The notes under the pieces are model-generated. The model saw nothing but the letters and a program-made list of their open reading frames with translations. It made no database searches and had not been told where the DNA came from. The translations under genes and the position numbers were made by a program. From NCBI GenBank assembly GCA_947625905.1, contig CANQQJ010000003.1, positions 55,992 to 119,991 of the forward strand: a stretch of DNA of 64,000 nt. Direction: 5' to 3'. Positions 1 to 64,000 of this stretch are shown here, piece by piece. Origin of the DNA: an uncultured Clostridia bacterium (GTDB taxonomy: Bacteria; Bacillota; Clostridia; Monoglobales; Monoglobaceae). Within the stretch, counting starts at the first letter, position 1. The number at the start of each line of letters is the position of its first letter.

Positions 1-200
1 CAGCCTGCCCGCTTGCCTCCTCCCGGGAGGAGGTGTCAGGCGAAGCCTGACGGAGGTGGGAACGTAGGGACTAGGAATTAGGGCCTAGGGACTAGGATCC
101 CCCCTCAGTCGGGCAAAGCCCGACAGCTCCCCCGAGGGGGGCGCGCCTATGTAAATGCCTTCCCCGAGGGGAGCCTGACGGAGTCGGGAACGCAGGGATT
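1..200. repeat. Intergenic mosaic of hairpin repeats
   Basis: This non-coding stretch is made of short GC-rich inverted repeats. Bases 1-35 match 14955-14989 with one mismatch. The flanks GGAGGTG and ACGGAGGTGGGAAC enclose a hairpin (TCAGGC-gaa-GCCTGA). A second hairpin follows (TCGGGC-aaa-GCCCGA, about 112-126) next to CCCCCGAGGGGGG, and then a degenerate 'actagggactagg' tract. I see no open reading frame. It is one of three repeat-mosaic gaps in the window and starts before base 1, so its left end is not seen. Confidence 0.75.
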
Positions 201-203
201 AGC

Positions 204-291
204 TATAAACATCATATTTATAATAAATTAAAGATTAGTGTCAAAAAACAAAGATGATATTTTGCAGGGCGTATGTTAAAATAAAAATATG
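204..291 (+). promoter_or_regulatory. Duplicated upstream control region, copy 1
   Basis: An AT-rich 88-bp block is nearly identical to 15323-15411; the first 50 bases are identical. It contains the inverted pair TATAAA-N7-TTTATA and a promoter-like end (GCGTATGTTAAAATA). It lies about 70 bp before the GTG start of the 1253-aa secreted protein. Since the second copy precedes the GH42-like gene, I infer a shared operator/promoter. The AraC-type protein at 21846 is the only regulator nearby. Confidence 0.6.
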
Positions 292-359
292 ATAATTGTT
301 TCATGAGAAAAACATCCGCCGCGATCATACGCGGGGATTAAAGACAGGAGTGTTTTTTT

Positions 360-3300
360 GTGTCTGTATTTAAAAAAATGACGGCTTTGTTTACATCTGT
401 CGTTATATTGATTTCGGCGGGCGTTATACCCGTTTATTCCGAACCGCTTGACGAGGTGTTATACGCAAATGGTTTTGAGAGCACCGATGAAGCACTTTTG
501 CTGACGGGGAGCAACAATTCGATTGTATGCGGCACCACGGCCGACGCGGCCGCGGGCGGTGTATGCTCTTACGGATTTTCCGCCGATTCGGCTGTTGACA
601 ATGTCAGCGACGGCAAGGAGATATCAAAATCATTTGGAGTTGAGTATAAAAAGTTTTATAAGGTTAGTGTAAATTATCTTGTTAAAAATTATATGAGGGT
701 CAACGGAACAAACGGCGGAGCATATATATCCTACAAGGTTTTAAACGCCGACGGTTCGCAGATCGAGGATTATAAATACTGTATCGCATCCGAGAAGGTT
801 GAAAGCGGCGAGTGGCAAAGCGCCACGCTTTACATAACTCCCGGAAAAAATGCTGCGAAAGTTGGAATTTATCTAGGCTTTTCCGCCGCGAGCGGAACGG
901 TTTATTTTGACGACCTGACCTTCAGCGAGATAGATAAGTCTTTGGTCGGTCTTAATCCTGTTACGAGAACACAGGCCGGAGCGGGCGTCCAAGACAGCTA
1001 CAAAACAGGTTTTGAGGACGATGATGTTGATTATTGGACTTATTCGGTAAAAAGCGGCGATGCGGATGCGGGTGTTTCGGGAGATATGGCACATTCAGGA
1101 AGCAAGTGCTTTATGTTTCATTCGGTCTCGCAGAACAGAGATCCGTCAAACAACACTTCTATCACAAACAAAAAGTCAGGCGAGTTTATGTTTGTGCTTG
1201 AGCCCGGAGTTTATCAGATCTCATGCTGGTATAATCTTAAAGATTACAAGAGATTCAATAATTCTCACGGCGCCACCTTCGGCGTCAGCGCTTATAGCGG
1301 CAGTACAGAACTGCGCGGCAGCCCGACAACAAAAACTTTTGATGTGTTGGAGGATACGGCGGGCGAGTGGAAGTATTACAGCTTTACATTCACACTCCCC
1401 GAGGAATGTGACCGAATAAGAATGAATATCGGATTCCGCTGCTCGACAGGAACTTACGCGGTCGATGATATTGAGGTAACTCCGGTGCTTACCGGCCTTA
1501 CAACAAATCCGGATAATGAGCACTTTAACGGAATGACAGTTAAAAAAGCCGATGATGATACCGTGTCGGTCGATTTAGATTATGAGCAGGCGATCTCGCC
1601 CGCCATACTCGACACCATAATTCTCGGCAATGAGGAATCCGAGGCCGCTCACAATTTTGAGGCAGGCAACAGCGCTGTCGGTTACGGCGGCTTAGGAGAT
1701 ACATACAGGCAGCTTTATCCGAATGAGCCCGTGTGTTTTGAGGTAAAAGTCGATCCCGAAAAAATGAATTATCTGACAATTAAAATGTGGGGCTCGGAAT
1801 TTCCGCAGAAGGACCGACAGCATTTGCAGGTCACCGACGAGTACGGAACGTTCAAGCAGGAGTACGGAACGATGTGGCCCGATATTGACAGTATGATGCA
1901 CGAGCAGGCGCAAAATGATTCGTATTTCTACGGAACGCTCAGGCTTCCTCCCCAGGCGACAATGGGCAGAACAAGCATAAAGCTGAAGATCTGGAATGTG
2001 GGAAACTATAACGCTTACGGCGCGACAAAGTACGCTGCGGCTCCCGAATATTCGCGAGAGATCTTTAAAATAGCAACACACACCGAGCCGGAGTATATAC
2101 CGCAGAGCGACGATAAATCGGGAACCGAAAAGAGATACGATCTCACCAGAACCAAAGTTTCACCGAACGGACTTTCACCCTATGATTTTCTGATAAACGA
2201 GATGGACAAGGGCGTTGAGACCGTGATGGCGCGTCAAAACTACGGCGAGACATGGAACGAAATGGTTGCGGAAGGATTATCTCCGGTCGAGGCTACGGGC
2301 GCCTATATGGAGGACACAAACAGTCTGCGTCACGGCACATGGGAAAATTGGTGCAAGAATGTGTACTATAACAAGTGTGTGAGTTCAAACAGCGAGAATA
2401 TGAAAGGAATCCGTGTTTTGTCGACAGCGTACAACAGCCCGTGGAGCAAGTATTATCACGATGATATGCTGGTTGACCGCTGCGTTTCGTGGCTTGATTA
2501 CATGGTAAGAGCCCAAGGCTCAAACGGCGGTTACAACGATGCCAACAACAAGGCGTGGATAGGAGGTCCGAACAGGACCGAATCAACTAACGCCATTAAT
2601 GCAGGCGAACGAACGATCGGAGAGGTTTTCCTCCAGCTCCATACTGAGATGGAAAGACTGGGTTATATGGATCAGCTTATGGACGACGATCTTAATCCCG
2701 ACACGCCCATGATCACCAGAGCTAAAGCTTATGAAAATATGTTTGTCGGCATAAGTTATTATATGTTTGAGTATATTTCGAGAAGAACGGCCGTAAACCA
2801 AGATCTATTCAATATTATTGCGGGCGAGGCCGCGGAGGAATCCTTGCAGATCCTTAATCCCGCGCGCTGCCGCGACAGAGACACAATGAAGTGGTGGTGG
2901 TACACCGCCACCGGACTGATGGTCGCGCCGCACGGAAGTATTCAGATCTCTCCCAAGGGACTGTCACTTGAGACTCACGGACACTTAAACGGCGCATACG
3001 ATGGAAACTACGGTATGCACGGCGCTTCGATGGCGGCCGATCTTGCCATGCTCACAGGTGATGAAAATATTAAGCGGCGCGCGGTTTCGGCGGCAAACGC
3101 TCTTACATATTTCCAGGAAACAATAACCGATTCGGAGGGTTATGTCGCTATCAGGAAAGAGGATGCGATAAACACTCGTAATACTTATACTCCCGGACGC
3201 GTTGAGTACACAGCCTGGAACAACTTTAATGCAATATATTTTGGTTCAAAAGACGCTATACGCGAGCTTGAGCTGTATATCCAGTACGGCGAGATATACA

Positions 3301-4121
3301 GAGCGCCGATTGCAACCAACTCTCGTGATCTGTATTATGTTATGCAGATGTTTAATATAATGGGAGATAAGATCAAAGCCGCTTCCGAGGGCTATAAGAC
3401 CTTTGCGGACATCAGCGGTGTTGAGGAAGAAGGTGCCATAGTTACCTTGGCGTGGAAGGGAATAATCGACGGAGTGACCGATCTGACGTTTAAACCCGAT
3501 GAACGTATTGATGAGGAAACATTTAAGCGTTGGCTCAATAATGCTTTCGGCAACACGACCGAGATTCCTTATTCCATACTGTATACACGAGCCGAAGCGG
3601 CAAGGATAATACTTCAGCGCATTTATGACAAAGGCGTCGATATAGGCAGATTTGATCTCGGTTCGGGAATATGCCTTCCCAACGAGCCGTGGGTCCATGA
3701 TGATTATGTTTACAACGACGAAATTGCCGAGTCGTATGCCTGGAAACTTCATGACAACGAAATTTTCCGCTGCACCATGAACTGGAGAAGCGAGTACAGC
3801 AGTTCGACAGAAAGAAGCAGAGCGGTCGCGACTACTTCGGAAGTGCTCAGATATCACGTTATGAAGGATGAGTATTCATCGGTCGGCTGCGCTTATATGG
3901 CGGCGCCGCTGGGACTTAGGAGAATAGATATCGCGAAATACGGCAAGTATGTTATTCTGTCAAATGTGTCCGATCAGGATAAGTCTGTTAATGTCGATAT
4001 AACATCGGATATTAAAAAGGCGCGCGATATAGTTTCGGGCGAAATGATAGACTTAAACAGCGAATTGAATATAAAAGCTCAGTCAACCGTGGTTCTCAAT
4101 CTGGAGGATGTTGAAAAATGA
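360..4121 (+). CDS. Large secreted multidomain protein, probable carbohydrate-active enzyme
   Basis: This 1253-aa protein starts at GTG, with AGGAG nine bases upstream. An N-terminal signal peptide (residues 1-27) is followed by two beta-sandwich, CBM-like regions (about 30-190 and 215-375; both end in a '(Y/A)xDDIxxxP'-type strand). From about 390 to the end it resembles the protein at 17625. Shared features are a beta domain with 'ILGxxxSExAHN', the motif 'ATHTEPEYIPQ.DDK', an alpha-helical region rich in W and Y, and a C-terminal beta domain with 'KARDIVSGE'. Residues about 1011-1060 look like an S-layer homology repeat (FADISG...GIIDGVTDLTFKPDE) placed inside the enzyme-like region. I do not recognise the catalytic family; an (alpha/alpha) barrel lyase or hydrolase acting on plant polysaccharide is an inference from fold feel and neighbours. 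It overlaps the next gene by ATGA. Confidence 0.7.
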   Translation: MSVFKKMTALFTSVVILISAGVIPVYSEPLDEVLYANGFESTDEALLLTGSNNSIVCGTTADAAAGGVCSYGFSADSAVDNVSDGKEISKSFGVEYKKFYKVSVNYLVKNYMRVNGTNGGAYISYKVLNADGSQIEDYKYCIASEKVESGEWQSATLYITPGKNAAKVGIYLGFSAASGTVYFDDLTFSEIDKSLVGLNPVTRTQAGAGVQDSYKTGFEDDDVDYWTYSVKSGDADAGVSGDMAHSGSKCFMFHSVSQNRDPSNNTSITNKKSGEFMFVLEPGVYQISCWYNLKDYKRFNNSHGATFGVSAYSGSTELRGSPTTKTFDVLEDTAGEWKYYSFTFTLPEECDRIRMNIGFRCSTGTYAVDDIEVTPVLTGLTTNPDNEHFNGMTVKKADDDTVSVDLDYEQAISPAILDTIILGNEESEAAHNFEAGNSAVGYGGLGDTYRQLYPNEPVCFEVKVDPEKMNYLTIKMWGSEFPQKDRQHLQVTDEYGTFKQEYGTMWPDIDSMMHEQAQNDSYFYGTLRLPPQATMGRTSIKLKIWNVGNYNAYGATKYAAAPEYSREIFKIATHTEPEYIPQSDDKSGTEKRYDLTRTKVSPNGLSPYDFLINEMDKGVETVMARQNYGETWNEMVAEGLSPVEATGAYMEDTNSLRHGTWENWCKNVYYNKCVSSNSENMKGIRVLSTAYNSPWSKYYHDDMLVDRCVSWLDYMVRAQGSNGGYNDANNKAWIGGPNRTESTNAINAGERTIGEVFLQLHTEMERLGYMDQLMDDDLNPDTPMITRAKAYENMFVGISYYMFEYISRRTAVNQDLFNIIAGEAAEESLQILNPARCRDRDTMKWWWYTATGLMVAPHGSIQISPKGLSLETHGHLNGAYDGNYGMHGASMAADLAMLTGDENIKRRAVSAANALTYFQETITDSEGYVAIRKEDAINTRNTYTPGRVEYTAWNNFNAIYFGSKDAIRELELYIQYGEIYRAPIATNSRDLYYVMQMFNIMGDKIKAASEGYKTFADISGVEEEGAIVTLAWKGIIDGVTDLTFKPDERIDEETFKRWLNNAFGNTTEIPYSILYTRAEAARIILQRIYDKGVDIGRFDLGSGICLPNEPWVHDDYVYNDEIAESYAWKLHDNEIFRCTMNWRSEYSSSTERSRAVATTSEVLRYHVMKDEYSSVGCAYMAAPLGLRRIDIAKYGKYVILSNVSDQDKSVNVDITSDIKKARDIVSGEMIDLNSELNIKAQSTVVLNLEDVEK

Positions 4122-6010
4122 AGATGATAAAAAATGTATTATGCGCAGTTTTAGCGTTTGTGATGATCTCGGGAACGGTCAACGCCGATGTTATGAGCGA
4201 CACGAGCTATGCCGAGGCTGTCGAGGGAGCGGTCGTGATAGACAGCTCTATGGTTTATGAAACCGAGGCGGACGTAACAAAAGAACAGATCGGATCGCTG
4301 TTTAACTATGCCAACGGAACAGACGATCGTCCCGCGCCTCTTAACGAAGCGTACAACGCGGATTTCACGATATACCTCGGTTCGGATAACGCGAAAAACA
4401 TATCGGGTTTCAGAGTGTATGTAAACGGTTCTGATTCGAGCGAGCACAATCCGCCGATCACTCTTTACGGCTCAAACGACGCCGTAACATGGGACGAGCT
4501 TACAAGCATAGAAACGCCGATCATGGGAGCGTGGAACGAGAAATACTTTGAGTCGGGATCGGAATATACATATCTGCGCCTCGAAAGTGCTATGTCTGTG
4601 ACCGATGAGGATGAGATCAGCGAGGATGACGTCTTTATCGAAGGCGAAACCGATACATATCATCAGAAAGTTTCATGCGTCGCTTTTTTTGAGGCGGTGA
4701 CGGACGAGGAAAGTTCCGGCTTGGTATCATCAAGCACAGGCGGCTATAAAACCGAACAGACTGTCACGGATTTCAGCGATATAAGCGGCCACTGGGCGGA
4801 GGATGTTATCCGAAAGTATTTATCGAACGGATATATAAACGGATATCCGGACGGTACATTCAGACCGGACGACGGAGTGACGGCGGCGGAGTTTTGCAAA
4901 ATCGTGTCATCATTACAGGGCGTGAGCTACAGCGTTTCGGGCGGCAGCTGGTCGCTTCCGTATATTCGGGAAATGATGTCAAAGGGCGTTATCGAACGCT
5001 CGGATTTTGACGATTATGATGTTCGGATGACAAGAGAGCAGGTCGCAAAAGCAGCGCTGGGGCTGATGACGGGCGAATATTATCCGAAAGATCTTGAACA
5101 ATATCTTGGATACATAACAGACTCGGATCAAATAACACCGGCATATAACGAATATGTTATAAAAACGTTTGTTTCGGGCGTTATCGGCGGATATCCCGAC
5201 GGAACTTGGAGACCGCAGGACGGAGTCACAAGGGCCGAGATACTGTCGATACTTGACAGGGTGACGAATAAAGACATGAGAGAGATCCCCGAGGCACTCC
5301 GGGGAAGCTCGTCCGAGGATCCGGTGCAGTCTTATTTCTTCAGCGCGGCGGTCCAAGTAAGAAAGAACACCAACGCTTCGGGAATGCAGTATCGTTTGTA
5401 CGGCTCGGACGCCAGATATATGGAGGCCGACGATGCCGCCACGGGTCTTAAGATATTCAATGAGATTCAGGGCGCGCAGGGATTCGCAATGATCCTGAGG
5501 TATGATGTCTCGGATATAAAAGAAAACAGAGATAAACTTAACAGTCTGCATTTAGACGCTGAGTGGGTAAAGGGCGGCAGTAACGGACATGAACTCGGTG
5601 TATGGTATTACACTTATGATGCTGACAAGACCGACTGGAACAACAATCTCTACTTTAAGAACCTGAACGGCTCGGCGGTCGCGAGCGATGATATTTCGGG
5701 TTATAACTCGGTTGTATCGAATATCGAGTCGCAGCTCCCTACTTGGGGCAATTCGTCAATGGCCGTGCCCAATAATCAAAAAACCAAGCCGGTATTCAGC
5801 GCCGTCAGAAACGAGGAGAAAAAATTTGTTTTTGATATAACACCTGATATTGATGATTTTCTGGCGCATGCCAACGAGAATAATATGGTGGAGATATTTA
5901 TAACATCGGTTAACTATGACGGATATGAGCTTGACGAAGATAAGCCGCAGATATATACGGCGGGCGAGAATGCCCCGGCACTTGTTGCTGAATACAATGT
6001 CGGAAGCTGA
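4118..6010 (+). CDS. Secreted SLH-domain protein with discoidin-like and CBM96-like regions
   Basis: This 630-aa protein is translationally coupled to the preceding gene (ATGA overlap, 4118-4121). It has a signal peptide (about 1-24). A region at about 60-190 resembles an F5/8 type C fold (ITLYGSNDAVTWDEL...YTYLRLES). Two to three S-layer homology repeats lie at about 218-390 (DFSDISGHWAEDVIRKYLSNGYINGYPDGTFRPDD and a clear last copy GGYPDGTWRPQDGVTRAE). The C-terminal beta-sandwich (about 405-628) resembles DNRLRE/CBM96 modules. SLH repeats normally bind pyruvylated secondary cell-wall polymer, so the protein is probably surface-held. No catalytic domain is visible; a scaffold or polysaccharide-binding partner for the coupled upstream protein is the likeliest role. 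Confidence 0.75.
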   Translation: MKMIKNVLCAVLAFVMISGTVNADVMSDTSYAEAVEGAVVIDSSMVYETEADVTKEQIGSLFNYANGTDDRPAPLNEAYNADFTIYLGSDNAKNISGFRVYVNGSDSSEHNPPITLYGSNDAVTWDELTSIETPIMGAWNEKYFESGSEYTYLRLESAMSVTDEDEISEDDVFIEGETDTYHQKVSCVAFFEAVTDEESSGLVSSSTGGYKTEQTVTDFSDISGHWAEDVIRKYLSNGYINGYPDGTFRPDDGVTAAEFCKIVSSLQGVSYSVSGGSWSLPYIREMMSKGVIERSDFDDYDVRMTREQVAKAALGLMTGEYYPKDLEQYLGYITDSDQITPAYNEYVIKTFVSGVIGGYPDGTWRPQDGVTRAEILSILDRVTNKDMREIPEALRGSSSEDPVQSYFFSAAVQVRKNTNASGMQYRLYGSDARYMEADDAATGLKIFNEIQGAQGFAMILRYDVSDIKENRDKLNSLHLDAEWVKGGSNGHELGVWYYTYDADKTDWNNNLYFKNLNGSAVASDDISGYNSVVSNIESQLPTWGNSSMAVPNNQKTKPVFSAVRNEEKKFVFDITPDIDDFLAHANENNMVEIFITSVNYDGYELDEDKPQIYTAGENAPALVAEYNVGS

Positions 6011-6058
6011 GAGTAATGTTGAGCCGATATCAGATCAAACTATGAGAGGGTGGTTATT

Positions 6059-6679
6059 ATGCAAACGATATTGTTTCAAGGTGACTCTATCACCGACGCG
6101 GGGCGCTCGCGCGAGATCGAGCGCAACGGAGGCTGGGGCTACGCGACGCTTGTAAAGGCGCAGCTCGGCTATGAAGATCCAGGCAAATATCAATTTTACA
6201 ACAGAGGCGTGGGCGGCGACAGAATAGTTGATGTCTACGCGCGGATGAATACAGATATAATTCAGCTTAAACCCGATGTGATGAGCATACTCGCGGGAGT
6301 AAATGATGTGTGGTCGCAGATACGATGGGAAAACGGCAGCAGCCCGGAGAAGTACGGAAAAATATATTCCATGCTTATCGAGGAGGTCAAGGAAGCGCTG
6401 CCGGACATAAAAATTATGATTTTGGAGCCGTTCGTTTTGCGCGGAGAGGCGACCAACGAATTTTGGGACAGATTTAATTATGAGGTAAGAGCGATCGCGG
6501 CAAAGGCGAAAGAGACGGCGCAAAAATATGATCTGCCGTTTATAGAGCTGCAGCACCTGTTCGACGAGGCATACCCGCTGGCGCCGGAAGGCTACTGGCT
6601 CGGAGACGGCGTTCACCCCGCCGCGCCGGGACATGAGATCATAAAAAGAGAATGGATCAAGGCGTTTAAGACGTTGTAA
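6059..6679 (+). CDS. SGNH/GDSL hydrolase (carbohydrate acetylesterase-like)
   Basis: This 206-aa protein has the SGNH blocks: GDSITD near the N-terminus (nucleophile Ser), GVGGDR, GVNDVW (block III) and DGVHPAAPGH (Asp-His of the catalytic pair). The ORF track begins at a GTG at 6050, but the ATG at 6059 is preceded by AGAGGG at eight bases and starts directly on MQTILFQGDS, so I use it. No signal peptide is visible, so the enzyme is probably cytoplasmic and may deacetylate imported oligosaccharides. It lies 48 bp after the SLH protein and 21 bp before the giant esterase. The exact substrate cannot be read from sequence. Confidence 0.85.
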   Translation: MQTILFQGDSITDAGRSREIERNGGWGYATLVKAQLGYEDPGKYQFYNRGVGGDRIVDVYARMNTDIIQLKPDVMSILAGVNDVWSQIRWENGSSPEKYGKIYSMLIEEVKEALPDIKIMILEPFVLRGEATNEFWDRFNYEVRAIAAKAKETAQKYDLPFIELQHLFDEAYPLAPEGYWLGDGVHPAAPGHEIIKREWIKAFKTL

Positions 6680-6700
6680 ATTAAATGGGGAGGTTAATTT

Positions 6701-9700
6701 ATGATTGCGAAATTCAAAAAAATTATTGCTGTGGTTACGGCTTTCGCGGTGCTTCAGACTCTGCCGTCCATAACGTACGCGCTGCCGGAAACAGCCGCCG
6801 AAGCACAGGGTACCACGGTGTGGAGCGCGACAGACACGGCGAACACAACATGGTCTTTGTCGACGAGCGACAAAATCAACGGCTATGCTAATGTTGACAA
6901 CGGCACGCTTACAACTAAGATAGTCGCGGATGCCGAGACAAATTTATATGAGAGCCAACCCGATGTGGCAACCGCGTTTGATAGCGCGCAGTTTAAAAGC
7001 GCCACGCCGACAACAAGCGTAAGTAATGTGCAAAATCCCAATATTATGGGCGTTATAGCGCAGGCGGGAAACGCGAGTAATTATTTATTCAAGGCGGACG
7101 TAAAATACACGCTGCATTATACGATTTCGGGAAGCTGGGAGAATAAGGTGACAAATACTCCCAACGGCTCATATATAAATGCGTCAATATGGCAGGGTTC
7201 GTCAAGAGTAAATGATAACAACTGGACCAACCAAAATACTGTATCAACATCACCGGCACAGGCGACCGAAATGACATACGAGTTTACGCCGACCGTGGAT
7301 GGTTACGCGCAGTTTAATTTCGAGCTGCGCCGTGTTAAGGCAGGCAGTACAATGACGGTTTCGGATATTTACGTCACGACCGATGTCGATATGTACACAG
7401 TCACCTTCGACTCAAACGGAGGCAGCAGCGTTCCGTCGCAGCAAGTCCTGAGCGGTAAGACCGCCGTTCAGCCGGATCCTCCGACGCGCGAGGGCTGCAC
7501 ATTTAAAGGTTGGACGCTGGACGGCGAGGCTTATGCCTTTACAGAGCCGGTAACGGGCGATATAGAGCTTGTCGCCCAATGGGAATCTATAACCGGCGAT
7601 ACGCTTGCCGAGGATAAGATCGATTTGACGGACAAAAAGATATATCTGTTCACGATTGACAACGCTACAAAAACATTTAAATTCAACAAAGATGTTACAT
7701 CTGACAGTACATACAACGTGCTTACCGACGGAAAATACGACACCGACGCGGCTCTCGGCGCAAATCACTACGTTATGATCGACCTCGGTCAGGAATATCC
7801 GATAAGCACAATAAAGGCGTATCAGAACGATATAACAGCGACGGGAACAAACGGTAATTTCGTTGCTGTGCTTGACGGCTGCACGGGTACGGATTCCGTA
7901 TTTGTAAAGGCGGATTTGAAAAATCTTATTCGAACGCATAAGGATTACAACCCGCTCACAACCGAGAACGATACGAACTGCTTTACATATTCGCAGCTTA
8001 CCTCCGAAAAACATAACATGGGCAAGTTCCAATATATAATCATCTATAACGGCGGCAGCTACCATATGAATATGTCCGAGATAGAAATATATCGGGATAC
8101 GACCGAGAAAAAGCCGTATCTGTCCGTAAATAATTTTTACGGCAGCAATATGGTTTTGCAGCGCAATAAGAATCACGTTATAAAGGGTTACAGTTCAAAG
8201 GGACAGACCGTAACCGTTAAAATGGAACAGGACGGCAGCGCTGAAAACACGCAGACGGTAACAGCCACGCCCGATGAAAACGGAAACTGGACAGCGGAGT
8301 TAACGCCTATGGATGCGGGCACAACGCCGTATATGATAACCGTATCGGATGATACCGACGCAGCAGAGGTAAAGCTCACCGATGTGCTTGTCGGCGACGT
8401 ATTCTTAGCGTCGGGACAGTCAAATATGGCGTATGATGCGCCGAAGTCGGCAACACAGAGCGAAACTCAGTACAATAATGTAGGCGGTCCGAGCGGCTCG
8501 GTGTACTACAAAAAGGGCATGTATGAGCTCCAAAAGGAACTTGCGAATAACAATATCCGTATGTTCAAAATGCGCGACGATACCGCCGCCGAATCGGGTC
8601 TTGTAACCGAGAATGTTCCCGTATGGATCGACTGGTGTAAATCCGATGAAAAGATGACGGAAACAAAATCAGACGGAACGACAACCAATATTGAACATGA
8701 AAATATCCTCGCGCTGTCCTCGCTCGCCGCGTTTTTCGCGGATAAGGTGCAGAAGGATGAAAATATCCCCGTCGGCGTGATCCAGGCGTCGCGCGGCGGC
8801 TCGGCGATCGATATTTGGAGCGAGGGCGGAAGATTATACAACAACCATATCGCGCCGCTCGACGGACTTAATATCGCCGGTATTCTCTGGTACCAGGGCT
8901 GCGCCAACTCGAATGAGACGGGATTTAAAACGTACCATGATGATTTCAAAAAACTGATTCAAAAGTACAGAGAAATATTTAAGGATGCTAATTTGCCGTT
9001 CCTGTATGTGCAGCTCGCGCCGTATAAAAACAGCAATCCCGAATATGTGCAGGCCGGTTCACAGCGTTTTCAGGTCATGCGCGAGATCCAGCGCGAAATG
9101 CTTGACGATACCGAGGTAAACAATAATTTGTATATGGCGGTAAGCCTTGACACGACGCAGGATTCGCACCATGATTCGGAAGGCAATATAGTAAATCAAA
9201 GTCTTATCCACCCGCTCGGCAAGGATACGCTCGGAGAGCGTATGGCAGCGGCGTATGAGGCTATGGCGAAGAATGATAACAACGCCGTTATTTCCGGACC
9301 GCTTGTTGACAAGGCGACTGTAAGCGGTAATACAATTACGGTTACGTTTAAGGAGAACACCGCTAAGGGTTTAAAGGTGTTAAACCCCGATTATACATAT
9401 CAGCACAACGGCACAACAGGCTGGCAATCGACCGCAACGGAGCTTGAGGAATTTAAAATCGCGGGTGAGGACGGCGTTTATCATGACGCGACATCGACGA
9501 TCGACGGCGAAACCGTTAAGGTATCGTCAAACGAGGTCTCTAATCCGAAATACGTAAGCTATGCTTACAGCGAGCTTCCCAAGAACCCGAATCTGGCAAA
9601 CGGAGCAGGACTTCCCGCGTCGCCGTTTAATATAGGTCTTAACGGCGCGGCGGCTCCCACGGCTCCGCCCGAAACAGAGCCCGGAACGGAAACGCCCGCG

Positions 9701-10591
9701 CCGACTGCGACATCAACGCCGGGGGCGACAGCAGAGCCGGACACGCCGGTATTCACAACCGCGCCGGATGACACAATACCGCGCGGCGTTGAGGAAGCGA
9801 TTGCGGAAATCGACATTCCGGCGGATGAATCAATGCAATTTGAGGATGGCGACACCGTAGCGGTAATAGGCGACAGTATCACACACTTTAATTATTACGT
9901 GTCATTGCTTGAAGAAATGTATGCCGTTAAAAAGCCCGAAGCAGATATAAAATTCTACAATATGGGTGTAGGCGGAAATACCGCTACAAGAGGTCTTGCA
10001 ATAATAGACAAAGAATTTGAAGTCGCAAAAAATGCAGGAGTTACGCCGAATAAAGCAATTATCATGTACGGCATGAATGACTCCGGTCTTACGAACGGTC
10101 AGACAGAGGCAGAAAATATTGCGGTCTATAAAGAAAAAATGACCGAATTTATACAAGCTGTCAGAGATAAGGGCATAACGGATATTACGCTTATGTCAAC
10201 CTCGCCGTATGACCATAATCTGGTGATAGACGGCAAAGTCGATACCGGCCACGAATATAAACGCAGAATAATGCTGGAGTATGTTAACTGGCTGAAGCAA
10301 TACACCGATGCACATGACGACTGCCATTTTATCGATCTCACAACACCGATGTATGCGCTGCTTGACGCATATCAGCAAGATGACAATACACGAACGTTTA
10401 TAAACTATAAAGACAGAATTCATCCGTTAGATCTGGGAAGCTTCATAATGACATATATTATAGCAAAATCTCAGGGACTTGACGGTAAGCCGGTAAGAAC
10501 CGAAATTACAGTTTCCGGTGACAATGCGGCAGTAAACAGCGGCACAGCACAAGATCCAAGCATAAATAACGGCGATGTCGAGTTTACATAG
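6701..10591 (+). CDS. Giant secreted acetylesterase/SGNH protein, N-terminal part up to in-frame TAG
   Basis: This 1296-aa ORF has a good Shine-Dalgarno (GGGGAGG) and a signal peptide (1-28). Domains in order: CBM-like region (about 40-225); InlB B-repeat/Listeria-Bacteroides repeat (about 228-295, TFDSNGGSSVPSQ...GWTLDG); F5/8 type C-like domain (about 330-470); sialate O-acetylesterase/CE6-like domain (about 475-985) with the catalytic-type GDVFLASGQSNM near residue 570 and WYQGC near 730; a Pro/Thr linker; and an SGNH hydrolase (about 1040-1296) with IGDSITH, GMND and DRIHPLD. The ORF ends at TAG (10589-10591). The reading frame continues open to 14701, and the residues just after the stop complete the usual C-terminal tail of this SGNH family. 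The gene is probably one unit interrupted by a nonsense codon. Likely role: deacetylation of pectin or xylan at the cell surface. Confidence 0.85.
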   Translation: MIAKFKKIIAVVTAFAVLQTLPSITYALPETAAEAQGTTVWSATDTANTTWSLSTSDKINGYANVDNGTLTTKIVADAETNLYESQPDVATAFDSAQFKSATPTTSVSNVQNPNIMGVIAQAGNASNYLFKADVKYTLHYTISGSWENKVTNTPNGSYINASIWQGSSRVNDNNWTNQNTVSTSPAQATEMTYEFTPTVDGYAQFNFELRRVKAGSTMTVSDIYVTTDVDMYTVTFDSNGGSSVPSQQVLSGKTAVQPDPPTREGCTFKGWTLDGEAYAFTEPVTGDIELVAQWESITGDTLAEDKIDLTDKKIYLFTIDNATKTFKFNKDVTSDSTYNVLTDGKYDTDAALGANHYVMIDLGQEYPISTIKAYQNDITATGTNGNFVAVLDGCTGTDSVFVKADLKNLIRTHKDYNPLTTENDTNCFTYSQLTSEKHNMGKFQYIIIYNGGSYHMNMSEIEIYRDTTEKKPYLSVNNFYGSNMVLQRNKNHVIKGYSSKGQTVTVKMEQDGSAENTQTVTATPDENGNWTAELTPMDAGTTPYMITVSDDTDAAEVKLTDVLVGDVFLASGQSNMAYDAPKSATQSETQYNNVGGPSGSVYYKKGMYELQKELANNNIRMFKMRDDTAAESGLVTENVPVWIDWCKSDEKMTETKSDGTTTNIEHENILALSSLAAFFADKVQKDENIPVGVIQASRGGSAIDIWSEGGRLYNNHIAPLDGLNIAGILWYQGCANSNETGFKTYHDDFKKLIQKYREIFKDANLPFLYVQLAPYKNSNPEYVQAGSQRFQVMREIQREMLDDTEVNNNLYMAVSLDTTQDSHHDSEGNIVNQSLIHPLGKDTLGERMAAAYEAMAKNDNNAVISGPLVDKATVSGNTITVTFKENTAKGLKVLNPDYTYQHNGTTGWQSTATELEEFKIAGEDGVYHDATSTIDGETVKVSSNEVSNPKYVSYAYSELPKNPNLANGAGLPASPFNIGLNGAAAPTAPPETEPGTETPAPTATSTPGATAEPDTPVFTTAPDDTIPRGVEEAIAEIDIPADESMQFEDGDTVAVIGDSITHFNYYVSLLEEMYAVKKPEADIKFYNMGVGGNTATRGLAIIDKEFEVAKNAGVTPNKAIIMYGMNDSGLTNGQTEAENIAVYKEKMTEFIQAVRDKGITDITLMSTSPYDHNLVIDGKVDTGHEYKRRIMLEYVNWLKQYTDAHDDCHFIDLTTPMYALLDAYQQDDNTRTFINYKDRIHPLDLGSFIMTYIIAKSQGLDGKPVRTEITVSGDNAAVNSGTAQDPSINNGDVEFT
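10589..10591 (+). other. In-frame amber codon inside giant gene
   Basis: The TAG in the context GAG TTT ACA TAG ACA CCA is followed in the same frame by 35 open codons (TPSKHTLALSNEYF...KEFNQEILKVNGL) that join directly to the ORF at 10697. The stop differs from TAT/TAC by one base, and Tyr is plausible here ('FTYTP'). TAG ends mnmA in this window, so it is not a general sense codon. Confidence 0.85.
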
Positions 10592-10696
10592 ACACCATCA
10601 AAGCACACACTTGCGTTATCGAATGAATATTTCGAAGCAAACAGAATTGTACCGTTTACAAAGGAATTCAATCAGGAAATCCTGAAGGTTAATGGA

Positions 10697-13600
10697 TTGA
10701 ACGAAGGATATTACGACATCAACATGGACGGCTTCACGGCGGGACCGTACACGGCGGAAGAGCTTGCGGAAGGAATTAATATGGCGGTAATTCCGGATTC
10801 GCCGATCGCAAAGCGCGCGGATAAAATATACAGCGATTTGTCCGCAAGCTTCTATGTTGCAAAGGAGGAGCTTAGAAATCTTCGCTCGCTTGAACAAGAG
10901 GTGATCAAGCGAGCACAAGCGATGCCGGACGGAACTCCGAATAAGGAGGCACTTATAAATCTTGATGATGAGGCTGTTATGCAATATGTAGAAGATACAA
11001 CAGACCTTACGGGCAGAACTCGTTATATTGAAAACAAGCCGCACGAAACAGAGCTTATTAAAAAATTCATGACCTTACTGGCTAAGGTGCGCGAGGATGC
11101 AAACGAGGCTCCGGAACCTATAAACATATCGGTTACATCACACAAATCGAAAGGCAGCGAGCTTGTTATTTTTGCCGACGGTTTCACTAACCGCAACAGC
11201 AGCTATGACGAATCAAAATGGATGTTGGCAGACTTTGCGCCTTCCGGTACAACACCGGAGTCGGCAGGAACAACTTCGTATGATTATACAGAAGGTTCAA
11301 CGTTGGAAAACGGCAGTGGAGTAGGCGCGGCAAAGATTACGATTGGTATAGATAAATATAAAAACGGTTATACGCTTACAAACGGCCCCAAAAGCGGAGT
11401 GGATTATAAGTACAACAGACCGCATGTATTACCGGGGCAGAAACTCGACGTGTCGGCGGCTGTTAAGACAGATAATGTGCGCGCCACAGACACGGTCGAT
11501 CTGTCCGTGATATTCTATGATAAGAATAATGAGAATACAGTGGGCACGGAAACGAAAATCAGCGACAGCCAAAAAGGCACGCATGACTGGCAGACAATAA
11601 GAGGCGTCGTGACTGTGCCGGATGACGCGTATTATATGCGCCTTGATGTTTCCGCGCGCAGCCAGACTGAAGGCGCGACGGAAAAGCAAGGCACTGTATG
11701 GTTTGACGATGTAAGAGTAACATCATCATTGCAAAATCCGGATTTTGAGGACGCGTCAAACGGCGTGGCGGATGCGTGGACAACATCGGATATCGCGAAC
11801 CCGATACCGGAAAATTACAACACGGACCTGATGACGTTTAAATCAAACTGGACAGTAGGCGCAAACAGTAATACCGTGACGGGATCGTATGACACGGAAA
11901 ACTATGTTACAGGCGGCAGAAGCCTTAAATTCGTCAGCACCGCATCGGGCAATTCAACTGACAGAAGTTATTATCATGCGGGCACAAATTATATAAAGCT
12001 TAAGCCGAATACAAATTATAAAATCACAATGAAGGCGAAGGCAGACAATTATCAACTTCTGGATGATTTCTCACAGACCAAGCCCGCCGGCCTGACATAT
12101 CAGGCAATTTTGTATAAAGAAACGAACGGTGCGGCGGATACTAGCCAGACGTACACGCTGGCAAACTCATATCTGAACGTTCCGGGAAATACAACGACAG
12201 CAATCACAGAGGACTGGAAGGATTATTCAATGGTGCTCACTACTCCCGCGGCGGCGGAAGGTCAGACTTATGTATACCTTCGCTCAAACGTTATGATGCG
12301 CTTTGCGAGCGGCACGGCATGGGTTGACAGTATAACGATCGCGGAGTGTGACGCGGACGGCAATGTCACCTCGCAGAATATTGATACGGAAAACAAGGTA
12401 AGCGGACAGCAGTCCTTAATCGTAAAGGGCGGCAGTAACGGTGTGACATATTCCTCCGAGCCGATCATAGTCGCGGGTACGCAGAAATATCTCCTCAGCG
12501 CTTACGCGAAAAAGGACGCGGCGGCCACGGGTAAAATCAGCATTGAGACGTATAACTCAAAAAGAGAAAGCCTCGGCTCGATCGATATTTCCGTAACAAG
12601 CACGGATTTTGCGAAGGTACAGCAGGAGGTGACGATACCTGAGGGAGCGGTTTACGCGGTGATCAAGCTGTACGCCAAGGACGGCAATATGAACGTGGAC
12701 GCTGTAGGACTGTCAAAGTTCACCGGAGAGAGGGACCTGGCGTATACATATACGGAAGGCAGTCCTGTTCAACCCGAGCCTTCATCAACACCCGAAACCG
12801 AGCCTACATCAACGCCCGAACCGAGTGCAGAGGCTACGCCCGGAACCGAGCCTACATCAACGCCGGTAACCGAGCCTACGGCAACGCCGGGAACCGAGCC
12901 TACATCAACACCGGGAATCGAGCCTACATCAACGCCGGTAACCGAGCCTACGGCAACGCCGATAACCGAGCCTACATCAACGCCCGGAACCGAGCCTACA
13001 ACAACACCGATAATCGAGCCTACATCAACACCGGTAACCGAGCCTACATCAACACCGGTAACCGAGCCTACATCAACGCCGGGAATCGAGCCTACGTCAA
13101 CACCGGGAATCGAGCCTACGTCAACACCCGCAGCAACGGCTGCGGCCACTCCTTTAATACCCGCGGACAGAATGTTTACGGTAACTATACCGAGCAGTCA
13201 GGTGCCCGCTAATGTGAACAGGATCATGGTAAAGAGAAATCCGCTTGATCCCGACGAGGAACCGATGATCGTTGAGAGAGGCGCGGATGGCACATTTACG
13301 ATCCGGCTTGAAAAGGGCTACAGCTATGCTGTAACGGGCGCCAAAGACGAATCGGGCAATGATGTGATTCTCGACAGAGTTGCAAGCACGCTTACGCTCA
13401 GCGAGAGCACGACATCGAGCCAAGTCAAATTGGTCGAAAAGACGACGGATGACGCGTTTACGGTGACGCTCGATCCCGTGCCCGAGGCGGTCACACTGGC
13501 TCGGGGCGAGGAGTTTGATCCCGCAAAGGCCGGAACGATAACCGTTGTTGTGAAAAATCCGACGCGCACGACCGTTACATACAGCGAGGCAACAAAAGCC

Positions 13601-14701
13601 GACTTTGAGTTCAGACCCTACGGCGATGACGCGATCATGGTTATCTATAAGGGTGTGGCAGCGGACAACTATATACCTGTGATCCGCATAAACCGGATAA
13701 CAAAACTAGGCGTGACGGTAACGAATCCTTCCGCAGGATACGCGATGCCCGAACCGCAGAAGTCAATAGCGGGAGATTACAGCATCAGCTATCAGTGGTA
13801 CCTTATGGGCTCTTACGGAAACAGAACTCCGGTGGCATACGGAGAGAAAGCTGCTCGCGGAATGACCTACGAGATAGAAATAACATTCAAGGCGAACGTG
13901 GGTTCGTTGATTGAGGAAAACGCGGAATATTATCTCAATTCGGTTAAGCAGTGGAATGTATCAGACGGCGTTCTAACAGCGACGTTCAAGACGCCGAGCG
14001 GAGGCATTTCGAGCGGCGGAGGAGGCTACGGCGGCGGAGGCGGCGGAGGCGGCGGAGGAGCCGCGGCTGCGGCGACACCGACTCCGGCAGCTGCGCAGCC
14101 TACGGCCAAGCCGAGCGAAACAGAGAGCGGAAGCGTGTTTACGGATGTTCCGCCGACATACTGGGCCTATGATTACATTATGGACCTTTATAATGCAGGC
14201 GTTATAAACGGCGAGACGGCGACAACATTTATGCCCGAGAATAACATAACCCGCGCTGAGTTCACCAAGATCGCGGCGGTAATATTCGACCTCAAGGCTT
14301 CGTCCGATACCTCGGTATTTACCGATGTAACCGCCGGCGACTGGTTCGCGCCGTATGTGATCGCGGCGACCGAAGCGGGAATAGTCAACGGCGTTTCGGA
14401 GAGCGAGTTCGCTCCAGACGAACTGATCACACGCGAGCAAATGTCCGCGATAATCGGACGCTATCTGGGCGCGTCATCTCAGGCGCAGATGCCATACAGC
14501 GACGCGTCTGATATTTCGGATTACGCGGTGCCTTATGTGGCCGGTTTGACCGAGAACGGAATGCTTGAAGGCGACGAGACGGGAACATTCAGACCTCAGT
14601 CTAACGCGCAGCGCGCCGAAGCGGCCGCTCTGATGGACAGAGTTATGAAAACCTTAAAGCCGGCGGCAATTCCCGAGGCGAGCGATGCGCCCGCAGAATA
14701 A
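10697..14701 (+). CDS. C-terminal part of the split giant protein: CBM-like modules, Pro/Thr linker, three SLH repeats
   Basis: This 1334-aa ORF opens at a TTG without a convincing ribosome site and without a signal peptide, yet carries wall-anchoring domains. I therefore read it as the continuation of 6701-10591 (same frame, 35 codons apart). Residues 1-140 complete the SGNH module (AEELAEGINMA, helical tail). CBM-like beta domains lie at about 150-340 and 365-690. A TEPTSTPx repeat linker follows (about 700-815), then Ig-like or beta modules (about 825-1095), a Gly-rich hinge (GGGGYGGGGGGGGGG) and three S-layer homology repeats (about 1140-1325: SVFTDVPPTYWAYDYI..., SVFTDVTAGDWFAPYV..., MPYSDASDISDYAVPYV...). 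Unless the TAG is read through or absent in living cells, this part would stay unmade or cytoplasmic. Confidence 0.75.
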   Translation: MNEGYYDINMDGFTAGPYTAEELAEGINMAVIPDSPIAKRADKIYSDLSASFYVAKEELRNLRSLEQEVIKRAQAMPDGTPNKEALINLDDEAVMQYVEDTTDLTGRTRYIENKPHETELIKKFMTLLAKVREDANEAPEPINISVTSHKSKGSELVIFADGFTNRNSSYDESKWMLADFAPSGTTPESAGTTSYDYTEGSTLENGSGVGAAKITIGIDKYKNGYTLTNGPKSGVDYKYNRPHVLPGQKLDVSAAVKTDNVRATDTVDLSVIFYDKNNENTVGTETKISDSQKGTHDWQTIRGVVTVPDDAYYMRLDVSARSQTEGATEKQGTVWFDDVRVTSSLQNPDFEDASNGVADAWTTSDIANPIPENYNTDLMTFKSNWTVGANSNTVTGSYDTENYVTGGRSLKFVSTASGNSTDRSYYHAGTNYIKLKPNTNYKITMKAKADNYQLLDDFSQTKPAGLTYQAILYKETNGAADTSQTYTLANSYLNVPGNTTTAITEDWKDYSMVLTTPAAAEGQTYVYLRSNVMMRFASGTAWVDSITIAECDADGNVTSQNIDTENKVSGQQSLIVKGGSNGVTYSSEPIIVAGTQKYLLSAYAKKDAAATGKISIETYNSKRESLGSIDISVTSTDFAKVQQEVTIPEGAVYAVIKLYAKDGNMNVDAVGLSKFTGERDLAYTYTEGSPVQPEPSSTPETEPTSTPEPSAEATPGTEPTSTPVTEPTATPGTEPTSTPGIEPTSTPVTEPTATPITEPTSTPGTEPTTTPIIEPTSTPVTEPTSTPVTEPTSTPGIEPTSTPGIEPTSTPAATAAATPLIPADRMFTVTIPSSQVPANVNRIMVKRNPLDPDEEPMIVERGADGTFTIRLEKGYSYAVTGAKDESGNDVILDRVASTLTLSESTTSSQVKLVEKTTDDAFTVTLDPVPEAVTLARGEEFDPAKAGTITVVVKNPTRTTVTYSEATKADFEFRPYGDDAIMVIYKGVAADNYIPVIRINRITKLGVTVTNPSAGYAMPEPQKSIAGDYSISYQWYLMGSYGNRTPVAYGEKAARGMTYEIEITFKANVGSLIEENAEYYLNSVKQWNVSDGVLTATFKTPSGGISSGGGGYGGGGGGGGGGAAAAATPTPAAAQPTAKPSETESGSVFTDVPPTYWAYDYIMDLYNAGVINGETATTFMPENNITRAEFTKIAAVIFDLKASSDTSVFTDVTAGDWFAPYVIAATEAGIVNGVSESEFAPDELITREQMSAIIGRYLGASSQAQMPYSDASDISDYAVPYVAGLTENGMLEGDETGTFRPQSNAQRAEAAALMDRVMKTLKPAAIPEASDAPAE
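12797..13133 (+). repeat. 24-bp tandem repeat encoding TEPTSTP(G/V/I) linker
   Basis: About 13 imperfect copies of ACCGAGCCTACATCAACGCCGgN encode the eight-residue unit (T/I)EPT(S/A/T)TP(G/V/I). It is a flexible Pro/Thr spacer between CBM-like modules and the cell-wall-binding end. The copy number is likely to vary by slippage. The minus-strand ORF across it (12769-13149) is a shadow. Confidence 0.9.
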
Positions 14702-14715
14702 TAAAAAACATATAG

Positions 14716-14735
14716 GAGCCCCGAAAGGGGCTTCT
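14716..14735 (+). terminator. Possible terminator after giant SLH gene
   Basis: The hairpin GAGCCCC-GAAA-GGGGCTT starts 15 bp after the stop. The following tract (CTGTTAACG) is not T-rich, so this is a weak intrinsic terminator call. Confidence 0.45.
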
Positions 14736-14739
14736 GTTA

Positions 14740-15290
14740 ACGTAGGGACTAGGGAATAGGAACTAGGGACTGGGACGGGCGGATAATATCCGCCCGCGGG
14801 ACGCCGGGGTCGTCGTCCCCTACGACCGTAGTATGTAAAATACCGTAGGGGCGGACGACTCGCATGTCCTAGGTGATTTAATGATTTGCGGCCTCGTTTA
14901 TATGTGCAATCGGAATACGATAGTGCCACGAATCCGCTAACGCGGCTCCGGCCGCAGCCTGCCCGCTTGCATCCTCCCGGGAGGAGGTGGATTTCCGCCG
15001 CAGGCGGAAAGACGGAGGTGGGAACATAGTGATCAGCGATTAGTAAATAGCGAATACGCGGAAATACACCGACGCATCCGTTTCAGCATCCCCGCGAACA
15101 TTTAAAGTTTCTGATCACTATTCGCTAATAACTAATCACTACGTTCGTAGGGGACGGCTGTGGCCGGAGCCGCAAAGCGGGTTCGTTTAGCAAAAGTATT
15201 TCGTTTGCAAACATGAACAAGGCCGCAGATCATTAACGTAAACGGACATGAGCCCTCGACGTCCCACCGGGAATTAACGTATATATACGA
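14740..15290. repeat. Intergenic repeat mosaic with REP-like and other hairpins
   Basis: This gap of about 700 bp has no gene. It holds GGGCGGATAATATCCGCCC (14777-14795), GGGACG...CGTCCCCTAC (14798-14823), GTAGGGGCGGAC (14845-), a hairpin element with conserved flanks GGAGGTG...ACGGAGGTGGGAAC (14981-15023) like that at 1-60, an inverted pair 'agtgatcagcgattag'/'ctaataactaatcact' (about 15030 and 15125-15141), and GTAGGGGACGGC (15147-). These are dispersed repeats that recur at 1-200, 24.7 kb, 30.0 kb and the right end. They are nested or abutting, suggesting repeated insertion at one site. Confidence 0.8.
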
Positions 15291-15322
15291 TTGTTGCGGG
15301 ATATAATTGATTCGATCCCGGG

Positions 15323-15411
15323 TATAAACATCATATTTATAATAAATTAAAGATTAGTGTCAAAAAACAAAGGTGGTATTTTACGCGGCGTATGTTAAAA
15401 TATAATATATG
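15323..15411 (+). promoter_or_regulatory. Duplicated upstream control region, copy 2
   Basis: This is a near copy of 204-291 with only a handful of differences, all in the right half. Here the right end reads GCGTATGTTAAAATATAAT, giving a proper TATAAT -10 (15397-15402). It ends 23 bp before the ATG of the GH42-like gene, with AAAGGAG close to the start. It shares TATAAA-N7-TTTATA with copy 1. Confidence 0.65.
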
Positions 15412-15434
15412 TTTATATTACAAAGGAGAATTAT

Positions 15435-17543
15435 ATGATAGATAAAAAGACGGGTGAACCGTATATAAATGTTTGGTTCGGCAATTTTTACAGGCCGGCG
15501 TATGACGGCGGAGAGTTTATCGACAGCGGCGTGAAGTTCATAAAAAACCTTGGGTTTAACAGTATACTTCTTGATTCAAAGGCGTGGCAGGATTTTCACG
15601 AGCGATATGAAGGCGGCGAAGCAAGTCCTTATGTCGCGGCTCAGGAACACATGATGAAGAGCATAATTTCGGAGGGACTGAGCTATAATCACATGGCGCT
15701 TTATTTAAACGCCGACAATCTTTATCCCAACATCAGATTCAGCCCGCCGATTTACGGCGAGTCAATTATCGATGCGGACGGAAACGACGGCAAGTGGTAC
15801 AGATATTGGTCGGATAAAGCCAAAGATTCAATGATCGAACATGTTAGCGGCCTTTATAAACTGTACAGCGGCGGATTCGTAAGATGCGAGACAAAAGACG
15901 GTAAGAACGCCGAGATCATGTGCACAATGTGGGATCCGATCGTTGCGCCGAGCTTTGACGCCGAAGGCACGAAAAGATATGCGGATTTTCTTAAGAGCCG
16001 ATACAAGTCAATAGACGAACTGAATAAAAGTTACGGAACCGAATTTGACGATTTTAGCGATATTGATCTGCATGAGGTTTGGTTCGATTGCGCTTATGAT
16101 GCCGCCAAGGAATATAAGAATTTTACGCCCGAGAACCCCGCGATCATAATGAAGGCCGACAACATGAAGTGGAGCCGCGGCGAAATTTGTAATTTTTTTG
16201 CCGATATGCAGCAGAGGCTCAAAACGGTGAGCCCGGATCTGTTTACTTGTCCGTGCATGGCACAGTGGAGCTATTTTCTTAATATAGACGCGTCGGCCTT
16301 ATCAAGTGTAGGTCTCAGCGATTTATGGGATACCGCCAACAGAGGCATAGATGTTTATAAGACCGCGCTTTATGTTGACGCGGCGCACTTTATAACCGTT
16401 CCGATAACTCCGTTCGGAATTCCCGACGCTTATGTCTCGTCCTGCCAGTACAGCATGATGCGCGTGATGAACGAGGGCCGCGACTTTATCGGAGGTATAT
16501 ACTGGGGTCGTTTTTTATACAGCGATATATACGAGTTTCTTACTCCGTGCGAAATAATCGGAAGCATGGCCGCGGCGGGAGTTGACGGATACACGTCGTA
16601 CGGAATGTGCGGGATGGATGACGGTGGTGTGCTGAATCGTATGCCGAGCGGCTTTTGCGATTCGCTGCGCGTCGGAAACGAGTGGGCAAAACGCGTTATT
16701 CCCAAAATAAAAGGAAGGAGAAAAAAGCAGATCGCAATACTGTTTCCATCGGCAATGGCGCTTATTGAGCCGATGGCTGTTGAAGGAAACAAAGAGAGAC
16801 GCTGCGACCTTTTGGGTTTTTACAAAATGTGCTCTGATTTCGGATATATGGCCGATGTGATCGATGCCGATACAGCGGCGCGCGGCGCCCTCAAAGAATA
16901 CAGCGCGCTGATAATCCCCGAGAACAGCTGCTACGCGCTCGATGTGAATACGGCTGCGGAGAAAGCGATAGAGGAATGGGTTTTGTCGGGCGGAACATTG
17001 ATCTCATCGGTCGGGGATAAAATTTGTGAAAGGATCTTCGGAATTAAAGGTAAACCCTACAATGAGAGTCATTCGATCGAATATTACGAAGGCGGATTGT
17101 CCCAAAGCGATGTTTTTGAGTATTTCGATATTGGTGATACGATAGCAAACTACCGCGGCTGTGACGAGATTTATAATAAAGCGGCTGTTGTGAAAAATGA
17201 TTTCGGCAACGGTTCGGTATATTCATTCGGCTTTGCGTACGGTTATTCATACTGTGCTCAGATAGCGCCTCATGTGCCGATCGAACTTAAAAATAACGAG
17301 TATTATCCTATCCCGATGATGAAACGGAATATTATTAACGACATTTTTGAATGTGCGGGAATAGAAAAAAGTCCGGTGCACGGTCGGAATATAGAGTCGG
17401 CCGTATTTGACGACTGCATGGTTATTGTCAACCATACATCACAGCCGCTTAATATTAACTTTACCGGAGAAAAGGACTTTCAATATGATATAAATGACGA
17501 AATAATTATGCCGCGCAGCGCGGTATATATAAAAATCAAATAA
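15435..17543 (+). CDS. GH42-like (beta-galactosidase-like) cytoplasmic protein
   Basis: This 702-aa protein has no signal peptide; its ribosome site is AAAGGAG. The first ~400 residues form a TIM-barrel-like region ending with 'RYKSIDELNKSYGTEF' (about residues 190-205), a hallmark of GH42 beta-galactosidases. Residues about 430-560 match the GH42 trimerisation domain with its Rossmann/amidotransferase-like fold (KQIAILFPSAMALIEP, DVIDAD, ALIIPENSCYAL, EWVLSGGTLIS). The C-terminal ~70 residues are a small beta domain. The place where GH42 enzymes carry the acid/base Asn-Glu reads 'TMWDPIVAPSFD', so that pair is not evident. It may be an inactive relative, a different GH-A family, or use another residue. 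It probably acts on imported oligosaccharide released by the secreted enzymes around it. Confidence 0.65.
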   Translation: MIDKKTGEPYINVWFGNFYRPAYDGGEFIDSGVKFIKNLGFNSILLDSKAWQDFHERYEGGEASPYVAAQEHMMKSIISEGLSYNHMALYLNADNLYPNIRFSPPIYGESIIDADGNDGKWYRYWSDKAKDSMIEHVSGLYKLYSGGFVRCETKDGKNAEIMCTMWDPIVAPSFDAEGTKRYADFLKSRYKSIDELNKSYGTEFDDFSDIDLHEVWFDCAYDAAKEYKNFTPENPAIIMKADNMKWSRGEICNFFADMQQRLKTVSPDLFTCPCMAQWSYFLNIDASALSSVGLSDLWDTANRGIDVYKTALYVDAAHFITVPITPFGIPDAYVSSCQYSMMRVMNEGRDFIGGIYWGRFLYSDIYEFLTPCEIIGSMAAAGVDGYTSYGMCGMDDGGVLNRMPSGFCDSLRVGNEWAKRVIPKIKGRRKKQIAILFPSAMALIEPMAVEGNKERRCDLLGFYKMCSDFGYMADVIDADTAARGALKEYSALIIPENSCYALDVNTAAEKAIEEWVLSGGTLISSVGDKICERIFGIKGKPYNESHSIEYYEGGLSQSDVFEYFDIGDTIANYRGCDEIYNKAAVVKNDFGNGSVYSFGFAYGYSYCAQIAPHVPIELKNNEYYPIPMMKRNIINDIFECAGIEKSPVHGRNIESAVFDDCMVIVNHTSQPLNINFTGEKDFQYDINDEIIMPRSAVYIKIK

Positions 17544-17624
17544 AAATGATAGATTCAAGGGTTTAAAATTTTAATTATGTCATATACAATAAACTTATAA
17601 TTATTTTAAAAAGGAGACAGAATT

Positions 17625-20600
17625 ATGAAAAGAATTATATCTTTGATAATTGTTTTGACGGTGACGGTTATGACTGTCGGTATGATTCCGGTATCGGCCG
17701 ATGAGCCCAATGTATCCGGACTGAATGATATACTTATTTTCGGGGACAGCGCATCGGAGACGGCGCACAATATGACCGAAAAAATGACTGTATCCGGCAC
17801 GGATACAAAGGCCGAAAAGCAGTATGCTGACGAGAACGGCTCATACGCGGGCGGCGGCATAGGCGAAGGACTGACTTATCGGCAGATTTTAAAGCCTGCT
17901 GAGGATACTCCGAAGGATACGGGATATCTCAGGTTTACACTTAAAGCCGATCCCGCAATGACCAATTATATCACGATAAGACTGTCGGGAAATCAGTACG
18001 GACGCGGCAATATTATGCTTTATGCGGGCGACGGCGATACAACATATTTTGATCCGTTTAACGGCAGAGAGTATTCGGAGCTTGACAGCGGGCAATATAG
18101 CGAGGGCTATACATCAAAGGGACATTATTACTATGCGACAATGAAGATCCCTCAGCAGATCGTTAAGGCAGACGGAACCGTTGACCTGAAACTGGTTCCT
18201 ACCGGAAAGCTTGATTCCTACGGTTCCAGCGTGTATGCTGATGTGACACAGGACAGCAAGTATATATACTCTATTGCGTCGCATACCGAGCCATACTATG
18301 TTCCTCAAGACGACAAGACCGGTTATAACATAGACGGAGTACCCGAGCCCGAGAGAGATATTACCGCATACGAATATCTGCAAAACGAGCTGTATGATAT
18401 GATGACAAAGGTCATGTCTTGGCAGTGTTACGGTAAAGATTGGGAAAACAAAAAAACCGATGAAAATGCCTTTATGGACGGTGCGGTCATACGCAACAGC
18501 CCGATAGCCGAGACCGACATGAGCGGTACAAGCGATGAGGTTGCGAGGCGCCATACGCTTGAGGCTATCAATCATCAGAATTGGTCAACAATGTCCAATT
18601 TGATGATAATTGCCAACGCGTTTATGTTTGATTTTTCAAAGGACTATTACAATAATCCGGAGATGCTTGACAGATATATACACCTGCTCGACTTCTATCA
18701 GAGAGCGCAGGACTCAAAGGGCGGCTGGTGCTATTTTACCTCGGGTGAAGACAAAGGCAAGTGGCTCGGCGCGTCGCTTGACGGTACGGGTGAGCGTTTG
18801 ATGGGAGAGTGGTGGCCGCTCATGTCGCTGGGCGTGGACGCTATGATGCAGTCGTTTATACAGCTGAATAATTATATAGTAAACGGCGACAATCAAGAAT
18901 TTAAAGACCTGTGGAACAATTATCTTGATGAAAAAATAGACGGAGATCTTACGGGAAAAACTGACAGAACCAGAAGATCATACTATATGGATATGTTCGG
19001 CAAGCTTCGCGATCGTCTCGCAAATCCCGAGCGCGGCGTTGGAGATTTTTATGCTCCCACCAACAGAGCGGGAACAGCCAATCAGGACTTCGGATTTGCG
19101 TATTCCGCGAACAAGGCTATGGAACTGCTGGGCAGCGCCGAAGGAGCTTCGTACAAACCCGAGGATGAGGCTCAGTATACCGACATGATAAAATATAAGT
19201 ATGGAGAAATGGTTGACGGAGAGAAATGGTTCTCCGACGAAAACAATTTGGGTCTTGAAGGCGGAGCCTCACACGGCGGCTGGTCAGGCGATTACGGTAC
19301 TCTGCTTATAGAGATAACAAATAAATACGCTGAGAGCGCTCAGTATTTTGATGCCGCAACAAAGGCGATATTTGATGATACCGCATATAAAGCTTATGAA
19401 AGTTCAAAGTATTTCTTCTATCCGGCTGTAAATGAAAAAGGTGAGACGATAATAAGTGCAGAGACATTCTCGTCATCACGCAAAGACGGTTACGGAATAC
19501 ACCTTTCGTATCCGGTTGCCGGATATACCGCGACAAAACTCGGCTCGCAGGGCGCGCTGTCATATCTGGCTCACTATATCAAAGAAAACCGCGGTTACAG
19601 TGATACACTCAGAAGCGATATAGAAAATAAGACGCCGCATGTTTACACGAGAATAGTTGATACTCAGGAAATCCTTAAATATTACAGTACGGTGGAAAAA
19701 CTGATCGCCGAGGGAAAAACCGAGCCTCTTCCAATGGAGGACGATGCACCGGACTTTGCTTGGTACGATGCCGACGCCCAGGAGATAGTGTTTAAGAACA
19801 ACGGTGAGAAAGGTTATATAACTTTTAACTTCCGACGCTCGGACTGGGAATACAACGACAACACGCGCGTACACCTGATCAAGGATGACGCTGAGTGGAC
19901 GGCAAATGTCAGAAGCTCGCATCAAGGCGGAATCTATGAATGGCAGGACAGCACCCATACAACCGATTCGGGCAGCCCGTATACTCATCGACGTTTCGAT
20001 GGAATGAATGAGGTTCGGTACGGAAAATATATCGGTGCTGTGAATCTGTCGAAAAACGATGCGTCGGTAGGACAGGATGGAAAAACTTATACTCTTCAAA
20101 ACACAGTGGATGTGACGAAAGCGAAAGATTTGATCTCGGGAAAAATTTATGAGGACGAAAACGGGATCAAGGTAGATGTAGCGCCGCGCGGCGCGGTTCT
20201 GCTTGAAGTTCTCGAAACAAGGCCGACGGCAGACATAGGCGTGGTTTATGAATTTGGCGGCAGTATTCTCGGTTCCGATGTCAAGAAGGTGGCTTTGGGC
20301 GAAACTGTGACAGTGAGCGCGCCGGTGCTTGACGGCTATTCCCTCATAGACGGTGTGCAGCAGACACAAACAGTAACGGCCGACGAGAGTAAAAATATCA
20401 TTTTCGGATATGAAACAAATTCCGCGCCCGAGTTCACGGCGCCGCACAGGATCGTGGATGATCCCGGCTGGAAAGTTATGAACTACGGCGAAGCGCAGGG
20501 CGGGATCACCGAACAGGACGGAAAGATTGCCATAGATTCTGTTTGCCCCGAAGGCGAGGGTAATCTGATGAAAACGTTTGCTTATAAAGAGGTCGCCGGT

Positions 20601-21611
20601 GATTTTGAGATCAGGCTAAAGCTGCTCGGATTTGATTCAACAGCGTACGATGCGGATTATTTCGGAGTAATGGCTACCGATGATCTTGATTTATACAGCG
20701 GAAACTTCTTTGAAGAGCGGCATTTTTCTAACAATAACAATATTTTGATGGTAACGCACAGCGCAGGTCAGGAAAAGAGCGTAACAAGCTCTTGGGCGGG
20801 AGATATGAACGGCAAGGATGTTCCGATTGATTTTATAATCAAAAGAACCGGAAACATGATCGAATATTGGTTCAGTCTGGACGGCGGCACGACTTTTGAA
20901 CAGACATCAAAGCCGAAAGTCACATTGAACGCAGATGACGTTATGTATGTCGGTTTCTGCATGACCGCGCAGAAAGGAATAAAAAACACCGCGTATATAA
21001 ACGCTGACGTCAGCATAGACGGCGAAATGGTCGGAGCTGATATACTCAAAGGAGAAACGGTTGAGCTTGATTTTTCATCAAGCGATGCGGACGGAGACAA
21101 TATCGAGTTCGAACTGTTGACCGAACTTCCGGAGGGAGCGCGGCTTTCGGGACAGAACATTGTGTTTACTCCCGAGCGCGAGGGCGAGTATGTGTTCACG
21201 GCGACTGCCAAGGATATGTATCATGAAACACCCGCGAAAAAGACTTTTAAGGTCAATGTAGCGCCCGTGATAAGCGTTATGTCAGGCGGCACATTTGTGA
21301 AAACCGATGTTTCGCCATATATAAAAAATGATATCACGATGGTTCCGTTGAGAGCGATTTCCGAGGCTTTGGGCGCAAGCATAGATTGGAACGAGGCGTC
21401 ACAGGAAGTCACAATAGAAAAGGACGGCATTGTTATAAAACTTACCGTTGGTTCAGCGGAAGCTTATGTGAACGGTTCCGCAACGGAAATGAGCGTCCCG
21501 ACCGAGGAGCATCAGGGCAGAACATTTGTTCCGATCAAATTTGTATCCGAGACTTTGGGTTGGAATGTCAGCTGGGATCCCGAAAATTATTCGGTATTGA
21601 TAAGCAAATAA
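17625..21611 (+). CDS. Large secreted protein, paralogue of 360-4121, with LamG-like, Ig-like and copper-amine-oxidase-N-like modules
   Basis: This 1328-aa protein has AAAAGGAGA before its ATG and a signal peptide (1-25). Residues about 30-870 match the enzyme-like region of the first protein (ILIFGDSASETAHN, ATMKIPQQ, ASHTEPYYVPQDDKTG, a W-rich helical region, GGASHGGWSGDYG, C-terminal beta domain AKDLISGK). Then come an unassigned beta region (about 870-930), a LamG/DUF1349-like sandwich (about 945-1130), an Ig-like 'He_PIG'-type domain (about 1140-1215; GDNIEFELLTELPEGARLSG) and a C-terminal copper amine oxidase N-terminal-like module (about 1218-1328; VPLRAISEALGASIDWNEASQEVTI, FVPIKFVSETLGW). 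The last module is a common surface or stalk domain in Clostridia, not an oxidase. There is no SLH domain. I cannot name the catalytic family; an (alpha/alpha) barrel polysaccharide lyase or hydrolase is possible. Confidence 0.7.
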   Translation: MKRIISLIIVLTVTVMTVGMIPVSADEPNVSGLNDILIFGDSASETAHNMTEKMTVSGTDTKAEKQYADENGSYAGGGIGEGLTYRQILKPAEDTPKDTGYLRFTLKADPAMTNYITIRLSGNQYGRGNIMLYAGDGDTTYFDPFNGREYSELDSGQYSEGYTSKGHYYYATMKIPQQIVKADGTVDLKLVPTGKLDSYGSSVYADVTQDSKYIYSIASHTEPYYVPQDDKTGYNIDGVPEPERDITAYEYLQNELYDMMTKVMSWQCYGKDWENKKTDENAFMDGAVIRNSPIAETDMSGTSDEVARRHTLEAINHQNWSTMSNLMIIANAFMFDFSKDYYNNPEMLDRYIHLLDFYQRAQDSKGGWCYFTSGEDKGKWLGASLDGTGERLMGEWWPLMSLGVDAMMQSFIQLNNYIVNGDNQEFKDLWNNYLDEKIDGDLTGKTDRTRRSYYMDMFGKLRDRLANPERGVGDFYAPTNRAGTANQDFGFAYSANKAMELLGSAEGASYKPEDEAQYTDMIKYKYGEMVDGEKWFSDENNLGLEGGASHGGWSGDYGTLLIEITNKYAESAQYFDAATKAIFDDTAYKAYESSKYFFYPAVNEKGETIISAETFSSSRKDGYGIHLSYPVAGYTATKLGSQGALSYLAHYIKENRGYSDTLRSDIENKTPHVYTRIVDTQEILKYYSTVEKLIAEGKTEPLPMEDDAPDFAWYDADAQEIVFKNNGEKGYITFNFRRSDWEYNDNTRVHLIKDDAEWTANVRSSHQGGIYEWQDSTHTTDSGSPYTHRRFDGMNEVRYGKYIGAVNLSKNDASVGQDGKTYTLQNTVDVTKAKDLISGKIYEDENGIKVDVAPRGAVLLEVLETRPTADIGVVYEFGGSILGSDVKKVALGETVTVSAPVLDGYSLIDGVQQTQTVTADESKNIIFGYETNSAPEFTAPHRIVDDPGWKVMNYGEAQGGITEQDGKIAIDSVCPEGEGNLMKTFAYKEVAGDFEIRLKLLGFDSTAYDADYFGVMATDDLDLYSGNFFEERHFSNNNNILMVTHSAGQEKSVTSSWAGDMNGKDVPIDFIIKRTGNMIEYWFSLDGGTTFEQTSKPKVTLNADDVMYVGFCMTAQKGIKNTAYINADVSIDGEMVGADILKGETVELDFSSSDADGDNIEFELLTELPEGARLSGQNIVFTPEREGEYVFTATAKDMYHETPAKKTFKVNVAPVISVMSGGTFVKTDVSPYIKNDITMVPLRAISEALGASIDWNEASQEVTIEKDGIVIKLTVGSAEAYVNGSATEMSVPTEEHQGRTFVPIKFVSETLGWNVSWDPENYSVLISK

Positions 21612-21630
21612 AAAATATATCGCGAAGGAG

Positions 21631-21660
21631 CGCGGGAATTAAAATGATTCCCGCGTTTTT
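21631..21660 (+). terminator. Intrinsic terminator of the secreted-enzyme gene
   Basis: The 9-bp stem CGCGGGAAT/ATTCCCGCG with a 7-nt loop is followed by TTTTT, 20 bp after the stop codon of the gene ending at 21611. Confidence 0.85.
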
Positions 21661-21845
21661 CGCGCTGTGTCTTTGATATAGCGTGTTTTCATATCCGCAA
21701 AATGATTTATTGCTTTAAAAAATGCGCATATAAACTTTGAATAATGATTTTTTATGCTATCCGCAAAATTTGAAGATGTCAAATCGTTCTATGCTATGCT
21801 AAAATGTATTCGGAAGATTTTGTATGATAAACGGAGGGCATATTA

Positions 21846-22169
21846 ATGTTTGTATACAGCGTGCTTGAATACATTAATAATAATTATAAGAATCCTAATT
21901 TGTCGGTTGAGATGATTGCCGAGGCGGTTGGCAAGAGCGTTAACTATACAAGAGCGATGTTCAAAAAGAGCATGGGTATATCCATTTCGGAGTATATTCG
22001 CAAAAAGAGGTATGAGGAAGTTTGCAGACTCCTGATAGAAACCGATCATGACGCATATAAAATCGGAAAAATGACCGGATTTGAATCCGTTAATTACTTC
22101 TACACCGGTTTTAAAAAGTATACCGGCATGACCTGCAATCAATACAGAGAGAAGAATAAAAACAAATAA
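21846..22169 (+). CDS. AraC-family DNA-binding domain protein (stand-alone HTH)
   Basis: This 107-aa protein starts at ATG with GGAGGG six bases upstream. Nearly the whole protein is the two-helix-turn-helix AraC DNA-binding domain: LSVEMIAEAVGKSVNYTRAMFKKSMGISISEYI (first HTH) and AYKIGKMTGFESVNYFYTGFKKYTGMTCNQYR (second HTH with the conserved GF.S.NYF..FKK..G pattern). The N-terminal sensor domain found in full-length members (usually 250-750 aa) is missing. The good start and ribosome site argue for a genuine short regulator and against a truncation. It lies at the end of the polysaccharide gene cluster and is the natural candidate to bind the twin control regions at 204 and 15323; that is inference. 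Confidence 0.85.
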   Translation: MFVYSVLEYINNNYKNPNLSVEMIAEAVGKSVNYTRAMFKKSMGISISEYIRKKRYEEVCRLLIETDHDAYKIGKMTGFESVNYFYTGFKKYTGMTCNQYREKNKNK

Positions 22170-22186
22170 TAAGAAAGTCGGTTTAA

Positions 22187-22381
22187 GTTATAGTAAAATA
22201 TTCTAAAGTTGATTTACGGGAAGTTAAGCCACCGGCAGAAAAAAATAATGAAATCGATTTGATAAACTTGATTGAACAATTAAAAACTTCACCGGAGCTT
22301 GCCACTTCTCTTGCAGGTATATTGGCAAACATAACACAAGAAGGCGGAAAATTTGCTAATCGGCCGATTAGCAAATTTTAA
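22187..22381 (+). pseudogene. Remnant of an unrecognised small gene
   Basis: After a TAA the frame stays open for 64 codons (VKYSKVDLREVKPPAEKNNEIDLINLIEQLKTSPELATSLAGILANITQEGGKFANRPISKF) with protein-like composition, but no ATG/GTG start or ribosome site precedes it. Its end runs into a perfect 32-bp palindrome. I read it as the C-terminal fragment of a lost gene; I do not recognise the family. It is absent from the ORF track because it lacks a start. Confidence 0.45.
22348..22379. repeat. Perfect 32-bp palindrome with nearby half-copies
   Basis: The sequence AAAATTTGCTAATCGG is followed directly by its exact reverse complement. The half-site GATTAGCAAA or ATTAGCAAA recurs at about 22387 and 22418. 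It could be a terminator, a transposon end or a binding site. It sits just downstream of a gene remnant. Confidence 0.7.
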
Positions 22382-22471
22382 AAATTATTAGCAAACCTTG
22401 TGTAAAGAGTTCGTTTCCGATTAGCAAAAAACTTTACCAAAAATTGCTTAAAAATTTTCCTCGCGGAAAAC

Positions 22472-22512
22472 AAAAAAATGCCGCGAAAGTCAAAAAGTGA
22501 CGTTTTCGCGGC
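22472..22512 (-). terminator. Terminator of the tRNA gene
   Basis: Read on the minus strand, GCCGCGAAA...TTTCGCGGC forms a 9-bp stem (with an inner GTCA/TGAC) followed by a run of seven T, just after the tRNA 3' end. Confidence 0.8.
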
Positions 22513-22518
22513 GTTTGA

Positions 22519-22593
22519 TGGCACCCTCTACGCGAGTCGAACGCGTGATCCACCCTTAGGAGGGGCGTGTTATATCCACTTAACTAAGAGGGC
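22519..22593 (-). tRNA. tRNA-Arg (anticodon CCU)
   Basis: The minus strand reads GCCCTCTTAGTTAAGTGGAT... and folds as a cloverleaf. The acceptor stem is GCCCTCT/AGAGGGT, the D stem GTTA/TAAC, and the anticodon stem CGCCC/GGGTG with loop CTCCTAA (anticodon CCT). The T arm is ACGCG-TTCGACT-CGCGT. The discriminator is G, and CCA is encoded (22519-22521). It reads the AGG codon. Confidence 0.95.
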
Positions 22594-22612
22594 GTGTTTT
22601 ATAAGCCTAATT

Positions 22613-22641
22613 ATTATACACAAATTAAGGCCTCGTGTCAA
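22613..22641 (-). promoter_or_regulatory. Sigma-A promoter of tRNA-Arg
   Basis: The minus strand reads TTGACA (22636-22641), a 17-bp spacer and TATAAT (22613-22618): a perfect consensus, with the -10 ending 20 bp before the tRNA 5' end. Confidence 0.9.
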
Positions 22642-22680
22642 GTCTATTTTTGATCGGATTTTCATAAAAGCGGAGCATTT

Positions 22681-22711
22681 CAAAAACCGGGCGGATTTTC
22701 CGCCCGGCCTT
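22681..22711 (-). terminator. Terminator of the purine operon
   Basis: The stem CCGGGCGG/CCGCCCGG (22687-22707) is followed on the minus strand by TTTTTG, about 50 bp after the purH stop. Confidence 0.8.
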
Positions 22712-22757
22712 TTACTTTTGTAATGATCTTGCTAAGAAATATTGACCAAATCACATA

Positions 22758-23936
22758 TTAATGGTGGAAGAGGCGGATGCCTGTAAACGACATCGCTATG
22801 CCGTACTTGTTGCAGGCGGCGATAACGTTGTCGTCTCTGATCGAGCCGCCGGGCTGGGCGATAACGGTCACGCCCGACTTGTGGGCGCGCTCGATATTGT
22901 CGCCGAACGGGAAGAACGCGTCGCTGCCCAGGGCAACATCGGTGTTCTTTTTGAGCCATTCCTTCTGTTCCTCTTTGGTGAACACGGGAGGCTTTGTCTT
23001 GAATATCTTCTGCCACTCGCCCTCTTTGAGCACGTCCATATACTCATCCGAGATATAAACGTCTATGGCGTTGTCGCGGTCGGCTCTGCGTATGCCGTCA
23101 ACAAACTCGAGGGCCAGCACCTGCGGCGACTGTCTGAGCCACCAGATGTCGGCCTTGTTTCCCGCGAGGCGGGTGCAGTGAATCCTCGACTGCTGACCCG
23201 CGCCGATGCCTATCGCCTGACCGTCCTTGACGTAGCACACGCTGTTTGACTGTGTATACTTGAGCGTGATAAGCGAGATCATCAGATCGCGCTTCTGCGC
23301 ATCGGTCATTTCGGTGTTTTGGGTAACGACATTCGACAAAAGCTCCTCGTTGATGTCGAGCTCGTTTCTGCCCTGCTCAAAGGTCACGCCGAACACCTGC
23401 TTGTGCTCGATCGGGTCGGGGGTGTAGTTTTCGTCGATTTGGATTATGTTGTAGTTTCCGCCGCGCTTGCCCTTTAATATTTCAAGCGCCTTTTCCTCAT
23501 AGCCGGGAGCGATCACGCCGTCGCTGACCTCTTTGGCGATAAGCTGCGCCGTGGGGATGTCGCACACGTCTGACAGTGAGATAAAGTCGCCGAAGGACGA
23601 CATTCTGTCCGCGCCTCTGGCTCTGGCGTAGGCCGAGGCGAGAGGCGAAAGCTCGATCGATTCGTCGATGAAGTATATCTTTTTGAGCGTGTCCGAAAGC
23701 TCCAGACCGACCGCGGCGCCCGCGGGCGACACGTGCTTGAACGATGTCGCGGCCGGGAGGCCGGTCGCCTTTTTGAGCTCCTTAACGAGCTGCCAGCCGT
23801 TCAGCGCGTCAAGCAGGTTTATGTAGCCGGGTTTGCCGCACAGCACGGTTATCGGCAGATCGCCGCCGTTTTCCATATAAACCCGCGAGGGTTTCTGATT
23901 AGGGTTGCAGCCGTATTTTAATTCCATTTCATTCAT
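22758..23936 (-). CDS. purH: AICAR formyltransferase, stand-alone (no IMP cyclohydrolase domain)
   Basis: This 392-aa enzyme catalyses the ninth step of purine synthesis: AICAR plus 10-formyl-THF gives FAICAR. It matches the AICARFT half of PurH (NPNQKPSRVY near the start, TSFKHVSPAGAAVG, YARARGADRMSSFGDF, GIGAGQQSRIHCTRLAG, SDAFFPFGDNIERA, QPGGSIRDDNVIAACNKYGIAMSFTGIRLFHH at the end). Bifunctional PurH is about 510 aa; here the N-terminal MGS-like cyclohydrolase domain is absent and the protein starts directly at the transferase. The missing activity is supplied by the PurO-type gene directly upstream. The start has AAGGAGGAATTGTT before ATG. It is the last gene of the operon. Confidence 0.92.
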   Translation of the reverse strand: MNEMELKYGCNPNQKPSRVYMENGGDLPITVLCGKPGYINLLDALNGWQLVKELKKATGLPAATSFKHVSPAGAAVGLELSDTLKKIYFIDESIELSPLASAYARARGADRMSSFGDFISLSDVCDIPTAQLIAKEVSDGVIAPGYEEKALEILKGKRGGNYNIIQIDENYTPDPIEHKQVFGVTFEQGRNELDINEELLSNVVTQNTEMTDAQKRDLMISLITLKYTQSNSVCYVKDGQAIGIGAGQQSRIHCTRLAGNKADIWWLRQSPQVLALEFVDGIRRADRDNAIDVYISDEYMDVLKEGEWQKIFKTKPPVFTKEEQKEWLKKNTDVALGSDAFFPFGDNIERAHKSGVTVIAQPGGSIRDDNVIAACNKYGIAMSFTGIRLFHH

Positions 23937-23948
23937 AACAATTCCTCC

Positions 23949-24662
23949 TTATTTGTTCTTATTCACGATTCGGGACTCGGTTTTGCCGGTTTGTATGTTT
24001 ATGTATCTCACGAACAGCGAAACTTTGTTGTCCTCGTTGAGGCTAGTCCACAATGTGTCGGTGAACTCGTCTATCGAATTCGGGACCTCGACTTTTTTGG
24101 GCTCGCCCTCAAAGCTCGGCAGCGGGTCGCCGTCGCCCTTGTAGGTGTGGATAAAATGTCCGTATCCGCTTTTCGGATTTGAATATGCGAACGTGAATCT
24201 TTGGCACGAATCGGGGTCGCCGTCGGCGCTTTTTAATATCGACATCGCGTAGTTGTAGGTTCCGTCCGACACCTTCATGACCGCCGATATCCTCGGCGTG
24301 TAGTTGGGCGCGTCGGGTTCAAACTCGCGGCCGCGGAGCGACTGCTCAAACGTCATCTGCTTGTTCATCAAATCGTATATAGTGTCGGTCTGATCGCCGT
24401 TGGTGACGATCGTCTTGTTGCCCAAAACGCGGACCGGCGCATAGATAATGAGCGACGGGTCCTCGAGCTTTGACTCGTCAAAGGCTTTGGTCCTGATGCC
24501 GTCTCCGTTTGCCACAAACACGCGGTTGCGGCTGTTTGAGCTTCTGCCCATGATAAAGTAGGCGCATACCGCGCTCTTTCCGTCGGCCGATTTGCCGACG
24601 ATGATTCCCCGTCCGGGGTATGAGTTGTTTTTCAGCTCATCGCTGATGTTTATTGTTTTCAT
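23949..24662 (-). CDS. purO: PurO-type IMP cyclohydrolase
   Basis: This 237-aa protein closes FAICAR to IMP, the last step of the pathway. It resembles the archaeal-type PurO/IMP cyclohydrolase family (PF07826-like): YPGRGIIVGKSADGKSAVCAYFIMGRSSNSRNRVF, TNGDQTDTIYD, FEPDAPNYTPRISAV. It is not the MGS-type domain of bifunctional PurH. The track starts at 24674, but that ATG lies within the ribosome site (ATGGAGGTAATC); the ATG at 24662 with GGAGG five bases before it is the better start. The 12-bp gap to purH supports paired synthesis of the two enzymes. The gap to purN contains two REP-like hairpins. Confidence 0.9.
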   Translation of the reverse strand: MKTINISDELKNNSYPGRGIIVGKSADGKSAVCAYFIMGRSSNSRNRVFVANGDGIRTKAFDESKLEDPSLIIYAPVRVLGNKTIVTNGDQTDTIYDLMNKQMTFEQSLRGREFEPDAPNYTPRISAVMKVSDGTYNYAMSILKSADGDPDSCQRFTFAYSNPKSGYGHFIHTYKGDGDPLPSFEGEPKKVEVPNSIDEFTDTLWTSLNEDNKVSLFVRYINIQTGKTESRIVNKNK

Positions 24663-24687
24663 GATTACCTCCATAAATTTTTAATGC

Positions 24688-24747
24688 GGGCGGATGATAT
24701 CCGCCCCTACAAACGCGGGGCCCCGGGCGGATAATATCCGCCCCTAC
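24688..24747 (-). repeat. Two REP-like hairpins between purN and purO
   Basis: Two copies (24688-24710, 24725-24747) of GGGCGGATrATATCCGCCCCTAC occur. On the minus strand each is GTAG followed by a hairpin of about 19 nt. They lie within the transcribed purine operon, so they will also appear as RNA hairpins. Confidence 0.85.
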
Positions 24748-24775
24748 AAGTTTTCCCCAAGGGGCGGGCCGATTT

Positions 24776-25369
24776 TTATTCGCTGCACAGCATTTCAACG
24801 GCGCGGGGCAGGATTATCCATTCGGCCTGCTCCATAACGCGCTTTTGCAGAATTTCCGGTGTGTCGCCGTCTTGTATCTCGACCGCTTTTTGCAGCAGGA
24901 TCTTTCCGCCGTCGACGACCTCGTTGACAAGATGCGCGGTGGCCCCCGTCACCTTGACGCCGTAATCAAGCGCCGCCTCGTGCACCTTGAGCCCGTACAT
25001 GCCCTCGCCGCAGAACGACGGTATCAGCGACGGGTGAATGTTAACGATTTTGCCCGCGTATTCCTTGAGCAGCTCGCCTCCGAATATGGCCAAAAATCCC
25101 GCCAGCACTATTATGTCAACGCCCATCTCTTTCATATAGGCGCAGATCCTTCGGCTGAACTCGTCGATATCGCCGCCGCAGTCCGCGTTTTTGCGAATGA
25201 CCTTTGTCGGTATTCCGGCTGTCTCGGCTCTTGTCAGTCCGTACGCGCCCGCGCTGTTTGAGCAGACGCACACGATCCTGCCGCTCTTTATGATGCCGCT
25301 TTTCTCGGCGTCGATAAGCGCCTGAAGATTAGTGCCGCCGCCCGAAATCAAAACTCCTATATTTTTCAT
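24776..25369 (-). CDS. purN: Phosphoribosylglycinamide formyltransferase
   Basis: This 197-aa enzyme transfers formyl from 10-formyl-THF to GAR (third step of purine synthesis). It shows [13 protein letters not shown] at the N-terminus (phosphate binding), VLAGFLAIF, the catalytic-region [13 protein letters not shown] and [17 protein letters not shown]. Length is normal for GART. The start codon overlaps the purM stop (ATGA, 25366-25369), so translation is coupled. Immediately downstream lies a ~110-bp gap holding two REP-like hairpins before purO. Confidence 0.95.
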
Positions 25370-26403
25370 ACTATGTCCACGCCCTTCTCGCCGTCAATGA
25401 TCTCGCCGACAACGCAGGCCTTCTCGCCCTCGGAGTTTATCGCCTTGGTGGCTTTGTCGGCCTGATCGGCGGGCACAACGAACATCATGCCGATACCCAT
25501 GTTGTAGGTGTTGAACATGTCGTGCTCCGAAATGCCGCCCAGCGTTTGGAGCTTTTTGAATATCGGCGGAGTGTCAAAGCTGTCCTTTCGGATAACTGCG
25601 CGGGTGCCGTCTTTGAGCATACGCGGGATGTTCTCGTAAAATCCGCCGCCCGTTATGTGGGACACCGCTTTCACGTCAACGGATTCGATAGCCTTGAGCA
25701 TCGGCTTCACATAAATTTTTGTCGGCTCAAGCAGCGTTTCGCCTATCGACGCGCCCAGCTCGTCGTCATACTTTTTGAGAGCCTCGGCGCAGGCTTCGCT
25801 GTCGTCGATATTGAATATTTTTCTGACAAGCGAGTAGCCGTTGCTGTGAACGCCCGATGAGGCGATGCCGATTATCTTGTCTCCGATCTCGATCCTCTCG
25901 CCGTCGATGATCTTGTCCTTGTCGACTATGCCGACCGAGAATCCCGCCAGGTCATACTCGTCGGGGTCATAGAATCCGGGCATCTCGGCTGTCTCGCCGC
26001 CGACCAAAGCGCAGCCCGCCTTGACGCAGCCGTCGGCAATTCCCTTCACTATGTCCGCGATCTTTTCGGGCGTGTTCTTTCCGGTCGCTATGTAGTCGAG
26101 AAAGAACAGCGGTTTCGCGCCGCCGCACACAATGTCGTTGACGCACATGGCCACGCAGTCCTGTCCGACGGTGTCGTGCTTGTCCATGATGAACGCCAGT
26201 TTCAGCTTGGTTCCCACGCCGTCTGTGCCCGAGACCAGAACGGGGTTTTTACAGCCTCCGCCGAGCTCGAACAGGCCGCCGAAGCCGCCTATTCCCGAAA
26301 CGACGCCGGGTATGTTTGTTCTCTTTACGTGCTCCTTGATGAGTTCCACCGACCTGTAGCCGGCTTCCACATCAACGCCCGCGTTTTTATAAGCTTCGCT
26401 CAT
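25366..26403 (-). CDS. purM: Phosphoribosylformylglycinamidine cyclo-ligase (AIR synthetase)
   Basis: This 345-aa enzyme closes FGAM to AIR with ATP (fifth step). Characteristic segments are [89 protein letters not shown] and [15 protein letters not shown]. The length is normal for PurM. The start has AAGGAGGCGATGTA before ATG. It is 12 bp downstream of purE and overlaps purN by four bases. Confidence 0.96.
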
Positions 26404-26415
26404 TACATCGCCTCC

Positions 26416-26916
26416 TTATATATTGTCATAAAGCTCTTTTTGAAGTTTTTTATCTTTCTCGTCAACAGCCGCCGCCATGTCCGCCTTGAATTTCTCAAGC
26501 TTTTCGGAAAGCTTTTCATCGCTGAGCGCCAGCATCTGCACGGCCAAAATGCCCGCGTTGTCCGAGCCGTTCACTCCGACAGTCGCCACCGGGATACCCG
26601 TCGGCATCTGGACCATAGAGAGCAGCGAGTCAAGGCCGTCCATAAACGAAGATTTGATCGGCAGCGCTATGACCGGCAGCGTGGTGTAAGCCGCGATAAC
26701 CCCGCCCAGATGAGCCGCCTTGCCCGCGGCCGCGATTATCACCTTAACGCCGTTTCCCTTGGCGCTCTTTGCGAATTCCTCCGCTTTGGCAGGGGTCCTG
26801 TGCGCCGAGATCACGTGCGCCTCAAAATCAACGCCGAACGACTTGAGCATATCGATCGCGCCCTTTACCACAGGCAGATCAGAGTTGCTTCCCATTACAA
26901 TTGCTACTTGTGCCAT
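26416..26916 (-). CDS. purE: N5-carboxyaminoimidazole ribonucleotide mutase (class I PurE)
   Basis: This 166-aa protein converts N5-CAIR to CAIR. It has MGSNSDLPV, VISAHRTPAKAEEFA and AAAGKAAHLGGVIAAYTTLPVIALP, as in class I PurE. No purK is found in this window, so N5-CAIR synthesis must be encoded elsewhere, or the organism relies on high CO2. AGGAGG lies five bases before the ATG. It is 30 bp after mtaD. Confidence 0.95.
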   Translation of the reverse strand: MAQVAIVMGSNSDLPVVKGAIDMLKSFGVDFEAHVISAHRTPAKAEEFAKSAKGNGVKVIIAAAGKAAHLGGVIAAYTTLPVIALPIKSSFMDGLDSLLSMVQMPTGIPVATVGVNGSDNAGILAVQMLALSDEKLSEKLEKFKADMAAAVDEKDKKLQKELYDNI

Positions 26917-26946
26917 AATGTCCTCCTGAAATATATTTGAATTTTG

Positions 26947-28146
26947 TTATCTCTCGTATACTATATTGCCGTTTACCATTGTGTATTCAACGTCGCCGCA
27001 CTTCGCCGAGTAAACCAGACTTGAGATCGGGTCATAAAGCGGCTTAAGATGGGGCGTGTCAAGATCCACGACGACCAGATCGGCCAGATAGCCCTCTTTT
27101 ATCATTCCGAGGTCGTCAAAGCCCAGCGCCCTCGCGCCGTTCACGGTCGCCATTTTGAGGGCGGTCTCGGCGGGCACCGCCGTCGGGTCGAGCCCCGCGC
27201 CCTTGTGTATCAGAGCCGCCGCCTTGATCTCCTCGAACATATCAAGGCTGTTGTTGCTCGAAGCACCGTCGGTCCCAAGCGCCACGTTTATTCCCATGTC
27301 CAGCATTTTCGGGACCGGGGCGATGCCCGACGCCAGCTTAAGATTGCTCATAGGGTTGTGTGCTACCGAAACGTTATGCCTTTTGAGTATCTCAAGGTCG
27401 CTGTCGGTCATTACCACGCAGTGAGCGGCTATCGTCGGGTTTTCAAACAGCCCCGCGCTTTCCATATACGCGGTCGGCGTCATGTTGTGCTCGATCTCGC
27501 AGTCCGAGAACTCGGTTCGGGTCTCGGCCAGATGGGTGTGTATCGGCAGGTTGTGCTCTTTGGCGTACGCCGCGCATTTTTCCAGCAGCTCAAACGAGCA
27601 GGTGTAAATGGCGTGCGGCGAGAACGTGAAGGTTATAAGACCGCAGTCTTTAAATTCCTCGGCCATTTCCTCCATAAGCTTTACCTTGCGGTCGTATCCG
27701 TCAAAGCTCACGCAGTCGCTTAAAACCGCGCGGATGCCCTTTTGTACCGCCGCTCTGCCCGTCTCGGCCTGAAAGAAATACATGTCGCTGAAGCAGGTGG
27801 TCCCACCCGCCAGCATCTCGTCTATCGCGATCTCGCTTCCGCGGCGCACGTCCTCGGGCGTCATTTTGTCCTCAAAGGGAAATATCTTGTTATAAAGCCA
27901 GTCCTGCAGGTTCATGTCGTCGGCATATCCGCGGAGCAGCGTCATGGCCGTGTGGGTATGCGCGTTTATAAGACCCGGGATAAGCGCCTTGTTTTCGCCT
28001 TTAATCACCCTGTCAAATTTTCCCTCGGGCCTGCTTGTTCCCACATATTTTATCTTGTTTTTATCGACCGCAACATAACCGTTATTTATAACGCCCGCGT
28101 CATCGTCCATGGTTATGACCGTTATGTTTTCAAACAAAGTTTTCAT
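26947..28146 (-). CDS. mtaD: 5-methylthioadenosine/S-adenosylhomocysteine deaminase
   Basis: This 399-aa amidohydrolase has the metal site HTHTAM (about residues 62-67), PHAIYTC, IHTHLAETRTEF, AAHCVVM and the aspartate in ALGTDGASSNN. These match the MtaD/DadD group, which deaminates SAH, MTA or 5'-deoxyadenosine to the inosine forms. Its place between luxS and purE, in an operon also holding a purine nucleoside phosphorylase, suggests recycling of S-adenosylmethionine by-products into hypoxanthine. A GGAG precedes the ATG by eight bases. Guanine or cytosine deaminase is less likely given the SxNxSLDMFEE pattern. Confidence 0.88.
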   Translation of the reverse strand: MKTLFENITVITMDDDAGVINNGYVAVDKNKIKYVGTSRPEGKFDRVIKGENKALIPGLINAHTHTAMTLLRGYADDMNLQDWLYNKIFPFEDKMTPEDVRRGSEIAIDEMLAGGTTCFSDMYFFQAETGRAAVQKGIRAVLSDCVSFDGYDRKVKLMEEMAEEFKDCGLITFTFSPHAIYTCSFELLEKCAAYAKEHNLPIHTHLAETRTEFSDCEIEHNMTPTAYMESAGLFENPTIAAHCVVMTDSDLEILKRHNVSVAHNPMSNLKLASGIAPVPKMLDMGINVALGTDGASSNNSLDMFEEIKAAALIHKGAGLDPTAVPAETALKMATVNGARALGFDDLGMIKEGYLADLVVVDLDTPHLKPLYDPISSLVYSAKCGDVEYTMVNGNIVYER

Positions 28147-28181
28147 AATTTATTCTCCGAATCTTATTGTTACAATTAAAA

Positions 28182-28640
28182 TTACTTTTCGTACTCCAGA
28201 TCGTTTTCGGTGAGGTCCTTTATTTTTTCGCAGTAGTCCTCGGCCTCGCGGTTCGCTTCCTCGACTCTGAGGTTGCGGAAGTTGCCGCACTCGACCTCGC
28301 TCGCGCCGGGCATCTCGCCGTCATAGACCGCGATTTCTTTGAATATATTTTTAATTAAATCGACGACCTTTTTGTTATCGGCGTTTCTCATAAGCAGATA
28401 AAAACCGGTCTGGCAGCCCATGGGTCCGAAATATATCACGTCGTCCTTAAGCTCCGAGCTGCGCGCCATCGTGGCGAAGAGATGCTCGATCGAGTGTATT
28501 GTTATGTTGTCAAGCAGTCGGCCGGTGTTGGGCTTTCTCATGCGTATGTCGTAGGTGGTGATGTCGCCGTCGATTCGGGATATGTACACCCACGGCCTTA
28601 TTTTTCGGTGGTCCACCGTAAAGCTCGCGACTTTTTCCAT
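28182..28640 (-). CDS. luxS: S-ribosylhomocysteine lyase LuxS
   Basis: This 152-aa protein cleaves S-ribosylhomocysteine to homocysteine and DPD, the AI-2 precursor. It has the metal-binding HSIEHLFAT (HxxEH), YFGPMGCQTGFYL (catalytic Cys) and GASEVECGNFRNL (third metal ligand). Its ATG directly follows the RAYT stop (TAAATG), and its ribosome site AAGGGGAGG lies within the last codons of RAYT. The normal partner Pfs/MTAN is not in the window; instead mtaD and punA are in the operon. Confidence 0.96.
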   Translation of the reverse strand: MEKVASFTVDHRKIRPWVYISRIDGDITTYDIRMRKPNTGRLLDNITIHSIEHLFATMARSSELKDDVIYFGPMGCQTGFYLLMRNADNKKVVDLIKNIFKEIAVYDGEMPGASEVECGNFRNLRVEEANREAEDYCEKIKDLTENDLEYEK

Positions 28641-29156
28641 TTAAAATACCTCCCCTTTAATATAATAACGATCCTGTTCCCATTTAAACAAATTGGTATC
28701 TATATAATTCCATATCCTTTCATACTCTTTTTCATTGCGTATCATATGATCATGATAAGAACACTGCCATAATGATATTCCCGTCTTTTTATTCGTAAAC
28801 CTTTTAAGCATTGACACAAACGACGGCACTATCTCATTCGTAGGGGACGGCGCCCCCGACGTCCCGCTCTTGTTATCGTTTTCAACAATCAAAATCATAT
28901 GAACATGATTCGGCATAACTATGTATTTATCTATTTTCACGCTTTCATAAATCTCTCCGGCTTTTCTTATTTCATCGTCAACAATTTTACCGAGCGGAGA
29001 CGAATCCATTTCAGGGACGTCGAGGGCGCCGTTCCCTACAACCACTTTTCCTAAAATACACTTTTTATCCTTTGTGCATATGGTTATAAAATACGCGCCG
29101 CTTTGAGAATAATTATAATACTTAAGTCTGTTTCGTTTTCTTGATTTGAATTCCAT
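28641..29156 (-). CDS. REP-associated tyrosine transposase (RAYT, Y1_Tnp/IS200-like)
   Basis: This 171-aa HUH-family single-strand DNA nuclease has the start region RKRNRLKYYNYSQSGAYFITICT, the metal-binding MPNHVHM (HVH at residues 84-86), FQ-like 'LWQCSYHDHMIRNEKEYERIW' and the catalytic-region NYIDTN (Tyr about 151). All key residues are present, so it is likely active. It begins on the base after the punA stop and ends on the base before luxS ATG, with no clear ribosome site of its own, so it depends on translational coupling. Codons 40-48 and 98-106 are two inverted copies of the GTAG+hairpin repeat found between genes elsewhere in the window. RAYTs are single-copy, non-IS relatives of IS200 transposases that bind and mobilise REP sequences. 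Confidence 0.93.
   Translation of the reverse strand: MEFKSRKRNRLKYYNYSQSGAYFITICTKDKKCILGKVVVGNGALDVPEMDSSPLGKIVDDEIRKAGEIYESVKIDKYIVMPNHVHMILIVENDNKSGTSGAPSPTNEIVPSFVSMLKRFTNKKTGISLWQCSYHDHMIRNEKEYERIWNYIDTNLFKWEQDRYYIKGEVF
28840..28865 (+). repeat. REP-like copy inside RAYT (inner, inverted)
   Basis: GTAGGGGACGGCGCCCCCGACGTCCC differs by one base from the intergenic copy at 63931-63956. The stem is GGGACG/CGTCCC. In the RAYT sense it encodes GTSGAPSPT (codons 98-106). Confidence 0.85.
29014..29039 (-). repeat. REP-like copy inside RAYT (outer)
   Basis: On the minus strand GTAGGGAACGGCGCCCTCGACGTCCC differs by one base from the intergenic copy at 63931-63956. It encodes VGNGALDVP (codons 40-48) and faces the 28840 copy, with the HUH motif between them. 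Confidence 0.85.
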
Positions 29157-29969
29157 TTATAACTTATTTATTATAACTTTTAATAATCTCATCAATTTCT
29201 CGCGGATCACGGGCTCGGCGCTGTCTATCGCTTCGCGGTTGAAACCGCCGCCCTCGATGCCCGCCGCCATGTTGGAAACGCCCGAAAGCGCCAGGATCCG
29301 CACTCCGCAGTGCGCCGCCGCTATGACCTCGGGCACGGTGGACATGCCTACCAGATCTGCGCCCAATATTTTAAGCATTTTTATCTCCGCGGGCGTCTCA
29401 AACTGAGGCCCCGCCATATACGCGTACACGCCCTTCGGGAGGCTGATTCCGAGCTCATCCGCGCATTTTTCGCAAAGCTCGATCAGGCCCTTGTCGTAGG
29501 CGTTTGTCATGTCGAAAAATCTCTCGCCCAGCTCCTCGGGATTCTCGCCCCTTAAGGGCGACTCGGCGCACAGCTTTATGTGGTCGCGTATTATCACTAT
29601 ATCTCCCGGGGCGCAGTCGGGATTGACCGCGCCCGAGGCGTTTGTGAGAATAACCGTCTCGATATCCATCGCCTTGAGCATACGGATAATAAACGCGGTC
29701 TCCTCCATGGTGTAGCCCTCGTAGTAATGAAGTCTGCCCTGCATGAACACGACGGGCGTTCCGTCGAGCTCGCCTATCAACATACGGCACTTGTGGTGAT
29801 TTCTGCCGATCGGAGGAAAGCCGGGTATATCTCCGTACGGTATTATTGTTTTGTTGTCGAGACTGTCCGCCAGCTCGGCCATGCCCGTGCCGAGCACAAC
29901 GGCAATTTCTGGCGCAAGGGTTATTTTTGAATTAACGTATTCCGCGGCTTTAGTGTATGATGTTGACAT
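29157..29969 (-). CDS. punA: Purine nucleoside phosphorylase (PunA type)
   Basis: This 270-aa enzyme phosphorolyses inosine or guanosine to base plus ribose-1-phosphate. It shows VLGTGMAELAD (phosphate loop), GRLHYYEGY, ILTNASGAVN, YAYMAGPQFETPAEIKML, GADLVGMSTVPEVIAAAH and LSGVSNMAAGI. These are typical of the trimeric, mammalian-type PNP family. The ribosome site is AAAGGAGAACCACC. It lies 105 bp after purL with a REP-like hairpin between, and its stop abuts RAYT. In this operon it salvages hypoxanthine and may act on inosine derivatives made by MtaD. Confidence 0.93.
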   Translation of the reverse strand: MSTSYTKAAEYVNSKITLAPEIAVVLGTGMAELADSLDNKTIIPYGDIPGFPPIGRNHHKCRMLIGELDGTPVVFMQGRLHYYEGYTMEETAFIIRMLKAMDIETVILTNASGAVNPDCAPGDIVIIRDHIKLCAESPLRGENPEELGERFFDMTNAYDKGLIELCEKCADELGISLPKGVYAYMAGPQFETPAEIKMLKILGADLVGMSTVPEVIAAAHCGVRILALSGVSNMAAGIEGGGFNREAIDSAEPVIREKLMRLLKVIINKL

Positions 29970-29989
29970 GGTGGTTCTCCTTTTTTGAC

Positions 29990-30012
29990 GGGCGGATAAT
30001 ATCCGCCCCTAC
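29990..30012 (-). repeat. REP-like hairpin between purL and punA
   Basis: GGGCGGATAATATCCGCCCCTAC occurs on the plus strand; on the minus strand it is GTAG followed by a hairpin. The sequence is identical to 24725-24747. Confidence 0.88.
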
Positions 30013-30074
30013 GGTTGGCGTCATATCTTACATGTAATCGGTCTCACGTCCAATTCGCGTTTTCAAATGGCCGA

Positions 30075-33000
30075 TCATGAAAAATATTTTACTCCGCTTT
30101 CGAAAAGTTTTTGGTCGATGTTTCCGGTTATGTTTTTGTAAACATGTCCGCCGATGCGCTCCGAGTGTCCCATCTTGCCCAGGACTCTGCCGTCGGGGCT
30201 GGTGATGCCCTCGATCGCGTAGTAGGAGCCGTTGGGATTGTATGGCATCTCGTAGGTCGGATTGCCCGACAGGTCGACATACTGCGTGGCGATCTGGCCG
30301 TTCTTTTCCATTTCCGCGATGACCTCGGGGCTCGCCACAAATCTTCCCTCGCCGTGGGAAACGGCGATTTGGTGGATGTCCCCGAGCTTCACGCCCGACA
30401 TCCACGGCGATTTTACCGAGGATATTCTGGTCGATACTATCTGCGAAACGTGTCTGCCTACCGTGTTGTATGTGAGCGTGGGGCAGGTGTCGTCAACCTT
30501 TATTATCTCGCCGTAGGGCACAAGTCCCAGCTTGACAAGCGCCTGGAATCCGTTGCATATTCCCAGTATCAGTCCGTCGCGCTTGTTTAAAAGCTCCATA
30601 ACCGCCTCGCGCAGCTTCTCGTTCTCAAAGGCGGCCTTGATGAATTTGCCCGAGCCGTCGGGCTCGTCGCCGCCGCTGAATCCGCCGGGGATCATGATGA
30701 TCTGCGCCTCGTTTACCGACTTGACAAATCTTTCTATTGATTCCTCAACGTGAGACTGCTTTAAGTTTCTGAATATCCGAACGTCCGTCTCGGCTCCAGC
30801 CTGCTCGAAAACTCTCGCGGAGTCGTACTCGCAGTTGGTGCCCGGGAATGCGGGGATAAACACTCTGGGCTTCGCTGTCTTTATCGCCGGAGCCTTTGTG
30901 TTTCTCTCGCCCCACTCAAACGCCTTCATTCCCACATCGTCATATTTGGCCTTGGTGGGATAGACGCCCTCGAGCGGCTTTTGCCACGCTTTGATTATTT
31001 CGTCTATATCTATTTCCTCGCCGCCGACGCGTATTATGCCGTCGTCGGTGGTCCTTCCGAGCTTGATCGTGTCAACGTTGTCGCCTAAATATCCTGTTGC
31101 GTTGTTGCCCTCTATCTCAAGGACTATGCCGCCGCTCATCGCGCGGAACAGGTCCTCGCTGCTTCCGCAGTGGGTGAACGCGAAGCCCAGCTTGTTGCCC
31201 ATGGCGGCCTTGAGGACCGCCTCCATAGCTCCGCCGCAGCCAACGGCGTACGCGCTTCTTACAACGCTGTTTGGGTCTGAGATCATAAGATTCAGCATAC
31301 CGTAGAGCTGCTTTAAGCTCTCAAAATCGGGCAGGTTGTTCTCGTCGTATTTGGGGCGGACCAGGAACACCATGTTGCCCGCGCCCTTGAACTCGCAGGA
31401 CACAGCCTTGCCTGCCTCAAGAGGCGCCACCGCGAACGAGACCAAGGTGGGCGGAACGTCTATATCGTTAAACGAGCCGGACATCGAGTCCTTGCCGCCG
31501 ATAGCAGCGAGACCCAGCTTTTCCTGCGCGTAGTAGCCGCCCAGCAGCGCCGAAAGCGGCTTGCCCCAGCGCTCCGGGTCGGTGCCCAGTCTTTCAAAAT
31601 ATTCCTGGAACGTCAGATAAACGTCCCTATAATCGGCTCCGGCGCACACCGCACGCGTCACAGACTCAACCACGGCGTACACGGCTCCCGCGAACGGGTT
31701 GGCCTCCGAGACCTTCGGGTTATATCCGTATGCCATGACGGTGGCCGTCTCGCTTTCCTTGCCGCCGTCCAGAACGGGTATCCTCGCCGCCATGCTTTGC
31801 TGGGGCGTCAGCTGATATTTTCCGCCGTAGGGCATGAACACTGATGCGCCGCCGATCGTGCTGTCGAACCGCTCGACGAGACCCTTCTGCGAGCAGATGT
31901 TAAGGTCGCTGACAAGCGACATTATCTTCTCTTTATACGTGCCGCCTTTTGTTTTAAACTCGTATTTTTCGATGCCGAAATCGTCCGCCGTGACCGTTAC
32001 GTCGGCATTCTTCTCGGCGCCGTTGGCGTTTAAGAATTCCCTTGAAATGTCGCAGATAATTTTGCCGCGCCACTTCATAACCAGCCGCGGGCTCTCGGTC
32101 ACGACCGCAACGACTACCGCGTCAAGGTTTTCCTTGTCGGCTTCGGCTATAAATCTCTCGGCGTCCTTAGCGCGCACGACTACCGCCATTCTTTCCTGAG
32201 ACTCGGAGATGGCGAGCTCGGTGCCGTCCAGACCCTCGTATTTCTTCGGGACCTTGTCGAGATTTATGTCAAGACCGTCCGCCAGTTCTCCGATAGCGAC
32301 CGAGACGCCGCCCGCGCCGAAGTCGTTGCAGCGGCGGATCATGGTAGTTACCTCGTTTTTGCGGAACAGGCGCTGCAGCTTTCTTTCAACGGGCGGGTTG
32401 CCCTTTTGAACCTCGGCTCCGCAGGTCTCGAGCGACGAGCTGTCATGCGCTTTGGACGAGCCCGTGGCGCCGCCGCAGCCGTCGCGCCCGGTCATTCCGC
32501 CAAGCAGGATAACCACGTCGCCCGGCTCCGGCGTCTCGCGTATAACGTTCTTTTTGGGGGCCGCGGCGATGACCGCGCCGATCTCCATGCGCTTCGCCAC
32601 ATATCCCTCGTCATATATCTCGTTTACCACTCCGGTCGCGAGGCCTATCTGATTGCCGTATGAGCTGTAGCCCTCGGCCGCGCCCAGCACCAGCTTGCGC
32701 TGCGACAGCTTGCCCGGCAGGGTCTCTTTGAGCGTTTTTCTCGGGTCGCCCGCTCCGGTGACGCGCATCGCTTGGTACACATACGAGCGTCCCGACAGCG
32801 GATCGCGTATCGCGCCGCCCAGACAGGTGGCCGCGCCGCCGAAGGGCTCGATCTCCGTGGGGTGGTTGTGGGTCTCGTTTTTGAACATAACCAGATAATC
32901 CTCGGTCGTGCCGTCTGTCAGCTTGACCTCGACCTCGATCGAGCACGCGTTTATCTCCTCGCTCTCGTCAAGGGCGGTCAGCACGCCGCGCTTTTTAAGC

Positions 33001-33842
33001 TCCTTGACCGCGATGGTCGCCACGTCCATAAGGCATATATTCTTTTTGTCGAGCCTTTCGCCGTACACGAATTTTCTGGACTCCAGATAATCGCCGTACA
33101 CGCTTTTTATAAACTCGTTCTTAATCTTAACGTTATTGAGCTTGGTCGCGAACGTGGTGTGGCGGCAGTGGTCCGACCAATAGGTGTCGATCATTCTGAT
33201 CTCGGTCAGCGACGGGTCGCGCTTTTCATCGTCGCGGAAGTAGGCGCGGCAGAATTTTATATCGTCCTCGTCCATAGCGAGGCCGAGCTCGCTTATCATG
33301 CCCGTAAGCTCGTCGTCCGACATGGTGATAAACCCGTTGATTATTTTAACGTCGGCGGGTTCCTCGAGCTTGTCGTTCAGCGTCTCGGGCTTTTCCATCG
33401 ACGCGGGGCGCGACTCGACGGGATTTATGTAATAGTCCCGCGCCGCGGTAAGCTCGTCGTCGCTGATGTTTCCGCTCATGATAACGATTTTCGCGGTCCT
33501 GACAAGCGGTCTCTCGCCGCCCGTCATTATCTGCGCGCACTGGGCCGCGCTGTCGGCTCTCTGGTCAAACTGGCCCGGCAGGTACTCCGACGCGAAAAAT
33601 TTGCATCCCTCGGGGATATCTGTTTTTTCAAAATACACGTTGTCGACCTGGGGCTCGGCGAAAACCACGGGCAGCACCGTCTCAAGCTCGCTGTCGGTGA
33701 GGCCGTCTATATCGTAGCGGTTGAGCACGCGGACCGATTCAAGCCCGGTGAGGCCCAGATTGTTCACGAAATCATCCTTTAAGGCTCCCGCCTCGATGTC
33801 AAATCCCTTTTTCTTTTCAACAAATAATCTTTTTATGCTCAT
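30075..33842 (-). CDS. purL: Phosphoribosylformylglycinamidine synthase, single-chain large form
   Basis: This 1255-aa enzyme makes FGAM from FGAR, ATP and glutamine. It is the one-chain type: an N-terminal PurS-like region (about 1-150), two AIRS-like ATP-binding halves (about 170-960; SDHCRHTTF, ETHNHPTEIEPFGGAATCLGGAIRDPLSGRSYVYQAMR, GGKDSMSGSFND) and a C-terminal class I glutamine amidotransferase (about 1000-1255) with FIPAFPGTNCEYDSA, the nucleophile loop ILGICNGFQAL and SHGEGRF. Most Bacillota use separate purS, purQ and purL; a fused chain occurs in many Clostridia. It is the first gene of the operon, with AAGGAGAGCAGTT before ATG and a consensus promoter about 90 bp upstream. Confidence 0.97.
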   Translation of the reverse strand: MSIKRLFVEKKKGFDIEAGALKDDFVNNLGLTGLESVRVLNRYDIDGLTDSELETVLPVVFAEPQVDNVYFEKTDIPEGCKFFASEYLPGQFDQRADSAAQCAQIMTGGERPLVRTAKIVIMSGNISDDELTAARDYYINPVESRPASMEKPETLNDKLEEPADVKIINGFITMSDDELTGMISELGLAMDEDDIKFCRAYFRDDEKRDPSLTEIRMIDTYWSDHCRHTTFATKLNNVKIKNEFIKSVYGDYLESRKFVYGERLDKKNICLMDVATIAVKELKKRGVLTALDESEEINACSIEVEVKLTDGTTEDYLVMFKNETHNHPTEIEPFGGAATCLGGAIRDPLSGRSYVYQAMRVTGAGDPRKTLKETLPGKLSQRKLVLGAAEGYSSYGNQIGLATGVVNEIYDEGYVAKRMEIGAVIAAAPKKNVIRETPEPGDVVILLGGMTGRDGCGGATGSSKAHDSSSLETCGAEVQKGNPPVERKLQRLFRKNEVTTMIRRCNDFGAGGVSVAIGELADGLDINLDKVPKKYEGLDGTELAISESQERMAVVVRAKDAERFIAEADKENLDAVVVAVVTESPRLVMKWRGKIICDISREFLNANGAEKNADVTVTADDFGIEKYEFKTKGGTYKEKIMSLVSDLNICSQKGLVERFDSTIGGASVFMPYGGKYQLTPQQSMAARIPVLDGGKESETATVMAYGYNPKVSEANPFAGAVYAVVESVTRAVCAGADYRDVYLTFQEYFERLGTDPERWGKPLSALLGGYYAQEKLGLAAIGGKDSMSGSFNDIDVPPTLVSFAVAPLEAGKAVSCEFKGAGNMVFLVRPKYDENNLPDFESLKQLYGMLNLMISDPNSVVRSAYAVGCGGAMEAVLKAAMGNKLGFAFTHCGSSEDLFRAMSGGIVLEIEGNNATGYLGDNVDTIKLGRTTDDGIIRVGGEEIDIDEIIKAWQKPLEGVYPTKAKYDDVGMKAFEWGERNTKAPAIKTAKPRVFIPAFPGTNCEYDSARVFEQAGAETDVRIFRNLKQSHVEESIERFVKSVNEAQIIMIPGGFSGGDEPDGSGKFIKAAFENEKLREAVMELLNKRDGLILGICNGFQALVKLGLVPYGEIIKVDDTCPTLTYNTVGRHVSQIVSTRISSVKSPWMSGVKLGDIHQIAVSHGEGRFVASPEVIAEMEKNGQIATQYVDLSGNPTYEMPYNPNGSYYAIEGITSPDGRVLGKMGHSERIGGHVYKNITGNIDQKLFESGVKYFS

Positions 33843-33928
33843 AACTGCTCTCCTTATGTATGATAAATTCTGTTGATCTCATGCTCGGATCCGATATGCC
33901 TCAAAAGGCATAATAATACATTATTATT

Positions 33929-33957
33929 ATTATAATTAATAACATGGACGTTGTCAA
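33929..33957 (-). promoter_or_regulatory. Sigma-A promoter of the purine operon
   Basis: The minus strand carries TTGACA (33952-33957), 17 bp and TATAAT (33929-33934), a perfect consensus. The ~80-nt leader contains a short hairpin (ATGCCT-TTTG-AGGCAT) and the palindrome TCGGATCCGA. I see no guanine/adenine riboswitch core and no PurR box. Confidence 0.92.
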
Positions 33958-33970
33958 CTGTTTATTAAGC

Positions 33971-34019
33971 AAAAAAGGCGGTGTTTAACCGCCGCTTCCG
34001 CGCGCAAAGCCGCGCGGAA
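33971..34019 (-). terminator. Terminator after amidohydrolase
   Basis: On the minus strand a hairpin TTCCGCGCGG...CGCGCGGAA (33996-34019) is followed by GGCGGT-TAAAC-ACCGCC and TTTTTT (33971-33993), just before the purL promoter. Confidence 0.85.
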
Positions 34020-34031
34020 ATATTCATATAT

Positions 34032-34820
34032 TTATAGTCCGAGCAGCCTTTCGGCGTTCTCGTGAAGTATCATTTCTTTAACGGACGTGTCGAGATCAAG
34101 CGCGTCGATATGCTTAAGCTCATCGACGGCGTTCCACATGGGATAGTCGGTGCCGAACATGACGTGGTCCTCTCCGTAAAGCTTGATAAGCTCGCGCACG
34201 CGCTCGGGCGGCACCTCGTACATTGTGCTTGAAGTGTCAACGTATATTTTGTTTTTGCAGCGGCTGAAAACCTCGGCCGCGTCGTCCCATTCGGACCAGC
34301 CGCCGAAGTGCGCGCCGATGACCGTCAGGTTCGGAAAATCCTCCATGACCTTTGCCATTCTCGCGGGCTTGCTCCACTGGTAGCGGAAGTCTCCGGTGTG
34401 AACAAGAACGGGAATCCTGCCCGCGATTGCCTCGTATATGTCATACGCCTTTTTGTCGTCTATATGAAAGCGCTGAAAATCGGGGTGTATCTTGAGCCCC
34501 TTAAGCCCCATTTTAACGCAGCGGTCAACCTCGCCCTCGATGTCGTCAAAATCGGGGTGCATCGTCATAAAGCCGATTATTCTGTCGGGATATTTTTGGG
34601 CGCACTCGTGAATAAAATCGTTTATTGAAGTCACCTGGTGGGGCGTGGTAGCGGGGGAGTGGATTATCGCCTTGTCCACCCCGGCCTCGTCCTCCATTTG
34701 AAGCAGCCTGCCCAATGTTCCGTTGTTCACAACGTCAAGATCGTAAAACACCTGTATCCCGTGGGAAGCCTTTTCGGCTATCTTGTCGGGGAAGACATGT
34801 GCGTGAGCGTCAATTATCAT
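34032..34820 (-). CDS. Amidohydrolase-family (ACMSD-like) metal hydrolase/decarboxylase
   Basis: This 262-aa TIM-barrel protein has the metal motif DAHAHVFPD at the N-terminus, KIHPDFQRF, VLVHTGDF, VIGAHFGGW and the aspartate in FGTDYPMW. This is the amidohydrolase_2 pattern shared by ACMSD, gamma-resorcylate decarboxylase and uncharacterised hydrolases. The substrate cannot be assigned. It is a single gene with its own promoter and terminator, unrelated to the purine operon in transcription. Confidence 0.85.
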   Translation of the reverse strand: MIIDAHAHVFPDKIAEKASHGIQVFYDLDVVNNGTLGRLLQMEDEAGVDKAIIHSPATTPHQVTSINDFIHECAQKYPDRIIGFMTMHPDFDDIEGEVDRCVKMGLKGLKIHPDFQRFHIDDKKAYDIYEAIAGRIPVLVHTGDFRYQWSKPARMAKVMEDFPNLTVIGAHFGGWSEWDDAAEVFSRCKNKIYVDTSSTMYEVPPERVRELIKLYGEDHVMFGTDYPMWNAVDELKHIDALDLDTSVKEMILHENAERLLGL

Positions 34821-34866
34821 AATTTATGTCTCCTGTCTGTTCACTTTAAAAATATTCAACCGAACC

Positions 34867-34895
34867 ATTATACCGATTAAATTATATTTAGTCAA
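34867..34895 (-). promoter_or_regulatory. Promoter of the amidohydrolase gene
   Basis: The minus strand reads TTGACT (34890-34895), 17 bp, TATAAT (34867-34872), about 47 bp before the ATG. The rest of the 267-bp gap to rnhA is AT-rich and shows only the rnhA -10. Confidence 0.85.
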
Positions 34896-35053
34896 TATAA
34901 GATAAGCAAAAAATTTGAGAAGCGTTTATAAAAAGTATTTTGCCCATAATATATTTTACCTCCGATTAAAATATTGTAGCACAAATTTCCGCGCCGCGCA
35001 AATATTTTAGGAAATTTTTTAAAAAAGGGCTTTTATTCCGAATTTGTTTGTGC

Positions 35054-35059
35054 TATAAT
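35054..35059 (+). promoter_or_regulatory. -10 box of rnhA
   Basis: TGCTATAAT forms an almost extended -10 about 30 bp before the rnhA start codon. No good -35 is visible at 16-18 bp. Confidence 0.6.
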
Positions 35060-35087
35060 ATTATGCGGAAATTTAGCGAGGTGTGTT

Positions 35088-35546
35088 ATGGCGGAGCTTA
35101 AACATGTACGGATCTATACCGACGGCGCGTGCAGCGGAAATCCCGGCCCCGGCGGCTACGGAGTTATCCTCAGATACGGAGAATATGAGAAAAAACTCAG
35201 CGGCGGCGAGGCGGAGACCACCAACAACCGCATGGAGCTTACCGCGGTCATCGAGGGGCTTCGGGCGCTCAACCAAAAGTGCAGGGTCGATATATACAGC
35301 GATTCGAAGTATTTCATCGACGCGGTCGAGCTCGGCTGGGCCGAGGGCTGGAAGCGCCGAGGATGGATGCGCAACAAAAAAGAAAAAGCGCTGAACCCCG
35401 ATCTGTGGGAGCAGCTGCTTGAACTGATCAGTTTTCATGAGGTCACTCTCCACTGGGTCAAAGGCCACAGCGGCAATCCCGAGAACGAGGAGTGCGACCG
35501 AATGGCGGTTGAGCAGTCAAAAAAGCACGCCGAGCAGACCTTATAA
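35088..35546 (+). CDS. rnhA: Ribonuclease HI
   Basis: This 152-aa enzyme degrades RNA in RNA-DNA hybrids. The four acidic catalytic residues are visible: YTDGACSGNPGPGG (Asp about 10), NNRMELTAVIEGL (Glu about 47), YSDSKYF (Asp about 69) and NEECDRMA (Asp about 133). The basic handle WKRRGWMRNKKEKALN is also present, so it is the canonical type HI. The length matches E. coli RNase HI. GCGAGGTGTGTT precedes the ATG. Confidence 0.96.
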   Translation: MAELKHVRIYTDGACSGNPGPGGYGVILRYGEYEKKLSGGEAETTNNRMELTAVIEGLRALNQKCRVDIYSDSKYFIDAVELGWAEGWKRRGWMRNKKEKALNPDLWEQLLELISFHEVTLHWVKGHSGNPENEECDRMAVEQSKKHAEQTL

Positions 35547-35620
35547 ATTTCCGAAAAATACGTAGATCTACTTTTCATGGGTTGAACGTATAAAATTTAA
35601 CGAAAGGTAGGACAGGCATA

Positions 35621-36796
35621 ATGAGAATTTATGTTGACAACGCGGCGACCACCCGAATTGCGGACGAGGTCGCCGAGGAAATGATCTCGTGTATCAAAGA
35701 GATACCCGGGAACCCGTCCAGCATTTACACCGAGGGACGGGACGCGCGCCGCGCGATCGAGGCGGCGAGAGAGAAAGTGGCAGGCGCCATAGGCGCGAGC
35801 CCAAAGGAAATTTACTTTACCGGCAGCGGAACCGAGGCGGACAACTGGGCTATAAGAAGCACGGCCAAGATGTACGCCGATAAGGGAAAGCACATCATAA
35901 CAAGCGCCGTTGAGCATCACGCGGTGCTGCACACCTGTCAGGATCTTGAAAAGCAGGGCTGGGATGTGACGTACCTGCCGGTCGACAAGTACGGCAGAGT
36001 TTCCGCCGAGGACGTGAAGAACGCGATCAGGCCCGACACGATCTTGGTTTCGATCATGTTCGCCAACAACGAGATCGGAACTATCATGCCGATAAAAGAG
36101 ATCGGAGAGATCTGCCGCGAGAAAAAGGTCCTGTTCCATACCGACGCGGTCCAGGCGATCGGAATGGTCGAGATCGACGTGAATGAGCTTAACATAGACA
36201 TGCTGTCGCTGACGGCGCACAAGTTCCACGGCCCCAAGGGCGTGGGCGCGCTGTATGTGAGACAGGGCGTCAGACTTACGCCGTTTATCACGGGCGGAGC
36301 CCAGGAGCGTGGAAAGCGCGCCGCCACCGAGAACGTGCCCGGCATCGTGGGCATGGGCAAGGCGATAGAGCTCGCCACGGCGGATATCCCCGCGAAGGCG
36401 AAAAAGCTTACCGAGCTTCGGGATTATTATATAAAACAGGTGCTTGACAAGGTGCCCTACGCGTGGCTCAACGGCCATCCGACCGAGCGCCTGCCGGGCA
36501 ATACAAACATAAGCTTCAGATTTATCGAGGGCGAGGGCATGCTGCTCCGCCTCGACATGAAGGGCATATCCGCATCCAGCGGAAGCGCCTGCACCTCGGG
36601 TTCTCTTGACCCGTCCCACGTGTTGCTGGCGATAGGCCTCAAGCACGAGGAGGCCCACGGCTCGCTTCGCGTGACGTTCGACGAGAGCAACACCAAAGAG
36701 CAGGTCGACATCATAGCCGACGCGCTCGCCGAGATAGTGCCGCTGCTCCGCAGCATGTCGCCTCTTTATGAGGATTTTGTGAAGAATAATTCTTAA
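35621..36796 (+). CDS. nifS: Cysteine desulfurase (NifS/IscS)
   Basis: This 391-aa PLP enzyme removes sulfur from cysteine for Fe-S clusters and tRNA thiolation. It has YVDNAATT, GNPSSIYTEGR, FTGSGTEADNWAI, SAVEHHAV, HTDAVQAIG, the PLP lysine in LTAHKFHGPKG (about 205) and the active-site cysteine loop SSGSACTSGSLDPSHVL (Cys about 327). It is followed by nifU after 31 bp and mnmA next, so it likely feeds both the scaffold and MnmA. No iscR-like repressor is present. Confidence 0.95.
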   Translation: MRIYVDNAATTRIADEVAEEMISCIKEIPGNPSSIYTEGRDARRAIEAAREKVAGAIGASPKEIYFTGSGTEADNWAIRSTAKMYADKGKHIITSAVEHHAVLHTCQDLEKQGWDVTYLPVDKYGRVSAEDVKNAIRPDTILVSIMFANNEIGTIMPIKEIGEICREKKVLFHTDAVQAIGMVEIDVNELNIDMLSLTAHKFHGPKGVGALYVRQGVRLTPFITGGAQERGKRAATENVPGIVGMGKAIELATADIPAKAKKLTELRDYYIKQVLDKVPYAWLNGHPTERLPGNTNISFRFIEGEGMLLRLDMKGISASSGSACTSGSLDPSHVLLAIGLKHEEAHGSLRVTFDESNTKEQVDIIADALAEIVPLLRSMSPLYEDFVKNNS

Positions 36797-36827
36797 TTTT
36801 CTTAGATTATAATTAGGAGGAAATATT

Positions 36828-37280
36828 ATGTACAGTGAAAAAGTAATGGACCATTTTTCAAATCCGCGCAATGTGGGCGAGATTCCCGACGCAAACGCTG
36901 TCGGCCAGGTCGGCAATCCTCAGTGCGGAGATATAATGAAGATATATATGAAGATAAATGACGACACCGGAGTTATCGAGGACGTTAAATTTAAGACATT
37001 CGGCTGCGGCGCGGCCATAGCCACATCCAGCATGGCGACCGAGCTTGTCAAGGGCAAGTCGATAGACGAGGCCCTCAAGCTCACGAACCAGGCCGTGGCC
37101 GACGCTCTGGACGGCCTGCCGCCCATTAAGATGCACTGCTCCAATCTTGCCGAGGAGGCGGTGCACGCGGCGCTCGCCAACTACTACGAGAGCCGCGGAA
37201 TGGACGCGTCGGCCATACCTCAGTGCAGCGGATGCTGCTCATCCTGCACGGTGGCGGACGAGGTCCACGGGGCAAAATAA
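36828..37280 (+). CDS. nifU: NifU/IscU-type Fe-S scaffold with extra C-terminal cysteine cluster
   Basis: This 150-aa scaffold protein has the three ligand cysteines in NPQCGD, FGCGAAIATSS and MHCSNLAEEAV. Beyond the usual U-type end (about 125 aa) it carries a tail with QCSGCCSSC, whose role is unknown to me. Such Cys-rich tails occur in clostridial homologues. AGGAGG precedes ATG. The stop overlaps the mnmA start (TAATG). Confidence 0.93.
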   Translation: MYSEKVMDHFSNPRNVGEIPDANAVGQVGNPQCGDIMKIYMKINDDTGVIEDVKFKTFGCGAAIATSSMATELVKGKSIDEALKLTNQAVADALDGLPPIKMHCSNLAEEAVHAALANYYESRGMDASAIPQCSGCCSSCTVADEVHGAK

Positions 37281-38353
37281 TGCCTAAGCGTGTAGTTATC
37301 GGAATGTCGGGCGGCGTTGACAGCACTGTCGCCGCCGCCCTTTTAAAAGAAAAAGGCTATGAGGTCATAGGCGTCACCATGCGGCTTTGGGACGGAGAGG
37401 AAGAAGGCTCCTGCTGCTCGCTGTCGTCGGTGGAGGACGCCCGCCGGGCCTGCATAAAACTGGGGATTGACTACCACGTGCTCGACTTCCGCTCGGATTT
37501 TGAAAAAAACGTGGTAGATTATTTTGTGGACGAATACAAGAGCGCCCGCACCCCCAATCCGTGCATAGCCTGCAACAGATTTTTGAAATTCGACGCGATG
37601 CTCGACAAGGCGCGGATACTTGACGCGGACTACATAGCCACCGGGCACTACGCGAGAGTCGGCTATGACGAAAGGCTTAAAAGGTTCGTGCTGCGCCGCG
37701 CGAGAGCCGAGGCGAAGGACCAGACCTATGTGCTGTATTCCCTGACCCAGCGGCAGCTTTCAAAAATGATACTGCCGCTCGGGGAGATGAGTGACAAGGA
37801 AGAGGTCCGCGAGACCGCGAGGCGGCTGGGCCTTGACGTCGCCGACAAGCCCGACAGCCAGGAGATATGCTTTGTGCCCGACAACGACTATGCCTCTTTT
37901 ATCGAGAGATACGACGGCTCAAAGTCCGAGCCCGGCGATTTTGTCGATTCAAGCGGCAACGTCATCGGCAGGCACAAGGGTATAATCAATTACACGATAG
38001 GCCAGCGCAAGGGCCTGGGCGTGGCGTTCGGCAGGCCGATGTTCGTCACGCGGATAGACCCCGAGACCAATCGGGTGACGCTGGGCGAAAAGGGTAGCGA
38101 GTTTTCGTCGTCCCTTGTGGCGGACAGACTGAACTTTATCACGTTTGACAATGCCGATTTTGAGCCGTTTGAGGCTCTGGCAAAGGTGCGCTACGCGGCA
38201 AAGCCCGCGCGCTGCCGCGTTGAGCCTATTGGCGGCGGGCTTGCGAAAGTCGGATTTGACGAGCCCCAGAGAGCCGTGACCCCGGGGCAGGCGGTTGTGT
38301 TTTACGACATGGATTTCGACGTCGTTATCGGCGGAGGAACAATAAAGGGATAG
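37280..38353 (+). CDS. mnmA: tRNA-specific 2-thiouridylase
   Basis: This 357-aa enzyme thiolates U34 of tRNA-Glu/Gln/Lys using sulfur from the desulfurase encoded two genes upstream. It has the PP-loop GMSGGVDSTVAA, TPNPCIACNRFLKF (catalytic Cys), GHYAR, KDQTYVLYSL and the second cysteine in DSQEICFVPDNDY. The track start (37223) lies inside nifU; the ATG at 37280, overlapping the nifU stop by one base, begins exactly on MPKRVVIGMSGG and is the right start. It ends in TAG, showing that TAG acts as a stop in this genome; pcrA starts seven bases later in the same frame. Confidence 0.95.
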   Translation: MPKRVVIGMSGGVDSTVAAALLKEKGYEVIGVTMRLWDGEEEGSCCSLSSVEDARRACIKLGIDYHVLDFRSDFEKNVVDYFVDEYKSARTPNPCIACNRFLKFDAMLDKARILDADYIATGHYARVGYDERLKRFVLRRARAEAKDQTYVLYSLTQRQLSKMILPLGEMSDKEEVRETARRLGLDVADKPDSQEICFVPDNDYASFIERYDGSKSEPGDFVDSSGNVIGRHKGIINYTIGQRKGLGVAFGRPMFVTRIDPETNRVTLGEKGSEFSSSLVADRLNFITFDNADFEPFEALAKVRYAAKPARCRVEPIGGGLAKVGFDEPQRAVTPGQAVVFYDMDFDVVIGGGTIKG

Positions 38354-38359
38354 GAAATA

Positions 38360-40732
38360 ATGAGTGATTTTTTAGAGATACGAAAAAGCATAATTGAAAA
38401 CGAATATAAAAACTTAAATGAGATGCAGAGGCGTGCGGTGTTTTCGACCGAGGGGCCTCTGCTTGTTCTGGCGGGAGCGGGCAGCGGCAAAACCACGGTC
38501 ATAATCAACAAGATCGCCCATCTGATAAAATACGGAAGGGCGTATGAGAGTAAAAAAATTCCACGTGATTTTACCGACGAGGAGCTTGAATTTTTCGAGT
38601 GGTACAGAGACGGCGAGATCGACGAGCTCGCGCCCGAGCTCGAGGCGTGCCTTTCCGATATGCCGGTGAGACCCTATAACATACTCGCCATAACCTTCAC
38701 CAACAAGGCGGCGGGCGAGCTCAAGGACAGGCTGGCGGCGCGTCTGGGCCCCGACGGAACAGACGTTCACGCGGGGACATTCCACTCGATGTGCGCACGT
38801 ATGCTCAGGCGGGATATTGACAAGATAGGCTACACGGGCGATTTTGTCATATACGACACCGCCGATCAGCTGACCGTTATCAAGGACTGCCTTAAAGAGC
38901 TGAATATCGACGACAAAAAGTATTCGCCGAGATTGGTGCAGACCCTGATAAGCGGCGCCAAGGACAAGCTTATCGACCCGCTCGAATACAGGGATGAGGC
39001 CGAGAAGGACTATTATTTAAAGTCCGTCGCGGAGGTATACACCCTCTACAGCCAAAAGCTCAAGAGCAGCAACGCTTTGGATTTCGACGATCTTATCATG
39101 CTGACGGTGCGGCTGTTTGAGGAATGTCCCGAGGTGCTTGACCACTACAGAAACAAATATAAATACATACTGGTCGACGAGTACCAGGACACCAACCACG
39201 CGCAGTACCGATTGGTAAGCCTGCTTGCCGAAAAGCACCGCAATCTCTGCGTTGTGGGCGACGACGACCAGAGCATATACAAGTTCCGCGGCGCCGATAT
39301 CCGCAATATTCTGGGCTTTGAGGAGGACTTTCCCGACGCGAAGGTGATAAAGCTCGAGGAAAACTACCGCTCAACTCAGCGCATACTGGATGCTGCCAAC
39401 GGCGTTATCAAAAATAACGGCGGCCGCAAGGGCAAGAATCTCTGGACGTCAAACGGCTCGGGTGAGAAGATAGCTCTGCATGTGGCCGACAACGAGCACA
39501 GCGAGGCGCGGTTCGTGGTCGACAATATATACAAGCTGGGCGCGGGACTGAATGACATTGTTATCCTGTACCGCGTCAACGCCCAGTCGCGCGTTATTGA
39601 GGACGCGCTGCTGCGCTCCGCCATACCATACAAGGTCGTGGGCGGCCTCAGGTTTTATGACCGAAAAGAGATAAAGGACATAGGCTCATACCTCAGGCTG
39701 ACAGCCAATCCCGACGACGACGTCGCGCTGCGCAGGGTCATAAACGAGCCCAAGCGCGGTATCGGAGCGGCCTCTGTTGATAAGCTGGCGGCGATCGGAG
39801 CGGTCGAGAACATATCAATGTTCCGAGTGTGCGAGAGGGCGGACGAGTTCTCGGAGTTCAATTCCGCGGCCGCGTCGCGGCTCAAAAAATTCGCCGGGCT
39901 GATAAACGGATTCAGAGCAGACGCATTAGACGGCATGGGTCTTGAGCTGCTTGTCAGGACCGTTATGAAGGCTTCGGGAATGCTCGAGGCGCTTCAAAAA
40001 GAAAAGACAGTTGAGAACCAGACCAGGCTCGAGAACTTAAACGAGTTCGTGTCGATGGTGCAGGAGGCTGTCAAGGAAAACGAGGATATAACGCTGAGCG
40101 AGCTGCTTGAAAACATCTCGCTCATTTCGGATATTGACAACTACGACGAGGCGCAGGAGAGCGTCACGCTGATGACGCTCCACAGCGCCAAGGGTCTTGA
40201 GTTTAAAAACGTGTTTTTGATAGGCATGGAGGAGAGCGTTTTCCCCAACTCCCGTGCCTTCGGAGACGCCGAGGAGCTTGAGGAGGAGCGCCGCCTGTGC
40301 TATGTGGGAATAACCCGCGCCAAGGAGCGGCTGTTCCTGTCCGCGGCCAAGCAGAGGACGCTTTTCGGTCAGACGAGGTACAATATGCCCTCGAGATTTT
40401 TGGACGAGATCCCGGATGATCTGATCGACAAAACCGAGGACGCGCCCGCGTTCGAGCAGACGGAGCTTCGGAGCTTCGGAGCGGGCAGAGGGCGCCGCGT
40501 GAACGTTTACGGCGGCTTCGGCGACAGCGCGTTTCTCAAAAAAGAGCCCGAGCCCGCCGCGTCTTCGGGAGACACATACAGTCCCGGCGACCGCGTAAAG
40601 CACCGCAAATTCGGCGTCGGCACAGTGGTTTCGGCTCAGGAGATGGGCAAAGACTGGTTCGTGATAGTGGACTTTGAGACGGTCGGCACGAAAAAAATGA
40701 TGGCGGCATACGCCAATTTTGAAAGACTGTGA
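38360..40732 (+). CDS. pcrA: ATP-dependent DNA helicase PcrA/UvrD
   Basis: This 790-aa superfamily 1A helicase acts in repair and rolling-circle replication. It shows the Q-motif region NEMQRRAV, Walker A GAGSGKTT (about 38-45), AITFTNKAAGEL, GTFHSMCARML, Walker B VDEYQDTNHAQ, GDDDQSIYKFRGA, ENYRSTQRIL, VTLMTLHSAKGLEFKNVFL and YVGITRAKERLFL. The C-terminal ~50 residues (YSPGDRVKHRKFGVGTVVS) form the Tudor-like domain that contacts RNA polymerase in PcrA. Residues about 60-95 hold an extra acidic insertion (DEELEFFEWYRDGEIDELAPELEA) between motifs I and Ia. Confidence 0.95.
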   Translation: MSDFLEIRKSIIENEYKNLNEMQRRAVFSTEGPLLVLAGAGSGKTTVIINKIAHLIKYGRAYESKKIPRDFTDEELEFFEWYRDGEIDELAPELEACLSDMPVRPYNILAITFTNKAAGELKDRLAARLGPDGTDVHAGTFHSMCARMLRRDIDKIGYTGDFVIYDTADQLTVIKDCLKELNIDDKKYSPRLVQTLISGAKDKLIDPLEYRDEAEKDYYLKSVAEVYTLYSQKLKSSNALDFDDLIMLTVRLFEECPEVLDHYRNKYKYILVDEYQDTNHAQYRLVSLLAEKHRNLCVVGDDDQSIYKFRGADIRNILGFEEDFPDAKVIKLEENYRSTQRILDAANGVIKNNGGRKGKNLWTSNGSGEKIALHVADNEHSEARFVVDNIYKLGAGLNDIVILYRVNAQSRVIEDALLRSAIPYKVVGGLRFYDRKEIKDIGSYLRLTANPDDDVALRRVINEPKRGIGAASVDKLAAIGAVENISMFRVCERADEFSEFNSAAASRLKKFAGLINGFRADALDGMGLELLVRTVMKASGMLEALQKEKTVENQTRLENLNEFVSMVQEAVKENEDITLSELLENISLISDIDNYDEAQESVTLMTLHSAKGLEFKNVFLIGMEESVFPNSRAFGDAEELEEERRLCYVGITRAKERLFLSAAKQRTLFGQTRYNMPSRFLDEIPDDLIDKTEDAPAFEQTELRSFGAGRGRRVNVYGGFGDSAFLKKEPEPAASSGDTYSPGDRVKHRKFGVGTVVSAQEMGKDWFVIVDFETVGTKKMMAAYANFERL

Positions 40733-40738
40733 TAATAT

Positions 40739-41476
40739 ATGTACGACGATTTCGCTAAGATATACGACAGGTTCCAAAAGACAGACTACGGCGCCTTTGT
40801 CAAGTTCTACAAGGCGCTGTTCCGCCACGCGGGCGTAACTCCCGAAACGGTGCTCGATCTGGGCTGCGGCTCGGGCGCTGTCACGCTGCTGCTGGCGAAA
40901 GAGGGATACGATGTGACCGGAGTCGATATATCGCCCGATATGCTGGCGATAGCGCGGAGCAAGGCCGACGCCGAGGACCTTAATATTTTGTTTTTAAATA
41001 TGGATATGTGCGCCTTTGAGATCCCGGAGCCGGCAGACTGCGTTGTTTCGGCTCTTGACTGCGTGAATTATCTTGAGAGCCTAAGCGAGCTCAGAGCGGC
41101 GTTTGAGTGCGTTTTCGGCAGCCTGAGACCGGGCGGGATGTTTGTGTTCGACATAAATTCCGAGTACAAGCTCCGCGAAATATTGGGAAACAACACCTTT
41201 GTATATGAGGACGATTCGGCTTACTGCGTGTGGGACTGCGGATATTTTCCCGATGATAACGTGGTGAGCTTTGACCTGAATTTTTTTGTTAAGGACAGAG
41301 GCGGCGGCTACTCGCGATATAACGAGTATCAGGAGGAGACGATCTTCAAAGCCGGCGAGGTCGAAGAACTGCTGAAAGAATGCGGATTCGGGCAGATCGA
41401 GGTTTTCGGCGATCTGGGTTTTGAAAAGCCGAGCGACAGGACCGAGCGGATATTTTTCGCCGCCCGCAGAATGTGA
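40739..41476 (+). CDS. Class I SAM-dependent methyltransferase
   Basis: This 245-aa protein has the N-terminal YDDFAKIYDRF and the SAM-binding motif I VLDLGCGSGAVTLLLA, followed by VTGVDISPDMLAIA and DCVVSALDCVNYL. It belongs to the broad Methyltransf_25-like group. The substrate is unknown. It starts six bases after pcrA and shares the pattern of a small methyltransferase next to pcrA or other housekeeping genes in Clostridia. No targeting signals are visible. Confidence 0.88.
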   Translation: MYDDFAKIYDRFQKTDYGAFVKFYKALFRHAGVTPETVLDLGCGSGAVTLLLAKEGYDVTGVDISPDMLAIARSKADAEDLNILFLNMDMCAFEIPEPADCVVSALDCVNYLESLSELRAAFECVFGSLRPGGMFVFDINSEYKLREILGNNTFVYEDDSAYCVWDCGYFPDDNVVSFDLNFFVKDRGGGYSRYNEYQEETIFKAGEVEELLKECGFGQIEVFGDLGFEKPSDRTERIFFAARRM

Positions 41477-41483
41477 GCGAGCC

Positions 41484-42626
41484 ATGATAATATCAAGAGA
41501 GAAAAGCGCCTGCGTTGGCGCCGCGGAGGCCGGAAACGCGGCTGCCGCGGCCGACGCGGTGACGCCCGCGAATTATTCGATAAACAACTCAAAAAGCGGC
41601 CACGGGATAATGGCGGAAGAGGCGCAGACGATGATCGACCGCCTGCGCGGAAAAAGCGCGTTTGTCGTCGGCCGAGACAACGCTAAAAACGGAGCCGACC
41701 GTCTGGTTGACGGAACGCGTATCCAGACCAAGTTTTATAACTCGGGAAAGGGCTGCGTCGCCGCCTGCTTTGATTCCGATAACGGCGGGACCTACAGATA
41801 TATCAACGATGACGGCAGTCCTATGCCCGTCGAGGTCCCGAAGGATATGTACTCAGATGCGCTGAAGGAGTTCAGGCTCAGAATTTCAAAGGGCAAGGTC
41901 CCCGGCGTGAGCGACGAGAGCCGCGCCGAGGAATTTGTGCGCCCCTCCGATCTGACATACGACCAATCTGTCGCTTTGTGCGCGCCGCTCACCCGCGAGT
42001 CACTGCTTTATGACTGCGCGGTCGGATTTTTGCGCTGCTTTGTTTTGTCTGTCGTCGTATTCGCAGCGGCCTTTGTTTCAGCGCTGAGAGGCGGGCGAGG
42101 CAAAGCCGGAGCCGCGAAGTCGGCGCTTAAGTGCGGAGGCGGAGCTTTCGGCCTGTCTTACATAACGCATATTATATGTTCGCAGTTTGCCAGGACCGCT
42201 CTGTTTAAGGCGCTGCCCTTTCCGGAGATCGAAAAGAGCCGCGCCGTGCTCGCGTTTGACGCGGCGGTGAAAACCGGAGCCGGTGGCGGATTTACTTCAA
42301 TGAGCGGGGCCGTGAACCGGTTTCCGAAAGTAATAAAAACCGGACTGCTCGCCTCGATGATCACGCTGATCTTATTTTTGGCGCTCGAGGTTTTTTCTCT
42401 GATTCGCGGAAAGTCAAACTTCGCGGAATTTAAGCTCAATGTGCTGATAATTTTGTTTTCAAAAATAACGGCAGCGGCGTTTTATTTCTGCGCCGCGTTC
42501 CTGCTTGCGTCAATGCTGAGCCTGCCGTTTGTTTTAAACGTGTCGCTTTGCGCGCTGGCCTCCGTCGCAGGCGGTATGTGCGGGCGCGGCGCCGTGTTTA
42601 AATTATTAAGTAAGATCAGGATATAA
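41484..42626 (+). CDS. Membrane protein of an unnamed family with a conserved soluble N-terminal domain
   Basis: This protein is 380 aa from ATG 41484 (the track start lies inside the methyltransferase). Residues about 30-180 form a conserved soluble region (NNSKSGHGIMAEEAQTMIDRLRG, VVGRDNAKNGADRLVDGTRIQTKFY, VPKDMYSDALKEFR, GKVPGVSDESRAEEFVRPSDLTYDQS). I recall this pattern from other uncharacterised bacterial proteins, but not under any functional name. Residues about 185-380 hold five or so hydrophobic segments rich in Ala and Gly, so the C-terminal half is probably membrane-embedded. In proteins I recall, the hydrophobic part is a set of Gly/Ala-rich repeats. Ser/Gly/Asp-rich motifs hint at nuclease- or toxin-like chemistry, but nothing proves this. 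It follows the methyltransferase after seven bases. Confidence 0.65.
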   Translation: MIISREKSACVGAAEAGNAAAAADAVTPANYSINNSKSGHGIMAEEAQTMIDRLRGKSAFVVGRDNAKNGADRLVDGTRIQTKFYNSGKGCVAACFDSDNGGTYRYINDDGSPMPVEVPKDMYSDALKEFRLRISKGKVPGVSDESRAEEFVRPSDLTYDQSVALCAPLTRESLLYDCAVGFLRCFVLSVVVFAAAFVSALRGGRGKAGAAKSALKCGGGAFGLSYITHIICSQFARTALFKALPFPEIEKSRAVLAFDAAVKTGAGGGFTSMSGAVNRFPKVIKTGLLASMITLILFLALEVFSLIRGKSNFAEFKLNVLIILFSKITAAAFYFCAAFLLASMLSLPFVLNVSLCALASVAGGMCGRGAVFKLLSKIRI

Positions 42627-42634
42627 CGCGCGCG

Positions 42635-42958
42635 TCAAAGTACAAAATATTCGCTGATGTCGCTCGGGTCCGTGTCCGAAAGCAGCAGCGCGGTGACAAA
42701 CTCAAGGCACGGATAGATGTTCTCCCGCTTTTTTCTCCAGCGCACCTTGAACTCCTGGGGCAGTACCGCCTTTCCGCCTCCGGTGCGGAAGCCTCTCTGC
42801 ACGCAGTACAAAAAACCATCGTCGCCTATGCTTGACGCGGTCACGCTGGAGTTTTGCTTGAGACCGCATGTTATAAGCAAAATCTCCCGCTGATCGGGAA
42901 TTTTATCCGCAGTATCCGCGTCGCTGTCTATTATCAGATTGTCAAATATCCTGACCAT
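42635..42958 (-). CDS. Small hypothetical protein
   Basis: This 107-aa protein starts at the internal ATG (42958), which has GGAGG eight bases upstream; the track start at 42973 overlaps that site. The sequence (MVRIFDNLIIDSDADTADKIPDQREILLITCGLKQNSSVTASSIGDD...) shows no motif I recognise. It contains FLYCVQRGFRTGGGKAVLPQEFKVRW, a basic patch and an acidic end. It is convergent with the membrane protein gene (8 bp between stops) and divergent from the putative RNA and nfnA. TATAAT-like sequence about 20-30 bp before the start supports expression. It may be a clostridial lineage-specific gene. Confidence 0.6.
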   Translation of the reverse strand: MVRIFDNLIIDSDADTADKIPDQREILLITCGLKQNSSVTASSIGDDGFLYCVQRGFRTGGGKAVLPQEFKVRWRKKRENIYPCLEFVTALLLSDTDPSDISEYFVL

Positions 42959-43106
42959 CGGCGCCGCCTCCATCGTTTTGATTAATTCATTATATATTAT
43001 CCCATTGATCGCGGCTAAAATACCGCTTTTTTCATGTCAATATATGGGTAATGGTTGTTTGATTTTGTATTGTTTTGTTTTAAATTTAATAATTTATATT
43101 TTTTTG

Positions 43107-43135
43107 TTGACAAACATATTCGGCTGTTATATAAT
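43107..43135 (+). promoter_or_regulatory. Consensus sigma-A promoter of putative small RNA
   Basis: TTGACA (43107-43112), a 17-bp spacer and TATAAT (43130-43135): a perfect match, placed ahead of a ~98-nt unit that ends in a terminator. Confidence 0.88.
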
Positions 43136-43141
43136 CAAAAA

Positions 43142-43239
43142 GTCGGATTTGATACACGCGATGATGCGTTTCCGATAAAAAATCAAGAATGTTCAATGAC
43201 GCACAATGGGGTGTGGCTTTTTAGCTGCACCCTTTTTTT
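43142..43239 (+). ncRNA. Putative small RNA or terminated leader upstream of nfnAB
   Basis: Transcription from the perfect promoter would begin near 43142 and stop at a strong terminator (10-bp stem GGGTGTGGCT/AGCTGCACCC, TTTTTTT; 43209-43239). The 5' part folds as TCGGA...TCCGA around ACGC-GATGAT-GCGT (43143-43176). A second promoter (43279-43308) serves nfnA, so the unit looks independent. I do not match it to a known riboswitch. A tiny ORF (MFNDAQWGVAF, ATG 43191) lies inside but lacks a ribosome site. Confidence 0.55.
43209..43239 (+). terminator. Terminator of putative small RNA
   Basis: GGGTGTGGCT-TTTT-AGCTGCACCC is followed by seven T. Confidence 0.88.
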
Positions 43240-43278
43240 GACGGATTTGATATAAATTTTAATACATAATATTTATTG

Positions 43279-43308
43279 TTGCAAACATAAGAGCGGTTAT
43301 GATATAAT
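43279..43308 (+). promoter_or_regulatory. Promoter of nfnAB
   Basis: TTGCAA (43279-43284), 18 bp, TATAAT (43303-43308). The start codon follows about 43 bp later. Confidence 0.8.
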
Positions 43309-43351
43309 TGGAGAAAGCGTATAATCGCGAAAATTTATGGAGGTGTGGTAA

Positions 43352-44197
43352 TTGTTTAAAATTGTAAAAAAGCAAGAGCTCAATCCCACCGTTTCGTTGA
43401 TCGAGGTCGAGGCGCCCTATATCGCCAAAAAGGCGGAGCCGGGTCAGTTTATCATTCTCAGGATCGACGAAAAAGGCGAGAGAATTCCCTTCACTATAGC
43501 GGACTTTGACAGGGAAAAGGGAATAATAACGGTAATTTTCCAGATCGTGGGACAGAGCACTCAGCGCCTGAACGAGCTTAATGAGGGCGACAGCATTCAA
43601 GACTTCGTCGGACCTTTGGGCGTGGCGTCCAAGTTTGACGGAGTAAAAAAGGTCGCGGTCATCGGCGGCGGCCTGGGCACGGCCATCGCTTATCCCCAGG
43701 CGAAAAAGCTTCACTCAATGGGCGTTGAGGTCGACATGATAAACGGTTTTCGCAATAAAGACCTTATCATAATCGAGGATCTGTGCGGGGCCGCCTGCGA
43801 CAATCTGTACACCATGACAGACGACGGCTCAAACGGAAACAAGGGATTTGTGACCGCAAAGCTCGAGGAACTGATCGAGGGCGGCAGAGGCTACGACATG
43901 GTTATCGCCATCGGTCCTCTGGTTATGATGAAGGCCGTTTGCGACCTGACTAAGAAGTATAACATCAAGACCATCGTAAGCATGAACCCGATCATGATCG
44001 ACGGCACAGGAATGTGCGGCGGCTGCCGCGTGACGGTTGGCGGAGAGACCAAATTCGCCTGCGTCGACGGCCCCGATTTCGACGGTCATCAGGTCGATTT
44101 CGACAGCGCTATCTCGCGCTCGAGAATGTTCAGAAAGCAGGAAGCGGAGTCGAGCGAGGCTCACAGATGCAGATTGGAGGGAATGCGCGATGCCTAA
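43352..44197 (+). CDS. nfnA: Ferredoxin:NADP+ oxidoreductase subunit alpha (NfnA / sulfide dehydrogenase-like)
   Basis: This 281-aa protein starts at TTG, with GGAGG eight bases upstream. It belongs to the dihydroorotate dehydrogenase electron-transfer (PyrK-like) flavoprotein group. Features are FAD-binding RIPFTIADFD, NAD-binding VAVIGGGLGTAIAYPQAK and a [2Fe-2S] site near the C-terminus (GMCGGCRVTVGGETKFACVDG). With the next gene it forms NfnAB, which couples NADPH, NADH and ferredoxin by flavin bifurcation. It could instead be named SudB of sulfide dehydrogenase. It overlaps nfnB by eight bases. Confidence 0.9.
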   Translation: MFKIVKKQELNPTVSLIEVEAPYIAKKAEPGQFIILRIDEKGERIPFTIADFDREKGIITVIFQIVGQSTQRLNELNEGDSIQDFVGPLGVASKFDGVKKVAVIGGGLGTAIAYPQAKKLHSMGVEVDMINGFRNKDLIIIEDLCGAACDNLYTMTDDGSNGNKGFVTAKLEELIEGGRGYDMVIAIGPLVMMKAVCDLTKKYNIKTIVSMNPIMIDGTGMCGGCRVTVGGETKFACVDGPDFDGHQVDFDSAISRSRMFRKQEAESSEAHRCRLEGMRDA

Positions 44198-45584
44198 CAT
44201 GTCCTTAAAAAAAGTTGCTATGCCCGAGCAGGAGCCCGATGTGAGAAACAAAAACTTCAAAGAGGTGACCCTGGGCTACACCGAGGAAATGGCGAAGGAA
44301 GAGGCGCAGCGCTGCCTTTCCTGCAAGCATAAGCCCTGTATGCAGGGCTGCCCCGTAATGGTGCAGATTCCCGAGTTTATCGCGCTTGTGGCCGAGGGAA
44401 AATTCGAGGAAGCGTACAAAAAGATACAGGAGACCAGCTCGCTGCCCGCTATTTGCGGCAGAGTGTGTCCGCAGGAGACCCAGTGCGAGAAGTACTGCGT
44501 CCGCGGCATAAAGGGCGAGCCCGTGGCGATCGGCAGACTTGAGAGATTTGTCGCCGATTGGTATATGAAGAACTGCAGCGATGAAGCGGCGAGACCCGAG
44601 CCCAACGGCAAAAAGGTCGCCGTTGTCGGCGCGGGACCCTCGGGTCTTACATGCGCGGGCGACCTTGCGAAGATGGGATATCAGGTGACGGTTTTCGAGG
44701 CGTTCCACACTCCGGGAGGAGTGCTGGTATACGGCATTCCCGAGTTCCGTCTGCCCAAGGACATCGTCGCCAAAGAGGTCGACAAGCTCCGCGATCTGGG
44801 CGTTGAGATAATGACCGATATGGTTATCGGCAAGGTGCTGTCGGTAGACGAGCTTCTGACCGACGAGGGCTTCGACGCCGTGTTTATCGGTACGGGAGCC
44901 GGACTGCCGAGCTTTATGAAAATAGAGGGCGAGTCATTAAACGGAGTGTATTCCGCCAATGAGTTCCTGACCCGTATCAATCTTATGAAGGCGTACAAGT
45001 TCCCGGAGTACGATACCCCGATCTACGTGGGCAAAAATGTGGTCGTTGTCGGCGGCGGAAACGTTGCCATGGACGCCGCGCGTTCCGCGAAGCGCCTGGG
45101 AGCCGAGAACGTTTACATAGTTTACCGCCGCAGCGAGGAGGAAATGCCGGCCAGAGCCGAGGAGATCCACCACGCCAAGCAGGAGGATATAGAGTTCAAG
45201 CTGCTCAACAATCCCGTTAAAATAAACGGCGACGACGAGGGCTGGGTAAAGAGCGTGACATGCATAAAGATGGAGCTTGGCGAGCCCGACGCGTCCGGCA
45301 GGCGCAGACCCGTTCCCGTTGAGGGAAGCGAGTTTGACATAGACGCCGACGTTGTGGTAATAGCTATCGGCCAGACGCCGAACCCGCTTATCAAAAACAC
45401 GACCCCCGACCTTGAGACCAACCGTTGGGGCTGCATCGTTGCGAAAGAGGAGACCGGAGCCACAAGCAAAAAGGGCGTTTACGCCGGAGGCGACGTGGTG
45501 ACCGGAGCCGCGACGGTTATCCTCGCGATGGGCGCCGGCAAAACCGCCGCCGCATCGATCGACGAGTATTTACGCAACGCGTAA
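44190..45584 (+). CDS. nfnB: Ferredoxin:NADP+ oxidoreductase subunit beta (NfnB / glutamate synthase small-subunit-like)
   Basis: This protein is 464 aa from ATG 44190 (GGAGGG eight bases before); the track start is inside nfnA. Two [4Fe-4S] sites lie in the N-terminal part (CLSCKHKPCMQGCPV and ICGRVCPQETQCEKYC). FAD-binding VAVVGAGPSGLTCAGDLAKMGY, NADPH-binding VVVVGGGNVAMDAARSAKRLGA and the closing YAGGDVVTGAATVILAMGAG follow. The fold is shared with GltD, but the coupling to nfnA and the absence of a GltB large subunit point to NfnB. It provides NADPH, fitting the gdhA gene just downstream. Confidence 0.92.
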   Translation: MPNMSLKKVAMPEQEPDVRNKNFKEVTLGYTEEMAKEEAQRCLSCKHKPCMQGCPVMVQIPEFIALVAEGKFEEAYKKIQETSSLPAICGRVCPQETQCEKYCVRGIKGEPVAIGRLERFVADWYMKNCSDEAARPEPNGKKVAVVGAGPSGLTCAGDLAKMGYQVTVFEAFHTPGGVLVYGIPEFRLPKDIVAKEVDKLRDLGVEIMTDMVIGKVLSVDELLTDEGFDAVFIGTGAGLPSFMKIEGESLNGVYSANEFLTRINLMKAYKFPEYDTPIYVGKNVVVVGGGNVAMDAARSAKRLGAENVYIVYRRSEEEMPARAEEIHHAKQEDIEFKLLNNPVKINGDDEGWVKSVTCIKMELGEPDASGRRRPVPVEGSEFDIDADVVVIAIGQTPNPLIKNTTPDLETNRWGCIVAKEETGATSKKGVYAGGDVVTGAATVILAMGAGKTAAASIDEYLRNA

Positions 45585-45655
45585 ATAACGGCTTGGGCGC
45601 TCGGGGCGGAGGCGGCGAGCGCAACCGGGCGGGCGAAATAATTCAAAAAAAATAA

Positions 45656-47038
<1,383 letters not shown>

Positions 47039-47059
47039 TATAATTTTAAATTACGGCGT

Positions 47060-47091
47060 CTCCCCTCCAAACGGAGGGGAGGCCTTTTTTT
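47060..47091 (+). terminator. Terminator of gdhA
   Basis: CTCCCCTCC-AAAC-GGAGGGGAG is followed by CCTTTTTTT, 22 bp after the stop. Confidence 0.9.
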
Positions 47092-47100
47092 ATTATCCGC

Positions 47101-47129
47101 TTGCAATCAAAATCGTTTTGTGTTATAAT
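47101..47129 (+). promoter_or_regulatory. Promoter of the radical SAM gene
   Basis: TTGCAA (47101-47106), 17 bp, TATAAT (47124-47129), directly after the gdhA terminator. Confidence 0.85.
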
Positions 47130-47152
47130 GTCGTTTTGAAAGGACTGGTAAC

Positions 47153-47755
47153 ATGACGATAACTTACGAATTGGGGAATTCCCTCTATGTTAATATAACC
47201 AACCGCTGCTCCAACGCGTGCGGGTTTTGTCTGCGCTCAAAGCATGACAACGTGAACGGCCGGGACGATCTGTGGCTTGAGCGCGAGCCGACGATCGACG
47301 AGATCAAGGCCGACTTTGTAAAGCGGAACTTGAGCAAATACGACGCGGTGGTGTTCTGCGGCTTCGGCGAGCCGACCGAGCGATTTGACGATATGATAAC
47401 GATAGCGAAGTGGCTCAAGGCGAATAATGACGTGCAGATACGCGTTAATACCAACGGGCAGGGCAACCTGATAAACGGCAGAGACGTCACGCCCGAGCTG
47501 CGCGGCGCGATAGATATAGTCTCTATCAGCCTTAACGCTCCGACGGCCGAGGCGTATCAAAAGATATGTCACAGCAGATACGGGGAAGCGGCATTTGAGG
47601 CCCTTCGGGAATTTGCTCGAAAAGCAAAGCCGTATGTCAAAGACGTGGTTTTCAGCGTGGTCGACAAGACCATGCCCGACGCCGATATAGAACTGTGCCG
47701 CCAAATAGCCGAGAAAACGGGCGTTAACTTCCGCGTCAGGGAATATATCGAATAA
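47153..47755 (+). CDS. Radical SAM protein, TatD-associated type
   Basis: This 200-aa protein has the [4Fe-4S]/SAM motif CSNACGFC (CxxxCxxC, about 19-26), VVFCGFGEPTERFD, RVNTNGQGNL and SISLNAPTAEAY. The short length and CGFGEPT motif fit the small radical SAM proteins often found beside or fused to TatD nucleases. No tatD lies here. The substrate is unknown. It is a single gene with its own promoter. AAAGGACTGGTAAC precedes ATG. Confidence 0.88.
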   Translation: MTITYELGNSLYVNITNRCSNACGFCLRSKHDNVNGRDDLWLEREPTIDEIKADFVKRNLSKYDAVVFCGFGEPTERFDDMITIAKWLKANNDVQIRVNTNGQGNLINGRDVTPELRGAIDIVSISLNAPTAEAYQKICHSRYGEAAFEALREFARKAKPYVKDVVFSVVDKTMPDADIELCRQIAEKTGVNFRVREYIE

Positions 47756-47936
47756 GCATATTTTTCATGCGTCATTTTGCCATAAAAACAGTATAGTCTA
47801 ACGGATATTTGGCGTAAAAATGGCGTAAATCAAAAGATTTTTAAATCGCAGCACCCTGAAACCCGCGTAAAAACGTTGATTTCGGCTTGCTTTGAATTTT
47901 TGTGTATTTTTTTTAACAATATTTTTAAAGATATTG

Positions 47937-47965
47937 TTGCAGTTTTAATTTTTTTATGATATAAT
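47937..47965 (+). promoter_or_regulatory. Promoter of the hydrogenase operon
   Basis: TTGCAG (47937-47942), 17 bp, TATAAT (47960-47965). The leader to hydC is about 77 nt. The rest of the 287-bp gap (47756-47936) is AT-rich with nothing I recognise. Confidence 0.85.
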
Positions 47966-48048
47966 GAATTGGTTTTTGTGAGAAGTGTTGAAATATGATC
48001 AATCTTATAACATATACACGAAATTAAAACTAATAGGAGGTTTTGCAA

Positions 48049-48528
48049 ATGGCGATCCCATTTAAGGGTACAAAAGAGCAGGAAGAGCAGCTTAAGGCAG
48101 TAATTGCCGCTCACAAGGGTGAGAAGGGAGCCACTATCCCGGTTCTTCACGAGGCGCAGGATATCTACGGCTACCTTCCGATCGAGGTTCAGAAAATGAT
48201 TGCCGAGGGACTGGGCGTATCTCTTGCAGAGGTATACGGAATCGTTACGTTCTACACTCAGTTCTCGCTGAATCCAAAGGGCGAGCATCCCATCGGAGTC
48301 TGTCTCGGAACCGCGTGCTACGTAAAGGGCAGCGGCGATATTCTCGAGAAGCTCAAAGACATTTTAAAGATCGACGTCGGAGAGTGTACGGACGACGGCA
48401 AGTTCTCGCTTGACGCGACGCGCTGCATAGGCGCCTGCGGTCTGGCTCCCGTTATGACGATCGGCGACGATGTTCACGGCAGACTGACCGTTGATCAGGT
48501 CGAAGGCATAGTCAAGCAGTACAGTTAA
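48049..48528 (+). CDS. hydC: Electron-bifurcating hydrogenase subunit HydC (NuoE-like)
   Basis: This protein is 159 aa from ATG 48049, eight bases after AGGAGG (the TTG at 48043 used by the track is too close). It has a thioredoxin-like [2Fe-2S] fold with four ligand cysteines: CLGTACYVKGS and CIGACGLAP. The N-terminal helical HEAQDIYGYLPIEVQKMIAEGLGVSLAEVYGIVTFY is standard for NuoE/HydC. It passes electrons within the HydABC complex that couples NADH and reduced ferredoxin oxidation to H2 formation. Confidence 0.94.
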   Translation: MAIPFKGTKEQEEQLKAVIAAHKGEKGATIPVLHEAQDIYGYLPIEVQKMIAEGLGVSLAEVYGIVTFYTQFSLNPKGEHPIGVCLGTACYVKGSGDILEKLKDILKIDVGECTDDGKFSLDATRCIGACGLAPVMTIGDDVHGRLTVDQVEGIVKQYS

Positions 48529-48559
48529 TATAAACGAGCATAAAGTTTGGAGGGTTAAA

Positions 48560-50443
48560 ATGAAAAGTTTGGAAGAGCTTAAATCAATTCGCGAAAAAAT
48601 GTTCGACCTGGTTGACATGAGAAATGATGACAGCGAAAACACCAATAGTGATTATAAGTATCAGGTTCTGGTGTGCGGCGGTACAGGCTGCACCTCGTCT
48701 GGCAGCATGACGCTGATCAGCGAGTTCGAGAAGCTGATAGAAAAGAACGGTCTGGGCGATAAGGTAAAGCTCGTTAAGACGGGCTGCTTCGGTCTGTGCG
48801 CGCTGGGTCCGGTTGTTATAGTTTATCCCGAGGGTGCGTTCTACAGCATGGTAAAGGCCGAGGACGTGCACGAGATAGTCGAGCAGCACCTGATGGGCGG
48901 CAAGGTCGTTACCAGACTGCTCTACGAGGAGTCCGTTCACGCGGGCACCGATGAGATCAAGTCTCTCAACGAGATCGACTTTTATAAAAAGCAGCACAGA
49001 GTTGCGCTCAGGAACTGCGGCGTTATCAATCCCGAGAACATCGAGGAGTACATAGCCAGAGACGGATACGCGGCGCTGGGCAAGGTGCTTAAGGAAATGA
49101 CGCCTCAGCAGGTAATCGACACGATCAGCGCGTCGGGACTCAGGGGCCGCGGCGGCGCTGGCTTCCCCACGGGCACAAAGTGGCAGTTTGCCGCCAACTC
49201 AAAGGGCGATATAAAATACGTGTGCTGCAACGCCGACGAGGGCGACCCGGGAGCGTTTATGGACAGAAGCATACTCGAGGGCGATCCCCACGCGGTGCTC
49301 GAGGCGATGACGATAGCGGGTTACGCCATAGGCGCGTGCCGGGGCTACATATATATCAGAGCCGAGTACCCGATCGCGGTAGAGAGGCTCAAGATCGCCA
49401 TAAAGCAGGCGAGAGAATACGGAATGCTGGGCAAAGACATTTTCGGCTCGGGATTCGATTTTGACATTGATATCAGACTGGGCGCCGGCGCGTTCGTGTG
49501 CGGCGAGGAAACCGCTCTGATGACCTCGATCGAGGGTCACAGAGGCGAGCCCAGGCCCCGTCCCCCGTTCCCGGCGGTAAAGGGTCTGTTCGGCGTGCCC
49601 ACGATACTCAACAACGTTGAGACCTACGCCAACGTGCCCGGAATTATATTGAAGGGCGCCGAGTGGTTCGCGTCAACCGGAACCGAAAAGAGCAAGGGCA
49701 CCAAGGTGTTCGCACTTGGCGGAAAGATCCACAACACGGGTCTTGTCGAGGTTCCCATGGGCACCACCATGCGCGAGATAATAGAGGACATCGGCGGAGG
49801 CATTCCGAACGGCAAGAAGTTTAAGGCGGCCCAGACGGGCGGCCCCTCGGGCGGATGTATCCCCGCGGAACTTATAGACACGCCGATCGACTACGATTCG
49901 CTGACGGCCATCGGCTCGATGATGGGCTCCGGCGGTCTTATAGTTATGGACGAGGACAACTGCATGGTCGACATCGCCAAGTTCTTCCTGGAGTTCACGG
50001 TCGACGAGTCGTGCGGTAAGTGCACGCCCTGCCGAATCGGCACAAAGCGCCTGCTTGAGATATTGACAAAGATCACCGAGGGCAAAGGCACGATGGAGGA
50101 TCTCGATCGTCTGGAGGAGCTGGCGAACGCCATCAAGGCGGGCTCGCTGTGCGGCCTTGGCCAGACCGCGCCCAACCCCGTGCTGTCCACCTTAAAGTAT
50201 TTCAGACACGAGTACGAGGCGCATATAAAGGACAAGACATGTCCCGCTCATGTCTGCAAGGGACTTTTGAAGTTCACGATCGACCCCGACAAGTGCCGCG
50301 GCTGCAGCCTTTGCGCCAAGCAGTGTCCCGTGGGCGCGATCTCGGGTCAGGTCAAGAGCCCGTTCAAGATCGATACCGATAAGTGCGTAAAGTGCGGCGC
50401 TTGCATGGAGAAGTGCCCCTTTAAGGCTATCAGCAAGCAGTAA
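48560..50443 (+). CDS. hydB: Electron-bifurcating hydrogenase subunit HydB (NuoF-like)
   Basis: This 627-aa flavoprotein has an N-terminal thioredoxin-like [2Fe-2S] domain (CGGTGC...KTGCFGLCALGP, about 30-125). The FMN/NADH-binding NuoF core carries LRGRGGAGFPTGTKW, CNADEGDPGAFMDR and GAYICGEE-like GAFVCGEETAL. The [4Fe-4S] site is ESCGKCTPCRIGT. A C-terminal two-cluster ferredoxin domain follows (CRGCSLCAKQCP, CVKCGACMEKCP, about 570-625). This order is the HydB/HnoF-type architecture, longer than respiratory NuoF. It is the NADH-oxidising, bifurcating flavin subunit. Confidence 0.95.
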   Translation: MKSLEELKSIREKMFDLVDMRNDDSENTNSDYKYQVLVCGGTGCTSSGSMTLISEFEKLIEKNGLGDKVKLVKTGCFGLCALGPVVIVYPEGAFYSMVKAEDVHEIVEQHLMGGKVVTRLLYEESVHAGTDEIKSLNEIDFYKKQHRVALRNCGVINPENIEEYIARDGYAALGKVLKEMTPQQVIDTISASGLRGRGGAGFPTGTKWQFAANSKGDIKYVCCNADEGDPGAFMDRSILEGDPHAVLEAMTIAGYAIGACRGYIYIRAEYPIAVERLKIAIKQAREYGMLGKDIFGSGFDFDIDIRLGAGAFVCGEETALMTSIEGHRGEPRPRPPFPAVKGLFGVPTILNNVETYANVPGIILKGAEWFASTGTEKSKGTKVFALGGKIHNTGLVEVPMGTTMREIIEDIGGGIPNGKKFKAAQTGGPSGGCIPAELIDTPIDYDSLTAIGSMMGSGGLIVMDEDNCMVDIAKFFLEFTVDESCGKCTPCRIGTKRLLEILTKITEGKGTMEDLDRLEELANAIKAGSLCGLGQTAPNPVLSTLKYFRHEYEAHIKDKTCPAHVCKGLLKFTIDPDKCRGCSLCAKQCPVGAISGQVKSPFKIDTDKCVKCGACMEKCPFKAISKQ

Positions 50444-50456
50444 GGAGGGAATAGAG

Positions 50457-52208
50457 ATGTCTGAAAAAATTAATATGGTTAACATGAAAATAAACGGAAT
50501 GGAAATTTCTGTTCCCGAGAATTACACGATTTTAGAGGCGGCAAGGGAAAACGGAATAGATATCCCCACCCTGTGCTATTTAAAAGACGTCAGCAAGACC
50601 GGCGCGTGCAGAATGTGCATCGTTGAGATAAAGGGCGCGAGAGCCCTTCAGGCTTCCTGCGTATATCCCGTATCAGAGGGCCTTGAGGTCCTGACCAACA
50701 CAAAGAAGGTAAGGGACCAGAGGAGAGTTACGCTTGAGCTCTTGCTGTCGGACCATGACAGAAAATGTCTCAGCTGTCCGAGGAACCAAAAGTGCGAGCT
50801 TCAGGCTCTGGCCGATGATCTGGGCGTTGAGAACATCCCGTTTGAGGGTGAGATGAACACTTACGACATAGACGAGGTTTCAGCCTCGATCGTGCGCGAC
50901 AACAACAAGTGCGTGCTCTGCCGCCGCTGCGTTAATATGTGCAAAAACGTTCAGACCGTTTCGGTAATCGACACAATGGAGCGCGGATTCAGGACAAAAG
51001 TGGGCTCGGCTTTTGACATGAGCCTTGCGGACACCGCATGCGTCAACTGCGGACAGTGCATAATCTCATGTCCCACGGGCGCGCTCAGAGAAAAGAACAA
51101 TACCAAGGAAGTATGGAACGCCATCGCCGATGACAGTAAGGTCGTTATCGTGCAGACCGCGCCCGCGGTAAGAGCCGCGCTGGGCGAGGAATTCGGTTAT
51201 CCCATGGGAACGGCAGTCACGGGCAAAATGGCCGCCGCGCTGCGCAGACTTGGGTTTGACAAGGTATTCGACACCGACACGGGCGCCGACCTCACTATAA
51301 TGGAAGAGGCAAACGAGCTGGTGGAGAGGATCAAAAACGGCGGCAAGCTGCCGATGATAACCTCCTGCAGCCCCGGCTGGGTCAAGTTCTGCGAGCATAA
51401 CTTCCCCGATTTTCTCGATAATCTTTCGAGCTGCAAGTCTCCCCACGAGATGTTCGGTGCGATCATAAAGAGCTATTACGCCGAGAAGCACGGCATTGAC
51501 CCCAAGAGCATATTTATGGTTTCGGTTATGCCCTGCGTTGCCAAGAAATTTGAGGCGGGCAGGCCCGAGATGGAGTGCGGCGGCCTCAGAGACGTTGACG
51601 CGGTTATCTCCACTCGCGAGCTTGCGGATATGATCAAGGAAGCCGGCATAATGTTCAGCAAGCTTCCCGACGAGGAATTCGATCAGCCGTTTGAGAGAGC
51701 CAGCGGCGCGGGAGTCATATTCGGTGCGACCGGCGGCGTTATGGAAGCGGCGCTCAGGACTGCGGCCGACACCCTCGGCGGCAAGTCTGTCGAGGAGATC
51801 GAGTATCACGGCGTTCGCGGAGTTGAAGGCATCAAGGAGGCTACGGTCAACATGGGCGGCATGGATGTCAAGGTCGCGGTCGCTCACGGGTTGGGCAACG
51901 CCAGAAAGCTGCTCGAGAATATCAGAGACGGCAAGGCCGACTATCACTTTATTGAGATCATGGCATGTCCCGGCGGCTGTGTAAACGGCGGCGGACAGCC
52001 GATAGTAGCCTCCAAGGACAAGATGGACAAAGACCTCCGCGTTGAGCGCGCCAAGGCCATCTATTCCGAGGACAGAGCCAGCGGCATCAGAAAGAGCCAC
52101 GAGAATCCCGACATGGTAACTCTCTATAACGAGTACCTCGAAAAGCCGGGCTCTCACAGGGCACACGAGCTGCTCCACACGACCTACACAAGCAGAGGTT
52201 TGTTCTAA
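50457..52208 (+). CDS. hydA: [FeFe]-hydrogenase catalytic subunit HydA
   Basis: This 583-aa protein has an N-terminal [2Fe-2S] domain (CYLKDVSKTGACRMC, about 38-55), a NuoG-type cluster (HDRKCLSCPRNQKCEL) and two [4Fe-4S] ferredoxin motifs (CVLCRRCVNMCK, CVNCGQCIISCP). The H-cluster signatures are TSCSPGW (L1), MPCVAKKFE (L2) and EIMACPGGCVNGGGQP (L3). The Ser variant in L1 (where many monomeric enzymes have CC) fits trimeric bifurcating HydA. It lacks the extra C-terminal [2Fe-2S] domain known from Thermotoga HydA. The maturases HydEFG are not in the window. Confidence 0.96.
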   Translation: MSEKINMVNMKINGMEISVPENYTILEAARENGIDIPTLCYLKDVSKTGACRMCIVEIKGARALQASCVYPVSEGLEVLTNTKKVRDQRRVTLELLLSDHDRKCLSCPRNQKCELQALADDLGVENIPFEGEMNTYDIDEVSASIVRDNNKCVLCRRCVNMCKNVQTVSVIDTMERGFRTKVGSAFDMSLADTACVNCGQCIISCPTGALREKNNTKEVWNAIADDSKVVIVQTAPAVRAALGEEFGYPMGTAVTGKMAAALRRLGFDKVFDTDTGADLTIMEEANELVERIKNGGKLPMITSCSPGWVKFCEHNFPDFLDNLSSCKSPHEMFGAIIKSYYAEKHGIDPKSIFMVSVMPCVAKKFEAGRPEMECGGLRDVDAVISTRELADMIKEAGIMFSKLPDEEFDQPFERASGAGVIFGATGGVMEAALRTAADTLGGKSVEEIEYHGVRGVEGIKEATVNMGGMDVKVAVAHGLGNARKLLENIRDGKADYHFIEIMACPGGCVNGGGQPIVASKDKMDKDLRVERAKAIYSEDRASGIRKSHENPDMVTLYNEYLEKPGSHRAHELLHTTYTSRGLF

Positions 52209-52221
52209 AATTCATAATACC

Positions 52222-52251
52222 AAAACCGTCGGCGCAGCCGGCGGTTTTATT
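52222..52251 (+). terminator. Terminator of hydCBA
   Basis: AAAACCGTCGGC-GCA-GCCGGCGGTTTT is followed by ATTT, 13 bp after the hydA stop. Confidence 0.8.
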
Positions 52252-52261
52252 TAACTTTCTG

Positions 52262-52290
52262 TTGCAATGTACAAAAAATTGTGCTATAAT
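52262..52290 (+). promoter_or_regulatory. Promoter of the pectate lyase gene
   Basis: TTGCAA (52262-52267), 17 bp, TATAAT (52285-52290), about 40 bp before the ATG. Confidence 0.85.
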
Positions 52291-52330
52291 TTGTGTTAAG
52301 AAACAAAATTTAATGTCAGGAGGGTAAATC

Positions 52331-55300
52331 ATGAAAAAATTATTGTCATATATTTTGATATTATGCGTGGCATTTTCCGTATTTTCGATTTGTCCGATAT
52401 TCGCGGAAGGCGATGCGGTCCCTTCGGAGAGCGCCGCGCTTTCGCAGGATCCGGTTCCCGCCGCGGTGCCTGACCCGCTGCCTGCCTTCCCCGGCGCCGA
52501 GGGCGGAGGAAAATACTCAAAAGGCGCAAGAGGAGCTTTGGAAAGCGGCGGCGCCGTTGAGGTGTATCATGTGACGAATCTCGACCCCGACGGCCCGGGC
52601 AGTTTGGCCGACGCGGTTGGCGACGGCGTGACGGTCGGTGATGATTCCGACACGGTCGGCAGGATCGTTGTGTTCGATGTGGGCGGAATTATCGACGTGC
52701 CCGACACTCTTTATATCAACAGAAACAACATAACGCTTTTGGGGCAGACCGCGCCGGGCGACGGAATAACTCTGACGGGCGGCGATCTAAGGATCGGCAA
52801 CGGCAGAAAAAATGTTATCATCCGCTATATGCGGGTGCGCCCCACCAACAAGAACGGCGGCGAGTATGACGGTATAGGCGGCCAGTGGAACCAAGACGTT
52901 ATCATAGACCACTGCTCAACGAGCTGGTTCGTGGACGAGGGCTTGACGCTTTACGCGGGCAACTCGGAGAACGCCACATACAAGCAGGGTCAGCGCCTCA
53001 CTGTTCAGGACACGATCACCGCGGAGAGCATGAGGATATCGGGGCATTTTAAGGGCGCGCACGGCTACGGCGGAATTTTGGGCGGCACGAACGCCACCTA
53101 CTATCGCAATCTTTTTGCCCACCATGACAGCCGCTCGCCCAGACTTGACAGAGTGCTGCAAAAGACGGATATTCAAAACAACATGATCTACAACTGGGGA
53201 GTTACCAACTCGGCATACGGCGGCGAGCCTACCTCTCCCCACAATCAGATACTTAATCCCTCAAAGATCAACTATGCCAACAATTATTACAGCTTCGGCC
53301 CAAGCACACGCGAGGACAGGAAGCCGAGAATTTATGACCTTGACAAGCTGGCCAAAACGGTTGACGGCGTTACATACAAGAGCCAATTTTATATGGAAAA
53401 CAATTATGTGGACGGCTATTCCGACGTAACTGCCAACAACTGGCTCGATAAGGCGGTCAACAAGGGCGCAAATCAAGTCGAAAGAATGAATGTGCCGTTC
53501 CTGCTCGGCGACGAGCTTTATCCCGATCTCAGCGTCAGCGAGGTTATCCCGGGCGCCGAGGTCAAGGACGCGATACTTCCCGGGATAGGAGCAACTCTGC
53601 CCAAGCGCGACGCGATCGACGCCAGAATAATCGCCGACGCGAAAAACAGGACCGGCAGGATAATCAACAATTCCGATGAGGTCGGCGGTATCACGGGCTT
53701 TGAAAAAGTTGAAAAGCCGTTTGTGATCCCCGCGGATTGGAAGACCGAAAACGGCATGGGAAGCGCGAAGGACGAAGATATTATACAAGACGGCGCAAAC
53801 GCGGGCTACACATGGATAGAGGCGTATGTTAACGATTGGACGGCCGAGCAGAGCCAAACGCCGCCGACCAATCCCGAGATAATCGTCACGTCGCCCGCGA
53901 TCGCCTCCGTAAACGGAAGCATCGGCGGCACGACCGTAAACAAAGGAAATTGGTCTGTTATTAACGACACGCAGACCGTGGCATATAAGGCGCAGGCTTC
54001 TCCGGTCGGAAGCACCGCGATCACCAAAATGGAGCTTTGGGACGGCCCGAATATGATCAAAGAATACCCGGGAGCCTCGTCGATAGACGACGCGGTATCC
54101 CTCGATATCGGCGAGCATTATCTTTCCTGCATGGCGTATAACGACGCGGGCGAGAGCACCCGCAGCACGACCTCGATAGTATACGTTAACGGCACAAAAG
54201 CTCCCGAGGGCTGGCAGATGGCAAAGATCGGCTCGCCCACATTCGGAAACGGAGCGGTTTCGGTCGATGAAAACGGCATATACACCATAGGCGGCAGCGG
54301 AAAGATCGGCGGCACGGCCGATAAGTGCAGCTTTATGTACAAGCAGATGAGCGGTAATTTTGATATTTCGATCAAGCTCGATTCGGTTCCCGCAAACGAG
54401 AACGGACCTGTTGTCGGCCTTATGGTCCGCAGCAGTTTGGACGCCAACTCGATCTCCGCGGCTCTGGTAGACGGCTGGATAAAGCTCGGCAGGAACCCGA
54501 GGATCGTTGCCAGAACCAAAAAAGGCGGGGCTCTCGCGGTCGATAATGACCAAAAATACGATGATTTAAAAGACGGAAAATCGAGTAATAGGGACAGTGA
54601 CCAGAAAATAGGTATTTTCTTTGAGGATAAAAACGGCGGCGTTGTATCCGCGAATAATTTGGGCGAGTATAACGACGGAAACAAAAAGGGTTACAACTGG
54701 CTGCCCGGCGAAGCGCACGAGCTTCCGAACTATCTCAGGATCCAGCGCGACGGCGACAATCTGGTGTTCTCGGTCTCAAATGACGGAGAGGACTACACCG
54801 ACAATATCAGACAGCCCTATATCATGAACATCAACGGCCTTCCCGAGACTATGTATGTCGGCGTCGCGATTGACTCGCACCAGGGCCAGTCGGACGCGTC
54901 GCCCAAGGCGTATTATTCGATGGCGAGCTTCAGCGATTTGAAGCTTGACAACAATTCCAACTTTGAGGGTCTGCCAACGCCCGGACCGACGCCCACTCCG
55001 GCGCCCACGATCGAACCCGGTACCGCCGCGCAATACGATCTTTGGAAAGTCGGTCAAGCAAAAGAAAATGTTAATGACGGCGAGAAGGCATATGTTAATT
55101 ATAACGGTAAGGACGCTCTTTTAGTAAAAAGCAGGAATGTTTATCTGACCCTTAGTGATCCGATTAAGTCGGGAAAAGTTGTCTTCGGCACAGATGTGTA
55201 TATAGACAAGACCGTATCCAGAAACTTTAGAATATACCTTGAGAACGGCAGCGGTATCCTATCCGACGCATCTAAGGTTCTGGCCGAGGTAGTGAATAAC

Positions 55301-55876
55301 GACGGCGTGAGCAACGGAGGTAAAATTATAAATTACGGACCGGGTACGGGAACTGCGGGTCCGGCACTGTTCACATATGATGACTTGAGCGAAAGTTCAT
55401 GGGTCAATTTTAAGATAACCTTAGATTATGACAAAGCTGACGCCGCGGACTTTATTACGGTATCAGCCACGCTGCCTGACGGAACTGTTCTCGGCACAGC
55501 TTCGATGCCCGTCATCGAGGGAAGGGATGTGACTCTTAAACAAATCAGACTGGTGCAGACGGCCGCTCCGGCGTACTTTGCCAATATGAGACTTGAAAAA
55601 GAGTTTTCGAGCGAAAAGGTATTCTATGTGAGCGAGCCCATCATGGACGGCAGAACAGTCAATGCGGTGATAAAGAACATTGGCGGACAGGGAGACGCTT
55701 TGTTTATAGCGGCAGCGTACGAAAACGGCGCTTTGGCGGACGCGAAGTTCGCTGAGATACCCGTGTCTGACTCGGATTATGTCGTCAGCGGTATGGCCTT
55801 TGACAAGGATTATACCGACGTCAGGTTCTATCTCTGGAGCAGCGGAGATCTGCGGCCGTATACCAATGTCAGATAA
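52331..55876 (+). CDS. Secreted pectate lyase-like (PL1-type) beta-helix protein with accessory domains
   Basis: This 1181-aa protein has AGGAGGG before its ATG and a signal peptide (1-25). Residues about 50-430 are a right-handed beta-helix of the pectate lyase type: FPGAEGGGKYSKGARG, VYHVTNLDPDGPGSLADAV, NNITLLGQTAPGDGITL, NVIIRYMRVRP, VIIDHCSTSWFVDEG and YYRNLFAHHDSRSPRL. Then come an Ig-like domain (about 515-630), a LamG/DUF1349-like sandwich (about 635-870), a Pro/Thr linker (PGPTPTPAPTIEPG) and two further beta modules (about 895-1180). There is no SLH domain, so it may be freely secreted or held by its binding modules. Substrate: pectate or a related uronan, inferred from the helix type. 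Confidence 0.85.
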   Translation: MKKLLSYILILCVAFSVFSICPIFAEGDAVPSESAALSQDPVPAAVPDPLPAFPGAEGGGKYSKGARGALESGGAVEVYHVTNLDPDGPGSLADAVGDGVTVGDDSDTVGRIVVFDVGGIIDVPDTLYINRNNITLLGQTAPGDGITLTGGDLRIGNGRKNVIIRYMRVRPTNKNGGEYDGIGGQWNQDVIIDHCSTSWFVDEGLTLYAGNSENATYKQGQRLTVQDTITAESMRISGHFKGAHGYGGILGGTNATYYRNLFAHHDSRSPRLDRVLQKTDIQNNMIYNWGVTNSAYGGEPTSPHNQILNPSKINYANNYYSFGPSTREDRKPRIYDLDKLAKTVDGVTYKSQFYMENNYVDGYSDVTANNWLDKAVNKGANQVERMNVPFLLGDELYPDLSVSEVIPGAEVKDAILPGIGATLPKRDAIDARIIADAKNRTGRIINNSDEVGGITGFEKVEKPFVIPADWKTENGMGSAKDEDIIQDGANAGYTWIEAYVNDWTAEQSQTPPTNPEIIVTSPAIASVNGSIGGTTVNKGNWSVINDTQTVAYKAQASPVGSTAITKMELWDGPNMIKEYPGASSIDDAVSLDIGEHYLSCMAYNDAGESTRSTTSIVYVNGTKAPEGWQMAKIGSPTFGNGAVSVDENGIYTIGGSGKIGGTADKCSFMYKQMSGNFDISIKLDSVPANENGPVVGLMVRSSLDANSISAALVDGWIKLGRNPRIVARTKKGGALAVDNDQKYDDLKDGKSSNRDSDQKIGIFFEDKNGGVVSANNLGEYNDGNKKGYNWLPGEAHELPNYLRIQRDGDNLVFSVSNDGEDYTDNIRQPYIMNINGLPETMYVGVAIDSHQGQSDASPKAYYSMASFSDLKLDNNSNFEGLPTPGPTPTPAPTIEPGTAAQYDLWKVGQAKENVNDGEKAYVNYNGKDALLVKSRNVYLTLSDPIKSGKVVFGTDVYIDKTVSRNFRIYLENGSGILSDASKVLAEVVNNDGVSNGGKIINYGPGTGTAGPALFTYDDLSESSWVNFKITLDYDKADAADFITVSATLPDGTVLGTASMPVIEGRDVTLKQIRLVQTAAPAYFANMRLEKEFSSEKVFYVSEPIMDGRTVNAVIKNIGGQGDALFIAAAYENGALADAKFAEIPVSDSDYVVSGMAFDKDYTDVRFYLWSSGDLRPYTNVR

Positions 55877-55881
55877 CACAA

Positions 55882-55910
55882 AAAGCGGGCGGCAAATTGC
55901 CGCCCGCTTT
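55882..55910. terminator. Bidirectional terminator between pectate lyase and isomerase genes
   Basis: The 13-bp perfect stem AAAGCGGGCGGCA/TGCCGCCCGCTTT lies in a 47-bp gap between converging genes and has A/T runs on both sides. Confidence 0.9.
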
Positions 55911-55923
55911 AATATTATCTTTT

Positions 55924-57411
55924 TTAGCTCCACGGGTTTTCTGTGGGATATCTCACGCCCTTGGGCTGATTGTATCCGATCTCCTCAACGGGAACACCGA
56001 TGTACTTGAACACCTCAAACAGCTCTTTGCCGAAGTGTCCGAACGCAACCGCGCCGTGGTGCGGATAGTTTTTCTCGATAAGCACGTGGCGGTAGAACCG
56101 TCCCATCTCGGGGATCGCGAATACGCCGATCGAGCCGAACGAGCGGGTTGCGACGGGCAGAACCTCGCCGTTTGCGATATAACCGCGCAGCTTGGCGTCG
56201 GATGTGCTCTGGAGGCGGAAGAACGTGATGTCTCCGGGAGCGATGTCGCCCTCGAGAGTGCCGTTGGTTACCTCAACGGGCAGGCTTCTCGCCATGATCT
56301 TCTGGTACTTCATCGAGCAGGCCGCCAGCTTGGACGAGCAGGTGTTTCCGCAGTGGAAGCCCATAAACGTGTCTTTGTGGGTGTAGTCGAACTTGCCCTC
56401 GATGTCCTCTTTGAACATGTCGGCGGGAACCGAGTTGTTGATGTCAAGCAGCGTCACCGCGTCCTCGCTTACGCAGGTTCCGATGTACTCGCTGAGGCAG
56501 CCGTAGATGTCTACCTCGCAGGATACGGGGATTCCGCGGCCCGTGAGACGGCTGTTCACATAGCAGGGAACAAAACCGAACTGGGTCTGGAACGCGGGCC
56601 AGCACTTGCCGGCTACCGCAACATATTTCTTGGAGCCCTTGTGGTTTTCGATCCAGTCGAGCAGGGTCAGCTCATACTGCGCCAGTTTGGGCAGTATCTC
56701 GGGCTTCATGTTGCCCTCGCCAAGCTCTTTTTCCATGTCGGCCACAACCTCGGGTATTCTCTCGTCGCCCGCGTGATTGTTGAATGACTCGAACAAGTCG
56801 AGCTCCGAGTTTTCCTCGATCTCAACGCCGAGCTTAAACAGCTGATAGATGGGCGCGTTGCAGGCCATGAAGTTTAAGGGTCTGGGTCCGAAGGAGATTA
56901 TCTTGAGATCCGACAGACCGATAACCGCTCTGGCGATCGGCAGGAATTCGTGGATCATTTCGGCGCATTCCTCGGCGTTGCCCACGGGATATTCGGGGAT
57001 ATACGCCTTTGTGCCTCTCAGATACAGATTGTAGCTGGCGTTGAGCATGCCGCAGTATGCGTCGCCTCTGTCGTCGCTGAGGCAGCCGATGCTCTCCTCC
57101 GCGGCGGCCACGAACATTTTGGGGCCCTCGAACTGCTGGGCCAGCATAGTCTCCGAGATCTCGGGGCCGAAGTTGCCAAGATATACGCAAAGCGCGTTGC
57201 AGCCCGCTTTTTTGATGTCTTCAAGCGCCTGCTGCATATGTATCTCGCTTTCAACGATGCAGACGGGACATTCATAAATATCCGCCGAGTCGTATTTGCC
57301 GGCGTAAGCCTTAACGAGCGCCTCGCGTCTGCTCACGGACAGAGACTCGGGGAAACAGTCGCGGCTTACGGCCACAATACCGATTTTAACTTTTGGAATG
57401 TTGTTGATCAT
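55924..57411 (-). CDS. L-fucose/L-arabinose isomerase-family protein
   Basis: This 495-aa protein has GGAGG eight bases before its ATG. The N-terminal KIGIVAVSRDCFPESL, GCNALCVYLGNFGPEISETMLAQQF and the C-terminal metal/substrate region (DTFMGFHCGNTCSSKL, FFRLQSTSDAKLRGYIANGEV, RHVLIEKNYPHHGAVAFGHFGKELFEVFKYIGV) match the FucI/AraA superfamily. They fit the group annotated as 'fucose isomerase-like' that is common beside plant-sugar genes. The exact sugar cannot be read; fucose, arabinose or a related deoxy sugar from pectin side chains would fit the neighbours. It is a single gene with its own promoter. Confidence 0.85.
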   Translation of the reverse strand: MINNIPKVKIGIVAVSRDCFPESLSVSRREALVKAYAGKYDSADIYECPVCIVESEIHMQQALEDIKKAGCNALCVYLGNFGPEISETMLAQQFEGPKMFVAAAEESIGCLSDDRGDAYCGMLNASYNLYLRGTKAYIPEYPVGNAEECAEMIHEFLPIARAVIGLSDLKIISFGPRPLNFMACNAPIYQLFKLGVEIEENSELDLFESFNNHAGDERIPEVVADMEKELGEGNMKPEILPKLAQYELTLLDWIENHKGSKKYVAVAGKCWPAFQTQFGFVPCYVNSRLTGRGIPVSCEVDIYGCLSEYIGTCVSEDAVTLLDINNSVPADMFKEDIEGKFDYTHKDTFMGFHCGNTCSSKLAACSMKYQKIMARSLPVEVTNGTLEGDIAPGDITFFRLQSTSDAKLRGYIANGEVLPVATRSFGSIGVFAIPEMGRFYRHVLIEKNYPHHGAVAFGHFGKELFEVFKYIGVPVEEIGYNQPKGVRYPTENPWS

Positions 57412-57457
57412 ATTAGTAACCTCCGTTTATTTAAAATTTTATAATATTCTACAGTAT

Positions 57458-57486
57458 ATTTTAATATATATTTTTCGGCAAGTCAA
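57458..57486 (-). promoter_or_regulatory. Promoter of the isomerase gene
   Basis: The minus strand reads TTGACT (57481-57486), 17 bp, TAAAAT (57458-57463). Confidence 0.75.
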
Positions 57487-57493
57487 CAAAAAC

Positions 57494-58726
57494 TTATATT
57501 ATTAGCTTGATTTTCGCCACTCTGCGGTTCTCCATGCTTGTTACCATAACTTTGTGGCCGTTGTATTCAAACCTGTCGCCCAGCTCGGGCATTCTGGCCA
57601 GCTTTTCCATGACCCAGCCCGAAACCGTGTTCGGGTCGTCGTCATCGGGCTCCTCGCCTATAAGCTCCATAAAGTCCTCAAGGTCGGACGAACCCAGCAC
57701 CTCATATACGCCGTCCGACAACTTTTTAAAGTTCTCGACGAATTTGTCGTGCTCGTCCCATATCTCGCCCACAAGCTCCTCAAGCACGTCCTCAAGGGTC
57801 ACGATACCCTCGGTTCCGCCATACTCGTCCACAACCACGGCGAAGTGGTTCTTGGATTTTTGCAGCGTTTTGATAAGGTCCGAAACGCTCATTGAGGGCA
57901 GAATGTAGTTGACGGGAGATATAATATCGTCGATCTTTTCGCCCGTGCCCTTCTGCATCTGGTGGAACAGGTCCTTTTGGTGGATAACGCCGATTATATT
58001 GTCGATCGTGTCCTTAAACACGGGCAGACGCGAATATCCGGTGTCCAGAAATGTGTCGATTATCTCGCTTCTGTCGGTGCCCAGCTCCACGGCGCAGACG
58101 TCTATCCTCGGGGTCAGTATGTCCTCGACCTCGCGGTCGTTGAACTCGATTGCGCTCTTGATGAGGTCGCGCTCCTCGGGATCTATCTCGCCTCCGCTCT
58201 CCGCCTCGTCAACAATAGTGATCAGCTCTTCCTCGGTAATGCCCCCGCCGTCGTCCGACTTGACGATCTTGTCGATCAGTTTTTTCCACAATCCGAACAG
58301 ATAGTTAAACGGCGTGAGAATGACCGCGAAAAACGAAATAGGCTTCGACACCGCGATAGCGAATTTTTCGGGGCTTTCCTTTGCCACGTTTTTGGGTGTG
58401 ATCTCGCCGAAAATAAGGACGAGAACCGTCATAACAACGGTCGAGACCGTGACGCCCGCGTTTCCCAAAAGGCTCGTGAAAAGCACGGTCGCGAGAGATG
58501 ATGAGAGGATGTTAACAATATTGTTTCCGATCAGAATAGTGGACAACAGTCTGTCATAGTTGTCCGAAAGCCTGTCAACAAGCTTCGCCTTTTTGTTGCC
58601 CTCTTTGGCAAGGTTCTTTATACGAATACGATTAATTGATGTGTACGCTGTTTCGGTCGCGGAAAAAAACGCCGAAAAAGCGATAAGAAAAATAATTACA
58701 AGGCTAAGCCCGACATAACTGTCCAT
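57494..58726 (-). CDS. CNNM/CorC-family membrane protein with CBS domains
   Basis: This 410-aa protein has an N-terminal DUF21/CNNM membrane domain with about four hydrophobic segments (residues 1-150; [21 protein letters not shown]). A cytoplasmic CBS pair follows (about 205-330; [70 protein letters not shown]). The C-terminal CorC/HlyC domain is at about 340-410. This family is linked to Mg2+ (and Co2+) efflux; the older name 'hemolysin' is misleading. It is divergent from the metal P-type ATPase and has its own promoter. Confidence 0.93.
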
Positions 58727-58789
58727 AATAAGCCGGTGCGCGGAAAAGCCGCGCCGCTCCTTTCTTTTATATAAAATTTTACAAATAAC

Positions 58790-58818
58790 ATTATATCACC
58801 GCCCTTTATAAAAGTCAA
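58790..58818 (-). promoter_or_regulatory. Promoter of the CNNM gene
   Basis: The minus strand reads TTGACT (58813-58818), 17 bp, TATAAT (58790-58795). A hairpin GCGCGGAAAAGCCGCGC lies in the leader. Confidence 0.85.
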
Positions 58819-58857
58819 TATATCAAAAAATAATTAAAATTTTTTTAACAATTTCTC

Positions 58858-58886
58858 TTGACAACGATATAATACAGTGGTATTAT
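58858..58886 (+). promoter_or_regulatory. Promoter of the metal ATPase gene
   Basis: TTGACA (58858-58863), 17 bp, TATTAT (58881-58886), immediately upstream of the TGAACA operator. Confidence 0.8.
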
Positions 58887-58900
58887 ATCAATATAACAAT

Positions 58901-58914
58901 TGAACAGATGTTCA
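58901..58914 (+). promoter_or_regulatory. Putative ArsR/SmtB-family operator
   Basis: The perfect inverted repeat TGAACA-GA-TGTTCA lies 15 bp after the -10, where a bound repressor would block transcription. TGAACA/TGTTCA half-sites are typical of CzrA/CadC-like metal sensors. No ArsR gene is in this window. Confidence 0.7.
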
Positions 58915-58947
58915 GATGTTTAGATGAAGTCAAGGGAGGACATAATA

Positions 58948-61065
58948 ATGAAAAGCGATGAGCATAAAAAAGATAAAGTCGTCACAAAAAAATATAAGAT
59001 CGAGAATCTCGACTGCGCCAACTGCGGCGCGAAGATCGAAAAGCTCATATCCGAGATGGACGGTGTGAGCGCGGCGGCGCTGTCGTTTCCGCTGATGCGC
59101 CTTTCGGTCACCGCCGATGATCCCGACAAGCTGATGCCCGCCATACTCAAGACCGCGCGCACGATAGAGGACGAGATAAGCTTCACGCCCGAGGAGCAAA
59201 AGCGGGAGGAAGAGGATGATGACGAAAAATCCGAGCTTATAACTCTTATCGTCGGAGCCGCGCTGTATATAGCGGCGCTTGTTCTCGGCGCTTTTGGGGT
59301 ATTTGATTCGGCGGAGTGGATAAAGATCGCGCTGCTTGCGGCGGCGTATCTGACGCTGGGCGGCGGAGTGCTGCTGACGGCGGGGAAAAATATCCTGAGA
59401 GGCAGGGTATTTGACGAGAACTTTCTGATGGCGATAGCCACGCTCGGCGCGTTCGCGATACGCGAATACCCCGAGGCGGTCGGCGTTATGCTGTTTTTCA
59501 GAATAGGCGAGCTGTTTGAGGATATAGCGGTCAAGCGCAGCCGCGGCAAGATAATGGAGGCCGCCGACATGCGCCCCGACACGGTGAATCTGATAAGCGG
59601 CGAAGATGTTAAAACCATTCCCGCCGAAAACGCCGCGATCGGCGATATAATTCTTGTGCGACCCGGCGACAGAGTGCCGCTGGACGGAACGATAGTCGAG
59701 GGCGAGACTGGGATCGACACCTCGGCTGTGACCGGAGAGCCGCTGCCCGTGCGTGCGGCCGCGGGCGACAAGGTCGTCTCGGGCTGCGTCAACACAAGCG
59801 GCGCTATAAAGGTTCGAGTGGACAGCGAGCTTCGGGATTCGATGGTATCTCGCATTCTCGAGTCGGTCGAGAGCGCGGCCGAGAGCAAGCCGAAGATCGA
59901 CGCGTTCATCACGAGATTCGCCGCGATATACACGCCTATCGTTGTGGCGGTCGCGCTGATCACGGCGTTTGTTATCCCGCTTGTGACGCACGGTGAGTTC
60001 TACCCGTGGATATACACCGCGCTGACGTTTTTGGTAATGAGCTGCCCGTGCGCGCTGGTGCTCAGCGTGCCTCTGGCGTTTTTCTGCGGCATAGGCAGAG
60101 CGTCAAAGTCAGGCATATTGTTTAAGGGCGGCATCGTTATGGAGCAGCTTGCGAACATAAAGGCCGTGGTCATGGACAAAACCGGAACTGTTACCGAGGG
60201 CAGATTCGCTGTCCGCGATATAGACGGAGCGACAGACGAAAATACGATTTTAGCTCTCGCGGCGTCGGCAGAGCTTGATTCCACCCATCCGATCGGAGTC
60301 AGCATAGTTTCCGAGGCGCGCGGGCGCGGGATCGAGCCGAGCCGTCCCGAATCTGTGCGGGAGATCTCGGGCAAAGGCATAAAGGCGGTTATCGGCGGAG
60401 ACGAGGTCCTTGTCGGCAGCGAGAAGCTCCTTTCGGAAAACGGTATCGAGACCGCCTCAAGCCCCGCTAATCCGGGCACAACGGTTTATATTGCCTCGGG
60501 CGGCAAATACGTCGGACACGTAACGGTCGCCGACGCCGTGAAAGAGGGAGCGGCCGAGGCGGTCGCAGGGCTGAATCGCGGCGGAATAAAAACAGCCATG
60601 CTCACCGGAGACGCCGAATCTGCCGCCGAGGCGGTCGCGAAGCAGACGGGCATCGAAAAGGCGTACGCCGAACTTTTGCCCGCCGACAAACTCGACAAGC
60701 TGCGCGAGATACGCGCCGAGAGCGGCAGCGTCATGTTCGTGGGCGACGGAATAAACGACGCGCCCGTCCTGGCGGGCGCGGATGTCGGAGCGGCCATGGG
60801 CAGCGGAGCCGACGCGGCCATCGAGGCTGCCGACGTGGTGTTCATGGGCTCGAACCCCGAGGCGGTACCCGAGTCGATCGCGATATCAAAAAGCACCGCC
60901 CGTATCGCCAAACAGAATGTGGTGTTCGCGCTGGCGATAAAAATAGCGGTCATGATACTGGGCATCACGGGTATCTACTCAAACATGTGGCTGGCGGTAT
61001 TTGCCGACACGGGCGTGGCCATGCTCTGTATACTGAATTCCGTCAGGATGTTGTTTAAAAAATAA
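58948..61065 (+). CDS. cadA: Heavy-metal P1B-type ATPase (Zn/Cd/Pb exporter-like)
   Basis: This protein is 705 aa from ATG 58948, eight bases after GGGAGG (the track ATG at 58924 lies before that site). The N-terminal HMA domain has ENLDCANCGAKIEKL. An acidic linker (EEQKREEEDDDEKSE), membrane helices, the actuator TGEP (SAVTGEPLPV), CPC metal site (MSCPCALVLSVP), phosphorylation DKTGTVTEG, nucleotide-binding HPIG (THPIGVSIV) and GDGINDAPVLAGADVGAAMG follow. The CPC motif plus a C-terminal MILGITGIYSNMWLAVFADTGV (Asp in the last helices) fits the Zn2+/Cd2+/Pb2+ subgroup rather than copper pumps. Regulation by an ArsR-type repressor is suggested by the operator. Confidence 0.92.
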   Translation: MKSDEHKKDKVVTKKYKIENLDCANCGAKIEKLISEMDGVSAAALSFPLMRLSVTADDPDKLMPAILKTARTIEDEISFTPEEQKREEEDDDEKSELITLIVGAALYIAALVLGAFGVFDSAEWIKIALLAAAYLTLGGGVLLTAGKNILRGRVFDENFLMAIATLGAFAIREYPEAVGVMLFFRIGELFEDIAVKRSRGKIMEAADMRPDTVNLISGEDVKTIPAENAAIGDIILVRPGDRVPLDGTIVEGETGIDTSAVTGEPLPVRAAAGDKVVSGCVNTSGAIKVRVDSELRDSMVSRILESVESAAESKPKIDAFITRFAAIYTPIVVAVALITAFVIPLVTHGEFYPWIYTALTFLVMSCPCALVLSVPLAFFCGIGRASKSGILFKGGIVMEQLANIKAVVMDKTGTVTEGRFAVRDIDGATDENTILALAASAELDSTHPIGVSIVSEARGRGIEPSRPESVREISGKGIKAVIGGDEVLVGSEKLLSENGIETASSPANPGTTVYIASGGKYVGHVTVADAVKEGAAEAVAGLNRGGIKTAMLTGDAESAAEAVAKQTGIEKAYAELLPADKLDKLREIRAESGSVMFVGDGINDAPVLAGADVGAAMGSGADAAIEAADVVFMGSNPEAVPESIAISKSTARIAKQNVVFALAIKIAVMILGITGIYSNMWLAVFADTGVAMLCILNSVRMLFKK

Positions 61066-61079
61066 AGGTGAAAAATTCA

Positions 61080-61109
61080 AGGCGCGCCGCTAAAAAATGC
61101 GGCGCGCCT
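61080..61109. terminator. Terminator between metal ATPase and folD
   Basis: The 11-bp stem AGGCGCGCCGC/GCGGCGCGCCT with loop TAAAAAAT lies between converging genes. A T-rich stretch follows on the plus strand (TGTGTTGTGTTTTTT). Confidence 0.8.
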
Positions 61110-61128
61110 GTGTTGTGTTTTTTAAATT

Positions 61129-61977
61129 TTACTTCATATGTTTTTTCGAGGCCGTGACTGTGTTGCGCATCAGCATGGCGACCGTCATCGGACCCACGCC
61201 GCCGGGGACGGGCGTAATCGCTCCCGCGATCGGCTCAACCTCGTCAAAGTCCACATCGCCGCACAGCTTTCCGTTTTCGTCTCTGTCCATGCCCACGTCG
61301 ATAACGACCGCGCCGGGCTTCACCATGTCTGCTTTGACAAATTTGGTGATGCCCACCGCCGCGACCAGAATGTCGGCGCGCTTTGTAATTTCGGCGAGGT
61401 TTTGGGTGTGCGAGTGGCAGGTCGTCACCGTGCCGTTTTCGTGGAGCAGCAGCATAGACATCGGTTTGCCCACAATATTGCTGCGGCCGATCACGACGCA
61501 GTTCTTGCCGTCAACGCTGACGCCGCTCTCGTGTATCAGCTCCATTATGCCCGCCGGGGTGCAGGGCAGAAAGTCATAGTCGCCTATCATTATCTTGCCC
61601 ACGTTGACGGGATGGAAGGCGTCAACGTCTTTGTCGGGCCTGATATTGTTTATGATAACGCTGTCGTCAAGGTGCTCGGGCAGCGGCAGCTGCACCAGAA
61701 CACCGTCTATCTTGTCGTCGTTATTGAGCTTTTCGACCAAATCAAGCAGCTCGCGCTCGGTGGTTTCCGCGGGCAGTCTGTGTATTTCGGAATAAATGCC
61801 CAGGTCTTCGCAGGCTTTTTCCTTGTTGCGCACATAGACCTTCGAGGCCGAGTCGTCGCCGACCAGGACCACCGCGAGGCCGGTTTGTTTGCCTTGAGCC
61901 TTAAGCTCCGCCGCCTCGTCCCTGAGCTCGTCCTTTACTCTTTGTGACACGATTTTTCCGCTGAGAATTTTTGCCAT
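61129..61977 (-). CDS. folD: Methylenetetrahydrofolate dehydrogenase / methenyl-THF cyclohydrolase
   Basis: This 282-aa bifunctional enzyme interconverts one-carbon folates, giving the 10-formyl-THF needed by purN and purH. It has [18 protein letters not shown] (catalytic Lys in YVRNKEKAC), [56 protein letters not shown] and [25 protein letters not shown] lies ten bases before ATG. The 5' 77 bases overlap the 3' end of the radical SAM gene in another frame. Confidence 0.96.
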
Positions 61978-63814
61978 TGTTTGTTTTCCTCCTGTGTGTA
62001 TTTTGATTGTTATTATTATACGGTTTTATAAGGCATTTCCTGTCATAGCCTATCAAATCCCTGCGCCCCGCCTTGATCAGCGCGCGCCTCACGAGGTCAT
62101 AATTCTTCGGGTCGCGGTACTGCAGCAGCGCCCTCTGCATCTGTTTTTCCTCGTAGGTTTTCGGCACATATACCGGCTTCATGGTCCTTGGGTCGATGCC
62201 CGTGTGGTACATGCAGGTCGAAATGCTTCCGGGCGTGGGATAAAAATCCTGCACCTGGTCGGGGCTTATGCCGTTGTCTCGCAGATACTCGGCAAGCCTG
62301 ACCGCGTCTTTAAGCGCGCAGCCCGGGTGCGACGACATCAGATAAGGCACCATGTACTGCTCCTTGTCAAGCTCCGCGTTTATCGCGTTAAACTTTTTTC
62401 GGAATTTTTCATACACCGCGTGCTTCGGTTTTCCCATATATCCAAGAACGGTGTCAGAGATATGCTCGGGCGCGACCCGCAGCTGTCCGCTGATATGGTG
62501 CGCCGACAGTTCCCTGAGAAATGTCGGGTCCTTGTCCGCCAGAACATAGTCGAATCTGACGCCGCTGCGCACGAACACTTTTTTCACGCCGGGCAGCTCT
62601 CTGAGCTCGCGCAGGAGCCTAATATAATCGCTGTGGTCAGCGATAAGGTTGGAGCACGGCTCGGGGAACAGGCACTGCCTGTTTTTGCACACGCCCCGTT
62701 TTTCCTGCTCCTTGCAGGAGGGAGCGCGGAAGTTGGCCGTGGGCCCGCCCACATCGTGTATATACCCCTTGAAGTTTTTGCGTTTCGTGAGTTTTTCGGC
62801 CTCGCGGAGGATAGACTCTCGGCTCCGCGCGGTCACCGTGCGCCCCTGGTGCAGGGTCAGCGCGCAGAAATTGCATCCGCCGAAGCAGCCGCGGCATGAG
62901 GTTATCGAAAACTCGACTTCTTTGATCGCGGGCACGCCGCCCATCTTCTCGTAGGAGGGGTGATAGGTTCCCGCGTAGGGCAGCTCGTACACGTCGTCGA
63001 GCTCCTGAGTCGAAAGCGGCGCGGCGGGCGGGTTCTGCACTGTATATCTGTCACTGTCAAGCTGTATAAGCGGTCTGCCTCTGACGTGGTCCTGCTCGTC
63101 GTATTCGAGCTTTGTGGCCTCGGCGTATTTATATTTGTCGTCTCTGACCTCCGAGAACGACGGGAGCGTTATCCCGTCCGCGGGCAGAGCGGCTTTCTCG
63201 CTTTCGATATACATCGTGCCCAAAACGCCTTTTATCTCGGAGATCGGCACGCCGGCGTCCAGCAGCTCGGCTATCTCGGTGATCGAGCGCTCGCCCATGC
63301 CGAAAGACAGCAGATCGGCGCCGCTGTCTATCAATATACTGCGCCGAACCTTGCCGCTGTGGTAGTCATAGTGGGCGAAACGCCGCAGGCTCGCCTCTAT
63401 CCCGCCGATGATGATCGGCACGTCGCCGAACGCCTCGCGTATGCGGTTGCAGTAAACGATCGTGGCGCGGTCGGGGCGTCTGCCCGCTTTTCCGCCCGGG
63501 GAATACAAGTCGGTATTGCGCACCTTTTTGGCGGCTGTGTATCGGTTGACCATCGAATCGATATTACCCGCGGTCACCAAAAAACCCAGCCTCGGCCTGC
63601 CGAGGAGCTTAAAGCCCTCGCAGTCGTGCCAATCGGGCTGCGAAATAATGCCCACGGTGTAGCCGCGGCTTTCGAGCACACGCGAAATAACGGCGTGCCC
63701 GAAACCCGAGTGGTCAACATAGGCGTCGCCGATCACATATACAAAGTCAAGCCGCTCGATACCGCGCTCTTTCATATCCTCCCGCGAAACGGGCAAAAAA
63801 TCAAAATTATCCAT
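61901..63814 (-). CDS. YgiQ-family radical SAM protein (UPF0313)
   Basis: This 637-aa protein has the N-terminal YgiQ block [39 protein letters not shown], cobalamin-domain-like [25 protein letters not shown], the radical SAM cluster [11 protein letters not shown] (about residues 310-320), [21 protein letters not shown] and [18 protein letters not shown]. Its molecular function is not established. It runs 77 bp into folD and ends with an Asn/Lys/Arg-rich tail. There is no ribosome site before ATG 63814, and the -10 box ends only seven bases upstream, so the mRNA may be leaderless. Confidence 0.92.
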
Positions 63815-63820
63815 GCGTTA

Positions 63821-63849
63821 ATTATAACATTATAAGCGGGTCAAGTCAA
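63821..63849 (-). promoter_or_regulatory. Promoter of the ygiQ-like/folD operon, start-codon proximal
   Basis: The minus strand reads TTGACT (63844-63849), 17 bp, TATAAT (63821-63826), then TTAACGC and the ATG. The predicted transcription start falls on or within a base of the start codon. Confidence 0.75.
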
Positions 63850-63854
63850 CATAG

Positions 63855-64000
63855 TAATTAGTGATTAGCGAATAGCGATTAGACGGGCGGCCGAGGTCGT
63901 CCGCCCCTACGGCATTTTGTGCACCATGCCGTAGGGGACGGCGCCCTCGACGTCCCGGCTCGCCCCTTGGGGGCGATGGTTGCCGGTGGCAACCGCTTAT
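63855..64000. repeat. REP-like repeat mosaic at right end
   Basis: Contents are 'attagtgattagcgaatagcgattag' (also in the 15.0-15.1 kb gap), GGGCGGccgaggtcgtCCGCCCCTAC (63884-63910), and GTAGGGGACGGCGCCCTCGACGTCCC (63931-63956), which is one base away from each of the two copies inside the RAYT gene. CGCCCCTTGGGGGCG and GGTTGCCGGTGGCAACC hairpins follow. No gene is visible; the element continues beyond the window. Confidence 0.85.

Follow-up and report, generated by a model that had tools for sequence, protein, structure and literature searches.

In the E. coli REPtron (TnpAREP of subclass 2.2, PDB 4ER8), the REPs flank the transposase gene, and the characterised TnpAREP acts on one strand of single-stranded DNA (ssDNA), recognising the REP and not the iREP (PMC8266576). 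E. coli residues W94, Q95, E100, H101 and R104 lie in the region of GTAG recognition (PMC6006769). In TnpAREP of subclass 2.4 (Bertels group 4), found in Cyanobacteria or Bacteroidetes, cognate GTAG REPs are inserted in frame inside the tnpAREP genes between HuH and Y, in the loop between β3 and αC, and the genes are also REP-flanked (Quentin et al. 2018, PMC6006769). REPINs and BIMEs contain a pair of inverted REPs of the same type (PMC3116915), and intragenic REPs and Rickettsia palindromic elements are palindromic repeats read in frame within genes, scattered over unrelated genes at variable sites (PMC3733652).

The clostridial RAYT (REP-associated tyrosine transposase) gene analysed here shares with E. 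coli TnpAREP the HUH-Y1 fold, the putative GTAG-reading residues and the stem-mismatch form of the hairpin, but here the REPs lie inside the gene. With subclass 2.4 it shares NHxH, WQ and in-frame, presumably cognate GTAG REPs, one of which (hereinafter designated the right copy) occupies the corresponding β3-αC loop. It differs from subclass 2.4 in having a second REP (the left copy) upstream of the HUH motif, between β1 and αA and facing the first, in the co-variation of the two copies, in its tyrosine motif (YI[DE]TN[PL] rather than YIxNNP), in its occurrence in Clostridia and in that flanking REPs are mostly absent. Like REPINs and BIMEs, the gene holds two inverted REPs of one type, but these are separated by ~150 nt of coding sequence and the unit was not found dispersed. 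In contrast to intragenic repeats in unrelated genes, the REPs keep two fixed sites in the gene of their presumed cognate enzyme across many genera. An earlier note on this DNA was aware of no description of internal REP pairs, which holds in part: in-frame REPs have been known in subclass 2.4 since 2018, and the upstream copy, the fixed facing pair and the co-variation appear to be new. No description of these, or of persistence without dispersed REPs, was found in the papers compared, among them the main text of PMC6006769. The reading that we favour, and consider fairly probable on the sequence comparisons below, is that the RAYT gene embeds its own cognate REP substrate as a facing, GTAG-outward pair around the HUH motif, kept by selection on the hairpins.

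The window RAYT gene and its two internal REPs

The features discussed lie in a stretch of 64,000 nt (hereinafter designated the window) of a 2.96-Mb genome:

28182..28640, minus strand: luxS gene, directly after the RAYT stop
28641..29156, minus strand: RAYT gene, 171 aa (ORF, NF047646, 4ER8)
28692..28706, minus strand: catalytic Y151 and metal-ligand N155 (YIDTN), by alignment to 4ER8 YIYINP
28737..28769, minus strand: putative GTAG-reading segment, W130-Q131 ... D136-H137 ... R140, aligned to 4ER8 IWQ...EHAIR
28840..28865, plus strand: right internal REP, GTAGGGGACGGCGCCCCCGACGTCCC, codons 98-106 (GTSGAPSPT), GTAG on the template strand
28896..28916, minus strand: HUH motif MPNHVHM (from the translation), between both internal REPs
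29014..29039, minus strand: left internal REP, GTAGGGAACGGCGCCCTCGACGTCCC, codons 40-48 (VGNGALDVP), GTAG on the coding strand
29157..29969, minus strand: purine nucleoside phosphorylase (PNP) gene; the RAYT begins directly after it
63885..63910, minus strand: REP of another family, GTAGGGGCGGACGACCTCGGCCGCCC, paired with the copy at 63931-63956, GTAG inward, 20-nt spacer
63931..63956, plus strand: dispersed intergenic REP of the same family as the internal pair, one of 31 exact genome copies

The sole NCBIfam match of the window RAYT is NF047646 REP_Tyr_transpos (E 7e-15; 55.2 bits, under the curated cut-off of 80), a model that also matches 54/54 aligned relatives, and the nearest PDB structure is E. 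coli TnpAREP 4ER8 (profile E 1e-11; fold E 1e-7). The RAYT hallmarks, namely an HUH motif, a single catalytic tyrosine and the Y---N metal ligand, are all present; M81, P82, H84 and H86 of the HUH region, as well as Y151 and N155, are invariant in 54 homologues. The subclass 2.4 motifs NH[IFV]H and WQ occur as NHVH and LWQ, and YIxNNP is absent, the window protein having YIDTNL, with L where most relatives have P (consensus YIDTNP). By alignment, W130, Q131, D136, H137 and R140 probably correspond to the E. coli GTAG readers. Copy number is low: the genome has one further RAYT of this kind, which shares 44% identity with the window protein. Across 28641-29157 the RAYT start abuts the PNP stop and the RAYT stop abuts the luxS start, with zero spacer.

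The earlier note's description of the locus is borne out throughout: both internal 26-mers lie at the positions, strands and codons listed above, each differs by one base from the copy at 63931-63956, they bracket MPNHVHM, and all three copies fold as ssDNA into a GTAG foot followed by an imperfect hairpin (−6.7, −9.5 and −9.6 kcal/mol) with a six-pair stem, a mismatch and then two more pairs. Three window copies within 3 mismatches are far above chance (0/100 dinucleotide shuffles). The left internal REP carries one G>A change, which costs one stem pair and is uncompensated. In an AlphaFold2 model of the protein (pLDDT 80.5), the left-REP residues form a loop that joins strand 36-39 to strand 49-52, ahead of the first core helix. 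The right-REP residues fall in a disordered loop (95-106), so that the pair is predicted to occupy two loop-coding positions around the HUH motif.

REP families in the genome

Pattern searches, the source of all copy counts, confirm that the presumed REP target is a genuine REP family: the 26-mer has 31 exact copies in the genome (reversed control 0), a number well in excess of expectation, and 60 copies lie within 3 mismatches (reversed control 0), among them those of a sister family, GTAGGGGACGACGACCTCGGCGTCCC, with about 20 members. The second RAYT of the genome (L032) carries a second REP family in its right site, and an identical REP, GTAGGGGACGACGACCCCGGCGTCCC, lies in the window at 14823-14798. 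Copies of a third family, GTAGGGGCGGATAATATCCGCCC, are present in the window at 30012-29990, 24747-24725 and 24710-24688; no RAYT of the corresponding type was found in this genome.

Thirty of the exact copies were examined together with their surroundings. Two pyrimidines precede GTAG in 30/30, and about half have the CTAC of an opposite REP 20-21 nt away, the GTAGs pointing inward across a spacer with a consensus near GGCATTTTGTGCACTATGGTC. These dimers are often heterotypic, the partner frequently coming from another REP family. None of the 30 has RAYT-derived flanks, and none belongs to a dispersed left-to-right unit of the REPIN style. With its different orientation and spacer, the internal pair is thus not merely an enlarged dispersed dimer. 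No REP flanks the window RAYT within 500 bp, and a cognate REP lies within 500 bp of the RAYT gene in only 16/93 homologues.

Conservation of the pair among homologues

RAYTs were gathered from 100 related genomes and from 80 loci in GTDB species genomes, and 97 homologues, nearly all from Clostridia and many from MAGs, were kept once redundant genes and fragments had been removed. Under a detection scheme that demanded Watson-Crick pairs at the foot, GTAG-hairpins were found at the left site in 80/97, at the right site in 85/97 (matching the subclass 2.4 trait of an in-frame REP between HuH and Y) and at both in 72/97, always in the same two places with GTAG outward and with a GTAG-to-CTAC span of median 194 nt (range 176-266). 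The hairpin sequence itself varies between genomes, for example GTAGGGGCGATTCACGAATCGCCC, GTAGGGCAGGGGCTTGCTCCTGCC, GTAGGGACAGGCGTCCTCGACTGTCC and GTAGGGAACGCCGCCCTCGGCGTTCC. The pair is not indispensable, since 25/97 genes are without one or both strict hairpins and the left copy in the window has an uncompensated stem change.

When every codon was redrawn synonymously, the counts became 2.8 (left), 2.45 (right) and 0.2 (both), which rules out chance plus coding constraint as the source of the pair. That the conserved V-G ... P and S-P-T residues should merely resemble REPs is hardly credible: V40, G41 and P105 are indeed nearly invariant, but recoding destroys the hairpins with all amino acids kept, and the left site encodes 54 different nonapeptides. 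Third codon positions within the REPs are moreover frozen (0/16 variable, against 54/151 elsewhere; Fisher p=0.0016, six genus orthologues). What the homologues share is thus hairpin nucleotides and not amino acids alone, as expected of real REPs conserved as hairpins.

The two copies of a gene also resemble each other far more than they resemble those of other genes, with a mean left-right identity of 94% within and 65% between genes. The summed within-gene match was reached in 0/2000 permutations, a comparison that ignores tree structure. Left-right covariation extends beyond protein distance (partial Mantel r 0.89, 0/999, with phylogeny corrected only roughly), and left and right changed in concert in 6/7 informative cherries. 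Within this clade the hairpin sequence is free to change, always as a matched pair.

Variant feet were observed in some cases. At the right site of L081 a tandem, in-frame duplication of the REP has the altered feet GTAC and GTAT, and many dispersed copies with a GTAC foot are present in G013 and G021.

Selection on the DNA hairpin

Stem pairing was analysed in the 26-nt hairpin class, comprising 40 distinct left and 42 distinct right hairpins. All 40 left and all 42 right hairpins retain the six outer pairs as well as pair 12-19 (G-T being counted only at 12-19), and three or four pair types occur at 7-24, 8-23 and 9-22. Left and right stems of the same gene differ in 17 compensated and 3 uncompensated cases, alongside 47 loop differences.

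The earlier note had also raised the possibility that the mRNA folds on these hairpins for autoregulation, either through the fold itself or through binding by the protein. The transcript does contain both hairpins, and ISPpu9, an IS with REPs as its insertion sites, is reported to control expression of its transposase through mRNA 5′-UTR structure and sRNAs (PMC8450116). However, the right copy preserves its GTAG foot and the 11-20 mismatch in the template-strand sense, i.e., in the orientation of a DNA REP, and G-T (in RNA, G-U) pairs are absent at stem pairs 8-10 among the distinct hairpins. Both features fit ssDNA better than mRNA, and ssDNA is the substrate form of the characterised TnpAREP; RNA-level autoregulation is accordingly disfavoured and appears improbable. 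The internal pair is best read, from the pattern of substitutions, as kept by selection acting on DNA hairpins, which would mean that such hairpins are selected within an open reading frame at a cost to the encoded residues.

Dispersed REPs in other genomes

The earlier note had presumed the 26-mer to be the target of the RAYT, and the distribution of copies agrees with this: the internal REP type is that of a dispersed family, and these REPs appear to be cognate to the window RAYT. The REP of the window RAYT type has 13-54 copies in five genus-mates that carry this type and 0-12 in genus-mates without it. A genome of another genus (G032) has 67 copies, and in two Ruminococcus flavefaciens isolates the respective internal REP type is present in the genome 27 and 8 times. 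In G028 and G031, by contrast, neither the internal REP type nor even its first 11 bases are present outside the RAYT (assemblies 81-84% complete). The left and right stems in these two genomes are nonetheless intact and identical, and their loops have diverged. A flood of REPs as the only cause of the pair is thereby ruled out for G028 and G031, where the pair is no by-product of a dispersed population and needs none for its upkeep.

These genomes bear directly on whether the REPs simply landed in tolerant loops and are kept alike only because the genomic REP population continues to supply copies by transposition or gene conversion. Such passive insertion would fit the predicted loops encoded at both sites, the in-frame REPs already known in unrelated genes (PMC3733652), the shorter left loop without a REP in distant relatives and the abundance of dispersed copies in many of the genomes. 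It is difficult to reconcile with intact, identical stems where donor copies are lacking, with the compensated left-right differences within a gene, which are unexpected from conversion, and with the fixation of both positions across several families of the class, and we consider it rather unlikely. Some of the left-right identity could have arisen by gene conversion among the copies.

Possible roles of the embedded pair

If, as we favour, the gene embeds its cognate substrate, the window RAYT would recognise a GTAG-hairpin in ssDNA, by likeness to E. coli TnpAREP, and on that analogy it may bind and cut its internal copies; action of the nuclease on its own gene, one of the possibilities named in the earlier note, is a plausible prediction. 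The left REP would be recognisable on the coding strand and the right REP on the template strand, so that either strand, once single-stranded, would expose one substrate. We further infer a role in cis for the embedded pair: the copies would hold nuclease and substrate physically together, so that a REP family travels with its enzyme, they would seed dispersed REPs, and the linkage would let enzyme and REP shift specificity jointly, presumably to the benefit of the cell or the element.

A more specific proposal, which we consider unlikely, is that the pair evolved as a self-target, through which the RAYT would restrain or shut off its own action or pass a new REP specificity on to its progeny; enzyme, substrate and off-switch would then be one DNA stretch. 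More broadly, an embedded substrate bears on how RAYTs and REPs stay matched and on why bacteria retain RAYTs. From each such gene one could then read the specificity predicted for the encoded protein, and dozens of natural pairs would allow a direct test of how enzyme and substrate co-evolve.

Mobility, decay and origin

The RAYT lies between PNP and luxS in five species. The PNP-luxS junction has no RAYT in G004, G005 and G006, and in species without the gene it is compact, which would fit insertion of the gene as a whole; in G004, a RAYT sits instead between rpmF and der. The G002 junction contains other sequence whose start resembles that of the occupied site, possibly a scar, and this genome still has 12 REPs. 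Relative to empty sites, occupied sites have gained the complete RAYT gene; the borders of this DNA lie near the start and stop codons, outside the REPs. This placement bears on whether the left and right copies bound a mobile unit that spans the HUH-coding part, as a large REPIN or a pair of transposon ends would. The inverted, GTAG-outward arrangement and the constant span are what such a unit would display, but the acquired DNA extends beyond the REPs, no examined dispersed copy has RAYT-derived flanks, and the dispersed dimers have inward GTAGs and short spacers, which makes this reading very improbable.

Two forms of decay were observed. In G007 (L037, G007:C12) and G011 (L036, G011:C5), the frame of the PNP-luxS RAYT is broken by ~93 bp of another sequence, which sits in the loop of the right REP and resembles a stretch found beside dispersed REPs; REP counts in both genomes are still high despite the pseudogenised RAYT. 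At rpmF-der in G003 (L195, G003:C7) and G011 (L196, G011:C21), a RAYT remnant of ~50 codons stops a few bases past the left REP and is directly followed by the ribosome-binding site of der, so that what was once an internal copy now stands alone as an intergenic REP. The conjecture of the earlier note that REPs arose from RAYT coding DNA gains weak support from this remnant, which left a lone REP in two sister species. Against it, dispersed copies are without RAYT flanks and often form a different dimer with GTAG inward, and most were therefore not copied out as a left-to-right unit.

The pair is not a general trait of all RAYTs, with 0 pairs in 24 RAYTs of other groups. Distant relatives (other Bacillota groups, Leptolinea, Spirosoma) have about nine residues fewer at the left site and no REP there. 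Among 18 distant same-group RAYTs of a phylum-wide sample, the right hairpin occurs in 6, and the left site gave one match, an AT-rich GTGG of doubtful value. The absence of a left REP from distant relatives, some of which have a right REP as subclass 2.4 does, suggests that the left copy was the later gain, acquired in frame in a clade of Clostridia, after which the matched pair would have formed.

Plasmid, phage and viral collections yielded few relatives, among which MT839559 has a perfect pair. This 4.8-kb contig (L146, MT839559.1), labelled bacteriophage and derived from human faeces, carries a RAYT with two identical internal REPs, GTAGGGGCGGCATATATGCCGCCC.
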